Of a stretch of DNA of 64,000 nt, positions 1-64,000 are shown one piece after another. This DNA comes from an uncultured Granulosicoccaceae bacterium. Lineage in GTDB: Bacteria; Pseudomonadota; Gammaproteobacteria; Granulosicoccales; Granulosicoccaceae. Both the position numbers and the translations under genes were made by a program. The notes under the pieces were generated by a model that was not told the origin of the DNA, did not search any database, and was given only the letters and a program-made list of their open reading frames with translations. Position 1 is the stretch's first letter; every line of letters starts with the position of its first letter. The stretch is taken from NCBI GenBank assembly GCA_938035525.1, contig CALHOI010000035.1, positions 1-64,000 on the forward strand, in the 5' to 3' direction.

Positions 1-187
1 AGACAACACCGTTTGAAATCTACGACCCGACCCACACGGGCAAGGATCGTTACGACCTAATTTTTCGGTTAGGTACTTATCCGTACCAACTTTTCGCACG
101 CCACGCTTTACTTTGGTTTCGGAAGGGTAGCCTTTGCGACGTTTGCTCGTCGGCTCAAAAGGAAAGTTGTTCGATTTGCTTTTTCAT
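1..187 (-). pseudogene. small SEC-C motif protein, apparently frameshifted twice (runs off window start)
   Basis: The minus-strand reading gives [69 protein letters not shown] is the SEC-C zinc-binding consensus. The ATG at 187 has a good SD (GGAG) but is one frame off. The terminal KRCC is again in another frame. Confidence 0.55.
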
Positions 188-283
188 GATGATTCTCCTT
201 ATCGGCAATGACTATGCCGGGCGTATTGTAACGCGTATTCAGATATCAGCACTCGAACATGCTTCTAATTTCTGCAGTTAAAG

Positions 284-1363
284 TCACCCAGTATTTTCAA
301 GCCAACCTAGCGGGTCGTCAGGATTTACCCCGTCCATAAATGGCAAGTGCCTTTCGGGACTAGTAATCTGGTACACCAGTCCTAGCCAGTTACCTACCAC
401 GGCTTCTCCACTGTCATGCCATGTGTTGCGCAAATGCGGTAATAGCAGGCTTTCTGGAAAATCAGGAATGCTATTTTTGGCTCGCATGGCTGCCAACACG
501 CTTTCGCGGTATTCCACCAATAGCACCGTGACAAAGTCATCAAAGTAATGCTTGGGCATGGGCGGATACGCATCAAGATCGCCACTGACAAACAGGCCAA
601 CCTCTCTTTTGTATTCTTTCATTAGGCTGATTCGGTCGTACTCAGGATGTCCCTGAAAAAAAACAGTGCGAAAACCATCAGGACTCACGGCCAATTGCAC
701 ACCGGGCTCGTCGCCCTGTGCCAAAACATGGATGCCTTTGTCATTAAGGCTTTGCGCACTGACATCATTAAAACGGGAATGCGGTACAACAATATGCGTA
801 TTAACATCGCTAACCATCGGGTGAGAGCGAATCGTCATTTCGTGTTCAAACACACCCCAACACTTTTGCGTTAATGGTTGCCTCTCAATGCCATACTGAC
901 CCAGAAACAAAGCGTGACTGGCCAGGCAAGAACACAAGGTGGAGGTAACGTTGTCTTGTGCCCACTCAACAACTTCCATCAATGAATCCCAGAATACTTC
1001 TTTGGACAAATCAGCTTCGGTGACATTAGCACCAGTGATGATCAACGCATCCAGACCGTGCTCTTGTATATCTGAGAATGATTCGTAGTATCGTGAAACG
1101 TGCTCCGACGCTGCATCACCCCGAGGCAAACTATCAATCGTAAACGGGTGCATATGAAATTGGGATATCGGGTTACTCGAGCCCACCAGCCTGAAAAATT
1201 GCCGCTCGGTTGCCGCCAGTGCAGCATCGGGCATCATGTTAAGCAGCCCCACATGCAGCGGGCGAATGTCCTGCTGTTTTGAACGTTCCTGGGTTAGTAC
1301 GTTGTGCCCTTCCTGGCGCAAACGATCGTACGTTGGCAGATTATTGGCTTGGACCAAAGGCAT
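284..1363 (-). CDS. metA: homoserine O-succinyltransferase (MetA/HTS family)
   Basis: ORF 284..1426. Likely start is M22 (MPLVQANNLPTYDRL). MetA-type motifs: HVGLLNMMPD, ERQFFRLVG, ITGAN, FFQGHPEYD. Confidence 0.85.
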   Translation of the reverse strand: MPLVQANNLPTYDRLRQEGHNVLTQERSKQQDIRPLHVGLLNMMPDAALAATERQFFRLVGSSNPISQFHMHPFTIDSLPRGDAASEHVSRYYESFSDIQEHGLDALIITGANVTEADLSKEVFWDSLMEVVEWAQDNVTSTLCSCLASHALFLGQYGIERQPLTQKCWGVFEHEMTIRSHPMVSDVNTHIVVPHSRFNDVSAQSLNDKGIHVLAQGDEPGVQLAVSPDGFRTVFFQGHPEYDRISLMKEYKREVGLFVSGDLDAYPPMPKHYFDDFVTVLLVEYRESVLAAMRAKNSIPDFPESLLLPHLRNTWHDSGEAVVGNWLGLVYQITSPERHLPFMDGVNPDDPLGWLENTG

Positions 1364-1388
1364 GAGACTGCAATACTCGTTTAGGTTT

Positions 1389-2243
1389 TTACGACTTGGT
1401 GTGCTGCGTGTCCAAAGCACTGGCAATCAGCTCAAGGAACTCATCAGCGTTGGTCACCGAAAACGCATCACGCGCGGCAACGGTATAACCGTATGTTTGT
1501 GCTATCGCTTGATACCGAGGCACTCGCGACCGGAAAAGCTTTGGAAAAACCCAACGGACAAAATCATCTGGCTCAATTTGCGCCACAAACTCCACGCCCG
1601 TTTCCTGCATGTAGAGCTCAAGGTGTTCATCAAGAAACGCTTCTCGGTAATACAAGGGCTTGGGCTCTCGTTGAGCTCGCTCTATGAGCATTTTTTCATC
1701 TTGGGCATCGGCTTCGATGTAAATCATGACCGTATTGTCGGCCACCTCTTCGATGATTTTCTTGTCATCAATTTCGCAAAAGCTGCCGCTGACATCGTTT
1801 AGAAAATTATCGTAGCCGTAAACTGTATTGGCTTTTTCGATAAAGCTGGGTACATCGCGCATGGCGCGCACTTCGGCGTCAAGGTGCAATGCCTGACGAC
1901 GTTTGAACTCGGCCAAAGTCAGACCTTGCTTATCGGGGTTACCCAATTTGGCTAAAAACGTGGACAACGGTTTTAAATTATCAAAGGTAATGTTGTTGGC
2001 GATGTAAATGGAATCGGTTAACAACAGCTCACGCAGAAACGGTACCTGCATGGCCTGTAATTTAATATTATCCAGAATGGCCTCGCCAACGTAGCGAGTG
2101 CCAATGCGGTAGTCCACCGAATAATGAAACCAGTTTTCACCGCGCAAGATATTCGCCAGGCGGGTTTTGCCCACACCAGACATACCCAATAAGGTGACCC
2201 GTTTACTGGGACTATCAAGAAACGCTTGCTTGCTTAAACGCAT
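1389..2243 (-). CDS. P-loop ATPase, conserved hypothetical
   Basis: 284 aa with Walker A LLGMSGVGKTRLAN near the N-terminus. Confidence 0.75.
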   Translation of the reverse strand: MRLSKQAFLDSPSKRVTLLGMSGVGKTRLANILRGENWFHYSVDYRIGTRYVGEAILDNIKLQAMQVPFLRELLLTDSIYIANNITFDNLKPLSTFLAKLGNPDKQGLTLAEFKRRQALHLDAEVRAMRDVPSFIEKANTVYGYDNFLNDVSGSFCEIDDKKIIEEVADNTVMIYIEADAQDEKMLIERAQREPKPLYYREAFLDEHLELYMQETGVEFVAQIEPDDFVRWVFPKLFRSRVPRYQAIAQTYGYTVAARDAFSVTNADEFLELIASALDTQHTKS

Positions 2244-2296
2244 AACAGCTAATCGGTTATCAACACATTAAGGCGAGTGACACCAGGGAAAAAAGA

Positions 2297-3190
2297 TTAT
2301 GAGACATCCCTAAACGTGTCACACACTTGATGATCACCATTCTCTAGGCCTCGATATAACCAGGTTTGACGCTGCTGCGATGTGCCGTGTGTGAATGCAT
2401 CAGGGTGCGCCCGTCTGCCAGCGCTGCGCATTAACGCATCGTCACCGATTTTAGCCGCCGCGTTCATGCCCTCTTCCAGGTCACCTGGTTCCAGCAGCTG
2501 ATATCTATTGTGTGCGTGATGTGCCCAGACGCCTGCATAGCAATCGGCCTGTAGCTCGGTGAGTACCGAAAGACGATTTGCCTGTACTTTGGGAAGTGCA
2601 CGTTGCCGTCGTTGTACCGCCATGGATACGCCCAACAGATTTTGCACGTGATGACCAACTTCGTGAGCCAGTACATAAGCCTGTGCGAAATCTCCCCCAG
2701 CACCCATCTTTTGCAGCTCACGGAAAAAAGACAAATCAATATAGACTTTGTAATCACCCGGACAATAAAACGGACCGGCGGCTGAGGATGTAAAACCGCA
2801 CGCCGAATTTACACCGTCTTCAAACAAAACCAGTTTGGGCGGTTGGTATTGTTGACCTGCTTGTGCGAATAGTTCGCCCCAGACTGTTTCGGTAGTGCCA
2901 AGAATGCTGGCGATAAAATCAGCCGCCTCATCATTGGAACGTACCGTTGTGCCAGTGCCTTGAGTTAACGTTGGACCTTGCGTGCCTGCACCAATCCCCG
3001 CACCGCCACTGCTTAAAGGCCCGATGAGGTCTTTACCAAAAAACAATCCAATCAGTAATAAAATGATGCCAGCGCCACCACCGACTTTCATGCCACCACC
3101 AGCGGGGCGGCCCGTGCCAAAACGTCTTCCAGCGCGTTGCCCGCGACGGTCTTCAACGTTTCGACTTTTTCGTATGTTTTTCCAGCGCAT
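2297..3190 (-). CDS. YpfJ-like neutral zinc metallopeptidase, membrane anchored
   Basis: N-terminal MRWKNIRKSRNVEDRRGQ, one TM segment, HEVGHHVQ zinc motif, ELQADCYAGVW. Confidence 0.85.
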   Translation of the reverse strand: MRWKNIRKSRNVEDRRGQRAGRRFGTGRPAGGGMKVGGGAGIILLLIGLFFGKDLIGPLSSGGAGIGAGTQGPTLTQGTGTTVRSNDEAADFIASILGTTETVWGELFAQAGQQYQPPKLVLFEDGVNSACGFTSSAAGPFYCPGDYKVYIDLSFFRELQKMGAGGDFAQAYVLAHEVGHHVQNLLGVSMAVQRRQRALPKVQANRLSVLTELQADCYAGVWAHHAHNRYQLLEPGDLEEGMNAAAKIGDDALMRSAGRRAHPDAFTHGTSQQRQTWLYRGLENGDHQVCDTFRDVS

Positions 3191-3299
3191 GTTTGGCTCC
3201 TACCTTTTATTACACTCTGGACCGACAGGTTCGCCCGGCCCAACGCCTATGCTACATTCTCTCATGATCCTGACTCTGGATTAAACCTTCAATCGTTGT

Positions 3300-4079
3300 A
3301 TGTCTTTAAATAGTTCACCTATTCTGGTCGATAGCCACGTCCACCTTGACGATGACCGGCTTCGACCCGATCGGCAGGAAGTCATTAATTCAGCACGCAC
3401 TAACCGTATTGCCGCGCAGATTGTGCCAGCCGTCAGTGCGCAACACTGGCCACGTTTAAAAGTGCTGTGCGACAACTATGAAGATGTGTACGCCTGCTAC
3501 GGATTACACCCGTGTTTTTACGTGGAACACACCGACGAGCATTTGCGCGACCTTGCTTTGTGGCTTGGCCGTGAAAGGGCCGTAGGGGTTGGCGAATGCG
3601 GTCTGGATTACGCCATGGCAGGTGCCGACAAAGCTCAGCAACAACATTTATTTTCTGCTCAATTGGCACTGGCAAGAGAATTTAACTTGCCAACGGTTAT
3701 TCACGCAGTAAAAGCCGTGGAAGATGTGATTCGAATGATTCGCGCTTCGGGGCATTATTGCGGCATGGTGCACAGCTTTAACGGGTCAATCCAACAAGCC
3801 AGCAGGCTTATCGATTTGGGTTACATGCTGAGCTTTGGCGGCGCGGTGACCTACCCTCGAGCCAAAAAGCTGCGCGCCATGGTATCGCAACTGCCTTTGG
3901 ATTCATTATTACTGGAAACTGACGCGCCCGATCAGGCGCCCATCAGCCACCAGGGCCAGCGCAACGAAACGGCGTACCTGGTTGATATCTGGCAGGTGGT
4001 TAGCGAGCTTCGCCCTGAAGATCCAGACACGATTGCCGAGGCCACTACGGCTAATGCGCGGCGATTGTTTGGGCTCTAA
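3300..4079 (+). CDS. TatD family metal-dependent hydrolase
   Basis: DSHVHLDD, GVGECGLDY, LLLETDAPD motifs. Confidence 0.9.
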   Translation: MSLNSSPILVDSHVHLDDDRLRPDRQEVINSARTNRIAAQIVPAVSAQHWPRLKVLCDNYEDVYACYGLHPCFYVEHTDEHLRDLALWLGRERAVGVGECGLDYAMAGADKAQQQHLFSAQLALAREFNLPTVIHAVKAVEDVIRMIRASGHYCGMVHSFNGSIQQASRLIDLGYMLSFGGAVTYPRAKKLRAMVSQLPLDSLLLETDAPDQAPISHQGQRNETAYLVDIWQVVSELRPEDPDTIAEATTANARRLFGL

Positions 4080-4122
4080 CCTAACTGAGTGAGAATTACC
4101 CCACATTATCTCCACCCACTAT

Positions 4123-4161
4123 TTGCCTCTCCTTTATATTTGGGCTATTATTCCCAAATAT
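4123..4161 (+). promoter_or_regulatory. sigma70-like promoter with overlapping 9-bp inverted repeat (copy A)
   Basis: TTGCCT (4123-4128), 17-bp spacer, TATTAT (4146-4151). Perfect inverted repeat ATATTTGGG (4136-4144) / CCCAAATAT (4153-4161). 34 of 39 positions match copy B at 60393-60431. Confidence 0.75.
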
Positions 4162-4178
4162 ACCAAAAGGAGAGAACA

Positions 4179-5735
4179 ATGAAATTCACCGCCACCGCAG
4201 CCGCCTGTTGCTTGCTCGCCCTGGCCGCTTGCAGCGAAAATAACCCAGAATCAAACAACACTGGCCCAGTGGACGACCCGATCAACCATCAGGTGACCGC
4301 GGGGATTTCACTCGACCCAGCTCAAAGACCCGAGCTTGAGGCGTTACCCGACGTTACTTACGACCCAAACCTCAGCACCAATACCGATGTTGTTTCGAGT
4401 GTTTCGGACAGTGCAGATGATGGTGCTACTGGCGGCGACACGGGTGGCGACACGGGTGGCGACACTGGGGGAACAGCAACCAGTGGGTCGGCGACCGATG
4501 GCAGTGGGACTGGCGGTACAACCGGCGAATCCTCTGTAGCCGATGGCGACATGGTGGGCACATCAGTGCCGCCGGGCGATACATCCGGTGGAACATCTGA
4601 TGAACAATTCAGAGCCGGCACCTTAACTGCCGCCGACTATGACGACCAATTAAACCCACATTTATATCAGCGCTACGCATCGGACTTTTTGCAAAACAAC
4701 GGTGGCGTGCTTGATGTGCCCTACCTGGATTTAGCCAACCGTATTCCTATAACTGTGACCAGCGCAGACGGAGACAGCTACGGTGGCGCTAAGTTGGTGT
4801 TGTCGAATGCCGGCATCACGTTTTTGTCTTTGATAACTCCGCCCTCAGGTAAAACCTACCTGTATCGCGATATCGATGCTTTACCATCAGAATTTACGGT
4901 TCAGGCAACCGGTGTTTACGGTGCTGAAGTGGTGGCAACCATTAACCTTGATCAAGCGATGTCTGCTGCTGGTATCAACATCGTGATGCCGGCCTACCCG
5001 GACACTGCTGACCAAGAACAAGCAATACCCCAACCGCTGGATATCATGTTTGTTATAGATACCACGGGCAGCATGGGTGATGAGCTTGCCTATTTGCAAA
5101 CCGAACTCAGCGCCACCATCGAATCACTTCCCTACGATGCAGGTTCACTTAACCTTGGTTTAACGTTTTACCGAGACATAGGCGATGAATACGTGGTTCG
5201 TGCACATGGCTTTACCAACGATGTGAATACCATGCAGCAAACCTTAAGAGCCGAAAGCTATGATGGCGGTGGCGACTACCCGGAAGCCATGGATCAGGCG
5301 CTGCATCAAGCTGTTGATGCAAACTGGCGAGAAGACAGCACGCGCATATTGTTTCTGGTTGCCGACGCACCACCACACGATAACAAGATGCGCGACACAT
5401 GGAACGCGGCAAGCCAGGCGCGCAGCAAGAACATTCATATTGTGCCTATTGCAGCCAGCGGAGTTGGTGAACACGCCGAATACTTAATGCGCAGCATGGC
5501 CGCGTTAACCAACAGCCGATACGCGTTTTTAACCGACGATTCTGGATTTGGTAATCCGCACGCCGAACCAACGGTAGATTGTTATGTGGTCACCCATTTA
5601 AACAACTTGATGGAACGCATCATGAACAGCATCATCACCGGCACACGTCATGAACCCAGTGATAACGAGATTATTCGACGAGTTGGCGATTATCAGGGCG
5701 GTGTGTGTAAGCCTGAAATGCAATCACAGCAATAG
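4179..5735 (+). CDS. VWA-domain lipoprotein
   Basis: Start M31 of the ORF, MKFTATAAACCLLALAACSEN (lipobox LAAC), SD AAGGAGAG. VWA/MIDAS DIMFVIDTTGSMGDE. GDTG-rich linker. Confidence 0.85.
   Translation: MKFTATAAACCLLALAACSENNPESNNTGPVDDPINHQVTAGISLDPAQRPELEALPDVTYDPNLSTNTDVVSSVSDSADDGATGGDTGGDTGGDTGGTATSGSATDGSGTGGTTGESSVADGDMVGTSVPPGDTSGGTSDEQFRAGTLTAADYDDQLNPHLYQRYASDFLQNNGGVLDVPYLDLANRIPITVTSADGDSYGGAKLVLSNAGITFLSLITPPSGKTYLYRDIDALPSEFTVQATGVYGAEVVATINLDQAMSAAGINIVMPAYPDTADQEQAIPQPLDIMFVIDTTGSMGDELAYLQTELSATIESLPYDAGSLNLGLTFYRDIGDEYVVRAHGFTNDVNTMQQTLRAESYDGGGDYPEAMDQALHQAVDANWREDSTRILFLVADAPPHDNKMRDTWNAASQARSKNIHIVPIAASGVGEHAEYLMRSMAALTNSRYAFLTDDSGFGNPHAEPTVDCYVVTHLNNLMERIMNSIITGTRHEPSDNEIIRRVGDYQGGVCKPEMQSQQ
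4434..4469 (+). repeat. 12-bp tandem repeat (ggcgacacgggt x3) encoding GDTG
   Basis: Three consecutive 12-bp units, the last with small changes, inside the VWA lipoprotein linker. Confidence 0.85.
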
Positions 5736-5739
5736 CGAC

Positions 5740-6489
5740 TTAATAAGGAAACCGATCAGTCACGGTAATCTCGGCCATGCGAGACTCAATCCAGTCTTGC
5801 GTTTCAGCCATGATCTGATCGGCAACCTTGCCTTCGGTTTTTATAATGGGGCCAAAAATCACGGTTATCTCACCTGGCCACTTAATGTATGCATGACGAG
5901 GCCAAAACTCGCCGGCATTTAATGCTACGGGCAATACATCGCAGCCAAGCTTTTCGGCAATCATGCCACCACCAATCCGGTATTGCGGTTCAGCACCAAC
6001 AGGCACACGTGTACCTTCAGGAAAAATGATCACACTAATACCTTCGGCGAAACGCTGTTCAGACTGTTCTATCATTTGCGAAATGGCAGACCGACCCGAT
6101 GAGCGATCAATCAAGATAAATTTAAGTGCCGCAATGGCCCAGCCAAAAATGGGGATGTAGGCCAGCGATTTTTTTGCCACATACACAATGCGGGTTAGCA
6201 TGGTGGGTATGAAATAGGTTTCCCAGGTTGACTGATGTTTCGCCATAACCAAACACGGGTAGTCGGGAATGTTTTCTGCACCCTCAACGCGCCAGGTGAT
6301 ACCGCAAAAATGCCGCAACCCAAACAAATTAATTTTTAACCACACCACACTGAGCCGGGCAGACAGTTCAAACGAAAAAATGCGGGTACCCAGTACTGGA
6401 ATAGCCATTAACAATGTATTGGCAATTGACCATAACCAAAACAAGGTGCTGCGCAGCACCAATAACAATCGGTTGTGCTCAGTCTTCAT
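5740..6489 (-). CDS. plsC: 1-acyl-sn-glycerol-3-phosphate acyltransferase
   Basis: KHQSTWET (HX4D-like acyltransferase block), FPEGTRVP motif. Start taken at M32 (MKTEHNRL), overlapping the gmhB end. Confidence 0.85.
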   Translation of the reverse strand: MKTEHNRLLLVLRSTLFWLWSIANTLLMAIPVLGTRIFSFELSARLSVVWLKINLFGLRHFCGITWRVEGAENIPDYPCLVMAKHQSTWETYFIPTMLTRIVYVAKKSLAYIPIFGWAIAALKFILIDRSSGRSAISQMIEQSEQRFAEGISVIIFPEGTRVPVGAEPQYRIGGGMIAEKLGCDVLPVALNAGEFWPRHAYIKWPGEITVIFGPIIKTEGKVADQIMAETQDWIESRMAEITVTDRFPY

Positions 6490-7027
6490 CTTCGGGCGCC
6501 AGTAATTTATCAACAAAATGCGCCAGGTCATCGTAAGCCGGAATGTGTTCCAGCCCTTTGTTGGACTCAAGCGTTCGTTCACCTTTACCCGTCTTAACCA
6601 GCACAGGTTTGGCTGCAGCTGCCATCGCAGCCTGAATGTCTTTTAAGGAATCACCCACCACTGACACTTTGGTTAAATCGATATTAAGTCGCTCACTTAA
6701 TGTGTACAGCATACCCGGAGCCGGTTTGCGACAATCACATTCGTCGCTATCGCTGTGCGGGCAAAAGACAACGGTGTCGATACGTCCGCCAGCCTGTGTT
6801 ACTTGCTCGTGCATTTTTTGATGAATGGCATGTAAATCATGTATTGTTAAAACACCGCGAGCCAGACCCGATTGATTCGTTGCGACAGCCACTTGATACC
6901 CAGAGTGAGTGAGTCGCGCTATGGCATCCAGGCTGCCTTCAATTGGCTCCCAGGCAATGGGTGACACAATCGGGCCGTCAACATCATGATTAATCACACC
7001 ATCTCGATCAAGCACTATGAGCTTCAA
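6479..7027 (-). CDS. gmhB: D-glycero-beta-D-manno-heptose 1,7-bisphosphate 7-phosphatase
   Basis: HAD motif LDRDGVIN. CPHSDSDECDCRKPAPGML zinc-loop motif typical of GmhB. Confidence 0.88.
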   Translation of the reverse strand: MKLIVLDRDGVINHDVDGPIVSPIAWEPIEGSLDAIARLTHSGYQVAVATNQSGLARGVLTIHDLHAIHQKMHEQVTQAGGRIDTVVFCPHSDSDECDCRKPAPGMLYTLSERLNIDLTKVSVVGDSLKDIQAAMAAAAKPVLVKTGKGERTLESNKGLEHIPAYDDLAHFVDKLLAPEDED

Positions 7028-7037
7028 TCAACTCTCC

Positions 7038-9104
7038 TCAACTACTGGATTGCAGACGAGACAACTGCGCTGTGCACGAACAAAGCTCATTAAGTTGGCT
7101 GAGCAAAGCAAGCCGGTTGTTACGTGTGGCAGTGTCATCGGTATTAACCATGACGTTATCAAAAAACGCATCAACCGATTCGCGCAGACTCGCCGTTGAC
7201 GTCATGGCTTTTTGATAATCGCGCTTTGCCATATCACTTTCAATTGAGGGCGCAATATTGGCCATTGCTTCAAACAAGGCTTTTTCCGCTGGCTCTATCA
7301 ACAGGTTAGCGTCAACCGCCAGGCTACCGGACAGCTCAGCCTTTTTAAGGATGTTGCCCGAACGCTTGGCTGCTGCCGCCAAAGAACTTGCTGCATCTGT
7401 TGAACGGAATTGATCAATGGCTTTTAGCCGCGCCATAATATCCAGCGGGTTCGATAAAGACTTTGCCAGCACCGCGTCTACGGCATCGGTTGAGTAGCCT
7501 TGTTCTTGCGCATAACCTTTGAGTCTTTCAGTTATATAGTCAAGTAAGGTTTGCTGATTAAAGTCGACAGGCAATCGAGAGCCATACGTTTTAACCGATT
7601 CAGCCACCACATCACTCAAATTAATATCAAGCTGCTTTTCAACCAGAATTCTGACCACGCCTAAGGCACTGCGACGCAAACCAAAGGGATCTTTTGCGCC
7701 GGTTGGCTTCATGCCCAAACCGTAAATACCCACCAGCGTATCGACTTTGTCAGCCAAGGACACAATTTGGGCTACTGCGTGTTCTGGTAAGGTGCCGCCA
7801 GCTTGCTTTGGGTAGTAATGCTCTTCCATGGCAGCCGATACCGCTTCGCTGTGGCCATCGCGCGCCGCATAGTAACGACCGGCAATGCCTTGCATTTTAG
7901 CCAGCTCTTTAACGATTTCCGTATTCAGATCGCACTTGCACAGACTTGCCGCCAGCACACAGTCGGCTTCTGATTCACTCAGTTGTTTTGCCAACCAGGC
8001 GCTAACGGTTTGCATACGTTCAACTTTGTCACCAACCGAGCCCAGCTTCTCCTGAAACAACAGTGATGACAAACTGCTTTGGTGATCGGCCAGCTTGAGC
8101 TTTTTATCTTGCTCCCAGAAAAACATGGTGTCAGCAAAGCGTGGCCGGATAACGCGTTCGTTACCGTCAATAACGGTTTGCTCTGAGCTGGATTCAATGT
8201 TTGCCACCGTTATAAAAGAGGGCATTAAATCACCTTTGCTATCCAACAAAGCAAAGTAACGCTGATTTTCTTGCATGGTTTGAATCAACGCCTCTTTTGG
8301 AATTTCAAGATAGCTTGATTCAAACTGACCAGCAACACTAACCGGCCACTCTACTAGTGCCGTGACTTCGTCAAGCAAAGCCGCATCACTGACAGCAGTA
8401 CCGCCTAGGCTGGCCGCTTTTGCTTTCACCTGATCATCAATCAACTGCCGACGCGCATTAAAGTCTGCAACAACATAATGCTTTTTAAGCACATCGCTAT
8501 AGCTTGATGCATTATCCAATGTAATGGCATCGGGTGAATGAAACCGATGCCCCAGTGTTGTGTTGCTTGATGAAAGCCCTAATACTTGCAGCGGTAAAAC
8601 GTTAGAGCCATGCAAAGCACATAACCAAACAACCGGTCGCAAAAACTCATGCTGTAAGTCTGACCAGCGCATGCGCTTTGGCATGGGCATGGTTTTAATG
8701 ACATTAGGCATGGCATCGCTAACCACCACCTGCAACGACTTACCAACCTGCGTTTGCTTTAAAACAATCCACTCGCCTTTGGGGGTGTCGATGGTTGATA
8801 TGTCATCGACAGTCGCGTTGGCCGATTTTAAAAATCCCGCCAAGGCCTTGGAAGGTTCACCGTCGACATAGGCGGCAGCCACAGCCGGGCCTTTTCGTTC
8901 TACCTGGGTATCCGGCTGTTGCTCACCCACGTCACGCCACAAGGCAGCAATACGACGCGGCGTTGCAAACACGCTTGGTGGTGCGGAGCACAGCTCGGCT
9001 TTACTGAGCACCTCGTGCAATGCTTTACCAAGATGCTCGGCTAAAGGCTGAACCGAACCGGCGGGTAAGTCTTCGCAGCCTATTTCTATTATTAAATCAG
9101 CCAT
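7038..9104 (-). CDS. glyS: glycine--tRNA ligase beta subunit
   Basis: Start at [69 protein letters not shown]. Confidence 0.95.
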
Positions 9105-10035
9105 TGGCTGGCTCCAAATCGGCTGACTCATCTTTTAGCAGCGGAAATCCCAAGGCTTCGCGTCGATCGTAATAACATTGCGCCACCTGTCGTGCCATGG
9201 TCCTGACTCTTAATATGTATCGCTGTCGCTCAGTAACCGATAAAGCATGCCGAGCATCAAGCAAGTTAAAAGAGTGCGAGCCTTTGAGTACTTGTTCGTA
9301 AGCAGGTAGCGGCAAAGCCAACTCGGTTAGCTTGGTACAGGCTTTTTCACATTGATCGAAGTCGGCAAACAAGGCATCGACATCAGCATGTTCATAGTTA
9401 TAGGCAGATTGCTCTACTTCGTTTTGATGAAACACATCGCCGTATGTCACAACACGATTGCCCGAAAGCCCCCAAGCCAAGTCATAGACACTCTCAACTT
9501 TTTGAATATACATGGCGAGGCGTTCGATACCATACGCCAATTCACCCAGCACCGGCTTGCAGGCTAATCCACCACATTGTTGAAAGTAGGTGTATTGAGT
9601 GACTTCCATGCCGTTGAGCCAAACCTCCCAACCTAGACCCCAAGCACCCAAGGTGGGTGATTCCCAGTTGTCTTCAACAAAGCGTATGTCGTGCTCAAGC
9701 AAATCAAAACCCAGCGCTTTAAGCGATCCCAAATACAGATTTTGCATATCCGGTGGTGATGGTTTCATCGCCACTTGAAATTGATAATAGTGCTGAAGCC
9801 GATTAGGGTTGTCGCCATAACGCCCATCAGTTGGACGACGCGATGCCTGTGTATGACACGCAGACCAGGGCTCTGGCCCTATGGCACGAAGAAACGTTGA
9901 ACTATGAAATGTTCCGGCACCCATTTCCATGTCGTAGGGCTGCTGCACAATACAGCCTTGTTCTGCCCAGTACTGCTGCAGCACGGCCACCATCCCCTGA
10001 AAAGTTTGTACATCATGTTGCTGTGCCGAGGTCAC
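9097..10035 (-). CDS. glyQ: glycine--tRNA ligase alpha subunit
   Basis: [47 protein letters not shown]. Overlaps the glyS start. Confidence 0.96.
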
Positions 10036-10228
10036 CGCGTTTCTCCGAGTTAATCTGGCTTATTTGTTCAAGTTTACTGGACGTCGCCAAACAGTTGCGT
10101 TTATTTCTGGAACAGGTTGTATGCAGGTACTCAACAACACTGTGGGGTTATTCATGAACGTTCTGCCAAAGCAAGGTTCTTTCACGTTATCGCCACATCA
10201 GTTAAACTTGGCAACTCCAATTAAGCGC

Positions 10229-10276
10229 TGCACCATAGAGGCGCATATTACGCTAATTTCGCACTATCGTGGTTCA
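10229..10276. promoter_or_regulatory. two NtrC-like boxes upstream of glnA
   Basis: TGCAC-N7-GCGCA (10229-10245) and CGCAC-N7-GTTCA (10260-10276), compared with NtrC consensus TGCAC-N7-GTGCA. Centres 31 bp apart. Confidence 0.55.
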
Positions 10277-10431
10277 TTCAAAAACAATGCGCCTTAAGTA
10301 ACATATTGATTTAAAAGTAATTATTAGCTGATCTCGGCATGATACGAGGGATGCTCATGAAAGCACAGGGTCGGACGATTTCAGCGCCAGCCTATTAATA
10401 CAAATAAAAGTAAAGACGAGGAAAGCTGACT

Positions 10432-11841
10432 ATGTCCGCAAGCGATATTTTAAAAACCATAAAAGACAACGAAGTCAAATTTGTAGACTTCCGATTCACC
10501 GACCCGCGCGGCAAGGAAATGCACTTCTCGCTTCCTGCAAGCCAAGTCGATGAAGACACCTTTGAAGGTGGCAACATGTTCGATGGCTCATCCATTGAAG
10601 GCTGGAAAGGCATCAATGCATCCGACATGATCATGATGCCAGACGTCACAACCGCGGTGATGGACCCATTCACTGAAGTTGAAACACTGAACGTACGTTG
10701 CGATATTGTTGAACCTGACACTATGCAAGGGTACGAGCGTGACCCTCGCACCATTGCCAAACGCGCTGAAGCCTACCTGCAGCAAACCGGCATTGCCGAT
10801 CAAGCATTCTTTGGCCCTGAGCCAGAATTTTTCGTGTTTGATGATGTTCGTTGGAACACCGACATGAAAGGCATGGGATATGCTCTCGATTCTGAAGAAG
10901 CGGTATGGAACACCGGCAAGAAAATGGATGGCGGCAACACGGGTCACCGTCCTGGCGTCAAGGGTGGATACTTTCCAGTACCTCCAGTCGACTCTTTAAA
11001 TGATCTGCGTGCCAACATGTGTCTGGTACTAGAGCAAATGGGTGTAGAACCTGAAGTTCATCACCACGAAGTTGCCACTGCGGGTCAGTGCGAAATCGGC
11101 ACCAAATTCGACACACTGGTAAAACGTGCTGACGGTGTTCAAATTCTAAAATACGTTGTTCACAATGTCGCACACCTGTACGGCCGTACAGCGACCTTCA
11201 TGCCTAAGCCACTCGTTGGTGATAACGGCAGCGGTATGCACGTTCACCAATCACTGTTCAAAGGTGGCGAAAACTTGTTCGCCGGCGATCAATACGGTGG
11301 CTTGTCTGAAACTGCGCTTTACTACATTGGCGGTGTTATCAAACACGCTCATGCCATTAACGCTTTCTCAAATGCATCTACAAACAGCTACAAGCGTTTG
11401 GTACCCGGTTTTGAAGCACCGGTTATGTTGGCGTACTCCGCACGTAACCGTTCTGCATCGGTTCGTATACCTTGGGTTTCAAGCCAAAAAGCACGTCGCA
11501 TCGAAGTACGTTTTCCTGACCCAACAGGCAACCCATACTTCACATTCTCAGCACTGATGATGGCGGGCCTTGACGGCATTCAAAACAAGATTCACCCTGG
11601 CGATGCTATGGACAAAGATCTTTATGACCTGCCTCCAGAAGAAGAAGCAACCATTCCAAAAGTTGCACATTCATTAGATCAGGCGCTTGAAGGTCTGGAC
11701 AATGATCGTGCGTTCTTGACCGCCGGTGGTGTATTCACTGATGACGCCATTGACGCATATATCGAACTGAAAATGGAAGAAGTTACTCGCTTGCGTATGT
11801 CTACGCACCCGGTTGAATTTGATATGTACTATTCCTTGTAA
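10432..11841 (+). CDS. glnA: glutamine synthetase type I
   Basis: 469 aa. [42 protein letters not shown] adenylylation site conserved. Confidence 0.97.
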
Positions 11842-11945
11842 TTTAGTTTTCGTAGTTCGTGAAGTTATAGTTCGTAAGATTTGTAGTTCAATAAAATAGC
11901 TAGAACCACAAGGAAGCGGTTCTGGTTAACACCAAAAGCCAATAT

Positions 11946-12890
11946 TTAAAACTCCTTAAGCACTCTAATCAAAGCAGCAGCAGACTCCGGCCGATCTACC
12001 GGGTTCTTGCTAAGGCATTGCATCGCAACGTCCTCAAGCAGCTTCGGTACTGCCACACTGGCAATATCGGATGGTATTGGCGGCACATCGTTTAATGTAC
12101 TGTGTATAACTTCATCAATCATGTCGCCCGTTATCGGGGTACGTCCTGTTAGCGCTTCGTATAGCAATACGCCTAAGCCATAAATATCAGATCGAAAGTC
12201 GATATCTGGAGCCCGCTTAATTTGTTCCGGTGACATGTATAACACGGTACCTTGCAGTTTCTGATAACCCGTTATACCGATATGCTGCTCGCTGTTTTGT
12301 GCATCACTCTCATCCAGCCGATCAAGCGTACCTTCTTTGTCCCACACTTTCGCCAGACCCCAGTCAAGCAGCAACACTTCGCCATACGCACCTATCAGTA
12401 CATTTTCGGGTTTGATATCACGGTGTAACACACCCATGGAATGTGCGTATTCAAGCGCATAGCTTACCCGGATAATGATATTGACCAACTGACTTAAATC
12501 GTAGCGCTCACGGTAATCAAATATTTCGCGCAGCGTATAGCCATGCACCAACTTCATCGTGAAATAGTAGTGGCCCTTTTTGTTACGGCCCAGTTCGTAA
12601 GTTGGCACAGTGTTCGGGTGCTGCAACATGGCCGATACTCGGGCTTCACGTAAAAGGCGTGTTTGCTCTACTTCATCATCGGCGAACTCAGGTAACAATG
12701 ACTTGTAACAAATGATCCTGTTGAGATGCAGATCTTTGCATGATTGAATCAGCGATTTACCGCCACGGGCAATCGTTTTGAAGTAAGCATAGCGGAAATT
12801 TGGATCGGGTTTCTGCGCCAGTTCCTTATCCGTTTGCTCCAGCAGCAGCGGTTGATTTTCGGGTAATTTTAGTTTGGGATATTCGCTCAT
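11946..12890 (-). CDS. soluble Ser/Thr protein kinase
   Basis: HRDIKPENVLI catalytic loop, LLDWGLAK (DWG in place of DFG), GTVLYMSPEQ, RSDIYGLGVLLYEALTG. No TM segment. Confidence 0.9.
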   Translation of the reverse strand: MSEYPKLKLPENQPLLLEQTDKELAQKPDPNFRYAYFKTIARGGKSLIQSCKDLHLNRIICYKSLLPEFADDEVEQTRLLREARVSAMLQHPNTVPTYELGRNKKGHYYFTMKLVHGYTLREIFDYRERYDLSQLVNIIIRVSYALEYAHSMGVLHRDIKPENVLIGAYGEVLLLDWGLAKVWDKEGTLDRLDESDAQNSEQHIGITGYQKLQGTVLYMSPEQIKRAPDIDFRSDIYGLGVLLYEALTGRTPITGDMIDEVIHSTLNDVPPIPSDIASVAVPKLLEDVAMQCLSKNPVDRPESAAALIRVLKEF

Positions 12891-13032
12891 TTCAGCTACC
12901 GATCACGGGCTCCAATGAATCATGAATCAGTATATTCCAGCCAGATGCCCAGCGTGTGGCTGTATTACCAGCGAGAGGCAATATCAGCAAAAAAGCTAAA
13001 ACCAGCCAATTTATGCATCATTAATGATCATA

Positions 13033-13049
13033 CGCACTCATTAGGTGCG
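13033..13049. promoter_or_regulatory. NtrC-like box upstream of GSII gene
   Basis: CGCAC-TCATTAG-GTGCG, same 5-7-5 dyad layout as the NtrC consensus. Confidence 0.5.
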
Positions 13050-13182
13050 TAAATTCAGACTTATTCTAGCTAAATCCGTCATTAGCCTTATGATATTTAC
13101 TGAAGATAGTCCGAATCCTTGAACAGAGAGTTATTGATACTTTAGACTTGCAATCTTCGTAATATGCGCTATGAGGAATTCG

Positions 13183-14193
13183 ATGAAAAGCAAGTTGGAA
13201 TACATCTGGCTGGATGGCTACACGCCAACCCAAAGCCTTCGCAGCAAAACCATGGTGAGATCAGACTTCGGTGGAAAACTGGAAGACTGCCCGATGTGGT
13301 CTTTCGATGGTAGCTCTACCGAACAAGCAGAGGGCAACGACTCAGATTGTTTGCTCAAGCCTGTTGCAATCATTCCCGATCCTGACCGCAAGAACAGCTT
13401 CTTGATCATGACTGAGGTACTCAATGCTGATGGTTCTCCACATGCATCAAATGGTCGCGCCACCATCGAAGAAGATGACGACGACTTCTGGTTTGGCTTC
13501 GAACAGGAATATTTCCTGATCAATACCGCTACCAACTTGCCTTTGGGCTTTCCAGAAAACGGATTCCCAAGACCACAGGGTCCTTACTACTGCTCTGTCG
13601 GTGGCAACAATGCCTACGGCCGTGAGATCGTAGAAGAACATCTAGATATCTGCCTCGAAGCTGGCCTGAATGTGGAAGGCATCAATGCCGAGGTAGCTGC
13701 TGGACAGTGGGAATACCAGATCTTTGCAAAAGGCGCTAAGCAAGCTGGTGATGAAATCTGGCTGGCTCGTTATCTTCTCGAGCGTACTGCTGAGAAGTAT
13801 GGCGTAGCAGTGGACTTACACCCTAAGCCTCTTGGCGCTACAGATTGGAATGGTTCGGGCATGCACGCCAACTTTTCAAACACTGCGATGCGTGAAGCTG
13901 GAGATGAAACAGTGTTCAACAAGATCTGTGAAGAGTTCGGTAAGAACATCACGCGTCATATCAGTGTTTACGGTGCAGACAACGATCAACGCTTGACTGG
14001 CGCGCACGAAACTCAGTCAATTGATCAGTTCAGCTATGGTGTATCAGATCGTGGCGCCTCTATCCGAATTCCGGTAGGCACTATTGAAGACGGTTGGAAA
14101 GGACGTCTGGAAGATCGCCGTCCAGCATCGAATGCCGATCCTTACAAGGTAGCTGCAGCGATCATCAAGACGACTGGCGAAGGACTTGGTTAA
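13183..14193 (+). CDS. glutamine synthetase type II (eukaryotic-type, GSII)
   Basis: KLEYIWLDGY, MWSFDGSST, FGFEQEYFL, GPYYCSVGGNNAYGREIVEEH, NGSGMHANFS, DRGASIRIP, LEDRRPASNADPY. Start M5 follows SD GAGGAATTCG. Confidence 0.93.
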   Translation: MKSKLEYIWLDGYTPTQSLRSKTMVRSDFGGKLEDCPMWSFDGSSTEQAEGNDSDCLLKPVAIIPDPDRKNSFLIMTEVLNADGSPHASNGRATIEEDDDDFWFGFEQEYFLINTATNLPLGFPENGFPRPQGPYYCSVGGNNAYGREIVEEHLDICLEAGLNVEGINAEVAAGQWEYQIFAKGAKQAGDEIWLARYLLERTAEKYGVAVDLHPKPLGATDWNGSGMHANFSNTAMREAGDETVFNKICEEFGKNITRHISVYGADNDQRLTGAHETQSIDQFSYGVSDRGASIRIPVGTIEDGWKGRLEDRRPASNADPYKVAAAIIKTTGEGLG

Positions 14194-14253
14194 TTAAGCC
14201 TTAAATCGTTCTTGGCACAATTTGATATGCCCTACAGCTGCCAAGCCAGCTGC

Positions 14254-14275
14254 TTCGCCTGATATTCCAGGCGAA
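14254..14275 (+). other. hairpin in GSII 3' region
   Basis: TTCGCCTG-atattc-CAGGCGAA, perfect 8-bp stem. Confidence 0.5.
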
Positions 14276-14283
14276 AACAACCC

Positions 14284-14309
14284 AAAAGCCCCGAATTTCG
14301 GGGCTTTTT
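14284..14309 (+). terminator. rho-independent terminator after GSII gene
   Basis: aaaagccccgaatttcggggcttttt: GC-rich stem followed by a T tract. Confidence 0.85.
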
Positions 14310-14374
14310 CATGTCCGCTTGTTAATTCCCTGAAAATCGGCCAGCGCTGGACTGGAATATGCATAACGACAGCA

Positions 14375-15043
14375 ATGTCGAAATCGATTTTCTCCAGCCA
14401 CAAATGCGCATTAAACGTATCACCTGACTCAGTGATGCATACGGTGCTGGGGCTGTGCCTGCTGCTTTCGTTTTTACCTGGCTCTGGTGCTTTTGCCAAT
14501 GGCATTTATAAATCTGTTGATGCCGACGGCAATGTTATCTTCACCGACCAACCACTTGAGGGTGCAGAGACACTGGAAGGTGCGGACGCACCGCCACCGG
14601 CGGCAAACGGTGACGACGACGATGACGACGAGCCTCAAAACAGCGGCGCTGAGCCTGTTAACAGAGGCCTTGCGTTAACGCCTGACCCTATCGACCCACC
14701 CAAGCCGCAACCCTACGAATTTGAAGAACCCAAAAAACGATTGCCGGTTACTGTGGTAGAGATACTGACACCCATTCACGATGCCGTACTGCAAGACCCG
14801 ATTGGTAAAATCTGGGTTGAGTTACAGTCCTACCCTACCCCGTTAAAAGACACGGGTTTGACTGCACAGCTTTGGATGGACGGAGAATTAATTAACAGCG
14901 GCCAACGGCCCATGTTAAGCCTGGCGCCTCCAGAGCGTGGCACCCATGTACTGCAAGTAAAGTTAGTTGATGAGAACGGACGACTGTTTCTGCAATCAAA
15001 CCCGACACACATACACATTAAGTACAGCGTCGCCAGCCAATAA
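14375..15043 (+). CDS. DUF4124-like secreted protein
   Basis: GIYKSVDADGNVIFTDQPLEGAE after a signal peptide. The exact start is uncertain (ATG at 14375 or 14435). Confidence 0.7.
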   Translation: MSKSIFSSHKCALNVSPDSVMHTVLGLCLLLSFLPGSGAFANGIYKSVDADGNVIFTDQPLEGAETLEGADAPPPAANGDDDDDDEPQNSGAEPVNRGLALTPDPIDPPKPQPYEFEEPKKRLPVTVVEILTPIHDAVLQDPIGKIWVELQSYPTPLKDTGLTAQLWMDGELINSGQRPMLSLAPPERGTHVLQVKLVDENGRLFLQSNPTHIHIKYSVASQ

Positions 15044-15172
15044 CCGCACCGCAAATCAACCACTTTATTCGTGCTAACCTAGCATTGAATAACAAGCCAG
15101 CCTGATTAAAGCCACAGGCTCAGTATCAAGCCAAGCATACAACATAAACCCCGACTCTCGAGTAAAACCATC

Positions 15173-15637
15173 ATGGATTACCAGCTGCGCGCGGCAACGG
15201 CAAACGACGAAGACGCCATATTAAAACTGTTACCACGCCTGGCAGAGTTTAACTTGCCCAATAATCGAAACCCAAAGCACCTGTGGGAAGGTGACGCCAA
15301 GATGTTTCTTGAGTGGGTAGAAGGCACCCGTCCCGATATTGATGTCAGCGTTGCTGTTTCAAACAATCAGGTTATTGGTGTGGCAATTGTATCGGAGCGA
15401 AAGGAACTACTCAGTGGCGAACCCAGCGCTCACTTAGAAGTACTGGCACTGGATAAGTCTGCCGAAGGTTTTGGTGTGGGCACAGCGCTAATGAACGAAG
15501 CAGACAAACTGGCGCAAAACAGAGGCGCTAAAAGTATCACCCTCCACGTATTCGCTAACAACACCCGGGCTCGAGCTCTGTATGAGCGGCAAGGCTATGA
15601 TGGGGAATTGCTGCGGTACATTAAGCCGCTGGGTTAA
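15173..15637 (+). CDS. GNAT family N-acetyltransferase
   Basis: 154 aa, EVLALDKSAEGFGVGTALMNEADKLAQNRGAKSITLHVFANNTRARALYERQGY. Confidence 0.88.
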   Translation: MDYQLRAATANDEDAILKLLPRLAEFNLPNNRNPKHLWEGDAKMFLEWVEGTRPDIDVSVAVSNNQVIGVAIVSERKELLSGEPSAHLEVLALDKSAEGFGVGTALMNEADKLAQNRGAKSITLHVFANNTRARALYERQGYDGELLRYIKPLG

Positions 15638-15707
15638 TTTCGCTGCCTTAGTCTTATCCGCTTATTCTAGCTGAGCTAATTTCATCGGCTTTATTTCGCT
15701 CGGTTAT

Positions 15708-18338
15708 TTACTTCAGCTTGGACATCAAACCCTGGGCGACTTTTTGCTGAGAGGCATCGCCATGCGCTAACACCTCTGCTAATAACCCTTCTGCACCTTC
15801 CGTGTTACCAAGATCAATATACACCACAGCCAGATCAAGCCTGACCTCGCAGTCCTTCCATGACAGCTCCGGTTTAAAGTACGAAACAGCTTCAGAATCA
15901 TCGTGTGCTTCAGCCGCGTCTGGTGCTTCAGGCTTACTTTCACCTAAATCAAAATCCGACTCAGATTTCAGTTCGAAGTCGGAGTCGAGCATCATTGGTG
16001 TTGTTGGCTCGATCGGTTTTAACGTTTCAAGCTCATCGTTTGTCAGACCCTCTTCCGGTTCGCTCTTCCATACAACGTTGTCAAGTTCCGCCTCGTCCAG
16101 AACTGGCTGTACTTGATCTGGCAGCTCATCCAGGTCAATATCCAGCTCTTGCTCGGCAGTCGAATCGTGCTTGTTCACCACCTCATCAAGCCCGACCCTT
16201 GCCCTATCAGAAGACGCCGACACTTGATTGTTCTGATCTTGTTTAACAGCCGGAGTGCTGGCTACGGATTTTCCGCCCGGCACGCTTGTGACTGCACTAT
16301 CGCCGATATCAAATTCTTCTTTGAATACAAATCCGTGATCGCCGGTTTGGTCATAGAAAGACATATTCGGATCCAGCGACAAACCCATTTCGATCACTTC
16401 GTGCCACTCTTGGTTCTTGCCACCGGTCATGGCGTACATGTCGCGTGCAGTTTGCGCAAACATTTCCAATGAACCGCGGTCACGGTAAACACGCAACAAC
16501 TCCAAACGCATGTCTTGTTGTTCGGGTCTTTCTACTAAAGTGTCTTTTAAAGCCTGTTCTCGGCGTTGCTCACTGGTAAGTTGTTCACGAAAATATTCTA
16601 TTGCCGATAAAGGATTAACGACGTCAGACACTTCGCCTGGTGGCGCACGACCTACTTCCAATTCAATGCCGATACTGTCACCATTAACCGGTGTTGGTGA
16701 CACTTCAAGCTCCACCAGATTTTCATCATGACCCAAGTGCTTACGAAATAATACATAAGTGAGCAATGTCGCCAGCAGAACCAAACCGGCATTGCGTAAA
16801 CTGTCAGCCACATTTTTATTTTGTTTCGCGTCAAAAAACCATGAGAACAAACCGGTTTTTTCTATCGAATCAGTGGACGTGGTTTTTACCGCTGGTATGG
16901 CTTTGGCTTGAGGCTGTTCTACATCTGTCAAAGTATTTGCTTGCCCCGCGTCGACTTGCTCCTCGACAACAGCATCAGAGTCAACATCAGCACCAATAAT
17001 GACAGGCTTTGTATCAGCAAGCGCCGCGACAGGTTTGCCAGAAGCATCATCATCGATATCCGCTTGCAGCTCGACTTGCAGCTCGACTTGCCGCTTTTCT
17101 GACTCCTCGACTGGCACTTGCTTAACTGCTGTTATTGGCACAACCAGTGTTGCGTTATCGGTAGTAGAACCAGAAATAGCCTGTTGTTGCTGTAAGTTAT
17201 CAACACGCTTACCGATCTCATCAAGCTGACTGGTTTTTACATCAAGTTCTCGACCAAGCCCCACCATTGCCGTACGAAGCTCCGTTATCACAACTTGAAG
17301 AGCTTTGACAGAAGACGCACCCTCGTTAGACTCAACAGCTGCCATGTGCCTGGTTACTTCAGCCACGGCCTGGTTAGTAGTTCGTTTGTTTATATCAGCG
17401 GTTGAGTTTTCCTTGATGCGCGTTGCAACATCGGACGTAACAGCGTCAGCATTCTTATGTTGGGGTAAGTTCGGTAGTGGCAATTGATCAGGTAATCGCT
17501 TTGCAGGTTTGCCGGCAACAGATTGACTAACACCCACACGCAACCGCTTTCTGGCGTTGGAGGCCGAAACAATCGAGGCTGTGGCAGTGTCGGGAATGAT
17601 TAGCTGTGCACCACGCTTTAATTTATGCACTGAACCAAAAAAAGCATCTGGATTGGCATCGTATATGGCAATCGCCATTTGCTCAGCCGTTATATCCACT
17701 AAAGGCAGGCTGCGGGCAATGTCCAGTAAATTATCGCCACGCTGCACAACAATAATTTGCTCGGGCACAATGGTCACTGAGTCCGAGTCAAGCTTCAAAG
17801 CCTGCTCGCTCACAATAACACCATCACCAGGTTCAAGCGTGGCAGCTTCAACAAACGCCATATCTAACTCATCACTGGCGCGTGAACTGTGTTGCACCAT
17901 AACCGGGTCAAGCAAAAATGTATATTCGCGTAAATAGGTGCCGCCGTTCCACGACAGCTCCACCACTAAATCCAGAAAGGGTTCGCGAACCGGCTCTAAG
18001 GAGGTGAGTTTTAAAACGGCACCACTGCTGGCCGTTTTATCGATATCGAAACGTATGTGCTTGAGCACCGAAACCGGCGCAATACCCATCTGCGCAAAGA
18101 TCTCATACGACGCCATGGATGCGCGGATGCTTTCAAGCTCGGTGTCGGTATCGGTGATGACTTCAATTTCAGCATCCAGATGCTGTCCCAGGCTGGAGTG
18201 CAATGTCAACGAACCCAAACCGGCCGCACTGGCAGACGCTGAGATGCCCAGCAGCAAACCGGCTAAGACGAAAACCAACTGTTTTCGACTAAGCGCGGCC
18301 CACTGAATGGCAAACCTCAAACGGAATAAAAATGGCAC
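15708..18338 (-). CDS. fimV: FimV-like LysM/TPR protein
   Basis: AGLGSLTLHSSLGQHLDAEIEV N-terminus, LysM region QRGDNLLDIARSL, acidic region, and C-terminal RLDLAVVYIDLGNTEGAEGLLAEVLAHGD (FimV C-terminal motif). Confidence 0.85.
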   Translation of the reverse strand: MPFLFRLRFAIQWAALSRKQLVFVLAGLLLGISASASAAGLGSLTLHSSLGQHLDAEIEVITDTDTELESIRASMASYEIFAQMGIAPVSVLKHIRFDIDKTASSGAVLKLTSLEPVREPFLDLVVELSWNGGTYLREYTFLLDPVMVQHSSRASDELDMAFVEAATLEPGDGVIVSEQALKLDSDSVTIVPEQIIVVQRGDNLLDIARSLPLVDITAEQMAIAIYDANPDAFFGSVHKLKRGAQLIIPDTATASIVSASNARKRLRVGVSQSVAGKPAKRLPDQLPLPNLPQHKNADAVTSDVATRIKENSTADINKRTTNQAVAEVTRHMAAVESNEGASSVKALQVVITELRTAMVGLGRELDVKTSQLDEIGKRVDNLQQQQAISGSTTDNATLVVPITAVKQVPVEESEKRQVELQVELQADIDDDASGKPVAALADTKPVIIGADVDSDAVVEEQVDAGQANTLTDVEQPQAKAIPAVKTTSTDSIEKTGLFSWFFDAKQNKNVADSLRNAGLVLLATLLTYVLFRKHLGHDENLVELEVSPTPVNGDSIGIELEVGRAPPGEVSDVVNPLSAIEYFREQLTSEQRREQALKDTLVERPEQQDMRLELLRVYRDRGSLEMFAQTARDMYAMTGGKNQEWHEVIEMGLSLDPNMSFYDQTGDHGFVFKEEFDIGDSAVTSVPGGKSVASTPAVKQDQNNQVSASSDRARVGLDEVVNKHDSTAEQELDIDLDELPDQVQPVLDEAELDNVVWKSEPEEGLTNDELETLKPIEPTTPMMLDSDFELKSESDFDLGESKPEAPDAAEAHDDSEAVSYFKPELSWKDCEVRLDLAVVYIDLGNTEGAEGLLAEVLAHGDASQQKVAQGLMSKLK

Positions 18339-18553
18339 TTTGTCGTGTTACCACAAGTAGACAATAAATTCGTTGCACAACTATTCCGTTAGTGAGGGAC
18401 CCGAAACGGTCACGTGCACTACCAATAAGTGTAGACAACAAAAGCAGAGCGGACTTAAAGAAATTAACGTGCGAATACTGTGCTTGATTGGATTCCGGCT
18501 ACAGCATGCACGCTTAACCTGCCTCACACGCACTCGATACACGGATCACAATA

Positions 18554-18601
18554 CGCACTATTTAAGTGCATATATTCATCTCAATGCATTATTATAGTGC
18601 A
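18554..18601. promoter_or_regulatory. two NtrC-like boxes upstream of ntrB
   Basis: CGCAC-N7-GTGCA (18554-18570) and TGCAT-N7-GTGCA (18585-18601). Centres 31 bp apart. Confidence 0.6.
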
Positions 18602-18727
18602 AATGAATTAACACAACACAGCAAACGACTCTCTGTAACTTATTGTTTATATTGATTTTTATTCATCTCCTAGCGACATCCACACGCCATTTTATTAGGG
18701 ATTGAATATTGCACCAATACCTACGTG

Positions 18728-19795
18728 ATGACCACAGATACCGACATATTGGGTGAGTTCGCGTTGTTGGACCAACTGTCCACATCCGTACTGTTGCTCG
18801 ACAAAAAGCTACACATCGTTTACGCGAATGCGGCTGCAGAACAGCTGATGAGCACAAGTCGGCAACGTACGCTGGGCAAACGCCTGATCGACATCGTAGC
18901 CGTGTCCGATGAGCTGCTGCAACGATTGCGCGATGCCATTGCGCACAACCAATCCTTCACTGACCGGCAAGCGACGTTAGAACCGCACGGGTACGATCCG
19001 GTTGTGGTGGACTGTGTGATTACGCCACACACCACGCAAAATAACCAACGCGGTTTACTGGTGGAAATCGATGCACTTGATCGCTCTTTACGTATTGCCA
19101 GAGAAGAAGCCATGTTGTCGCAACAAGAGCACACACGCTCTTTGTTAAGAGGTCTTGCACATGAAATTAAAAACCCCCTGGGCGGACTCAGGGGTGCAGC
19201 GCAGTTACTGGACAAGCAGTTAATCGAACCCGAACTGCACGAATACACATCCATCATCATGGACGAAGCCGACCGGTTGCGGGTTCTTATAGATCGGATG
19301 CTGGGGCCAGTTACACGACCACAGCGTGAAGCCGTGAACATTCATGAAGCACTTGAGCACGTTAGAAAAATCCTGCTGGTTGGCGCACCCAGTGGTGTCA
19401 AGATCCAGTTTGACTATGATGTCAGCATCCCTGAATTTACGTCCGATCGTGATCGACTGATTCAGGTGATATTAAACATCGCCGGCAACGCCATGAACGC
19501 TGTTGGCGATAACGGCAACATACTGTTTAAATCACGTGTTATCAGCAGTTTCACCATAGGCGCTGAGCGTCACCCACTGGTTGCATCACTGGAAATTCAG
19601 GACGATGGGCCAGGAGTACCAGCCGACATACTTGATCAAATTTTTTATCCGATGGTTTCAGGCACGGACAACGGCACCGGGCTTGGTTTGTCTATTGCGC
19701 AATCCATCACGAATCAAATTGGTGGCCTTATAGAGTGCCACAGTGAACCAGGTAACACGGTGTTCACCATACTAATTCCTTTGGAGCTAACATGA
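18728..19795 (+). CDS. ntrB: nitrogen regulation sensor histidine kinase NtrB
   Basis: PAS-like N-terminus, LRGLAHEIKNPLGGLRGAAQLL H-box, HATPase motifs, immediately upstream of ntrC. Confidence 0.92.
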   Translation: MTTDTDILGEFALLDQLSTSVLLLDKKLHIVYANAAAEQLMSTSRQRTLGKRLIDIVAVSDELLQRLRDAIAHNQSFTDRQATLEPHGYDPVVVDCVITPHTTQNNQRGLLVEIDALDRSLRIAREEAMLSQQEHTRSLLRGLAHEIKNPLGGLRGAAQLLDKQLIEPELHEYTSIIMDEADRLRVLIDRMLGPVTRPQREAVNIHEALEHVRKILLVGAPSGVKIQFDYDVSIPEFTSDRDRLIQVILNIAGNAMNAVGDNGNILFKSRVISSFTIGAERHPLVASLEIQDDGPGVPADILDQIFYPMVSGTDNGTGLGLSIAQSITNQIGGLIECHSEPGNTVFTILIPLELT

Positions 19796-21204
19796 ACACA
19801 GAAAACGTTTGGGTTATCGATGACGATAAATCAATTCGATGGGTGCTCGAAAAAGCCTTTAAACAAGCACAGATAAACGTCACTACGTTTGAGTCGGCTG
19901 ATGAGGCGCTGGAGTTAATACGAGCCAATGCGCTACCACCCAATGCCGTCATCAGCGACATTCGTATGCCAGGTTCTGACGGCATATCGTTACTAAAACA
20001 AGTTAAAACGGTACACCCGGATTTGCCCATTTTAATCATGACCGCGTTTTCTGATCTGGACAGCACAGTTGCCGCTTTTGAAGAAGGTGCGTTCGAATAC
20101 ATACCAAAGCCCTTCGATGTTGATACGGTGATAGAACGCACACGCCAAGCGTGCGCTGCTCAGCGGGAGAAAACCAAAAAACCGGTTCGCCATAACAAAA
20201 CACCAGCAAACAAACCGACACACGAAGAGCTCATTGGTGACGCACCGGCTATGCAAGAGGTGTTTAAAGCCATTGGCCGCATGAGCAAATCCAAAATAAC
20301 CGTCATGATCAATGGTGAATCGGGTACCGGCAAAGAACTGATAGCACAGGCACTGCATCGTCACAGCCCCCGCAGTCAACAGCCGTTTGTGGCATTGAAC
20401 ATGGCTGCTATTCCACACGACTTAATGGAATCAGAATTATTTGGGCATGAAAAAGGCTCGTTCACCGGCGCGCAATCGACCCGCATAGGACGATTCGAAC
20501 AATCCAACGGCGGCACATTGTTTCTGGATGAAATTGGCGACATGCCAGCCACCTTGCAAACGCGGTTGTTGCGCGTGCTGGCAGACGGACAGTTTTATCG
20601 TGTGGGTGGACAATCACCGATTGTTGTGGATGTGCGCATTATTGCTGCAACCCATCAAAACCTAGAAGAGCTTGTTGAACAAAAATTGTTTCGCGAAGAT
20701 CTGTTTCATCGCCTCAATGTGATACGCATAGAAGCACCGCCACTGCGCGAGCGTCGTGAAGACATTCCAATGTTGCTGGAACACTTTTTAGAAAAAGCCG
20801 CGGTAGAGCTCAATGAAACCGCTAAAACCATGTCACCCGAGTTTAAGGCGTATATCAGCGCATTGCCATGGCCTGGCAATGTGCGGCAATTACAAAACAC
20901 GGCCCACTGGCTAACAGTCATGGCAAACAACAACGAGCTGGAAGTCGCAGATTTACCCAAGCACAATCAGGATTTACCTATCCAGGTTGATACTGACTGG
21001 CAAGCAGGCTTCAGACAATGGGCAAACAAAGCCTTGCACGAGGGTGAAACCAATTTATTGGCCACTGCAACACCTGCCATCGAACGTATATTGATTCAAG
21101 TGGCGTTAAACAAAACGCAAGACAAGCGCCAGGAGGCTGCACGACTATTGGGTTGGGGTCGCAACACTTTAACGCGAAAAATAAAAGAGCTTGAATTGGA
21201 TTGA
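19792..21204 (+). CDS. ntrC: nitrogen regulation response regulator NtrC
   Basis: REC domain, sigma54 AAA+ motifs GESGTGKE and ELFGHEKGSFTGA, C-terminal Fis-type HTH AARLLGWGRNTLTRKIKEL. Confidence 0.95.
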   Translation: MNTENVWVIDDDKSIRWVLEKAFKQAQINVTTFESADEALELIRANALPPNAVISDIRMPGSDGISLLKQVKTVHPDLPILIMTAFSDLDSTVAAFEEGAFEYIPKPFDVDTVIERTRQACAAQREKTKKPVRHNKTPANKPTHEELIGDAPAMQEVFKAIGRMSKSKITVMINGESGTGKELIAQALHRHSPRSQQPFVALNMAAIPHDLMESELFGHEKGSFTGAQSTRIGRFEQSNGGTLFLDEIGDMPATLQTRLLRVLADGQFYRVGGQSPIVVDVRIIAATHQNLEELVEQKLFREDLFHRLNVIRIEAPPLRERREDIPMLLEHFLEKAAVELNETAKTMSPEFKAYISALPWPGNVRQLQNTAHWLTVMANNNELEVADLPKHNQDLPIQVDTDWQAGFRQWANKALHEGETNLLATATPAIERILIQVALNKTQDKRQEAARLLGWGRNTLTRKIKELELD

Positions 21205-21313
21205 TGCCTGCGATTGTTGACATCAAGTCCGACAGCAATGCGGGTTACTAGGTCTGTAAGAACAGTTGTAAGAACAGTCAGAAAGAACGGTCGGTATAAA
21301 CTTGGTTATAACG

Positions 21314-22150
21314 TTATGACCTGGAGCCGCGTTTTATCAAGGCTTCAATATCACCAAATGATGCAGCCGATTCAAATGCATCGAATCGACCATCATCCAA
21401 TATAGCATTGGCAGCGCTAATCATGCTGCCAATGGCAGTACGCGCCAAAGACGACCCAACACTGACACGTTGCACACCGCACTGTTGTAGCTGATCAGTG
21501 GTCACACCACGCAGTGCAATACCAGCCACCACATTCACCGGCTTGGTGAGCGCATCACACACCGATTTAATAGTGTGGGTATCGGGCAAGCCCGGTGCGT
21601 ACAACACATCCGCACCAACGGCTTCATAACCTTGCAGCCGCGCTAACGTATCGTCAATATCGGGACGTCCGTGCAAGTAGTTTTCAGCACGCGCTGTTAA
21701 TGTGAAGTTAAAGTCGAGAGTGTTAACAGCCTCAACCGCGGCTTGTATGCGCTCAATCGCAAACGATTTTTCATAAATCGGATTGTTTTTATCACCGGTG
21801 GTGTCTTCTATGGTACAGCCAACCAATCCAGTCTGCGCCGCAGCATAAATGGTTTTTTGAACCTCCTCTGGAGAATCACCGTAGCCATTTTCCAAGTCGG
21901 CCGATACGGGTAGATCGGTGGCTTCAACAATTTGCTTTGCGTGCTCAAGCGCTTCTTCGCGTTGCACAGAACCAATTGAATCAAGCTTGCCTTGCGAAAA
22001 CGCGTAGCCGGCACTGGTGGTCGCCAGCGCTTCAAAACCGAGCGCTGCCAACATTTTTGCTGAACCCCTATCCCATGGATTAGGCAGCACAAACAACTTA
22101 TCGCGTTGATGAAGTTGAACAAACTGATCTGCTTTCGCGGGTTGAGACAA
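21314..22150 (-). CDS. isocitrate lyase/PEP mutase superfamily protein
   Basis: LPNPWDRGSAKMLAALGFEALATTSAGYA, PVSADLENGYGDSPEEV, GCTIEDTTGD, RAENYLHGRPD. Confidence 0.88.
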   Translation of the reverse strand: MSQPAKADQFVQLHQRDKLFVLPNPWDRGSAKMLAALGFEALATTSAGYAFSQGKLDSIGSVQREEALEHAKQIVEATDLPVSADLENGYGDSPEEVQKTIYAAAQTGLVGCTIEDTTGDKNNPIYEKSFAIERIQAAVEAVNTLDFNFTLTARAENYLHGRPDIDDTLARLQGYEAVGADVLYAPGLPDTHTIKSVCDALTKPVNVVAGIALRGVTTDQLQQCGVQRVSVGSSLARTAIGSMISAANAILDDGRFDAFESAASFGDIEALIKRGSRS

Positions 22151-22209
22151 AGCACTCCTCCATTAAAGCATTGTTGTTATGCCAATCACCGTTATGCGTT
22201 TTTAGTCAG

Positions 22210-22251
22210 AAATTTGTACTCTGAAATTTGTACTCTGAAGTTTTTACTCTG
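22210..22251. repeat. 14-bp tandem repeat x3 with ACTCTG core
   Basis: AAATTTGTACTCTG, AAATTTGTACTCTG, AAGTTTTTACTCTG, followed by ACCCC. Confidence 0.85.
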
Positions 22252-22257
22252 ACCCCA

Positions 22258-23058
22258 TTATTCTCTGAGTACGCCGGCGCAATTGGTGTGACCAGATTCA
22301 ATGTCCCACTGTCCGTCTTTGGTGCAGGCGGTTCGGTAGGCGCGGTGTACTCGAAAGCGACCGGTGGATGGCTGTCCATCGTCAAGCTTGGCATCCAGCT
22401 GCGATAAAATGCTAACGGGTATTTGCTCGCCGGTGAAAATTTCGTGCGCCAGGCCATCGACATCGGCCGCCTGCGCGCTATAACTGATTTTATAAAAGCC
22501 GTTAAACGGATTTTTAGGGCAGGTACCCGGAGCGCAGGTCATGTCTGAGGCTGAGCCGGCTGAACCGTGTGCGCCATCGAAGTTGCCGGGAATAAATCCG
22601 GCCAGTGCCATTTGCTGCCAAACACCCGCACGCTCCTGGCTGTCGTCAATGCGCCCGTTACCGTTGCCCTGTTTGGCCGCACTGTCGATTTGATTCTGGG
22701 CGTTGGAAAAATCTCCGGGAATGGAGCGATAGCGCTCCTGAAACGAATACCAGGCAGCACGGATGCCCGACACATCGGTGGACAATGAGCGTACCCGAGC
22801 AGAATCAATTAACGACTGACCTTTAAAAACGCCACCGAGAATAAGGCCGATAATAACCAGCACGATGGCAATTTCCACCAACGTAAAACCACGCTGCGCA
22901 CTAAAGCGGCGAGTCTGCTGGCGTTGAAAACCCGGGGTTATCTTTTTTTGAACAGCTTTCTGAATAGCTTGATGGGCTACTTTTTGCGTTGCTTCGTCAG
23001 CGACTTGTTGAGCTACTTTTTTGATTGCGATTGTTAGTGGCATGGCTGTCTGTGACAT
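22258..23058 (-). CDS. type IV pilin-like / pseudopilin protein with long leader
   Basis: Prepilin motif RG-FTLVEIAIVLVIIGLILGGVFKGQSLI. Start M28 (MSQTAMPL) with SD GGAGGTG. Confidence 0.85.
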   Translation of the reverse strand: MSQTAMPLTIAIKKVAQQVADEATQKVAHQAIQKAVQKKITPGFQRQQTRRFSAQRGFTLVEIAIVLVIIGLILGGVFKGQSLIDSARVRSLSTDVSGIRAAWYSFQERYRSIPGDFSNAQNQIDSAAKQGNGNGRIDDSQERAGVWQQMALAGFIPGNFDGAHGSAGSASDMTCAPGTCPKNPFNGFYKISYSAQAADVDGLAHEIFTGEQIPVSILSQLDAKLDDGQPSTGRFRVHRAYRTACTKDGQWDIESGHTNCAGVLRE

Positions 23059-23253
23059 GGTTGCACCTCCGTGAATAATAATGTCAATGTGTCTATCTGC
23101 ACGACTCCTTCGCGCGACCACAGTGTCTGACATCAGCAATAAAATAGCAATGACTTTTTCGTTTTAGTCTGATTCTAATTTGAACAGGTAAACGTCAAAC
23201 GTAACAATGTACAACTGACCAAATTGCGCAAAAAAATGCGCAAAAAATCCTGG

Positions 23254-24648
23254 TTAAAAAGGCGCACTGCGAGGCACACGCGGAAATGGAATGGCATCAC
23301 GGATATTTTCCATACCGGTAACGTAGGTGACCAGTCGCTCAAAACCAAGACCAAAACCGGCGTGTGGCGCGGTACCGTATCGGCGCAAGTCGCGATACCA
23401 GCCCAAGTGCTCGTAAAGATCGTTCTCGTGTAATCTGGCATCAAGATAATCCAGCCGTTCCTCACGTTGCGAGCCACCGATAATTTCGCCAATGCCGGGC
23501 GCCAGTACATCCATTGCCGCCACGGTTTTTTCATCGTCGTTTAAACGCATGTAAAAAGCTTTGATTTCTTTGGGGTAGTTCATGAGCACAATGGGGCGAC
23601 CCACGTGTTCTTCGGCCAGGTAGCGTTCGTGCTCCGATTGTAAATCCAGCCCCCAACTCACTGGAAACTCGAATTTCTTTTTGGCGGATTTTAAAATCTC
23701 GATAGCGTCGGTGTAATCCATTCGTTCAAAGTTCGACGTCACCACCGATTGCAATCGGTTTAGCGCTTCCTTATCGACACGTTGAGAAAAGAACGCCATG
23801 TCACTTTCGCACTCTTCCAAAACGGCATTAAAAAGATACTTCAGGAAGTCTTCTGCCAATGCCGCGTTATCGGCCAGGTCGGCAAAAGCAACCTCAGGCT
23901 CAATCATCCAGAACTCGGCCAGATGACGACTGGTGTTTGAGTTTTCGGCACGAAAGGTTGGCCCAAAGGTATACACCTTTGACAAGGCCATGGCGTAAGC
24001 TTCGGCATTCAGTTGCCCTGATACGGTCAGGAAGGCCTCACTACCAAAAAAATCCTGATTAAAATCAACGTCGCCTTTGTCGGTGCGCGGCGTGTTTACC
24101 ATGTCGAGCGTGCTAACCCGAAACAACTCACCAGCACCTTCGCAATCACTGGTGGTAATTAAAGGCGTGTTTACCCAATGAAACTCACGTTCATGAAAAT
24201 AACGATGCACCGCACTGGACAACGTTGAACGTACACGACTGATTGCACCAAAAGCGTTGGTACGAGGACGTAAGTGCGCCACGCTGCGCAAATACTCGAA
24301 GGTATGACGCTTTTTGGCAATCGGGTAGGTTTCCGGATCGTCAACCCAGCCACTGACACTGATTTGGCTGGCAAGAATTTCCACACTCTGACCCTTGCCT
24401 TGCGACTCAACCAACTTGCCGGTAACTTCCACCGCACAACCAGAAGATAGTTGCAGCACTTCGGTTTCATAGTTAGTTAAGTTCGACTCTACAACCACTT
24501 GCATGGCATCAAAGCAGGAACCGTCGTACACGGCTACAAACGACAAACCCGCTTTGGAGTCTCTTCGACTACGGACCCAACCTTTAATCAGCACATCGCT
24601 GCCAATAGAACCGGATTTAATAACACTGTCGATAGATTGATAAGTCAT
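23254..24648 (-). CDS. asnS: asparagine--tRNA ligase
   Basis: [13 protein letters not shown] start. [51 protein letters not shown]. Confidence 0.95.
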
Positions 24649-24724
24649 AGTGAAGATAATAGGGTGCAGATTATGTTGTTGGAAGATAGGACTACATGCT
24701 ACGCAGTATGTGAATGTGCATACG

Positions 24725-25768
24725 CTAACCCAATACTGCCTGATCAATCGGTGAAACGGTTTGCGATGTTCCGCAGAGTTTAACCACCAGCGATTCAAAC
24801 GTATCCCAGACATCACCGGTCGCGTGACCTTTAACTAATCTGTCGAGCTGGGTGGTAGCGCCAAGCATGTGCAACCAGCTGGCAGCGTTATGCCGAGCCA
24901 GTGCTGTTTTAAGTGGTGCTGCTCGGCTCTGCCAAACACCGGCCCCTTTTAACGCCGCGTCAACACCCACTCCTTGTTCGCAGGCTTCGGCAGCACGAGC
25001 ACCGCTGCGAATTTCCTGCGACAGTGCCCATAGAATTAACACCGGTGCAACCGCTTCGTCACGCAGTCCACGCACAACACGCACAGCTCGCGCACTTTGG
25101 CCGGCCAATGCAGATTGCACCAAATCACCAATGGAATAGCGAGCACTATCGGCCACCGCCTCGAGCACTTGCTCGGCAGTGAGTTCACCTTTGGGATAAA
25201 GCAAGGCCAGTCGTTCAACTTCCTGAGCAGCGGCGAGCATGTTTCCCTCGACACGCTCAGTGATTAACAACACCGCCTCGTTAGTGGCCCGCAAACCGAC
25301 CCCGGCTAACTTGTTGCTTAACCAACGCTGGAGTTTGGCCGCCTCAATAGGCCACACGGCAATGGTGACGCCCACTTTATCGATGGCTTTAAACCAGGCA
25401 CTGCTGCTGCCACCACGATCAAGTTTTGCACTGGTGATAATAAGCAACACATCGCTGGCTGGATTGGCGCAGTATTGTTTAAGCACCTCGCCGCCAGTGC
25501 GACCAGGCTTGCCGGTGGGCAGGCGTAACTCGATGATGCGCTTTTCTGCAAACAACGACATGCTGTCGGCTGCTTCACGAAAAGCCGACCAATCGGCCTC
25601 TTCGTTGGCGATAAGCACCTGACGCTCATCAAAGCCATTGGCACGGGCATGCTCACGCAGTTGGTCACCCAGCTGCATAAGCTGATAAGGCTCATCGCCG
25701 TGCAGTAAATAGACAGGCGCGGTTTGTCGGGCTAGGTTGGCTTCAAGCTTGTCTGGGTAGATTTTCAC
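24725..25768 (-). CDS. holA: DNA polymerase III subunit delta
   Basis: [55 protein letters not shown]. Confidence 0.9.
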
Positions 25769-25797
25769 CGTTTCATAGTAACAAAAACGGCTGGTTT

Positions 25798-26421
25798 TTA
25801 ATTCAGCATGCCCTCGTGCCGAATAAAGTTGGCAATGGTGCTAACCCCATCGCCTTGCTTCATGCAGGTAAACACAAATTGCTTGCCATCGCGCATTTTT
25901 TGCGCATCGGACTCCATCACAGCCAGAGACACATCCACATGTGGCGCTAAATCGGTTTTGTTGATGACTAAAAGGTCTGATCGCGTGATACCCGGCCCGC
26001 CTTTTCGAGGTATCTCCTCACCTTGCGCAACATCGATTATGTACAGGGTTAAATCAGCCAGCTCTGGGCTGAACGTTGCCGCCAGGTTATCACCGCCGCT
26101 TTCTATAAAGACAATATCGAGCTTGGGGAATTTCTCGACCAGCTGATCAATGGCCGCCAGGTTCATGGATGCATCTTCTCGAATGGCGGTGTGCGGGCAC
26201 CCGCCTGTTTCAACACCCACTATGCGATCGGACGTTAAGGCCTGGCTACGAACCAGCGCATCAGCATCTTCTCGTGTGTAAATATCGTTGGTCACCACGG
26301 CGATATCAAAGTCATCGCGCATGTGTTTACACAAGGCGTCCAGTATTGATGTTTTGCCAGAGCCAACAGGCCCACCGAGTCCAACCCGTAATGGGTTAGC
26401 AGTTTGTTTATTTGGAGTCAT
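25798..26421 (-). CDS. ureG: urease accessory GTPase UreG
   Basis: [70 protein letters not shown]. Confidence 0.97.
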
Positions 26422-26427
26422 TTTGAT

Positions 26428-27093
26428 TCAAGACCGATATACACGTGAGTATTGCACTTCATGGCCGCAGCTGGCCCTCGCCACTGCAGGAACAGAAAAT
26501 CCTATGGATTCGTTGGATACACCCAAGGCAGTATCAACTGCTTCACACAATTTGGGCAGCATGGCATGCAGCAAAGCTTGACCGTCGGATTGCCCAAGCG
26601 GAATAATTTTTACGCCATTAACAATGTAGGCGTCAAGCCAGTTATAGGCGAACGCGTGCAACAAGGCTTGCTCTTCTATGTGCCAGTTAACGCTGGCCCA
26701 GGCTATCGAGGCAAAAGGGGTTTGCTGCATGTTGGCTCTGTAGTTGTCGCAAACCTCATCGGGCAATGCATCGAGCACACGCAAGTATGCTTTCGCACGC
26801 GCGCGTTCTTCGGTACGGGACTCTGCAGTGTCACGAAAAGCCAGCGTCTCCTGACACCAATAAGTCACGCTTTGGATATCGTTGTTGGCACACGCACGAT
26901 AAATATTGCGTAACAGTGGCAGTTCCTGCCTGGCTAGGGGACCAACTGTAAGTTCATTGAGCCACTGTTCCAGATCAGAGCAACTAGTCACCCAACCTTC
27001 GTTGACGGCCCATTCAAGCCCTTGCGAATAGCTATACGCTCCAACCGGCAACACCGGGCTAAGCAACTGCATAAGACGCAAGTTAGCGAGCAC
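26428..27093 (-). CDS. ureF: urease accessory protein UreF
   Basis: LLSPVLPVGAYSYSQGLEWAV; position between ureE and ureG. Confidence 0.95.
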   Translation of the reverse strand: MLANLRLMQLLSPVLPVGAYSYSQGLEWAVNEGWVTSCSDLEQWLNELTVGPLARQELPLLRNIYRACANNDIQSVTYWCQETLAFRDTAESRTEERARAKAYLRVLDALPDEVCDNYRANMQQTPFASIAWASVNWHIEEQALLHAFAYNWLDAYIVNGVKIIPLGQSDGQALLHAMLPKLCEAVDTALGVSNESIGFSVPAVARASCGHEVQYSRVYRS

Positions 27094-27641
27094 TAGTCGG
27101 CCTCTGCGTGGTCATGCTGGTGATGTGAGTGAGCGTGGGTGCGCGCGCCAACTGCCTTTTCGCCTTCTTCATGTTCATGGGCGTGATCATGGGCGTGCGT
27201 GTGGGCGTGATGATCAGAGCCGCTGTAAGCACCGTTTTCAGGATCGAAAGGTCGTTTTTCCGCTTTAACGGCTAAACCTAAACCAGCAAGCATTTCATCA
27301 AGCACATGATCGTGTAAATAAATGAGTTCGTCGTGGCCTATTTGCACTTGGGCATGACGATTGCCCACGTGATAGCAGGCACGAGCAAACAACTGTTTAT
27401 CGTCGGTTGCAGCCACAGAAACAGCTTCGGGTTCGGCGCTCACCTTTAATATCGAGCCGTCTTCACTGGCAAGCAAAGCACCATCAGACAATACCGCACC
27501 ACGTTCAATATCGATGCCTGCATCACCAGCTTGATTTTCCAACGTAATCCTTAAGCGTCCGCGCACGCGCTTATCAAACGAAAGTGCAACCCGGTAGTCT
27601 GGCGTTTTTTCACCTGCTACATGTTTGTTGAATATCAGCAT
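27093..27641 (-). CDS. ureE: urease accessory metallochaperone UreE
   Basis: YHVGNRHAQVQI; His-rich C-terminus HHAHTHAHDHAHEHEEGEK...HAHSHHQHDHAEAD. Confidence 0.96.
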   Translation of the reverse strand: MLIFNKHVAGEKTPDYRVALSFDKRVRGRLRITLENQAGDAGIDIERGAVLSDGALLASEDGSILKVSAEPEAVSVAATDDKQLFARACYHVGNRHAQVQIGHDELIYLHDHVLDEMLAGLGLAVKAEKRPFDPENGAYSGSDHHAHTHAHDHAHEHEEGEKAVGARTHAHSHHQHDHAEAD

Positions 27642-27643
27642 GA

Positions 27644-29347
27644 TCAGAACAATTGATAAAGTTGCGCCAGCGGAAGTGAGCTAGCCGGTTCGCATGTTAA
27701 TGACTCACCATCTGCAATAACCTCGTATGTTTCAGGGTCGACACTGATGTCCGGCTGCCAATCGTTGTGAATCATATCGGCCTTGCTGATGTTTCTGCAT
27801 TGACTGACCGAGGAGGTGAGTTTTTTTAGATTGAGCGCATCGGCCAGCCCTGCACTTTTCGCGTGCTCAGACATAAACGTCATGGACGTTGCATGTAGCG
27901 CGGCGCCATAAGCGCCGAACATGGGCCTGTAGTGAACCGGTTGCGGTGTTGGTATTGAGGCATTGGGGTCGCCCATTGGTGCACTGGCAATCATGCCCCC
28001 TTTAATGATCATGGAGGGCTTGGATCCAAAGAACGCCGGTTTCCATAAAACCAGATCAGCCAGCTTACCGACTTCAACAGAGCCCACCTCGTGCGCAATA
28101 CCGTGAGTAATGGCAGGATTAATCGTGTACTTGGCGATGTAGCGTTTAACGCGAAGGTTATCGATATCAGCTTTATCACCGGCCAAGCTACCGCGCTGTT
28201 GTCGCATTTTATGCGCCGTTTGCCATGTACGGCAGATCACTTCGCCCACACGCCCCATTGCCTGCGAATCGGATGCAATCATCGAAAACGCACCCAGGTC
28301 TTGCAGTATGTCTTCGGCGGCAATGGTTTCGCGTCTTATACGCGACTCTGCAAAGGCGACATCTTCGGCAATAGACGGATCAAGATGATGACACACCATC
28401 AACATATCCAAATGCTCGTCAATGGTGTTGACGGTATACGGCCGGGTTGGATTGGTTGATGAGGGTAATACGTTTGATTGCCCGCATGCCTTAATGATGT
28501 CGGGCGCGTGCCCACCACCTGCGCCTTCGGTGTGATACGTATGAATGGTCCGCCCTTTCATGGCCGCCAGAGTATGCTCAACAAATCCTGACTCGTTTAA
28601 TGTGTCGGTGTGTATGGCAACCTGAATATCCATTTCGTCTGCAACACTCAAACAGCAATCGATGGTGGCTGGCGTTGTACCCCAGTCTTCATGCAGTTTT
28701 AATCCGATAACGCCGGCTGCAACTTGCTCTTTTAACGGGTCGGGTTGACTGGCATTACCTTTTCCAAGCAAACCCAGGTTCATTGGAAATTCATCAGCGG
28801 CCTGCAGCATGCGATGGATATGCCATGGACCGGGTGTTGCAGTTGTTGCGTTGGTGCCCGTTGCAGGACCAGTTCCACCACCTAGCATGGTTGTGATGCC
28901 AGAACACAATGCTTCTTCTATTTGCTGTGGGCATATAAAATGGATATGAGCATCGATACCACCTGCGGTAACAATCATGCCCTCACCTGCAATCACCTCG
29001 GTACCAGCACCAACCGGGATAGTAATGGCTGGCTGAATATCCGGGTTACCGGCTTTACCAATCGCGTGTACGCGACCAGACTTAATGCCGATGTCGGCTT
29101 TTACAATACCCCAGTGATCAACAATAAGTGCATTGGTAATAACTGTGTCTACCACATGCTCTGAAGTTAACTGGCATTGACCCATGCCATCACGGATAAC
29201 CTTACCGCCACCAAACTTAACCTCTTCACCATAAACGGTATGGTCGTCTTCAACCTCTATCCACAAATCGGTATCGGCCAAACGAACGCGATCACCTGTT
29301 GTGGGGCCGTACATTTCTGCATAGGCTTTTCTGGATATCGTTGCCAT
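27644..29347 (-). CDS. ureC: urease subunit alpha
   Basis: [61 protein letters not shown]. Confidence 0.98.
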
Positions 29348-29356
29348 AGTGGTTTC

Positions 29357-29992
29357 CTATAGTGAGCCCATGATGGCCTGGTTAAACCCGAATACTCGCC
29401 GCTTGCCCGACAAGGCAACCAACTCAACTTCACGTTGTTGGCCCGGCTCAAAACGAACTGCCGTTCCCGCTGCAATGTTTAACCGAAAACCGCGAGTGGA
29501 TTCACGATCAAATGTTAGCGCTGGGTTGACTTCATAAAAGTGATAATGCGATCCAATTTGGATGGGGCGATCACCTTCATTGGAAACAGACACGGTGAGC
29601 GTTTCACGTGACTCGTTAAGTGTGATGTCGCCCTCCTTTACGACAACGGCGCCTGGCTTTGTTGTTGCTGATTGCGTTGCACCCCTGGCTGGCTGAATAG
29701 GCTCATGCACAGTAACCAGCTTAGTACCGTCGGGGAACGTTGCCTCAACTTGCACATCGTGAATTAAATCAACAACGCCATCCATAACCTGATCGGTTGA
29801 TAGCAACTCGCGGCCTTTACTCATGAGTGCCGACACAGATTCGCCATCGCGTGCACCCTCAATAATATGCATGCTGATAAACGCAACTGCTTCGGGGTAG
29901 TTCAACTTGAGCCCTCGCTCGAGCCGTCGCTCGGCAAGCAGCGCTGCTGTGAACAACAAAAGCTTGTCTTTTTCCCTGGGGTTTAAGTCCAC
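29357..29992 (-). CDS. ureAB: fused urease gamma-beta subunit
   Basis: 211 aa. Gamma part [23 protein letters not shown]...[20 protein letters not shown], continuous with beta part [12 protein letters not shown]...[20 protein letters not shown]. Confidence 0.95.
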
Positions 29993-30033
29993 AGTATTTT
30001 CCTGATAAAAATTTGCGTGATAAATTTATCGCG

Positions 30034-30915
30034 TTATGTTGACCAGATACGCGGCACACAAGGTGTTTGTTGATTAAGCCGGTAACGCAGCTGCGACCAA
30101 ACAGAAGCAAACCCCTCTTTGGCCTTTTGCGCGTTATTGCCAATGTACCTAACAAGCAATAGCGAGTCGACGAGAGTCACAAAAAACTCTGGCAGATGCT
30201 GTAGTTTTTGTCGAGCCATATCGCACGCATCTTTTGTCATTTTGTTGAGTATCAGTGTACCCGTAACACAACAGTGACGCAGGCCAGTATATTGAGATAA
30301 GTTGTTTGTTTCATCAACAATCAAACGGTCCCTGAACACCGACGCACCATCGACAATGACTTTAAGTTGATTGCACACCGAACCTCGCTCAAAAAAAGCT
30401 TGACCAGCAGGACGACCAAAGCAGTGGATGTCCCACAGCGCCAGCGATGACTGGTGCTTTATATCGACCGTGGTTTCTATATTGGCTAAACAATCATTAA
30501 AGTAGATGTTCTCTTGAGGAAACCATTCAAGCGAACCGCCGTGCACATCAAGCTTTTGCGATACCTGGGAAACCCGTCCGCTGGAGCGATAAAACTTTGT
30601 TGCTCCAGGCGTTGTCACCAATCCCGCGGCACCCGATTCTGTGCTGGTGTTAATGGACAGTGCATCTCCGCCCACAACACCGCCCGGCGGATGCAACAGA
30701 TACACATGGGCAACTGAGTTTTCTGGATAGAACGGACGCTGAATGGTTAGCGGGCCACTGTGACGCCGCCGGACAACCGGTTGTTGTGGTCCAGCCTCAA
30801 ACGACAAGTCAAGACTGGCTTTCCATCCTTTATGATTTGATGAGCTTACTGCTACAGATTTTATAGGTGTGCGCTGTGGCAGTGCTGACACATTGTCGGT
30901 AACAACCGCCGTCAT
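30034..30915 (-). CDS. ureD: urease accessory protein UreD
   Basis: HPPGGVVGGDALSI, TTPGATKFYRS, LEWFPQENIYFNDC. Confidence 0.95.
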   Translation of the reverse strand: MTAVVTDNVSALPQRTPIKSVAVSSSNHKGWKASLDLSFEAGPQQPVVRRRHSGPLTIQRPFYPENSVAHVYLLHPPGGVVGGDALSINTSTESGAAGLVTTPGATKFYRSSGRVSQVSQKLDVHGGSLEWFPQENIYFNDCLANIETTVDIKHQSSLALWDIHCFGRPAGQAFFERGSVCNQLKVIVDGASVFRDRLIVDETNNLSQYTGLRHCCVTGTLILNKMTKDACDMARQKLQHLPEFFVTLVDSLLLVRYIGNNAQKAKEGFASVWSQLRYRLNQQTPCVPRIWST

Positions 30916-31139
30916 AAAACCTTGCTTTTAGCTCGGTATTTATACAGCGCTAACGTGACCAACACCAAAACAGATAAAACGGCGCCAGCTGCAGCAATTG
31001 AGGTTGCATACCCGTGATGTGCACCCCCGGCATGTGCATGCCCGGGATGTGCAAACGCTGGCACGACAACCATTGACATGCCCGTGATGACACTTGCTAT
31101 CGAGAACCTCACGGGTTTGCTTGTTCTTAAACGCTTCAT
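30912..31139 (-). CDS. small His-rich membrane protein (HupE/UreJ N-terminus-like)
   Basis: Start M21 (MKRLRTSKPV), signal peptide, then HPGHAHAGGAHHGY, one TM helix and a basic tail. Overlaps the ureD start. Confidence 0.65.
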   Translation of the reverse strand: MKRLRTSKPVRFSIASVITGMSMVVVPAFAHPGHAHAGGAHHGYATSIAAAGAVLSVLVLVTLALYKYRAKSKVL

Positions 31140-31235
31140 AACATTACCCTGAAAAATACCCTGAAAAACAACCTGAGTTGCCGCATTGAAAACGCGCATC
31201 TAATTTAAAAAAGCGCATATAAACGGTTGAATCAT

Positions 31236-31943
31236 CTATACGGTTAAATATTGATCGACTATGGTGTCATCGAGATCACTCATTAGCCCCTTAGCCATGA
31301 GTCGGCCTCTATCCAATATGACGTAGTGATTGCCAACCTGCCTGGCAAATGCCAGCTTCTGTTCCACCAGAATAACAGTAATTCCTTTGTCACGAACCAA
31401 TGACTTAATAACATCGGCAATCTCTTGAACAATGGTTGGCTGAATGCCTTCTGCAGGCTCATCCATTATAAGCACAGTGGGTTCCAATACCAAAGCTCTT
31501 GCAATCGCCAACTGCTGTTGCTGTCCACCTGAAAGGTCTCCACCGCGACGACGACGCATCTCTGCCAGCACCGGAAAGAGCTCGTAGATAGTTGCTGGTA
31601 CGTTTTTAAGTTTTGACCGGCTGGCAAAAAAGCCTGTGCGTATGTTTTCTTCGACCGTAAGCTGAGAAAATATTTGCCGCCCTTGAGGGATGTAACCGAT
31701 GCCCATAGATGCACGACTTTCTGCGGGCAGCTTCACCATATTTTGCCCACTGAACAACACTTCACCTTGTACGTTGGGTACTAATCCCATGATACTTTGC
31801 ATTAGTGTGGTTTTACCTACACCATTACGCCCCAGCACACAGGTGCACTGACCTTGGGCAATCTCTATATCAATATCCCACAGTGTATGGCTCTGACCGT
31901 AATACTGATTAAGCGCCCTAACGTCGATCATGGTAGTCATCAT
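31236..31943 (-). CDS. urtE: urea ABC transporter ATP-binding protein UrtE
   Basis: LGRNGVGKTTLMQSIMGL, LSGGQQQQLAIARAL, EPAEGIQPTIVQEI. Start approximate. Confidence 0.92.
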   Translation of the reverse strand: MMTTMIDVRALNQYYGQSHTLWDIDIEIAQGQCTCVLGRNGVGKTTLMQSIMGLVPNVQGEVLFSGQNMVKLPAESRASMGIGYIPQGRQIFSQLTVEENIRTGFFASRSKLKNVPATIYELFPVLAEMRRRRGGDLSGGQQQQLAIARALVLEPTVLIMDEPAEGIQPTIVQEIADVIKSLVRDKGITVILVEQKLAFARQVGNHYVILDRGRLMAKGLMSDLDDTIVDQYLTV

Positions 31944-31947
31944 TGCT

Positions 31948-32775
31948 TCACTCGCCAAGATAGACACGTCGGACGTCGTCATTGTTTTGAATTTCTTCCA
32001 TTGTGCCCTCGGCCAGTACCGTTCCCTGATTAAGCACAGTCACTCTGTTGGCTATAGAGCGTACAAATTCCATATCGTGTTCGACCACAACAATGGTGTG
32101 ATCACCGGCCAGACTCAACAGTAACTCACCGGTTTTATCCATCTCTTGATGCGTCATACCAGCTACCGGTTCATCGATCAGCAACAGCAATGGTTTTTGC
32201 ATTAGCAACATACCAATTTCTAACCATTGCTTTTGCCCATGCGACAAATACCCAGACGGTTTGGTTAGCATCTCTTTGAGCCCGACCAAATCGGCTGTTT
32301 GTTCTATCCAGTCACACTGAGAAGAGCTAAGCTTACTGCGCAAGGTCCACCATATCGATTTGTTATCAGCCATGGATAACTCAAGATTAGTGAACACGCT
32401 CAGGTTTTCGAATACGGTTGGCTTTTGGAATTTGCGCCCAATACCGGCTATGGCAATCTGTGCTTCATTAAGATCTAACAGATCGACGTTCTTGCCATAG
32501 ACAACTCGCCCGGTGTCTGGTTTAGTCTTTCCGGTGATGATATCCATCATCGTTGTTTTACCCGCACCATTGGCACCAATCAGGCAACGCAGCTCACCGT
32601 TATCCACATAAAAATTTAAATCATTGATTGCCTGAAACCCATCAAACGCCACGCTGACGTTTTCCATGTAAAGCAAAGTACCGTGCGATCTATCTAGCTG
32701 ATCACTGATGCTGGGTGCCAGAAAATCAAAGACCCTGTCGCGGCGCAAATAGCCTCGTGTTTGTGTTTGCATCAT
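31948..32775 (-). CDS. urtD: urea ABC transporter ATP-binding protein UrtD
   Basis: LIGANGAGKTTMMDIITGKTKPD, LSHGQKQWLEIGMLL, DEPVAGMT. Confidence 0.93.
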   Translation of the reverse strand: MMQTQTRGYLRRDRVFDFLAPSISDQLDRSHGTLLYMENVSVAFDGFQAINDLNFYVDNGELRCLIGANGAGKTTMMDIITGKTKPDTGRVVYGKNVDLLDLNEAQIAIAGIGRKFQKPTVFENLSVFTNLELSMADNKSIWWTLRSKLSSSQCDWIEQTADLVGLKEMLTKPSGYLSHGQKQWLEIGMLLMQKPLLLLIDEPVAGMTHQEMDKTGELLLSLAGDHTIVVVEHDMEFVRSIANRVTVLNQGTVLAEGTMEEIQNNDDVRRVYLGE

Positions 32776-33839
32776 GCGCTCTTCCTGCTAAAGATGCCCA
32801 TAACACCCCTGGGTAAATACAAGGTAGAAAATACAAATAGTGCACCTAATGCAAACAACCAGTACTCAGGCAAAGCCGCCGTAAACCAGCTTTTGGCATA
32901 GTTAACCAACAAAGCACCAATAATGGGGCCGTATAATGTGCCACGCCCACCAAGGGCAACCCAGACCACGACTTCGATAGAACTTAACGGCGCCATCTCG
33001 CTTGGATTGATAATGCCTGCTTGCGGTACATACAATGCGCCGGCAACGCCCGCTAGAATGGCCGAAAACGTAAACAACCAAAGTTTGTAACTCTCGACAT
33101 TAAAACCAATGAATCGAGTTCGCGACTCGGCATCTCGAATGGCTTGCGCTACCTGCCCTGCACGCGACCGCACAATGCGTATACAAACAACATAGCCAAT
33201 CACCAACGCCAGCGCAGATGCGACAAACAAACCATTACGCGTTTGCGCACTCTGCAATGAAAAACCCAGAATATCTTTAAAGTCGGTTAGACCATTGTTA
33301 CCACCAAATCCCATTTCGTTACGGAAAAACGCCAGCATGAGCGCGAAGGTCATTGCTTGCGTCATGATGGAAAGGTAGACGCCATTGACTCGGCTTCTAA
33401 AGGCAAACCAACCAAACACAAACGCCAGCAATCCGGGTGCAAGCACAATGGCCAGCATGGCAACCGGAAAATGCTCAAATCCGGTCCAAAACCAAGGCAG
33501 CTCCTGCCAGTTTAAAAACACCATAAAGTCTGGCAAGTCAGGATTGCCATACACGCCCCGATCACCAATCTGTCTCACCAGATACATGCCCATGGCATAA
33601 CCACCCAGCGCAAAGAACGCGCCGTGACCCAAGCTTAAAATCCCGAGGTAACCCCACACCAGATCAACCGATAAGGCCAGTAGTGCCAAACACAAATACT
33701 TACCCAATATCGCGACATTGTAAGTATCTACGTAAAAGAAACTATCGGGACTCAAACCCAGGTTGGACAAGGGAACGGCAATGATAAGAAACAACAACGT
33801 GACCAGTACCAATCGGTCAATCAAAGAATACGTTGGCAT
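32772..33839 (-). CDS. urtC: urea ABC transporter permease UrtC
   Basis: LVWGYLGILSLGHGAFFALGGYAMGMYL. Start M33 (MPTYSLID). Confidence 0.92.
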   Translation of the reverse strand: MPTYSLIDRLVLVTLLFLIIAVPLSNLGLSPDSFFYVDTYNVAILGKYLCLALLALSVDLVWGYLGILSLGHGAFFALGGYAMGMYLVRQIGDRGVYGNPDLPDFMVFLNWQELPWFWTGFEHFPVAMLAIVLAPGLLAFVFGWFAFRSRVNGVYLSIMTQAMTFALMLAFFRNEMGFGGNNGLTDFKDILGFSLQSAQTRNGLFVASALALVIGYVVCIRIVRSRAGQVAQAIRDAESRTRFIGFNVESYKLWLFTFSAILAGVAGALYVPQAGIINPSEMAPLSSIEVVVWVALGGRGTLYGPIIGALLVNYAKSWFTAALPEYWLFALGALFVFSTLYLPRGVMGIFSRKSA

Positions 33840-33840
33840 A

Positions 33841-35436
33841 TCAGTTCTCCACCGCTCGGCCACGAGCTGGGAAAAGCCCACTGGGGCGCTTTTGAATAAA
33901 CAGAATGATAAAAACCAACAAGATAATCTTGGCAAGCACAGCGCCCGCCCACGGCTCTAACACTTTATTGCTGATACCCAGTGTCATACCTGCAACCAAG
34001 GTACCCCACAAGTTACCGACACCGCCAAACACAACCACAATAAAAGAATCAATAATGTAAGACTGACCAAGGTTGGGCCCAACATTGCCCAGCTGACTTA
34101 AGGCAACACCAGCAACGCCAGCCACCCCCGAACCCAGACCAAATGTCATTGCATCGACTCGTGCCGATCGAATGCCCATGGCTCTGGACATTTGTCGATT
34201 CTGGGAAACGGCACGCATCTGCAAACCAAAACCCGTTCGGGTAAAAATCAGCAGCAACAACGCAAATACAAACAGACAAAAACCAATAATAATAAGCCGG
34301 TTATATGTCAGTGATAAAGCAGGATTAAGCACCCAGGAACCGGTCATCCAGGATGGATTGATAACCGCCACATTCTGAGAAGACACAAACGTACGAACGG
34401 TTTGCTGTAGCAACAAGCTGACGCCGAAGGTTGCCAGCAGGGTCTCCAGTGTTCTTCCATACAGATGGCGAATAACAGTTCGCTCAATCAACACACCAAC
34501 GGCACCCGACACCATAAACGCTGCCGGTACGGCAAGCAAAATGGAATATTCGATAGCCGAAGGAAACAACTGTTGAATAAAGTAGGTGGTATAGGCGCCG
34601 AGCATAATCAACTCGCCATGCGCCATGTTAATTACTCCCATAACGCCAAAGGTAATGGCCAGCCCAATGGCTGCCACCACCAACACCGAACCGAGACTCA
34701 ATCCAAAAAACAAGGTCTCCAGATGCCGGTACCAACGCTGACGGGATTCTGCTGCTGCAAGCAAGCTTGCAGCCTGGGTTGCCACTGCAGTATCGCTTGA
34801 GGAGTCAGCCAAGCGTCTGAGTGCGTTTAAAACATCCGAATCTAATTTGCCGTCAACAAAATTTAAGGCGTCGGCCTGTTGTTGCTTTGTGCCGTTTTCC
34901 AAATCGTGAATGGATACCAGAAGGCCCATAGCGGTACTGACATTGTGATCGGGTTCTTCCACTACTAGTTCGCGAACACGATCAACTGTAGCGCCATCAG
35001 CCTTACCGACCAGCGACTTAACCGCCTCATAACGTTCCTGTGCTTCACCGCTGGTTAGTGCAAAGGTGCCTATCAGGGAACGCAGGTTTTGACGCATCGA
35101 ATTGTCGACTTTTATTTTGCGTAAAGCCCGTTTTTTTTCAATGCCCAATGCGGAGCCATCGCTCGCTTTGGTCACGGTGTAATCTTTACCGTCTCTAACG
35201 GCCAGCACAATTTCGTCTGAGCTTTTTAGCTGATATAAATCGCCATCTACCATGGCCTGCAGCCACACCATCTTGCGAGGCGCAGAAGACTCTGCAATTA
35301 AATCGATTGCTTTGAGCCTGTCGGCTTTTGACTTACTGCTAAGTTCAGGTGCCAGGCTCTGTATCAGTTCGTTTTCATCGTTGGCCAGCAGCCCGCTTGA
35401 AAACAAAGCCAGACAAAATAGAAGAATAAGTTTCAT
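33841..35436 (-). CDS. urtB: urea ABC transporter permease UrtB with N-terminal periplasmic extension
   Basis: VMGVINMAHGELIMLGAYTTYFIQ, FGGVGNLWGTLVAG. Signal peptide plus roughly 220-aa soluble N-terminal region. Confidence 0.93.
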   Translation of the reverse strand: MKLILLFCLALFSSGLLANDENELIQSLAPELSSKSKADRLKAIDLIAESSAPRKMVWLQAMVDGDLYQLKSSDEIVLAVRDGKDYTVTKASDGSALGIEKKRALRKIKVDNSMRQNLRSLIGTFALTSGEAQERYEAVKSLVGKADGATVDRVRELVVEEPDHNVSTAMGLLVSIHDLENGTKQQQADALNFVDGKLDSDVLNALRRLADSSSDTAVATQAASLLAAAESRQRWYRHLETLFFGLSLGSVLVVAAIGLAITFGVMGVINMAHGELIMLGAYTTYFIQQLFPSAIEYSILLAVPAAFMVSGAVGVLIERTVIRHLYGRTLETLLATFGVSLLLQQTVRTFVSSQNVAVINPSWMTGSWVLNPALSLTYNRLIIIGFCLFVFALLLLIFTRTGFGLQMRAVSQNRQMSRAMGIRSARVDAMTFGLGSGVAGVAGVALSQLGNVGPNLGQSYIIDSFIVVVFGGVGNLWGTLVAGMTLGISNKVLEPWAGAVLAKIILLVFIILFIQKRPSGLFPARGRAVEN

Positions 35437-35513
35437 GTACCCAAAAGCTCAAAAGGTTACCGCCTTAAAAAAGACGGCAACCCACTTGGTTTTAACGAGA
35501 GAGGTTTTTTTAC

Positions 35514-36806
35514 TTAAAGGTTTTGCCCAGCGCAGGCACCTGTGTCCACATTAAAGTTGCCACATGCCAACGGTGCACGCCAGTCTGAAATTAATCGCTT
35601 TGATTCTGGCAGAAAATCAGACCAGGCATCGCCAGCAACCAGACCACTGGTTTCCCACACAATGTCAAACTGACCATCATCCTGAATCTCACCAATCAAG
35701 ACTGGCTTGGTGATGTGGTGGTTGGGCATCATGGTTGAATAACCACCAGACAAGTTTGGTACTGAAATACCTATGATAGCGGCTTCAACTGCATCGGTAT
35801 CAGTGGTGCCTGCTTTTTCAACAGCTTCTACCCACATATTAAAACCAATATAGTGTGCTTCCATTGGATCGTTAGTCACCCGGTCTTCGCTTCCGATAAA
35901 CGAGTGCCAGGCATCGATGAACTCATCATTTTCATCGCTCTCAACACTCATGAAATAATTCCATGCAGCCAGGTGACCCACTAGCGGTGAGGTATCAAAG
36001 CCTGATAGCTCTTCTTCTCCGACAGAGAAAGCAATGACAGGAATGTCTTCTGCCGACACACCTTGATTAGCAAGTTCTTTGTAAAATGGCACATTGGCAT
36101 CGCCATTGATGGTGGATACCACGGCGGTCTTCTTGCCGTCACTGCCAAACTGTTTGATTTCGGCTACGATGCTTTGCCAATCGCTATGACCAAATGGCGT
36201 GTAGTTGATCATGATGTCTGCTGCGGGCACACCTTTATCGAGCAGGTAGGCTTCGAGGATTTTGTTGGTTGTTCTTGGATACACGTAGTCTGTGCCAGCA
36301 AGGACCCAACGGGTTGCACCGACATCATTCATTAGGTAATCCACAGCGGGTATAGCCTGCTGATTGGGCGCCGCACCCGTGTAAAACACGTTTTTGGATG
36401 ATTCTTCACCCTCATACTGAACTGGGTAGAACATCAGGCCGTTCAGTTCTTCGATAACCGGTAGAACGGATTTTCGAGAAACCGAAGTCCAGGAACCAAA
36501 AATAGCCGACACTTCTTCTTTCTCAATCAGCTCACGGGCTTTTTCTGCAAACAGAGGCCAATCTGAAGCAGGATCAACCACCACCGCTTCAAGCTGCTTG
36601 CCGAGCAAACCACCATTTTTATTCTGCTCATCGATCAGCATCAGCATGGTGTCTTTCAGGGTTGTTTCACTGATTGCCATGGTTCCTGACAATGAATGCA
36701 GGACGCCGACTTTAATGGTATCCGCAGCTGATACGCCAAAAGATGCCGTTGCGGATGCGGCAGCCAACAAGGCTCCGACTGCTTTGGTTCTGTAATGCTT
36801 TTTCAA
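35514..36806 (-). CDS. urtA: urea ABC transporter substrate-binding protein UrtA
   Basis: IKVGVLHSLSGTMAISETTLKDT, FGSWTSVSRKSVLPVIEE, MFYPVQYEGEESSKNVFYTGAAPNQQ. Confidence 0.95.
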   Translation of the reverse strand: MKKHYRTKAVGALLAAASATASFGVSAADTIKVGVLHSLSGTMAISETTLKDTMLMLIDEQNKNGGLLGKQLEAVVVDPASDWPLFAEKARELIEKEEVSAIFGSWTSVSRKSVLPVIEELNGLMFYPVQYEGEESSKNVFYTGAAPNQQAIPAVDYLMNDVGATRWVLAGTDYVYPRTTNKILEAYLLDKGVPAADIMINYTPFGHSDWQSIVAEIKQFGSDGKKTAVVSTINGDANVPFYKELANQGVSAEDIPVIAFSVGEEELSGFDTSPLVGHLAAWNYFMSVESDENDEFIDAWHSFIGSEDRVTNDPMEAHYIGFNMWVEAVEKAGTTDTDAVEAAIIGISVPNLSGGYSTMMPNHHITKPVLIGEIQDDGQFDIVWETSGLVAGDAWSDFLPESKRLISDWRAPLACGNFNVDTGACAGQNL

Positions 36807-36912
36807 AATACTCTCCAGACGATCAACGTAATTAATTGACGAAAAACCCGAATTCAGGCTCTGGAAAACACGTTACCGGTTGCCTAGCGCTGTGTATTCT
36901 GCCCATTTTGCA

Positions 36913-36943
36913 ACGTAGCGATGCAATAAATGCATCGCTACGT
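36913..36943. promoter_or_regulatory. perfect 13-bp inverted repeat between lysR and urtA
   Basis: ACGTAGCGATGCA-ATAAA-TGCATCGCTACGT. Contains T-N11-A (T36922/A36934). No T tract. Confidence 0.75.
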
Positions 36944-37003
36944 GCTATTCTGCTGGGCATCGTCATTCAACCAGCCACGCATGGTCGCGCTGGAAACGGC
37001 TAA

Positions 37004-37918
37004 ATGAAACACCTGCAAACGCTCCAATACGTCGACACCATCGCCAGAGTGGGCTCCATAAGAAAAGCTGCCGAAACGCTTTTTATTACCTCAACTGCTC
37101 TAAATCGTCGAGTGCTTGCATTGGAAGAAGAGCTGGGCGTACCCATTTTTGAACGCTTACCCAGAGGGGTTCGGCTTAGCGCTGCAGGTGAAATTCTGAT
37201 TCACCACGCGCGCATGCAAATGGCCGATATGGAGCGTGTTCAATCTCAGATAGCCGATCTTTCTGGTGTACGCCGTGGTCACATTTCCATTGTTTGTGGG
37301 CAGGCACTGCTGGCTTACTTTATGGTTGACCATGTTGCCCGCTACAGACAACAACATCCTGGTGTTACTTTCAGTGTGAGTGTGTGTAACCGAGCGGACG
37401 CCATCAGCGCGTTAAGCAATTACGATGCAGACTTGGCCATTGTTTTTGAGCCCGTGCGAACACCCGACTTTCATCCTATCGGGTCTGTACCGCAAGCCAT
37501 TCAGGCCATTATGTCTGCAGAACACGAGCTAACAAAAAAAAGTGAACTAACCTGGTCCGATATACTCTCGGCCAAGCTCATTTTGCCTACCCGCGCAAAC
37601 GGTGTCAGGCACTTACTAGAAGAAGCATTGGCAAAAAAAGGTGGCGAACTTAATACAGTGATAGAGTCAGACAGCTTTGACTTTATTCGCAACTACATCG
37701 TTAGTGAAAATTGTATTTCATTTCAAATTCCAATTGGTTTGCCTAAAAAATCTGACAAATCAAGTTTTATCACGCGTGCAATCGGTATAAATGCAATACC
37801 ACATGGACACGTTTTTGTTGGGCAAATGAACGGCAGAGCCTTACCGGTTGCGGCGTCTTTGTTTGCTAATGAGTTAATAAAATCTTTGGAAAATCTTGAC
37901 CCCAGAAGTAATAACTAA
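37004..37918 (+). CDS. LysR family transcriptional regulator
   Basis: N-terminal HTH LQYVDTIARVGSIRKAAETLFITSTALNRRVLALEEELGVPIFERLPRGVRLSAAGE. Divergent from urtA. Confidence 0.92.
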   Translation: MKHLQTLQYVDTIARVGSIRKAAETLFITSTALNRRVLALEEELGVPIFERLPRGVRLSAAGEILIHHARMQMADMERVQSQIADLSGVRRGHISIVCGQALLAYFMVDHVARYRQQHPGVTFSVSVCNRADAISALSNYDADLAIVFEPVRTPDFHPIGSVPQAIQAIMSAEHELTKKSELTWSDILSAKLILPTRANGVRHLLEEALAKKGGELNTVIESDSFDFIRNYIVSENCISFQIPIGLPKKSDKSSFITRAIGINAIPHGHVFVGQMNGRALPVAASLFANELIKSLENLDPRSNN

Positions 37919-38002
37919 AACCGAATCTTGTTTTTGGTTACACTTTTTAATCCATCGGATTGCACTTAAGCACGAAAACTAAAAAGAGCAACAATTGAAC
38001 GC

Positions 38003-39055
38003 ATGAACACCGAAGACCCAACAAAGGCCAACACACCTACAGATCTGTTGTATCGGATAACCAGATACCCTCTGTTTAAAATGGACCCTGAAAAAGCCCA
38101 TGACTTTGCTTTGGCATTAAGCGCCACAGGCATTGCAAAATCGCTAAACCGTAAACGTTACGCCATTGAAGCAAACCCGGTTAACTGCCTGGGCCTTACC
38201 CTGGCCAATGGGGTTGGCCTGGCTGCCGGACTGGATAAAAACGGCGACTACATTGATGCACTGGGTGCGTTTGGATTTGGTTTTATCGAAATTGGCACCA
38301 TCACACCGAAGCCGCAAACCGGTAACCCAAAACCCAGAATGTTCCGGCTCACTGAACACGGAGCCATTATTAATCGCATGGGTTTTAATAACCTGGGTGT
38401 CGATCACTTGATAGCTAAAGCAGAAAAGCGTGAATACAAAGGGTGTCTTGGCATCAACATTGGTAAAAACGCCACGACAGCGTTAGAGGATGCACAAAAC
38501 GATTACTTGATTTGTCTTGAAAAGGTCTATCCGGTAGCCGACTACGTTAGCGTCAATGTATCCTCCCCCAACACACAAGGCTTGCGAGATTTACAACACG
38601 GTGAGCATCTTCGCGGTTTGTTGGGTGCCTTGAAAAACGCCCAAGCCAAGCTAGCAACACAACACGGACAATACAAACCAATCGTGGTTAAAATCGCACC
38701 CGACATGAGCAATGACGAATTACAAGCGTTTTGTTCTGCCGTTATTGAGTTCGGGATAGACGGCGTCATTGCCGGTAACACCACAAACGCACGACACTGG
38801 GTAGAAGATCACAAACATGCAAACGAGCAAGGCGGGTTAAGTGGTGCGCCCATGCGCTCGCTGGCAGATGAAAAATTAGCCACCGTTGCCGAACATTTGA
38901 CAGGCAAAGCAGCACTGATTGGCGTTGGCGGTATTCATTGTGGTGAACACGCGCAAACAAAGCGCCAACTTGGTGCAGATCTTGTACAACTTTACACTGG
39001 ACTCATTTACCACGGACCTGCTTTGGTTCGCGACTGTATCAGGAAAACGGCATGA
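38003..39055 (+). CDS. pyrD: dihydroorotate dehydrogenase (quinone)
   Basis: GLAAGLDKNGDYIDALGAFGFGFIEIGTITPKPQ, NRMGFNN, VSSPNTQGLR, IGVGGI. Confidence 0.95.
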   Translation: MNTEDPTKANTPTDLLYRITRYPLFKMDPEKAHDFALALSATGIAKSLNRKRYAIEANPVNCLGLTLANGVGLAAGLDKNGDYIDALGAFGFGFIEIGTITPKPQTGNPKPRMFRLTEHGAIINRMGFNNLGVDHLIAKAEKREYKGCLGINIGKNATTALEDAQNDYLICLEKVYPVADYVSVNVSSPNTQGLRDLQHGEHLRGLLGALKNAQAKLATQHGQYKPIVVKIAPDMSNDELQAFCSAVIEFGIDGVIAGNTTNARHWVEDHKHANEQGGLSGAPMRSLADEKLATVAEHLTGKAALIGVGGIHCGEHAQTKRQLGADLVQLYTGLIYHGPALVRDCIRKTA

Positions 39056-40008
39056 CACACTACGACGTATTTAATGGCGACGCCGATGGCATATGCGCAC
39101 TGCATCAATTGCGCCTGGCCGAACCAAAAGACAGCGTGCTTATCACCGGTGTCAAGCGCGACATAGCACTGGTCAAGCAGGTGCCGGGCGATACGGCAAC
39201 CAGCGCAACCATCCTGGATATATCCATGGATAAAAACCGCGACGCCCTGTTACCTTTGGTTAATGCGGGCATCAAAGTGAGTTACTTTGACCATCACTTT
39301 CCGGGTGATATTCCTGAGTCTGAGCATCTCGATGCGCATATTGATACCGATGCAAACACCTGCACAGGCCTTATTGTCAACGAACACCTAAACGGTGCTC
39401 ACTTGGCATGGGCCATAACCGCAGCATTTGGTGATAACTTATTAGACTCGGCACGCCAGGCCGCCACCGCGTTAAATTTATCTGATGCTGAGCTATCGCA
39501 AATTCAGACGCTGGGTACACTACTAAACTACAACGGCTATGGCAGCTCTTTAGAAGACTTATTTTTTCCGCCGGCCGAACTTTACCAGCGAGTTAAACCA
39601 TATAAAGACCCACTGGCGTTTATCAATGAAGACGACGCCTACCAAAAGCTGGAAACCGGTTACAACAGCGACATGGAAAACGCCAAGAACACAAAGCCAC
39701 TGCTGGCCGATGAATCCACCGCTGTGTTTGTTTTTCCTGAAGACGCGTTCGCCCGACGTGTTAGCGGCGTGTATGCCAATGACTTGGCTCAACAGAACCC
39801 AAACCGCGCCCATGCCATGCTCAGCACCCTGCCGGGTGAAGGATATTTGGTGAGCGTGCGTGCACCACTGGCGAACAAAACCGGAGCGGATGAGTTATGT
39901 CGCCAATTTGAAACCGGCGGAGGTCGCAAGGCGGCAGCCGGCATTAACTTTTTACCCGCCAGCGATCTTGACAAATTTACCGATGCGTTTAAAGCCCAGT
40001 TTGGCTGA
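39052..40008 (+). CDS. DHH family phosphoesterase-like protein
   Basis: DVFNGDADGICALHQLRL, DHHFPGD, C-terminal FETGGGRKAAAGINFLP (DHHA1-like). Confidence 0.8.
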   Translation: MTHYDVFNGDADGICALHQLRLAEPKDSVLITGVKRDIALVKQVPGDTATSATILDISMDKNRDALLPLVNAGIKVSYFDHHFPGDIPESEHLDAHIDTDANTCTGLIVNEHLNGAHLAWAITAAFGDNLLDSARQAATALNLSDAELSQIQTLGTLLNYNGYGSSLEDLFFPPAELYQRVKPYKDPLAFINEDDAYQKLETGYNSDMENAKNTKPLLADESTAVFVFPEDAFARRVSGVYANDLAQQNPNRAHAMLSTLPGEGYLVSVRAPLANKTGADELCRQFETGGGRKAAAGINFLPASDLDKFTDAFKAQFG

Positions 40009-40041
40009 GTTTAAACGTGTAACACGAATCAATCGCTTCAA

Positions 40042-40968
40042 CTAACTCAGCTTCATTAATTCGCGCACATGCGCACTGGCGCTTCGGGCCAAAGCGGGTA
40101 ATGAGTAACCGCCTTCAAGCATGGATACAATGCGCCCATTGGCGTGCTTATCGGCGATGCTCATTATTTGCTGGGTAACCCAGACAAAGTCGTTATCACC
40201 TAAGGCCAGTTGCGCCAGTGGGTCTTCGGCATGCGCATCAAAACCGGCACTAATAAAAATCATTTGTGGTTTGAACTTCTCAAGCGCTGGCACCCAGTGC
40301 TCCAGTATGGCGTGACGAAAATCATCGCTGCCGGAGCCTGCAGCCAAAGGCACATTGACTCTTTGCCCGGCAACGTTCGGTCTGTAGTTGCCGGGGTAAA
40401 ACGGATGCTGAAACGATGAGCAAAACAAAATACGGCTATCGCCTTCAACCAGATCTTCTGTGCCATTACCGTGATGAACATCGAAGTCGAGTATGGCTAC
40501 CCGCTTTAAACCATGATTGTCCAACGCGTGCTTTGCAGCTATTGCAATGTTGCCAAAAAAGCAAAAACCCATGGCTTCTGATTTCTCGGCGTGATGTCCT
40601 GGAGGACGCACAGCGCAAAATGCGTTGTCAACCTCACCCGACATAACCACATCGGTTGCCTTCACAGCAGCACCCACGCCCCTAAGTGCCGCAGTCAGTG
40701 AATGCGGGTTCATTGCTGTGTCGGCATCAAGCTGCACGCTACCTGATTCTGGCGAACTGGCAACAATGGCATCGATATATGACTGAGGATGACATGAGCT
40801 TGCTTGCTCTGGCTGAGCAATCGGTGCATCAAAGTGTGTCAGATAATCGTATAAGTCCTGTTTTTTCAGCTGATCAAGAATGGCACCGATACGTTGCGGC
40901 GACTCGGGGTGGCCAGGGCTGATTTCGTGCAACACGCAATCGTTGTGAGTAATCAATGCGGTAGGCAT
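40042..40968 (-). CDS. histone deacetylase family protein
   Basis: HPESPQRI, RPPGHHAEKSEAMGFCFFGNIAIAA, ILDFDVHHGNGTEDL, ISAGFDAHAEDPL. Confidence 0.93.
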   Translation of the reverse strand: MPTALITHNDCVLHEISPGHPESPQRIGAILDQLKKQDLYDYLTHFDAPIAQPEQASSCHPQSYIDAIVASSPESGSVQLDADTAMNPHSLTAALRGVGAAVKATDVVMSGEVDNAFCAVRPPGHHAEKSEAMGFCFFGNIAIAAKHALDNHGLKRVAILDFDVHHGNGTEDLVEGDSRILFCSSFQHPFYPGNYRPNVAGQRVNVPLAAGSGSDDFRHAILEHWVPALEKFKPQMIFISAGFDAHAEDPLAQLALGDNDFVWVTQQIMSIADKHANGRIVSMLEGGYSLPALARSASAHVRELMKLS

Positions 40969-41033
40969 GAGCAGTGGTTATTCAAAGTTAAAAGACAACC
41001 GCAATATACCAGTAACTGAGTTACTATCGCCCT

Positions 41034-43718
41034 ATGTCGACAATTCATCTGGACAAACTACTCAATCCGCAATCCATCGCGGTAGTCGGCGCTAGCGACC
41101 GTGACGGCGCACCGGGTCGCGCAATTGCTGCAAGCCTGCTGGCCGGTAACTTCAGCGGCGTGTTGAGTTTCGTTAACCCACGATACAAAACTGTGTTGGG
41201 GCAAACCTGCTTTCGCTCATTAAAAAAAGTCGAGCCCGCCCCCGATCTAGTGATTGTTCTGGTGCCCGAGCGGATTATGCGTCGCACGCTGATTCAAATT
41301 AACGCCTGTGGCTGCAAAGTGGCGATTGTTATGTCCGCCATGAAAAACAGCAAGGCGGCACACAAGCTGGCGCAAAAGCTAGGTATTCGTATGCTGGGCC
41401 CTTTTTGCGCCGGCATCATCAGGCCGCACCTAAACTTAAACGCAACCTATTCAACTAATTCAATCAACGCAGGGTCGCTGGCACTGATTACGCAGTCCGC
41501 CTCATTGGGCGCCGCTATTGTTGACTGGGCCGAACCCATGGGCGTCGGGTTTTCTGCCGTGCTCTCAACAGGCTCAGACACCGACGTCAGCCTGCCCGAC
41601 TTACTGGATTTACTCTCAGAAGACCACCATACAAAAGCCATCATTGTGTATCTGGATAGGGTTCGGCACACCCGCAGTTTTTTAAGTGCCATTAGTGCTG
41701 CCGCCAGAACCAAGCCTGTTGTCTTAATGAAATCCACACAGGAGGGTGCTCGGTATTGCGATGCCTATACGCGTACCGGACAAATCTATTCCACCGAAGC
41801 AGTTTTTCAAACTGCCATGCGGCGCGCTGGTGTTGTACGGGTTCGCACGTTTTCAAATTTATTTGCTGCAGCAAGAATACTGACATCAGGCCTGCGTATA
41901 AAAGGCAAACGTTTAGCCATTATCAGTAATGGCGCGGCACCTGCGATGCTGGCTTGCGAACGTATGGCCAGCAAAGATTTTGCCCAAGCCAATTTGTCCG
42001 ACGCTACATTAAAAGCATTATCTAAAAACATGGATGGGCCGTGGAGTGGACAAAATCCGATTGTTTTACGTGATGCAGACCATCTAAACCATCAATACAC
42101 TCAGGCGTTAATGGCGTTTAAAGACAATCAGGACATTGATGCTTTATTGGTTTTGTTTGCGCCAGATGCCCGCAATAGTCCAGAACAAATCGCCAGTACC
42201 ATCATTGAGCATCGTCCAAAGCACATTCCTGTTATCAGTAGCTTTATGGGCGAAGCCAGTGTAACGAGCAGCCGCGAATTGCTTGGCAAGGCTAACATAC
42301 CTTGTTTTCGTACCCCGGAAGCGGCCACAGATGCCGTGGATTTTTTATACCGGCATTTACTAAGCCAACAAGAATTGCTACAACTCCCCAACCCAACCTC
42401 TCGATACACACGAGCCGATGTAGCCAGCGCAAAGACCTTAATAAACAAAGCGCTTGAACAAGGTGAGCGTGTGCTTGGCCCGCAAAAAACCCGAGCACTG
42501 CTGGGCTTGTTTGATATTAAAGTTCTGCCTGCAACACGCGTCACCAACCTGGAAGATGCTAAAAGCAGTGCAGAAAAACTGGGGTATCCCGTTGCCATGA
42601 AACTGGTGTCGCCCAATATCCGCTACAAATCAGAAGTGCTGGGCACCATTCTGAATATTCAAACACAAACCGAACTGGTTGAGGCTTATAACAATATAAG
42701 TGAACTCATGGCCACCCGCAGACCCGATGCCGAATTCAGAGGGGTGCTTATAGAAACCATGCACAAGCCAACTAACACCCGCAACCTTGCTATGAGCATT
42801 ACACGCGACGCAAGTTTTGGCCCCGTGATTAATATTGGCATAGGCGGCGACTTATCAACACTGGTACAAGAGCGAGCGTCACAACTACCACCATTAAATA
42901 ATTTTTTGATCGATAGCATGCTGGCCACCCCGACCATTGCCACTTATTTGGGCGAATTCAGGCATCAAAAACCCGTAAACACAAAAGGCGCAGCACACGT
43001 CTTAAGACGACTGTCCGAAATGGCCTGCGAGCTACCTGATGTGTTTTCAGTGGACATTAACCCTGTAAGAGTCAGCCCCGATGGCGCTGTTGCAATCGAT
43101 GCTCAAGTGGTGCTTGAACAATCAAAAGCAAACAAGGAATACGGCCATCTTGCTATTCATCCCTATCCGTGGCGATGGGTTCGCCTGGAAAAACTCAAAC
43201 GCGGACGTACAGTACAGTTACGCCCTATACGTCCAGAGGATGGTGTTTCAATAAAGGAGATGGTTCAGAATATGTCGGCCGAATCGCGCTACTTTCGGTT
43301 TATGCATGCCATTAATGATCTGTCACCGCAAATGGTCGCCCAATTCACCAAGCTCGATTACGATCGACAGATGGCGTTTGTTGCTATCGGCGATGTCAAC
43401 AAAGGCAATGTGGTGGGCGTGAGTCGCTACACCATGAGTTCAGATCAACGCTCAGCAGAATTTGCAGTATCTATAGCAGACGACTGGCAAGGCCAGGGCT
43501 TGGCATCCGCATTAATGCGTTTGGTTATTGAACATGCGAAAGCGCAAGGCCTGGAAAAACTGGTTGGCGACGTGCTTACCACCAACGCACCCATGCGCGG
43601 ACTCATGAAGGCTATGGGGTTTAGCGCCACCAGCGACCCTGAAGACAGAGAGCTGCTGATCTTTAGCTTGCCATTGCAAGATACCAACCCAAACGCGGAT
43701 AATCCACCATCACCATAG
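41034..43718 (+). CDS. Pat/YfiQ-like protein acetyltransferase (NDP-forming acyl-CoA synthetase-like plus GNAT)
   Basis: N-terminal LNPQSIAVVGASDRDGAPGRAI CoA-binding domain, ATP-grasp-like region, C-terminal GNAT WQGQGLASALMRLVIEHAKAQGLEKLVGDVLTTNAPM. Confidence 0.88.
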   Translation: MSTIHLDKLLNPQSIAVVGASDRDGAPGRAIAASLLAGNFSGVLSFVNPRYKTVLGQTCFRSLKKVEPAPDLVIVLVPERIMRRTLIQINACGCKVAIVMSAMKNSKAAHKLAQKLGIRMLGPFCAGIIRPHLNLNATYSTNSINAGSLALITQSASLGAAIVDWAEPMGVGFSAVLSTGSDTDVSLPDLLDLLSEDHHTKAIIVYLDRVRHTRSFLSAISAAARTKPVVLMKSTQEGARYCDAYTRTGQIYSTEAVFQTAMRRAGVVRVRTFSNLFAAARILTSGLRIKGKRLAIISNGAAPAMLACERMASKDFAQANLSDATLKALSKNMDGPWSGQNPIVLRDADHLNHQYTQALMAFKDNQDIDALLVLFAPDARNSPEQIASTIIEHRPKHIPVISSFMGEASVTSSRELLGKANIPCFRTPEAATDAVDFLYRHLLSQQELLQLPNPTSRYTRADVASAKTLINKALEQGERVLGPQKTRALLGLFDIKVLPATRVTNLEDAKSSAEKLGYPVAMKLVSPNIRYKSEVLGTILNIQTQTELVEAYNNISELMATRRPDAEFRGVLIETMHKPTNTRNLAMSITRDASFGPVINIGIGGDLSTLVQERASQLPPLNNFLIDSMLATPTIATYLGEFRHQKPVNTKGAAHVLRRLSEMACELPDVFSVDINPVRVSPDGAVAIDAQVVLEQSKANKEYGHLAIHPYPWRWVRLEKLKRGRTVQLRPIRPEDGVSIKEMVQNMSAESRYFRFMHAINDLSPQMVAQFTKLDYDRQMAFVAIGDVNKGNVVGVSRYTMSSDQRSAEFAVSIADDWQGQGLASALMRLVIEHAKAQGLEKLVGDVLTTNAPMRGLMKAMGFSATSDPEDRELLIFSLPLQDTNPNADNPPSP

Positions 43719-43730
43719 TCTGATCATTCA

Positions 43731-44615
43731 ATGCGAAACTCTCCCGTACCACGTCCAGAGTCCGTTAGCCTGAATATTGATGGTAAAACCATTGCTGGTA
43801 TCCGTCATCGCGTGGCCGACGAAGAAGCGCCTACTAAAGTCTTGTGTTTACACGGCTGGCTCGACAACGCCAACAGCTTTTTACCGATGATGTCGTTATT
43901 GCCAGAGATTGACTTATTGGCCATCGATTTACCGGGGCATGGATACTCCGATCACCTTGACGCTGTTTACACGGTGCCCGATTCGGCTTACTGGGCAGCA
44001 GCGGCGATCAAAGCTATCGGCTGGGAGCGCTGTCATATTATGGGCCATTCATTAGGCGGCATCATTGCACCGCTGGTTGCAGCGGGCGCGCCAGACATGG
44101 TTGAATCATTAATATTAATCGAGTCAAGCGGTGCCATTACCAACGAGGCCGATGAATTTGTAGAGCGCTTGCAAAAATCCATAAGCGACCGGCTTGAGCC
44201 ACATAAATATGCATCAAAGCTGTATGCAACTAAAAATGAGGCCGTCGATGCTCGACTACGCTCAGCAAAAATGGAAACCATTTCCGCTCGCTTGATTATC
44301 GATCGCCAAGTCAGTGAATTTGGTGATGGTTGGCGATGGCGTTTCGACCCAGCCCTGCGCATTAGCACAGCACATCGGCTGACTAATGAGCACGTTAAAG
44401 CGGTTAATGAATCTATCAGCTGCCCGGTTTTAACCATCGTGGCAAAAGATGGTTTTTTAACCTCGCGCCCCGAAACCGCTGAGCGCATGGCACAAATTAA
44501 AAACCATAAAACCGTGACCCTGGCCGGTCATCATCACTTGCACATGGATACCCCCGAGCCAGTGGCTGCGGCAGTTAATCAATTTTTAGGCACACGCCCT
44601 GCCCTTGGTGGATAA
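43731..44615 (+). CDS. alpha/beta hydrolase
   Basis: LCLHGWLDNANSF, IMGHSLGGIIAPLV nucleophile elbow, AGHHHLHMD. Confidence 0.88.
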   Translation: MRNSPVPRPESVSLNIDGKTIAGIRHRVADEEAPTKVLCLHGWLDNANSFLPMMSLLPEIDLLAIDLPGHGYSDHLDAVYTVPDSAYWAAAAIKAIGWERCHIMGHSLGGIIAPLVAAGAPDMVESLILIESSGAITNEADEFVERLQKSISDRLEPHKYASKLYATKNEAVDARLRSAKMETISARLIIDRQVSEFGDGWRWRFDPALRISTAHRLTNEHVKAVNESISCPVLTIVAKDGFLTSRPETAERMAQIKNHKTVTLAGHHHLHMDTPEPVAAAVNQFLGTRPALGG

Positions 44616-44664
44616 GCATCACCTCGCACATTGCACGCGGTTGATAAACTGTCGCAAAGCTTAG

Positions 44665-46048
44665 CTATTGACTTACCGAATAGCCTGGCCACGGTTGTGG
44701 GCGAATAACCCGATTGTTATGCACCATGACAGGTGGAGATTGATAAATGGTGGGCATATTAGCCAGCATGGTGGGCGCACCATTGCGGGCATCGACGACA
44801 ACCATGCCATTGTGTTGATCGTTGTTCTCATTATAGTGATACGCATCGGTAAAATACAGCAGTCCAGCTGCAGCCAAAGGTGATTCCTTTGCCGTTATAT
44901 TGATGCCATTCTCGGGAGACTTCCAAACAATCTGTCCTGATTGGGCATTAACAGCAAACGGGCGTCCTTGCTTGGTTCGGTAACCAGCCACATTGCCGTA
45001 TTCGGTAACGGCGCCATAGAAGTTAACGCCGTCAGACTCGGGGTTAAATCGGAATCCGTCTGCATCGCCTGAATTAACCGCCCATAAAATAGCGCCAGAA
45101 TTAACATCAACGGCAACCAGCCTTCGCTCATCAAAAAAGTCATCACCGTTTGTTTCGATAAACGATTCAAACGCAATCACATTACCGGCCACCGCTATAG
45201 GACTGGTACGATAAAGACCAAAGTTCAGTCCGTCAAAGTCGGTTTCCCATAATAATTGCATGCTCTGGTTATCGTAGCCACGCAAACTGCCCCATAAAGG
45301 CACTACCAACACTGAACCCACTAATCGGGGAGTTGCGTACGCATAATCTTTTAGATCGAAGCTCAGCGCAACCTCACCTGTGAAGCGATTCATGATGGTT
45401 AAAGTGGACCTATCTACGTGATGGTAATTACCAACCACATACACCCGATCGTCAGCAATCATGATTGTTTGTGTTAGCTGCGAGTCGAAACCGAGTAAAC
45501 CCGGACCTGCCAAAAAACGAATGGCTCCACAAACTTCGTTGCGACTCAACATCAACGGCAAAAAGATCACCACCGGAACCGATTGCATAGCATATGTCTG
45601 GCGCACAATGCGCCTCAACGTCGGCACCAAAGACTTCATAAAGACCAAGCCCAAATTCCCACACGTATCGCCCAGTGTTGACATCGATAACATTCAGCGT
45701 ATTGTCGTCTGCAGTAACCACAACTTTATCGCCAATCAAAGTCGCCGGTCCATTGAACTCGATACAACACGGTAATTCGTAAAGCGTTCGGGATCGCCCG
45801 GTGGTTGCTGATATCCGGATAAGCTCATCGCGGGCGGTCATCACCAAAAAGCTTTCGTTATTTGGGGGATCGGCTATGGGTTGCCCGGTAGTGGTGGGGG
45901 TGGTGCCTGTGTTGTTATTACCGCCCGTAAGACCGCCAGCGCCGCCTCCACCGCCTTCTCCTGAGCACGCCGTGAGCGCTAAGAGACATACCGGTAAGAT
46001 CACCTGTCGGGCGCGTAAATATTTCAGATAAGATAGAAGCATACCCAT
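44665..46048 (-). pseudogene. PQQ-like repeat (beta-propeller) lipoprotein, frameshifted
   Basis: ORF 45452..46048 (lipobox LLALTAC, then VKVVVTADDNTLNVIDVNTGRYVWEFG repeats) continues out of frame into ORF 44665..45693 (GLLGFDSQLTQTIMIADDRVYVVG...). Frames cross near a 6-nt homopolymer at 45512-45517. Confidence 0.75.
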
Positions 46049-46361
46049 TACCTAACGCACCTGGACCGTAAAAATATCACAAAGATACTTGTACTTTGGT
46101 ATAGGCAATGGGGATTTGGCTGGCAAACACGCCGATTCTGTGAGTTTTTCGCGCTGCCAGCCAGCAACTAATAAACCCAGAAAAATGGCAGGTAGCGATA
46201 AAAAAAGGATAAATCCTCTGTATCACTCCCTGCCTTTACATCAACAACCGCGCTTAAATCAACACTAAAAGCGGAGTCAGCCATGACATCAGATGGGATG
46301 TGAGGTGCCACATCAAGCGCAACTTGGAAGCAAACCCACCTAAGCTCTTATGATTGGCTGC

Positions 46362-47171
46362 TTACTCAGCCAGTTGACTCACCTGCGTTCCGATATCCGG
46401 AAAAATAACTTCGACACGACGGTTTTTCTGTCGCCCTTCAGCCGTGTTGTTATCAGCCACTGGCGCCGACTCTCCCAAATTACGCGTAGTAATTCGGTTG
46501 GGGTCAATGCCGCGGCTAACCAAGGCTGTGCGAACCGAGAACGCACGCTCTCTGGACAAATCAAGATTAAAATCATCATCGCCCATGTTATCAGTGTGAC
46601 CTTCTACAATGGCCTGGCGCTCGGGGTAGCTGCGCATAAAGCTCGCGATTTTATCAATGTCACCGTTTGAACTACTCTTTAGCGACGCCTCGCCAATATC
46701 AAACAACACGTCATTCAGGGTTGCCACTATGCCGCGCGCTGTTACCTGAGCCTGCATGGCCTCAAGCTGTTGCTGCAACGCCAGGGCTTCTTGTTTAGCC
46801 TGATCAACCTCTTGCGCACGCACATCAAGTTGCACACGTTGACGCTCAAGATTCATGCTTTCGAGCCGGGCATCGTCTTCGTTACGTTGCGCAATAAGCT
46901 TGGCTATGCTGACTTTTTTACTGGCAACATAGGCATAGTGCTCCGCCATACCACCCTTGCCTTCCTTTTTCCAGATACGGTCACCCTTTGCAATAGCATT
47001 GCGGGCATCATCTAATTCGTTGGCAGCATGCTTTACAACAACTTCGTTTTGGCTGGCACTTAAATACGCCGCTCGTGCCGATTCCAGCGAATCAACTTTC
47101 TTTGGCGAGCTACCACAAGCGCTTAGCATAATGGCAGCAACAGGAATCATGATTAATACAGGCTTGTTCAT
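46362..47171 (-). CDS. OmpA family lipoprotein with DUF4398-like N-terminal region
   Basis: Lipobox IMLSAC, coiled-coil, C-terminal VEGHTDNMGDDDFNLDLSRERAFSVRTALVSRGID...NRRVEV. Confidence 0.9.
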   Translation of the reverse strand: MNKPVLIMIPVAAIMLSACGSSPKKVDSLESARAAYLSASQNEVVVKHAANELDDARNAIAKGDRIWKKEGKGGMAEHYAYVASKKVSIAKLIAQRNEDDARLESMNLERQRVQLDVRAQEVDQAKQEALALQQQLEAMQAQVTARGIVATLNDVLFDIGEASLKSSSNGDIDKIASFMRSYPERQAIVEGHTDNMGDDDFNLDLSRERAFSVRTALVSRGIDPNRITTRNLGESAPVADNNTAEGRQKNRRVEVIFPDIGTQVSQLAE

Positions 47172-47228
47172 TTGGTTATCCTTTCAAAGTGAGATGGACT
47201 AACAATACGATTCTGATTATGTTGTTTA

Positions 47229-47597
47229 TTAATCGTTTGCTCGGTCCAACTCGGTTCGAATAAGCGAAATACTGTCTTCCACTTCTTCAAGTGCAAGGCG
47301 TGATTTTTGTGCTTCACTTTTTGCCTTTGCAAATTCAGCGTCTACTGCGGCTTGCTCTGAAAGCTGCTTTGCCGTGGTGAATTTATCTTTCGAATAAGCC
47401 GAATCCGCCAGCGCTTGTTTTTCTTGTGCGGTGCGCAACTCGATAGGTGCATGTTTGCTCGCACCCGCAACTTGTGCGTTTTGCAAAGCCGAATTAGATA
47501 GCGCCATTTCTGCTTTGGGTTTTGGCGTACCTGAGCAGGCCGATAAAACGGCAACCAGCATCGCGATTACAGTGAATTTCAGGGAAGATTGATACAT
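47229..47597 (-). CDS. DUF4398-like small lipoprotein
   Basis: MLVAVLSACSG lipobox followed by alpha-helical QTAL/KSEAQKSRL region. Upstream of the OmpA lipoprotein. Confidence 0.7.
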   Translation of the reverse strand: MYQSSLKFTVIAMLVAVLSACSGTPKPKAEMALSNSALQNAQVAGASKHAPIELRTAQEKQALADSAYSKDKFTTAKQLSEQAAVDAEFAKAKSEAQKSRLALEEVEDSISLIRTELDRAND

Positions 47598-47846
47598 GCG
47601 TTTCTAACCTCTTGAATATGTAAACGAGGTAACGGCAAACGCACTAGCAGACTAAGCACAATAAAATTACACAAACACAACAAAGCATCCAAGCAGTTGA
47701 AAGCAAAACAAAAATCGGTTGATCACAGCAGGCATCAATCACTTACATAACCATTCATACATGAACTATTGGTAAGCTTGGCTGACAATGCTAGTCTGTA
47801 TGGGTAACGAGCTTGTCAATGCAACCCTTTCGCCGAGTCATTCGCT

Positions 47847-49442
47847 ATGAGCTATCAAGCACCCAATATCCTGTTTATTCAAACCGATCAGCTGACCGCT
47901 TTTTCACTGCAAGCTTATGGCAACAACTTTTGCAAAACACCAAACATAGACAAGCTGGCCAACAACGGTGTTGTATTTGAAACGGCTTATTGCAATTTCC
48001 CGCTGTGTGCACCGTCGCGCTACTCCATGGCGGCAGGTCAACTGGCATCACGTATTGGTGCATACGACAATGCCGTTGAGTTTCCGGCCACCATCCCTAC
48101 CTACGCACATTATCTGCGTGCGGCGGGTTATCAAACGTGCTTGTCCGGGAAAATGCACTTTGTAGGCCCCGATCAACTGCATGGTTTCGAGCAACGATTA
48201 ACACCCGACATATATCCGGCAGACTTTAGCTGGGCACCAAACTGGGCTGATGAGGGTCAACGCGACACATCCGATACCACCGGCGTAACAACCTCAGGTC
48301 AGTGCGCTGACAGCGTGCAATTAAAATACGACAACCTGGTTCAGCAACAAGCGCTAAACAAATTAAACGACATTGGCAACGGCTCAGATAATCGCCCGTT
48401 CTTTTTACAAGTTTCATTCACTCACCCACATGATCCTTACCTGTGCCTTAAAGAACATTGGGACAGATACGAAAACCAGACTGTGCCAATGCCGGCGGTA
48501 TCGGCACAACCAGGTGAATGGCATGACGAACATTCTCGCCGTATTCTGGCTCAGCACAGCATGCTTGATTATGAATTTGATGTTGCCGATATCGAGCGTG
48601 CGCGTCGTGCTTACTATGGCTCAGTCAGCTACATAGACGACCGAGTGGGCGAACTTATCAATGCATTGGCTGAACACCAACTTGTCGACAATACCATTGT
48701 GGTTTTCACTTCTGATCACGGCGAGATGCTGGGCGAACGAGGCATGTGGTTCAAGAAAACATTCTTCGAACCCGCTTTGCGTATACCCATGATAGTGAAT
48801 TGCCCAAAGCGAATACCGGCTAAGCGTGTTTACACGCCGGTGTCACTACTAGACCTGTTACCCACGTTCATGCGCTGGGCCAGTGATCACCCACTAGAAC
48901 CAATTGAGCCACTTGATGGCGAAGACTTAAACCAATTTATAGACAGCAATGAGGACAACCTTGATCGGGTTATCAGAGCCGAGTACCTCAGTGAAACCAC
49001 CACGTCTCCCATCTACATGGTCAAACGCGGCCCGTTAAAATTTATCAGTTCAGCTGATGATGCCGATTTGCTGTTTGATTTAGGGCACGATCCCAACGAG
49101 CTTAACAACGTGGCAGAGCACCCCGACTACGCTGAACACGTGAAATGGTTTAAACAGGATATCCAAACACACTGGGACAACGCCGCCCTGACACGCGACA
49201 TTCTGCTGAGTCAAAAACGCCGCCAACTGCTGATTAAAGCCAACAGCACCGGCCAGAACACTCCCTGGGATTTTGCACAAACTGGCACCAACCCCGCAGC
49301 CAATCCCACAGCCAACTCAAGCGCAAATCCCAACGAAAACGCGCAAGAAAACCCACAGAAAAATTCAGAACCGTGGTATCGAGGCCAGCAAGGTTACAAT
49401 GCGTGGGCCTACGACTACACACCTGTGCCAGACAAACAATAA
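47847..49442 (+). CDS. sulfatase, choline-sulfatase-like
   Basis: NILFIQTDQLTAFSLQAYGN, CNFPLCAPSRYSMAAG (C-x-P-S-R formylglycine motif), VVFTSDHGEMLGERGMW. Confidence 0.88.
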   Translation: MSYQAPNILFIQTDQLTAFSLQAYGNNFCKTPNIDKLANNGVVFETAYCNFPLCAPSRYSMAAGQLASRIGAYDNAVEFPATIPTYAHYLRAAGYQTCLSGKMHFVGPDQLHGFEQRLTPDIYPADFSWAPNWADEGQRDTSDTTGVTTSGQCADSVQLKYDNLVQQQALNKLNDIGNGSDNRPFFLQVSFTHPHDPYLCLKEHWDRYENQTVPMPAVSAQPGEWHDEHSRRILAQHSMLDYEFDVADIERARRAYYGSVSYIDDRVGELINALAEHQLVDNTIVVFTSDHGEMLGERGMWFKKTFFEPALRIPMIVNCPKRIPAKRVYTPVSLLDLLPTFMRWASDHPLEPIEPLDGEDLNQFIDSNEDNLDRVIRAEYLSETTTSPIYMVKRGPLKFISSADDADLLFDLGHDPNELNNVAEHPDYAEHVKWFKQDIQTHWDNAALTRDILLSQKRRQLLIKANSTGQNTPWDFAQTGTNPAANPTANSSANPNENAQENPQKNSEPWYRGQQGYNAWAYDYTPVPDKQ

Positions 49443-49502
49443 TGAGCAATTTAACTTGCTCGAATAACCAACATACAGGGCTTAAGCGGGTACAATCACA
49501 CG

Positions 49503-52500
49503 GTGAACATCCCGCCACGCGTTATAAATTTTGATGATGTCATTGAGCTGTGCGGCTCAGTGGCTACCTCTCGTGGTCGAGTGTACAAAACCAGCGGTGC
49601 GGTCAAAGAGCTGGACTGGATAAGCGACGGCAGCGTGCTGTACAGCACGGTGCAAGGCTCAGAGTCCGAGCCCTACCAACAACGCACGCTCATTGCCGCC
49701 CACCGTCTCGATGGCGAATGTTCTTGCCCGGTCCACTACACTTGCAAACACGTTGCAGCAGCCCTGCTGTGCTGGATTGACAAACAATCCACCAAGCCTT
49801 CTGCAGACGATCAAGCACTGCGTGCCGTTAATCGATGGCTGCAACGGCTGGTTGAGCAAGGCAAGGAAAGCTCTTCACGCAGCGAACACCATGAGCTCGG
49901 CGAACCACTGCTGTTTTATCAACTCGATAGCAGCGCGCTCACCCAAAGCAAAACCGGTATCACCCTGGAAATTTTGCAAAGCCGGCTATTGAAACGCGGT
50001 GGCTATGGCAAAGAAACACCTTATCGGTATCACGGTCACTATCACCACCCAGAATGGGTACTTGCCAGTGATCGTTCCATACTCGAACTGGCCGTCGGTC
50101 GGCATTCCGATTTCACCTACCGAACCCTAACCATCGATGGCGACATTGGCCATCTACTCATGGGAAAATTATTAGGCACAAACCGATGCTACTGGGGCAA
50201 CGACAGAGAAGTCCCATTGCAGCTGGGCGAGGCAAAGACCTTAACATTCGACTGGGTAGACACCACAGAGGATGCGCTGCAATTACACATCGCCCTACCG
50301 GGCGTTGAACATTGGCAGCTTATTCCCGCCGACCCACCATGGTATATCGATACCTCAACCATGCACGCTGGCGTTTTACGCAACGTGCCATCGTCAGCCA
50401 TACTGGGCAATTTAATCAGCGCACCCAACTTGCCGCAGGCGCATGCGCAAGCGGTGAGTAATTATTTAGCCTCGCGATTACCCGATGCGGCCTTACCCTT
50501 ACCAGTCGAACCAAATTTTGTGCGTGTCGATGTATCACCCGAGCCCATGCTGGTGTTGCACTCACGCGAAGACAGCGCTGATATTCGCGAATTCTACGCA
50601 TCCATTCGGTTTCGCTATGGAGAGTACTTACTGCCATTTGATGGCATGGATGCTGAAGCCACATTAGAAGGCAAAACCAGTGACGGTAATCCGCTGATGC
50701 TCACCCGAGACCTGGGCGCAGAAACGCGCTTCTCGGTTGAATTTGGAAAGCGCTTTACCGAATTTGAATCAGCAATTCAAAGCGACCCTAACTTTTTCTC
50801 CCGTGCCGATCGCAAACCACGTGCCCGGGATGTTCAGTCTATTGCACAAGCCTGGCACGGACTGTTGGCACAGCGTCCGGCACTGGAAGCTGAAGGCTGG
50901 AAGGTGCAATGCCGTGAGCCGTTTAACCTGGATTTTAAATCCGTTACTACAATAGAAGCCACGCTTAGCGACAGTACGTCAACCTGGTTTGATATGGCTT
51001 TACAGCTCACCCACGACAATCAAACATTCGACTTACTGCCACTGGTCATTGAATGGCTGCAGTCAGACACGCCAGACCAATCCATTTTGCTGCAAGCCGA
51101 AAGCGGACAATGGCTGGAAGTGGCACCCGAGGTTTTTTCACCCGTGGCCGACACACTGCTTGAACTGTTCGATGACCCATCACAGGGTGATCGTTTTCGT
51201 CTGCCGCGCCAACGCGCAACAACCCTGGAAGCGCTGGAGCAAACGTGGCAGGACTCAGGCATGAACGTGCGCTGGCACGGTGCTCAGGATATTTTCCAGC
51301 TGGCAGACAAACTCAATAACTTTGAAGGCATTGAAAACCCGGTTATGCCCGATACCCTCAATGCTCGATTACGACCGTATCAACTTGATGGCACTGGCTG
51401 GCTAGGCTTTTTGGCCGAGTACTCTTTTAACGGCATACTGGCTGACGACATGGGCCTGGGTAAAACCTTACAAACCCTGGCACACATACTTAACGAAATT
51501 ACGATTGGTCGGCTTGATAAACCCACGCTTATCGTGTCTCCAACCAGCTTACTTGGAAACTGGTCACGCGAAGCGGCCCGATTCACACCCAGCTTGCGCA
51601 CCCAAGTATGGCATGGCAGTGATCGTAAGTCTCAAGGCCTGCAACTGGAAAACCTGGACATATTAATTACCAGCTATGCGTTAGTCACGCGGGACATTGA
51701 CTTACTTAGCGATCAAAACTTTGGGTTTATTGTGCTCGATGAGTCCCAGGCGATTAAAAACCCAGGTGCTAAAGTGACTCAAGCACTAAAAACACTGGAA
51801 ATACCACGCAGACTTTGCTTAACAGGCACACCACTGGAAAACCACCTGGGCGAGCTGTGGTCACAGTTTGATTTTTTAATGCCCGGCTTGTTCGGCACGC
51901 GCAAGCATTTTAATCGTTATTTTCGCAACCCTATAGAAACCCATAACAATACAGAACGCGCACAACGATTAGCAGAACTGATAAAGCCGTTCCTATTGCG
52001 CCGACGCAAGGAACAAGTCGCAGCCGAGCTTCCACCTAAAACTGAAATCATTCGCGAAGTGACACTCGAAGGAGCACAGGCACGCTTGTACGAAAGTATT
52101 CGGGTCACCATGGAACACCGCGTGCGACAACTACTGGCAGATCGCGGCCTGGCCCGCAGCCATATAGAAATGCTGGATGCGTTGCTAAAGCTCAGACAAA
52201 CCTGTTGTCACCCAAAGCTTGTCAAGCTTGACACAGCACGAGGCATTGAACAATCGGCCAAAACCGAATTACTGATGTCAATGCTGCACGAACTCATAGC
52301 AGAAGGTAAAAAAATTCTGCTGTTTTCTCAGTTCACAGAGATGCTGGCTTTAGTAGAGAACGAACTCAATGCTGCCAATATCAGTTACGCCAAATTAACC
52401 GGCAGAACTCGCAAGCGTGACGAAGTCATTGACTCGTTTCAACATGGCGATGTACCACTGTTTTTAATCAGCTTAAAGGCAGGTGGCACGGGTCTGAACT

Positions 52501-52799
52501 TGACGGCTGCCGATACGGTTATTCACTATGACCCCTGGTGGAATCCGGCAGTTGAAAATCAGGCCAGTGATCGTGCCCACCGAATTGGTCAGACCAAGCC
52601 TGTTTTTATCTACAAGTTAGTGGCCAGCAATACCGTTGAAGAAAAAATCCTGACAATGCAGCAGCACAAACAACAACTGGCAGACCAAACGTTAAATCAA
52701 GCTGAACCACAAGCTTTAAGTGCACTGACTGCAGATGAAATTCTGGCACTTTTTCAGTCCGATGTGATGACTGACTCAGACGACCAATCGGTTGCCTGA
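49503..52799 (+). CDS. SNF2 family helicase with SWIM zinc finger
   Basis: ECSCPVHYTCKHVAAALL (SWIM), ILADDMGLGKTLQTLAHI, VLDESQAIKNP, AHRIGQTKPVFIYKLV. Confidence 0.92.
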   Translation: MNIPPRVINFDDVIELCGSVATSRGRVYKTSGAVKELDWISDGSVLYSTVQGSESEPYQQRTLIAAHRLDGECSCPVHYTCKHVAAALLCWIDKQSTKPSADDQALRAVNRWLQRLVEQGKESSSRSEHHELGEPLLFYQLDSSALTQSKTGITLEILQSRLLKRGGYGKETPYRYHGHYHHPEWVLASDRSILELAVGRHSDFTYRTLTIDGDIGHLLMGKLLGTNRCYWGNDREVPLQLGEAKTLTFDWVDTTEDALQLHIALPGVEHWQLIPADPPWYIDTSTMHAGVLRNVPSSAILGNLISAPNLPQAHAQAVSNYLASRLPDAALPLPVEPNFVRVDVSPEPMLVLHSREDSADIREFYASIRFRYGEYLLPFDGMDAEATLEGKTSDGNPLMLTRDLGAETRFSVEFGKRFTEFESAIQSDPNFFSRADRKPRARDVQSIAQAWHGLLAQRPALEAEGWKVQCREPFNLDFKSVTTIEATLSDSTSTWFDMALQLTHDNQTFDLLPLVIEWLQSDTPDQSILLQAESGQWLEVAPEVFSPVADTLLELFDDPSQGDRFRLPRQRATTLEALEQTWQDSGMNVRWHGAQDIFQLADKLNNFEGIENPVMPDTLNARLRPYQLDGTGWLGFLAEYSFNGILADDMGLGKTLQTLAHILNEITIGRLDKPTLIVSPTSLLGNWSREAARFTPSLRTQVWHGSDRKSQGLQLENLDILITSYALVTRDIDLLSDQNFGFIVLDESQAIKNPGAKVTQALKTLEIPRRLCLTGTPLENHLGELWSQFDFLMPGLFGTRKHFNRYFRNPIETHNNTERAQRLAELIKPFLLRRRKEQVAAELPPKTEIIREVTLEGAQARLYESIRVTMEHRVRQLLADRGLARSHIEMLDALLKLRQTCCHPKLVKLDTARGIEQSAKTELLMSMLHELIAEGKKILLFSQFTEMLALVENELNAANISYAKLTGRTRKRDEVIDSFQHGDVPLFLISLKAGGTGLNLTAADTVIHYDPWWNPAVENQASDRAHRIGQTKPVFIYKLVASNTVEEKILTMQQHKQQLADQTLNQAEPQALSALTADEILALFQSDVMTDSDDQSVA

Positions 52800-52816
52800 G
52801 TTTGATTTAACTGTAG

Positions 52817-54205
52817 TTACCCCTTACTACTACTCGTCTGTGCTTCGTTTGCTTCTCGCTCTCGCGCCTCAAGCTCGGCACGAATAGCCTTGTGCTTGGT
52901 TTCGGTAATGGGATAACCACGCATCATAAATAAAGCAGTCAGTTTAAATGCTATACATGGCAAGCCGTACAATACCGCCAAGCCTTGTATGGCGTTACCG
53001 TCGTTAGCGCCGGTCGCACTAAAGCCAATAACATCGAGTAACGGAAAGGCGATACCAATAGCCAAAGCAAACGATAACTTTGTTGCTGTTCCCCACAGGG
53101 CAAAAAACAATCCCGGTCGCCTGTAACCGGTTTGCAAGGCGTCCCACTCTATTAAATCTGCGTTGATTGCAGCAGGCAGCACTAAATCGGCGCCAGTAGC
53201 AAAGCCTGTCACAATAACAATAAGATAAAAAATGGTTAGCGAGTTTTCATTTAAAAATGGCGTCCAGATAAAAAACGCTGCGGCCAGAAGAATGGCTACC
53301 GTCCAGGTTTGATGCTTACCTATACGCTTCGACAATGCCACCCAGAAAGGCACCGAGATAGCTGAACACACAAAATACAAAAACAACATACGCCCTACTG
53401 CATCGGCGGCCCCTATAACGTGGGTAACAAATAAGATAAACAAACTGGCGGGAATAGCATTGCCCACAGCATTGAGAAAAAAGCTGCCCAGCAGTTGACG
53501 AAACGGGGTTGGTTTGCTGACAACTTGCCAGGCGGCACGCACAGTATTGCCCGGCAATTCTGTGTCTTTGTTATCCGGCACCAGCATCGCGGCTAATGCG
53601 GTGGCAACTAGTAAGGTTGCAATAACCAACCACGTTACCCCTGCCAACGTTCGACCCAGCTCTGCTGAATCTGAACCAGAGAGCACAACGGCAAACAGCA
53701 AGGCTGCCAGAGAACCAGTCAACCCAAACGCCACTCTGATTCCGGCAATAGAGCTACGCTCATTGTAGTCTGAACTTAGCTCGGCTCCCCAGGCTCCCAT
53801 CGGCACGATAGACAAAGTCCCGGCAATGTATATTGCGATAGTCCAAAGCAACAAATAAGTGGTAGTAACCTGCTCTGGTGGATTGAATAAAAAATAAGTG
53901 GACACAGCAATTAACGGCGCTGCCAGAACCACAAACAATTTGCGCCGACGCCACGCGGTGGGCGTGCGATCAGACAAATAGCCAACAATAGGGTCGGTAA
54001 TGGTGTCGCACAACCTTGCAATGAGCAGCACAACGCCAATGCTGGTTAGGCTTAATCCTGTCGATTCAGCATAAAAGGTTGGCACAAACACTTGCAACGC
54101 AATAAAGGCTGCAGCTAGCGGAAATGCCAAACTGCCGTAAGCTGCAACTATAGTGCGCGATGGCGAGCGCGCTTTGTCTGACGATGGACTGTGTTGCATA
54201 ACCAA
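52817..54205 (-). CDS. MFS transporter, GPH (glycoside-pentoside-hexuronide) type
   Basis: 462 aa, 12 TM pattern, DTITDPIVGYLSDRTPTAWRRRKLFVV. Confidence 0.88.
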   Translation of the reverse strand: MVMQHSPSSDKARSPSRTIVAAYGSLAFPLAAAFIALQVFVPTFYAESTGLSLTSIGVVLLIARLCDTITDPIVGYLSDRTPTAWRRRKLFVVLAAPLIAVSTYFLFNPPEQVTTTYLLLWTIAIYIAGTLSIVPMGAWGAELSSDYNERSSIAGIRVAFGLTGSLAALLFAVVLSGSDSAELGRTLAGVTWLVIATLLVATALAAMLVPDNKDTELPGNTVRAAWQVVSKPTPFRQLLGSFFLNAVGNAIPASLFILFVTHVIGAADAVGRMLFLYFVCSAISVPFWVALSKRIGKHQTWTVAILLAAAFFIWTPFLNENSLTIFYLIVIVTGFATGADLVLPAAINADLIEWDALQTGYRRPGLFFALWGTATKLSFALAIGIAFPLLDVIGFSATGANDGNAIQGLAVLYGLPCIAFKLTALFMMRGYPITETKHKAIRAELEAREREANEAQTSSSKG

Positions 54206-54290
54206 CTTGTTGCCTTAAAAGCAGAACATCAAAAAAATGCATTACCAAACAAAGTAACTGCATCAAAAAAACGAGTCAAAATAAAACGCG

Positions 54291-55262
54291 TCAAAATAAA
54301 TTGGTTAGCGCTATACCTATACCAAGTCGCTGTTGAAAGCGATCATAGTCAATCAATGAATCGCCATAGCCATTGAAGTAATGGACCATGCCACGAAACT
54401 TTCCTGACAATGGAAACGTAATTGTTGTATCGACAGCGCCTTTACCGGTAGCCGGATTGCCTCGAATCAGGCTCGATAGCTCCATAACATCGTTTTTCCA
54501 CGCAAGTGTTAATTGCGCATTACCATAAAAGTCCAGGATATCCGGATTATCATCACCTTCAGCATCTTGCGCATCGCGCTTGGCTTGTTCCGGTATTCGA
54601 TACCATGGCCTTAAAGTGGCTACGAACGAACCTCTTCCATAGATCAGTTCCGCATACACACGGTTCCAGCTTCGTGATAAACCCTGCAATTGGCCGTTGG
54701 ATTGATGCTCCAAACCAAGCAAGAGTGCGGTCTTGCCGCCAAAAGGTCCCCACAGCAGCGGCGTTAAATAAAAAACTTCAGGTTGGTAATTGGTTTCGCG
54801 AAACGGACTGGACAAAGGGGCATTGTAAAGCTGCCACCAGGATTCAATGGTAATGCCAAAAAACAAAGCATCTCCGTCAAACAGCATATCCCTTTGATTG
54901 ACCTGCGACTTCAAGCTGATTTGAAAATTAACTTCATAAGGTTTGTAGCTTAAATCGTCAGGCGCATCCTGCTGCGCCAACGCATTTCTATTTACATTGG
55001 AGGTGTAGCTAACTGGCAAGATAAAATTATGTTTATGGGCCGTGATGACGTAGGGGTTAAACGCATCTTCACGCTCCGCGTCTACCCGTTCGGCAACCAC
55101 GTCTTCGCCAGGGCCTTCCGTCTGCGCGCCTGAATGTGGGTGAGCCCAAACAGGGCCGACACACACAGAACAAATTAAAATAAACAGGGCAAACAGACAA
55201 AGCGGGCACGGTTTGCCACGCGTAGATGCGTAAGATCGATTTATCACAAGGTATAAAAACAA
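54291..55262 (-). CDS. pldA: outer membrane phospholipase A (OMPLA-like)
   Basis: LGLEHQSNGQLQGLSRSWNRVYAELIY (OMPLA His-Ser catalytic block), beta-barrel C-terminus ending in F. Confidence 0.85.
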   Translation of the reverse strand: MFLYLVINRSYASTRGKPCPLCLFALFILICSVCVGPVWAHPHSGAQTEGPGEDVVAERVDAEREDAFNPYVITAHKHNFILPVSYTSNVNRNALAQQDAPDDLSYKPYEVNFQISLKSQVNQRDMLFDGDALFFGITIESWWQLYNAPLSSPFRETNYQPEVFYLTPLLWGPFGGKTALLLGLEHQSNGQLQGLSRSWNRVYAELIYGRGSFVATLRPWYRIPEQAKRDAQDAEGDDNPDILDFYGNAQLTLAWKNDVMELSSLIRGNPATGKGAVDTTITFPLSGKFRGMVHYFNGYGDSLIDYDRFQQRLGIGIALTNLF

Positions 55263-55384
55263 GTAAAGGAAGGGATTAAGTGTAAGGCATGGTGCCGGCC
55301 CTGCACAACAAGACTCGGCACTGGTTAGTGGTGACGTTGGCAGTGGACGCTAGCACTGGAAGCTAAAGTCCATTTTAAAGTTTT

Positions 55385-56650
55385 TTAGCCGCCACCAAAC
55401 GGCAGTAGTTGTACCAGACCAAATGCAGACGGATATAACCAGGCAATGTCAGTATTCTCATTGGTGTCACCTGGCACACGACCTCTTCCGGCCCAAGCCC
55501 ATTTGATGTCACGTCTGCCACCATCATCGTCGACATTAATCTGGATTTCAAAACCAAATGTTTTACCTACCGGAATCTGTGCGGCAAGCATATCGATGCG
55601 TATTTCCCAGGTTGAACGCTGACCAAAACAAATGCACGTGGCAAACTCGATGACGTCACTGTCCATGACATCAAATACGACATCTTCCTGAACACTACTA
55701 CCACGCAAAATTCGCCTGACCTCAGCATCCAGGCCGCTGTTGTTGTCGGCAAATTGGCCATTGATGTTTGAAGCCAGAGGGATAATGATGTGCAGGTCAT
55801 CCACCTCATCGTAACCGGTAGAGTCCGCGCTTAAATTGCCATCGATAAAAATTTCCAGTGAGTCGTCTTCCCAAAACTCAAAACCAGAATCTATTGCTGG
55901 AGGACTATCAACGGTAGTGGTTCGCCCCAGTACAAAGATCGACAAGTATCTGGCATTGTGCATCGCACCCCAGGCGTAATTGACGCTATCGCTCGCATTG
56001 CCACCCACCTCATCAACAATAAGAGAATCGACTAATAGATCGAGGTCATCAACATCCTGAAACTGCCCGAATCCCCAAATATTACTGTCAAAGGCACCAT
56101 CAATAATGGGAGCTCGATCGACGGCGGCAATTTTGACCCTGGGAGCAACATCATCTGTTCCAGGGTCCATAGGATCAAATGGATCGCTGTCCTGCCGGCG
56201 CTCATTCAAATTGCTGATTAAATCTTTATCGGCATCAAAGACGTCACCTTCGGTTTCGTATCGATCAGCGGTGACATTAAATTCCACTGGTGCGTTCACG
56301 TTTGTCGCGACTTCATTGAATCGTGCCAGCAACAAATTGGTGTTATTTGGCATGACCTCGTTCCACTCCACGGCCAAACTGGCAGTGTCGCTTTGTGCAA
56401 CCTCGCCTGTTCCAACCCAGCTATCACCGTTTTTGGCCATGGTCATAGCCGTTCCGTTTAGAGTTACGGTGAGCCGCAGATCATCTGGATTGATTGCGCG
56501 TGTGTTCAGAAACGCAGGCGCCGCCATAGACACCTTGGTGCTACCCGATGAGTTAACATCAATGGTTGCGGTGTTTTCGCTGCAGGCACCAAGAGCAGAC
56601 GCTACCAATACAACGGCTGAAAGCCGCAGACAATAGTTTGGATTTATCAT
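55385..56650 (-). CDS. lipoprotein with CBM9-like domain
   Basis: LVASALGACSEN lipobox, APIIDGAFDSNIWGFGQFQDVDD, DSLEIFIDGN, and the terminal GFEIQINVDDDGGRRDIKWAW. Confidence 0.75.
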   Translation of the reverse strand: MINPNYCLRLSAVVLVASALGACSENTATIDVNSSGSTKVSMAAPAFLNTRAINPDDLRLTVTLNGTAMTMAKNGDSWVGTGEVAQSDTASLAVEWNEVMPNNTNLLLARFNEVATNVNAPVEFNVTADRYETEGDVFDADKDLISNLNERRQDSDPFDPMDPGTDDVAPRVKIAAVDRAPIIDGAFDSNIWGFGQFQDVDDLDLLVDSLIVDEVGGNASDSVNYAWGAMHNARYLSIFVLGRTTTVDSPPAIDSGFEFWEDDSLEIFIDGNLSADSTGYDEVDDLHIIIPLASNINGQFADNNSGLDAEVRRILRGSSVQEDVVFDVMDSDVIEFATCICFGQRSTWEIRIDMLAAQIPVGKTFGFEIQINVDDDGGRRDIKWAWAGRGRVPGDTNENTDIAWLYPSAFGLVQLLPFGGG

Positions 56651-56735
56651 TTCAAGGTTGCTCCACTAACGAATGCGCAAATTATCCTGCGCGACTTATC
56701 CTGCTCAAATTTACCTGTTCGACTAATCAACTTAA

Positions 56736-57389
56736 TCAGGGCTGCCCGACTATGATCGTGACAGGGCATGCGCCATCAGCACAAGCCGGGGTAGTCGACC
56801 CTCCGCCGCCAGAAGACGACGCAAGTGAGTTGGCTACCAGCCCAAGCACAACAATCCCTACCGTGACATACGCTGCTGTTCTAACAATGTTTCGTTTGGG
56901 CTCTTCTTTCACTGGTACAACCAGCGGTGGGGTAGCCGCTGCTTCTTTGACAGTGATTTCGCGAACCAAAGGATTAAAAGCATAGCCACGCACGGTCCTG
57001 TTACCGGCTTTATCTCTGGCCTGGATGTAGTACTCAATGTTGCGATCACTTGTCGCGTCTGTCGGAACGTGCGCAATATAAGTGGAGGAATACGACACTC
57101 GCTTCATTAAAACATTGCTGTATGTCGGGTCTTTGGCAAACCGGTAAAACAGACTGACGCTATCAAGCTCATTGTCATCCACCACAGTGGCAAAAAAAGA
57201 CTGACGTATGCCCGCTTCAACCGCGCTGACTATTTCATGTTCAATCAATGGCGGCTCTACATCGATAACACCGCCTTGAGCATAAGCTGCGGACATGCCA
57301 AGCATGACTTGCGCAACGGCAAACCAACAGGCAAACCCAACCTTTAAAAGCTTATTGACCAAAGACACGAAGGTCCTCCAAAGTAACAA
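56736..57389 (-). CDS. secreted/membrane protein of unknown function with Ig/FN3-like region
   Basis: Signal peptide, VVDDNELDSVSLFYRF...IEYYIQARDKAGNRTVRGY, C-terminal TM helix and Gly/Ser-rich tail. Confidence 0.6.
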   Translation of the reverse strand: MLLWRTFVSLVNKLLKVGFACWFAVAQVMLGMSAAYAQGGVIDVEPPLIEHEIVSAVEAGIRQSFFATVVDDNELDSVSLFYRFAKDPTYSNVLMKRVSYSSTYIAHVPTDATSDRNIEYYIQARDKAGNRTVRGYAFNPLVREITVKEAAATPPLVVPVKEEPKRNIVRTAAYVTVGIVVLGLVANSLASSSGGGGSTTPACADGACPVTIIVGQP

Positions 57390-57731
57390 CGCTTGCTAAC
57401 ACTGACCTGTAGTTGGCGATTCTGACTAAAAAAACGCCAGCTTCCAAGTAAAAAGAGCGAGCTGGTAATAATACCGACAGCAACTGGCTCTCGTTCTCGT
57501 TAGCAAAATAGCCATTCGGCTGGGGCTTGACTGGGCCCTGCCACAGACCGCCATGTTACGCGAAGTGCACTCTAACAGGGCTTACTGTACCTCTACCGTG
57601 TGATATACAGCATATTTGCCTGCCTTGGGTTTTCCAGAATTGACGATAGTTTGCCAATCGGGCTGCGTTCCATAGGGCTGAGATCGCGGAATGTTACACT
57701 TCCCTCAGAATCTGAACAGAGTGCCCGTTTT

Positions 57732-58349
57732 GTGAATCGGTACAAACGCTATTTACCCATCGTCGCCTTCGTTCTTGTGTCTCTGGGCGTTGGTTTGGAA
57801 AAATTCGGTATAGATCTCGAGGCTTTGTCTCGTGGGGACTTTGACCGAGTTTTTAGTGGTGAGTCTAACAACCGGTCAAACAGTGGCGGTAATGCGGCTC
57901 TGTCAAAAAATGACCACTCCGGTTCAAAACAGGCTCATCCGAGCACCCCTAAATGGTCATCAACCAACCCTGAAATTAACCTTTGGCATATATTTGAAGG
58001 TGAAATTAACAGCAGGGACAAGCCAACCGGGTATCACTCCAGGCCCGGCGGCAAAGACCCAGCCAATGCCAGGGTGGTATCGCTAAGGGACAAACCAAAT
58101 GCATTGGGTGTCTATACAGCCAGCATCGAAGTGCGAGACGGTAACAACTGGAAGCAAAAAACGTCTTCATTTTTTCCTGACAACCTGTCCCGACAGGAAG
58201 TCATCGACATTATCGTGCATGCGTTCAAGAACCAGCAAAGCAATGACGGTGGTAAATGGCGGGGGCCATCGGGGCTTGGATTCACCGTTGAAGGCTGGAC
58301 CACCAGACAAGGCGGTATCAACACGGCATACCCTATTTATCAACGCTAG
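57732..58349 (+). CDS. membrane-anchored EndoU-like nuclease
   Basis: ORF 57600..58349. GTG at 57732 gives VNRYKRYLPIVAFVLVSLGV (N-in TM). C-terminal LWHIFEGEI...TGYHSRPGG...NALGVYTASIEV...KQKTSSFFPDNLSRQEVIDII...FTVEGW...NTAYPIY matches the bacterial EndoU pattern (two His plus Lys). Start uncertain. Confidence 0.7.
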   Translation: MNRYKRYLPIVAFVLVSLGVGLEKFGIDLEALSRGDFDRVFSGESNNRSNSGGNAALSKNDHSGSKQAHPSTPKWSSTNPEINLWHIFEGEINSRDKPTGYHSRPGGKDPANARVVSLRDKPNALGVYTASIEVRDGNNWKQKTSSFFPDNLSRQEVIDIIVHAFKNQQSNDGGKWRGPSGLGFTVEGWTTRQGGINTAYPIYQR

Positions 58350-58434
58350 CCCAGCAACCGTCATTTAATTGACATACAAGCTCCCTGGAAACGCGCTGCT
58401 TAGGCATGGATGTCGCTTTGTTTGAGTAATCGAC

Positions 58435-60276
58435 TTGACTCATATCGAAGCGGCGAACTCGGTGCTCAACCCTTTTTCAGTCTCATTGTATTTGGCCAAT
58501 CTGCGCGCACACCTTAATGCGTCCGGCTTGCGCCTTCGCCTCGTGCTGGTGTGCGGGGTGTTGCTTACCCAACCTATTGCATCCCACGCGCAGGAAATAC
58601 AAGAAGAAACTGATAGCGGCGCTCAAACAACAGACCAAACAAGCCAGACCAAGGCAGACGCCAGGTTGCGACAACTGGCCTACATACAGGGCGTGCTTGA
58701 CGGCAAGCTGACCGAGCGCAGAAATATCGGTAACCAGATAGCCGAAGCGAACGAACAAGACAGAGCTGATTTGAGGCGCATGGCAAACTCGCTAACCGCT
58801 GAGATCACTCAACTTCGCAGCACGCTGGAAACCATTGCTACCGGCGGCGTTGATCGAAAGCTATTTGAAGTTGAACCAGAAGCGGAAAAAAAAGACTGGC
58901 GAGAAGATGTATCACTTATTGCTCAACCTGTACTGGATAGTTTGAAGGAAATTACCGAGAAACCGCGACGAATAAAAGAGCTCAATGAACTCATAGAATT
59001 AAAGACACTTGAGGCTCAAACCAGCGAAGCTGCGCTGCAAAGTCTTTCCGGCAACCAATCTACCGATGAAAATTCTGCGCTTTCTCGATCTATTGAATCA
59101 CTGACCAGCAAATGGACCAAACGACGTGAGGACGCGCAAAACGCTATTACAGTTGCGCAAATTCAGTTAAAGGGATTAGAAGGCGATCAACCGATATCCA
59201 AAACCATTTATGAAGCTCTGATCAGCTTTGCAAAAGGTCGCGGGCTGACAATTGTATTGGCGATACTGGCCGCATGGCTTGTGTGGATTAGCGTGCGAGT
59301 TTTACTCAACGCCTATAGGCGCACGCTGGTAGACAAAAAACGGGCCGATAGCCGCACCCGATATAGGGTTGCCAAATACAGCGTACAGGCATTGACGTTT
59401 TCATTGATTTTAATTGCTGTATTTATTGTATTTTACGAACGTCACGATGTGCTGTTATTGGGTTTACTGATCTTGCTTATCGTTGGTTTTGTCCTTAACG
59501 CTAAGCAGTTGCTGCCACGCTATTTAAAAGAGGCAAGGCTGTTACTCAATCTTGGCGCCATGCGCGAGGGTGAAAGAGTCATATTAAACGGCATTCCATT
59601 TCGCGTTAATTCAATCAATATGTACACTACGTTCACGAATCCTGAACTCAGTGGCATGCTACGAATACCCCTGGCGGAGCTCACCAAAACAACATCTCGT
59701 CCCAGTGTTGAGGAAAGTTGGTTTCCAAGTTCTAAAGGCGATGTTGTGCTTACTGCCGAGGGCGAGCTACTGGAAGTACTCAGTCAGAACCCCGATACGG
59801 TAGAGCTGAGAAAAAGAGGCGGAGAATTACTAACACTGCCTACTACGCAATTTTACGGGAAGTCGATGACCAACCTGACACGCCTTGGTACCTTTGGCGT
59901 TAGCAGTACATTTGGTGTTGACTACAACCATCAACACATTGCAGCCACAGTGATTCCCGATACGCTACAAAAACAGGTTCAAGCCGCTTTCGAATCCAGC
60001 AACCTTTCAAATGCTTTGGTCGAGGTCAGAGTGGAACTGGCCGAGGCTGGAAGCTCGTCCATTAACTATTGGATTTTCGTGACAATGAAAAGCGACGTTG
60101 CATTTTCATACTTCAGGGTGCTTCGGGTTATACAAAGTGCTTGTATTCATACCTGCACGACACAAGGCTGGAGCATTCCCTTTCCGCACATGTCTCTGGT
60201 GCAAAAGCCGGTTGCTGCCAACGACGCAGTGACAATGATGGACCAGGCCCCACACGATGGGGCTGCATCTGCTTAG
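58435..60276 (+). CDS. MscS-like mechanosensitive channel family protein with N-terminal coiled coil
   Basis: Signal peptide, long periplasmic coiled coil, TM helices around KGRGLTIVLAILAAWLVWISVRVLL, MscS beta-domain-like LNLGAMREGERVILNGIPFRVNSINMYTTFTNPE. Start uncertain. Confidence 0.7.
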   Translation: MTHIEAANSVLNPFSVSLYLANLRAHLNASGLRLRLVLVCGVLLTQPIASHAQEIQEETDSGAQTTDQTSQTKADARLRQLAYIQGVLDGKLTERRNIGNQIAEANEQDRADLRRMANSLTAEITQLRSTLETIATGGVDRKLFEVEPEAEKKDWREDVSLIAQPVLDSLKEITEKPRRIKELNELIELKTLEAQTSEAALQSLSGNQSTDENSALSRSIESLTSKWTKRREDAQNAITVAQIQLKGLEGDQPISKTIYEALISFAKGRGLTIVLAILAAWLVWISVRVLLNAYRRTLVDKKRADSRTRYRVAKYSVQALTFSLILIAVFIVFYERHDVLLLGLLILLIVGFVLNAKQLLPRYLKEARLLLNLGAMREGERVILNGIPFRVNSINMYTTFTNPELSGMLRIPLAELTKTTSRPSVEESWFPSSKGDVVLTAEGELLEVLSQNPDTVELRKRGGELLTLPTTQFYGKSMTNLTRLGTFGVSSTFGVDYNHQHIAATVIPDTLQKQVQAAFESSNLSNALVEVRVELAEAGSSSINYWIFVTMKSDVAFSYFRVLRVIQSACIHTCTTQGWSIPFPHMSLVQKPVAANDAVTMMDQAPHDGAASA

Positions 60277-60392
60277 GCCACATCTGGCCCTCTGAGTTGG
60301 GCAATTCATTGGTTTGTAGGACGTGCTAAACGCAGAATCACCACTAAACTCCTGAGACAGTCCTTTCGAATCTAGCCTGCAGGGCAGATTGC

Positions 60393-60431
60393 TTGCACCT
60401 CATTTATATTTGGGTTATTATTCCCAAACAT
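60393..60431 (+). promoter_or_regulatory. sigma70-like promoter with overlapping 9-bp inverted repeat (copy B)
   Basis: TTGCAC (60393-60398), 17-bp spacer, TATTAT (60416-60421). ATATTTGGG (60406-60414) / CCCAAACAT (60423-60431). Confidence 0.75.
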
Positions 60432-60464
60432 GAACCAACCTCGCATTCAACGTCAGGAGACAAT

Positions 60465-62105
60465 ATGAAACTCGCAACCAAACTCAGCACGCTACTCGTG
60501 CTCGCTGGTGCTCTTTTCCACATGGCACCGGCCAGCGCCTGCGGTGGATTGTTTTGTCAAAATATCCCAGTGGACCAAGCCGGTGAGCAAATTCTTTTCC
60601 ATCAGGACGGCGACTCAATCACGGCCATGGTCCGCATACTTTACGAAGGCAATGCTGAAGATTTCAGCTGGGTCGTACCGGTACCGAATACACCCGAGCT
60701 CAGCACCGGAGCAGACACCTTTTTTGATGAGCTTGATGTGATGACTCGACCCGTCTTCGCCTTGCAAAGGACAGGAAACGGAGAGTGCCGTTCAGACTTT
60801 GGCACCACTGGCGGTACTGATGGAGGCGTTAACTTAGGAGTCGCTGAATCAGACTCTGACGGCGGCGTTAACATCGAGCAGGAACTCTCTGTTGGGCCGT
60901 TCGAGATTCAGGTTGTCAGCAGTGATAACCCAGACGACATGGCTAACTGGTTAACCGAAAACGATTACGACTTGTCTGATCGTGGTCGCGATCTTATAGC
61001 GCCTTATGTTGAAATGGGGATGAAATTTGTCGCACTGAAACTTCGCAGTGGCCAATCAACCGGCAGCATACAACCACTGGTTATGAAGTATCAAAGCAGC
61101 AAGCCTATGGTGCCTATCAAACTCACAGCGGTAGCAGCTCAAGACGATATGGGCGTTCTGGTTTGGCTGGTGTCCGATGCGCGCGGTGTGCCCGATAACT
61201 ATTTGCATGTCATACCAAATTACACTCAACTCAATTGGTACACAGGGACGAACAACGCTTACGGTAGTTATCAGACACTGATAACAGATGCTATGGACGA
61301 AGCTGGAGGCCAGGGATTTGCAACCGATTTTGCCGGTATCATTGATGAATCGATCACTGGCTTTATAACCAATGCCGATTCATTAGATGCTGAGCTGGCT
61401 ATGCTTGACGGATTACAAAGCGATGCAGAATTTCTGGCTTCTTTGTATTCAGGCAATCGTAGCGACGCACTAAGAGCCCTGTACTCATCTTATCTTCCAT
61501 TGCCCAGCGGCCAGGATGAGAATGTTTATTTTAATTCGATGGCGTTACAAGCTGTGTTCACGACAGAGGAACTTGCGCAAGCACGAGTTGATCTACGCCA
61601 GGCATTCATTGATGTTGAAATTGAACCGCTCAGAGTCAGCAATTCACTACTCAATGACGGACGTTATTTAACCCGACTCTATACAACTTTATCGGCAGAT
61701 GAAATGACTCTGGATCCTAGTTTTGAATTTAACCCTGATATGGAAACACAAGCACGAGTAAGAGAGGCAACGCTTGACGTCAATTGCGTTAACGACGAAA
61801 CGCTTTGGTCGCTAACGCTTGGCCCCGGTACAGGTCGCGATGGTGAAACTGTTATTCAGGCAAGGGAGTCAACACCCCAATCTATTCCTGAAGCGGCACT
61901 AACACAACGATCCGTTTTTTCAGCAGCGGTTACATCGGGTGATGCTATGCCAGATGTGAAGATAGCTAACAGCTTTGATCTGCTCAACGTCGGCATTGCT
62001 GGTGAAGAACCCAAAGACAGAAAGTTTCTGGGCGCTGTATCTTATTGGTTAGGATGCGTAGTTCTACTGTGCATATTCGTGCGACGTAGACAAACCCAAT
62101 TGTAA
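60465..62105 (+). CDS. DUF2330-like secreted protein with C-terminal TM anchor
   Basis: Start MKLATKLSTLL with SD CAGGAGA. Signal peptide, ACGGLFCQN...AGEQILFHQDGDSITAMVRILYEGNAEDFSWVVPVPNTPEL, C-terminal TM plus RRRQTQL. Confidence 0.82.
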   Translation: MKLATKLSTLLVLAGALFHMAPASACGGLFCQNIPVDQAGEQILFHQDGDSITAMVRILYEGNAEDFSWVVPVPNTPELSTGADTFFDELDVMTRPVFALQRTGNGECRSDFGTTGGTDGGVNLGVAESDSDGGVNIEQELSVGPFEIQVVSSDNPDDMANWLTENDYDLSDRGRDLIAPYVEMGMKFVALKLRSGQSTGSIQPLVMKYQSSKPMVPIKLTAVAAQDDMGVLVWLVSDARGVPDNYLHVIPNYTQLNWYTGTNNAYGSYQTLITDAMDEAGGQGFATDFAGIIDESITGFITNADSLDAELAMLDGLQSDAEFLASLYSGNRSDALRALYSSYLPLPSGQDENVYFNSMALQAVFTTEELAQARVDLRQAFIDVEIEPLRVSNSLLNDGRYLTRLYTTLSADEMTLDPSFEFNPDMETQARVREATLDVNCVNDETLWSLTLGPGTGRDGETVIQARESTPQSIPEAALTQRSVFSAAVTSGDAMPDVKIANSFDLLNVGIAGEEPKDRKFLGAVSYWLGCVVLLCIFVRRRQTQL

Positions 62106-62116
62106 ACAAGATAAAA

Positions 62117-62144
62117 CTAGCCTCTCGGTATATTGAGAGGCTAG
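62117..62144 (+). terminator. hairpin downstream of DUF2330 gene
   Basis: CTAGCCTCTC-ggtatatt-GAGAGGCTAG, perfect 10-bp stem, no clear T tract. Confidence 0.5.
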
Positions 62145-62415
62145 CATCTAAAATAATTAACAATGTGCACTTCAATGGTGTTTGATTAAAAAATGAGGCA
62201 ACACACTATCCAAGTAAACCCCATTAAATTCAACTCCTTATTTGTTTTTAAAAACCCCTCTTACGTTTTGTAAACATTGCCAAACGTTACATATTCTGCT
62301 TTGGCTAACCTTTTCAGCGCTCCATCACCAACTAACACTAACCTAAACGCTTATTGTGAGCTGGGCGACTTGTTGCTAGTTTAATGTCCTAACTAGAACG
62401 TCGTTGATAATCATC

Positions 62416-63543
62416 ATGACAACTCAATACGCATCACTGAAAAAACTAGCCAGCGCGAAAGTAACGCCGCTAGCTAATAACGCTTGTGTGCAAGTTAATC
62501 GAAGCTGCCATTCACTGGTTGTTTACGGTCAATGTTCAACGGAGCTGTATTACAAACTAGTCAAAAACTTCCATATAACTCAGTACAGTGACGGTGAGTG
62601 TGCTGACGTCACTGAGATTGATGCTGGACTAATAGATTGTCGAGATGCTGCAATTGCTCTTCCGCAAACAAACGGATGTGTCCAGCCAAGTCGGATTTTC
62701 CTTCTGGTTGATGACAACTCATTCTTCGCAGGCGGTGCAGATGCTTTAGTGGCTAATGAGATGGCCAATAGGCCAGCTGACAGAATCGGGCATGTAGAGC
62801 TAATCACCGAAGCGGAAATTGACCGTGGTATTCTTAATCTCAGATTAGCCTTGCACAAGGCACAGCAGGCTAAGTCAGCCGAACTTACTGCAGCAAAAAC
62901 AGCCACAGCGAAACCAGACAATCATAAGGTCAGGCAACCACTACATGCCATTGGCCTGTTTGCCAGTTCTTTAGAGCCAAGCTTAACCAGTAACGAGCAA
63001 AAAGCCACCTTGTCTAAAATACTGACATCATGCAATGAGCTTAATAGTTTGCTGAATGCCTCCGACAAATCAGACTACCACTACAGTGACCACGGCTTTC
63101 ACGATCTTGCACTCATACAAGATGCGCACAAATCAAATAGTTCAATTAGCAGCACAGCAGATCAATCTTACAAGGTCATGCTCATTGATGATGACCCAGC
63201 CGTGCTTGATGCAACCCATTTGCTGCTATCTGAAATGAACTGTGACACCTACCCAGCCAACAACATCCCTGAGGCTTTGGAAATTCTACACGAGCTAGAC
63301 GAATTGCCTGACCTACTGGTTGTCGATTATGATCTGGGTAACAATACGACCGGGGACACAGCCATTAAAGAAATTTGCGCAGCCGCTGGCACACAACTCC
63401 CTGCTGTTATGGTGTCGGGCAGCATCGATCACATGAAAAATATAAGCGGCAACAAGAGTATATTTAAAGTGCTAAGTAAGCCTGTCAATCCAGAAGTACT
63501 GCTTAGCACTATTAACCACGCTGTTGCCCAAAAATGTAACTAA
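62416..63543 (+). CDS. DHp-like plus C-terminal receiver domain protein without HATPase
   Basis: DNHKVRQPLHAIGLFASSL resembles the HDLRQPLHALGLF H-box. C-terminal REC KVMLIDDDPAVLDATHLLL...LLVVDYDLG...PAVMVSG...LSKPVNPEVL. No N/G-box ATPase motifs. Confidence 0.75.
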   Translation: MTTQYASLKKLASAKVTPLANNACVQVNRSCHSLVVYGQCSTELYYKLVKNFHITQYSDGECADVTEIDAGLIDCRDAAIALPQTNGCVQPSRIFLLVDDNSFFAGGADALVANEMANRPADRIGHVELITEAEIDRGILNLRLALHKAQQAKSAELTAAKTATAKPDNHKVRQPLHAIGLFASSLEPSLTSNEQKATLSKILTSCNELNSLLNASDKSDYHYSDHGFHDLALIQDAHKSNSSISSTADQSYKVMLIDDDPAVLDATHLLLSEMNCDTYPANNIPEALEILHELDELPDLLVVDYDLGNNTTGDTAIKEICAAAGTQLPAVMVSGSIDHMKNISGNKSIFKVLSKPVNPEVLLSTINHAVAQKCN

Positions 63544-63587
63544 CTGGCAGACACCAGTCGATCATTCGGGTTGATCATTTTAGTCGA

Positions 63588-64000
63588 TCAACTTGGTCTA
63601 TCAGTAATGGGCTGTTCATCTACAACAGTGTCATCGCTGAGTCGCTCAGTTTTTAACATTTCTGATACGGATTGTGATTGATGAGTAAACGGCGTCGACA
63701 GTGAAATACCCGCCTCTAAACTGGCTGTTAGAATCTTTTCCCTGAATAATTGCTTGGTTTTAATAAGCGCAAACTCATCTTTAGTGTAGTAGTGCACCGA
63801 CCACTCTATTGCATGATCACCTGTGTCTTTTAATCGAATCTCTAACGGGTGTTGCTCTTCGATGGGTATTTGCGAGTCACTAACAGCTGCCTGAAAAGCA
63901 GATTCGAACATGACTTTCACTTTAGCCACGGAAACATCGTACCCAATTTTAAACAGCATGGTTTCCCGCAAACCACGAGCCGATGCAAACCGGGATAAGT
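63588..64000 (-). CDS. MscS family mechanosensitive channel, C-terminal part (runs off window end)
   Basis: The frame stays open upstream of the listed ATG: RFASARGLRETMLFKIGYDVS...DTGDHAIEWSVHYYTKDEFALIKTKQLFREKI. Confidence 0.75.
   Translation of the reverse strand, partial: LSRFASARGLRETMLFKIGYDVSVAKVKVMFESAFQAAVSDSQIPIEEQHPLEIRLKDTGDHAIEWSVHYYTKDEFALIKTKQLFREKILTASLEAGISLSTPFTHQSQSVSEMLKTERLSDDTVVDEQPITDRPS

Follow-up and report, generated by a model that had tools for sequence, protein, structure and literature searches.

Comparative analysis of two 39-bp promoter modules in the window, by which we mean the whole stretch of 64,000 nucleotides analysed here, points to an operator that would be the binding site of a helix-turn-helix (HTH) transcription factor of the DUF6502 family (Pfam PF20112). 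This factor is predicted to regulate its own gene together with a few genes encoding surface proteins, and we give this reading a probability of roughly 0.8. The results computed here are the conservation of the module among relatives, the autoregulatory position of the operator, its co-occurrence with DUF6502, the covariation of the operator with the recognition helix and the presence of a predicted HTH in the protein.

Roughly one in four of the gammaproteobacterial genomes sampled encodes a DUF6502 protein, yet the family has so far been without a function; the libraries that we searched assign it neither a function nor an operator or regulon, and none of the papers in them mentions it. The family would now gain a testable function, that of a sequence-specific, self-regulating transcription factor, along with a candidate operator and regulon.

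Two predicted promoter modules in the window

The modules starting at 4123 (copy A) and 60393 (copy B) are both on the + strand, are identical at 34 of 39 positions and are each followed, after approximately 20-35 bp, by a gene whose product is exported (Table 1). In 300 shuffles of the two 200-bp upstream regions no ungapped 39-mer match better than 25/39 arose, and the adjacent 39-bp flanks of the two copies match at only 6-7 of 39 positions. The coordinates of the modules reported in the first-pass annotation, as well as the unrelated nature of their flanks, were reproduced. Both copies also have the -35-like hexamer, the 17-bp spacer and the TATTAT that had been described, the -35 of copy B being weak (3/6 matches to TTGACA), and a consensus promoter scan passes copy A only. 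The inverted repeat, said to have 9-bp arms in both copies, is perfect in copy A but pairs at 8/9 arm positions in copy B. Downstream of each module there is an AGGAG and then an ATG. Each module is read as a predicted sigma-70-type promoter whose -10 lies within an operator.

Table 1. Predicted features of the two modules and of the genes behind them (window coordinates)
Feature	Position	Strand	Basis
-35 element TTGCCT, copy A	4123..4128	+	17 bp from TATTAT; TTG there in 19/23 orthologous promoters
Operator copy A, ATATTTGGG-N8-CCCAAATAT, perfect 9-bp arms	4136..4161	.	Sequence; conserved in orthologs
-10 element TATTAT within operator core, copy A	4146..4151	+	Promoter scan
Ribosome-binding site AGGAG, copy A	4168..4172	+	Sequence
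VWA-domain lipoprotein gene, 518 aa, predicted target	4179..5735	+	Orthologs found
-35-like element TTGCAC, copy B, weak	60393..60398	+	Sequence; below scan threshold
Operator copy B, ATATTTGGG-N8-CCCAAACAT, 8/9 arm pairs	60406..60431	.	Sequence
-10 element TATTAT within operator core, copy B	60416..60421	+	Sequence
Ribosome-binding site AGGAG, copy B	60455..60459	+	Sequence
DUF2330 gene, 546 aa, predicted target	60465..62105	+	Orthologs found

Both the window and the whole of its own genome (G000; 3.6 Mb, 87.8% complete) contain the pattern TTTGGG-N8-CCCAAA exactly two times, on each count as copies A and B, and a backwards control pattern gave no match in either. The relaxed pattern TGGGNWWWWWNTCCCA adds only two sites in this genome. 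The four relaxed sites precede the VWA gene, the DUF2330 gene, a DUF6502 gene (contig C38) and a gene for a secreted protein (contig C109). Every one of them is thus upstream of a gene, and the genome scan that had been proposed as a refuting test, for a motif common outside promoters, did not refute the earlier proposal.

For the DUF2330 protein a signal peptide and a C-terminal anchor were predicted by eye, and a literature search on DUF2330 returned nothing. The region upstream of its gene (57600-60276) contains a gene with a bacterial EndoU nuclease domain and another encoding a 613-aa protein without a Pfam match.

Conservation in the bacterial family

Orthologs of the VWA and DUF2330 genes were drawn from 48 genomes of the same family, most of the genomes compared in this work being drafts. 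GGG-N8-CCC was found just upstream of all seven close VWA orthologs and of 16 of the 26 DUF2330 orthologs, the exact site being absent from the other 10. When the 23 promoters were aligned on GGG, the T before GGG, the T before CCC and the A after CCC were each present in 100%, the core between GGG and CCC was almost purely A/T, and in 19 of the 23 a TTG started 18 or 19 nt upstream. Outside these shared elements sequence conservation is weak, a pattern typical of a promoter with an embedded operator. This comparison supports the earlier proposal that a dedicated operator would serve at least the VWA lipoprotein and the DUF2330 protein.

The orthologs of both genes are also found on one contig, on the same strand and about 44 kb apart, in one relative (G010:C41:25150-70759), and the linkage seen in the window is therefore not unique to its genome. 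The match to the VWA copy of G010 reads through one TAA.

Sites that match the relaxed pattern WTGGGNWWWWWNTCCCAW occur in 43 of the 48 genomes, about 1-4 in each, against about 0.1 for the backwards control. The genes behind these sites fall into two classes, namely DUF6502 (PF20112) and exported proteins, mostly lipoproteins; the latter include VWA, DUF2330, beta-propeller and serpin proteins and lipoproteins without a Pfam match. Among 44 site-gene pairs, 17 involve DUF6502 and 24 of the remaining 27 encode proteins that look exported when judged by a simple criterion of lipobox and hydrophobicity, with each site counted in both directions. Predicted targets in relatives are DUF5666, beta-propeller, serpin and other lipoprotein genes.

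One relative that is 97% complete (G019) and both g6 genomes have neither DUF6502 nor the site, and the operator is also absent from the DUF2330 promoter of G019. Two other genomes, G058 and G067, have sites while a canonical DUF6502 was not detected in them; these are drafts, 93% and 87% complete. A DUF6502 remnant was looked for beside three G058 sites and was not found.

Some arrangements of the operator deserve mention. On one contig of G058 (G058:C351; L319:1503) it precedes a GGIAGTGSGD lipoprotein gene like the one usually located behind DUF6502, with no DUF6502 gene or remnant in between. In genera g4 and g5 the genes for DUF6502 and a beta-propeller lipoprotein are divergent, and the region between them contains two operators separated by 61-64 bp (L057, L061, L063-L066, L086-L101). 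A conserved inverted repeat like TTTCGGCAAGTCAAGCCGA lies between these paired operators and may be the site of a second regulator. The piece GCCGAAAC also precedes the own-genome operator in L084.

DUF6502 as the candidate regulator

The first-pass annotation held that no regulator could be assigned. This is correct for the window alone, but the relatives point to DUF6502, whose gene in this organism is on another contig (G000:C38, 39,969-40,784) and has the same operator some 85 bp ahead of its start. Its product matches PF20112 with an E value of 1.5e-70 and 237.6 bits (curated Pfam cut-off 27).

The operator was present in the own promoter of all 38 canonical DUF6502 orthologs of the bacterial family. 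Among the 30 best DUF6502 homologs drawn from the whole class it was present in about 19, a count that omits two further matches with GC-rich cores, and in a second draw all four strong matches had it. About a third of the class-level DUF6502 genes, and most of the divergent ones outside the canonical clade, are without a recognisable site. The promoter of DUF6502 in many distant genomes consists of TTGAC, a TATATT-like -10 about 17 nt further on and CCCAAT running into the ATG, and several class-level operators touch the start codon (TTGACA-17-TATATT-CCCAAAT-ATG). The spacing of the half-sites is strict: of the values of x from 2 to 21 in TGGG-Nx-CCCA upstream of DUF6502 genes, x=8 accounts for 58 occurrences and no other value for more than two. 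Both window copies conform to the general operator, (A/T)TGGG-N8-CCCA(A/T), whose AT-rich core overlaps the -10.

Across 370 genomes of the class the symmetric site was found in 50 of 101 genomes with DUF6502 versus 7 of 269 without it (odds ratio 37, p=6e-26), the genomes being related and the counts therefore not independent, with positives that span many families. The backwards control pattern showed no association with the presence of DUF6502.

In many Gammaproteobacteria a DUF5666 lipoprotein gene, for which our literature search found four passing mentions, is located directly behind DUF6502, and there is often another DUF5666 gene close by that has an operator of its own (L321-L331, L333). 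It looks as if DUF6502 and DUF5666 could form an older core to which VWA and DUF2330 were added in this family. The regulon suggests where the role of these partners, the DUF5666, DUF2330, VWA and beta-propeller lipoproteins, might be sought.

Covariation of the operator and the recognition helix

Four DUF6502 proteins from three genomes have an HTH that reads TG(I/L/V)HRHEV, versus TGxxRKEV in the others. The promoters of all four corresponding genes contain TTGGT-N8-ACCAA, which was found in none of 116 other DUF6502 genes; the four proteins are related and may reflect one single event. DUF6502 paralogs of the bacterial family that have a different helix often have ACGGG-N8-CCCGT instead. 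This joint change of the recognition helix and of the innermost operator base is the strongest sign that the protein binding this DNA may be DUF6502 itself, and as a natural change of specificity (RKEV with GGG, RHEV with GGT) it makes the recognition code directly testable.

In the HRHEV subclade there is also an apparent second, degenerate operator copy nearer to the start (L176, L177, L186, L193). A family-wide scan with TTGGTG-N6-CACCAA gave few sites, many of them with GC-rich cores, and revealed little about a second regulon.

Predicted structure of DUF6502

AlphaFold models were examined for the DUF6502 protein of this genome (pLDDT 82) and for a distant member (pLDDT 87). Both contain a confident HTH (residues 55-62 and 66-74 of the own-genome protein) and a second, winged-helix-like part. 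When the models were compared with the PDB using Foldseek, the top match was HetR, the regulator of heterocyst differentiation in cyanobacteria (PDB 4J00, 4IZZ, 3QOD, 4YRV). The own-genome model matched 4J00 at E 3.9e-3, and the distant member matched 4J00 at E 3.7e-4 and 4IZZ at E 4.7e-4, with 3QOD third. These fold matches have probabilities of 0.97-1.00 at a global TM-score of just 0.3-0.4.

Sequence methods gave no such link. The alignment of the DUF6502 profile to a HetR profile with hhalign had a probability below 1%, the HetR profile being shallow, as it was built from close HetR proteins only, all from cyanobacterial loci. HMMER detected no homology in either direction, and the score of HetR against the DUF6502 profile was within the range of shuffled sequences; the HetR query itself had been checked against the PDB (E 3.9e-186). 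The DUF6502 profile found no meaningful relative among the sequences of solved structures, and a search for HetR on plasmids found none.

Proposed mechanism and alternatives

In this organism the role of regulator would fall to the DUF6502 gene of contig C38. We infer that its product binds the operator directly as a dimer, the two recognition helices being placed on the GGG half-sites, 11 bp or one helical turn from centre to centre. Such a dimer, lying on one face of the DNA, would cover the -10 and block RNA polymerase until a signal releases it. From the position of the operator over the -10 element, repression and negative feedback are predicted, and DUF6502 is probably an autorepressor, judging from promoter architecture. 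The regulon in this genome is expected to be small: besides DUF6502 it would comprise the VWA lipoprotein, the DUF2330 protein and another protein that is secreted.

It is unlikely that DUF6502 binds the operator as an activator, in the way of HetR at heterocyst genes, for instance through a change in promoter shape. The weak -35 of several targets (TTGCAC, 3/6) would suit an activator, as would the positive autoregulation of HetR (PMC4649674), the best fold match. However, the operator covers the -10, the spacers have a normal length of 17-18 bp, unlike those of MerR-type promoters, and good TTGACA boxes are found in many of the own promoters of DUF6502.

Less probable still is that the operator belongs to another, unlinked regulator, DUF6502 being merely one highly conserved target. 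In its favour, binding by DUF6502 is a prediction, some genomes have sites while a canonical DUF6502 was not detected in them, and in G011 a gene of the TetR family is found upstream of DUF2330. On the other hand, operator and recognition helix covary in DUF6502, whose paralogs have different operators, the presence of DUF6502 predicts that of sites across the class, and DUF6502 is itself a predicted HTH protein. The TetR gene is beside the operator in that one genome only; TetR was rejected as the regulator since it is not conserved and, in other genomes, the operator is followed by DUF6502 as the regulator-like gene.

Very improbable, finally, is that the two copies in the window are a chance similarity, which the shuffles exclude, a mobile repeat or gene duplication, rejected on the unrelated flanks and on a genome scan with no further copies beyond the two relaxed sites, or an element acting as RNA, for instance a terminator or riboswitch. 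A transcript of the palindrome could fold into a hairpin, but the predicted start at its end would leave it outside the RNA, and the core is kept as DNA half-sites at a fixed distance from the -35.

Comparison with known regulators

The predicted autorepression by DUF6502 resembles the logic of classical autorepressors of the TetR/LexA type, with a palindromic operator over the -10 and a small regulon that includes its own promoter; the protein family is unrelated, and repression by DUF6502 is a prediction. A MerR-type promoter was rejected, as its spacer has 19-20 bp and its operator lies between the -35 and -10, in contrast to the 17-18 bp spacers found here (17 bp in the window) and the operator over the -10.

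HetR requires a GGG-N5-CCC palindrome and controls its own gene (PMC4649674, PMC4192349). DUF6502 would share with it both the palindrome of GGG/CCC half-sites and the control of its own gene, and visual comparison pairs Lys73 of HetR, which contacts GGG, with Lys67 of DUF6502, a nearly invariant residue. The two differ in that the site of DUF6502 is GGG-N8-CCC, with no enrichment at x=5, and in that there is no significant sequence or profile similarity between the proteins. Inhibition by the RGSGR peptide through a hood domain is a further trait of the HetR family. As homology is confirmed neither by profile-profile nor by HMM comparison, we state a resemblance between the predicted models and HetR and not membership. 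Tentatively, and at a little short of even odds, DUF6502 may be a HetR-superfamily transcription factor outside cyanobacteria, both belonging to one older family that reads GGG/CCC palindromes with varied half-site spacing and that, in Proteobacteria, controls its own gene and cell-surface proteins. If this link is true, the master regulator of the heterocyst would be one branch of an older and wider family.
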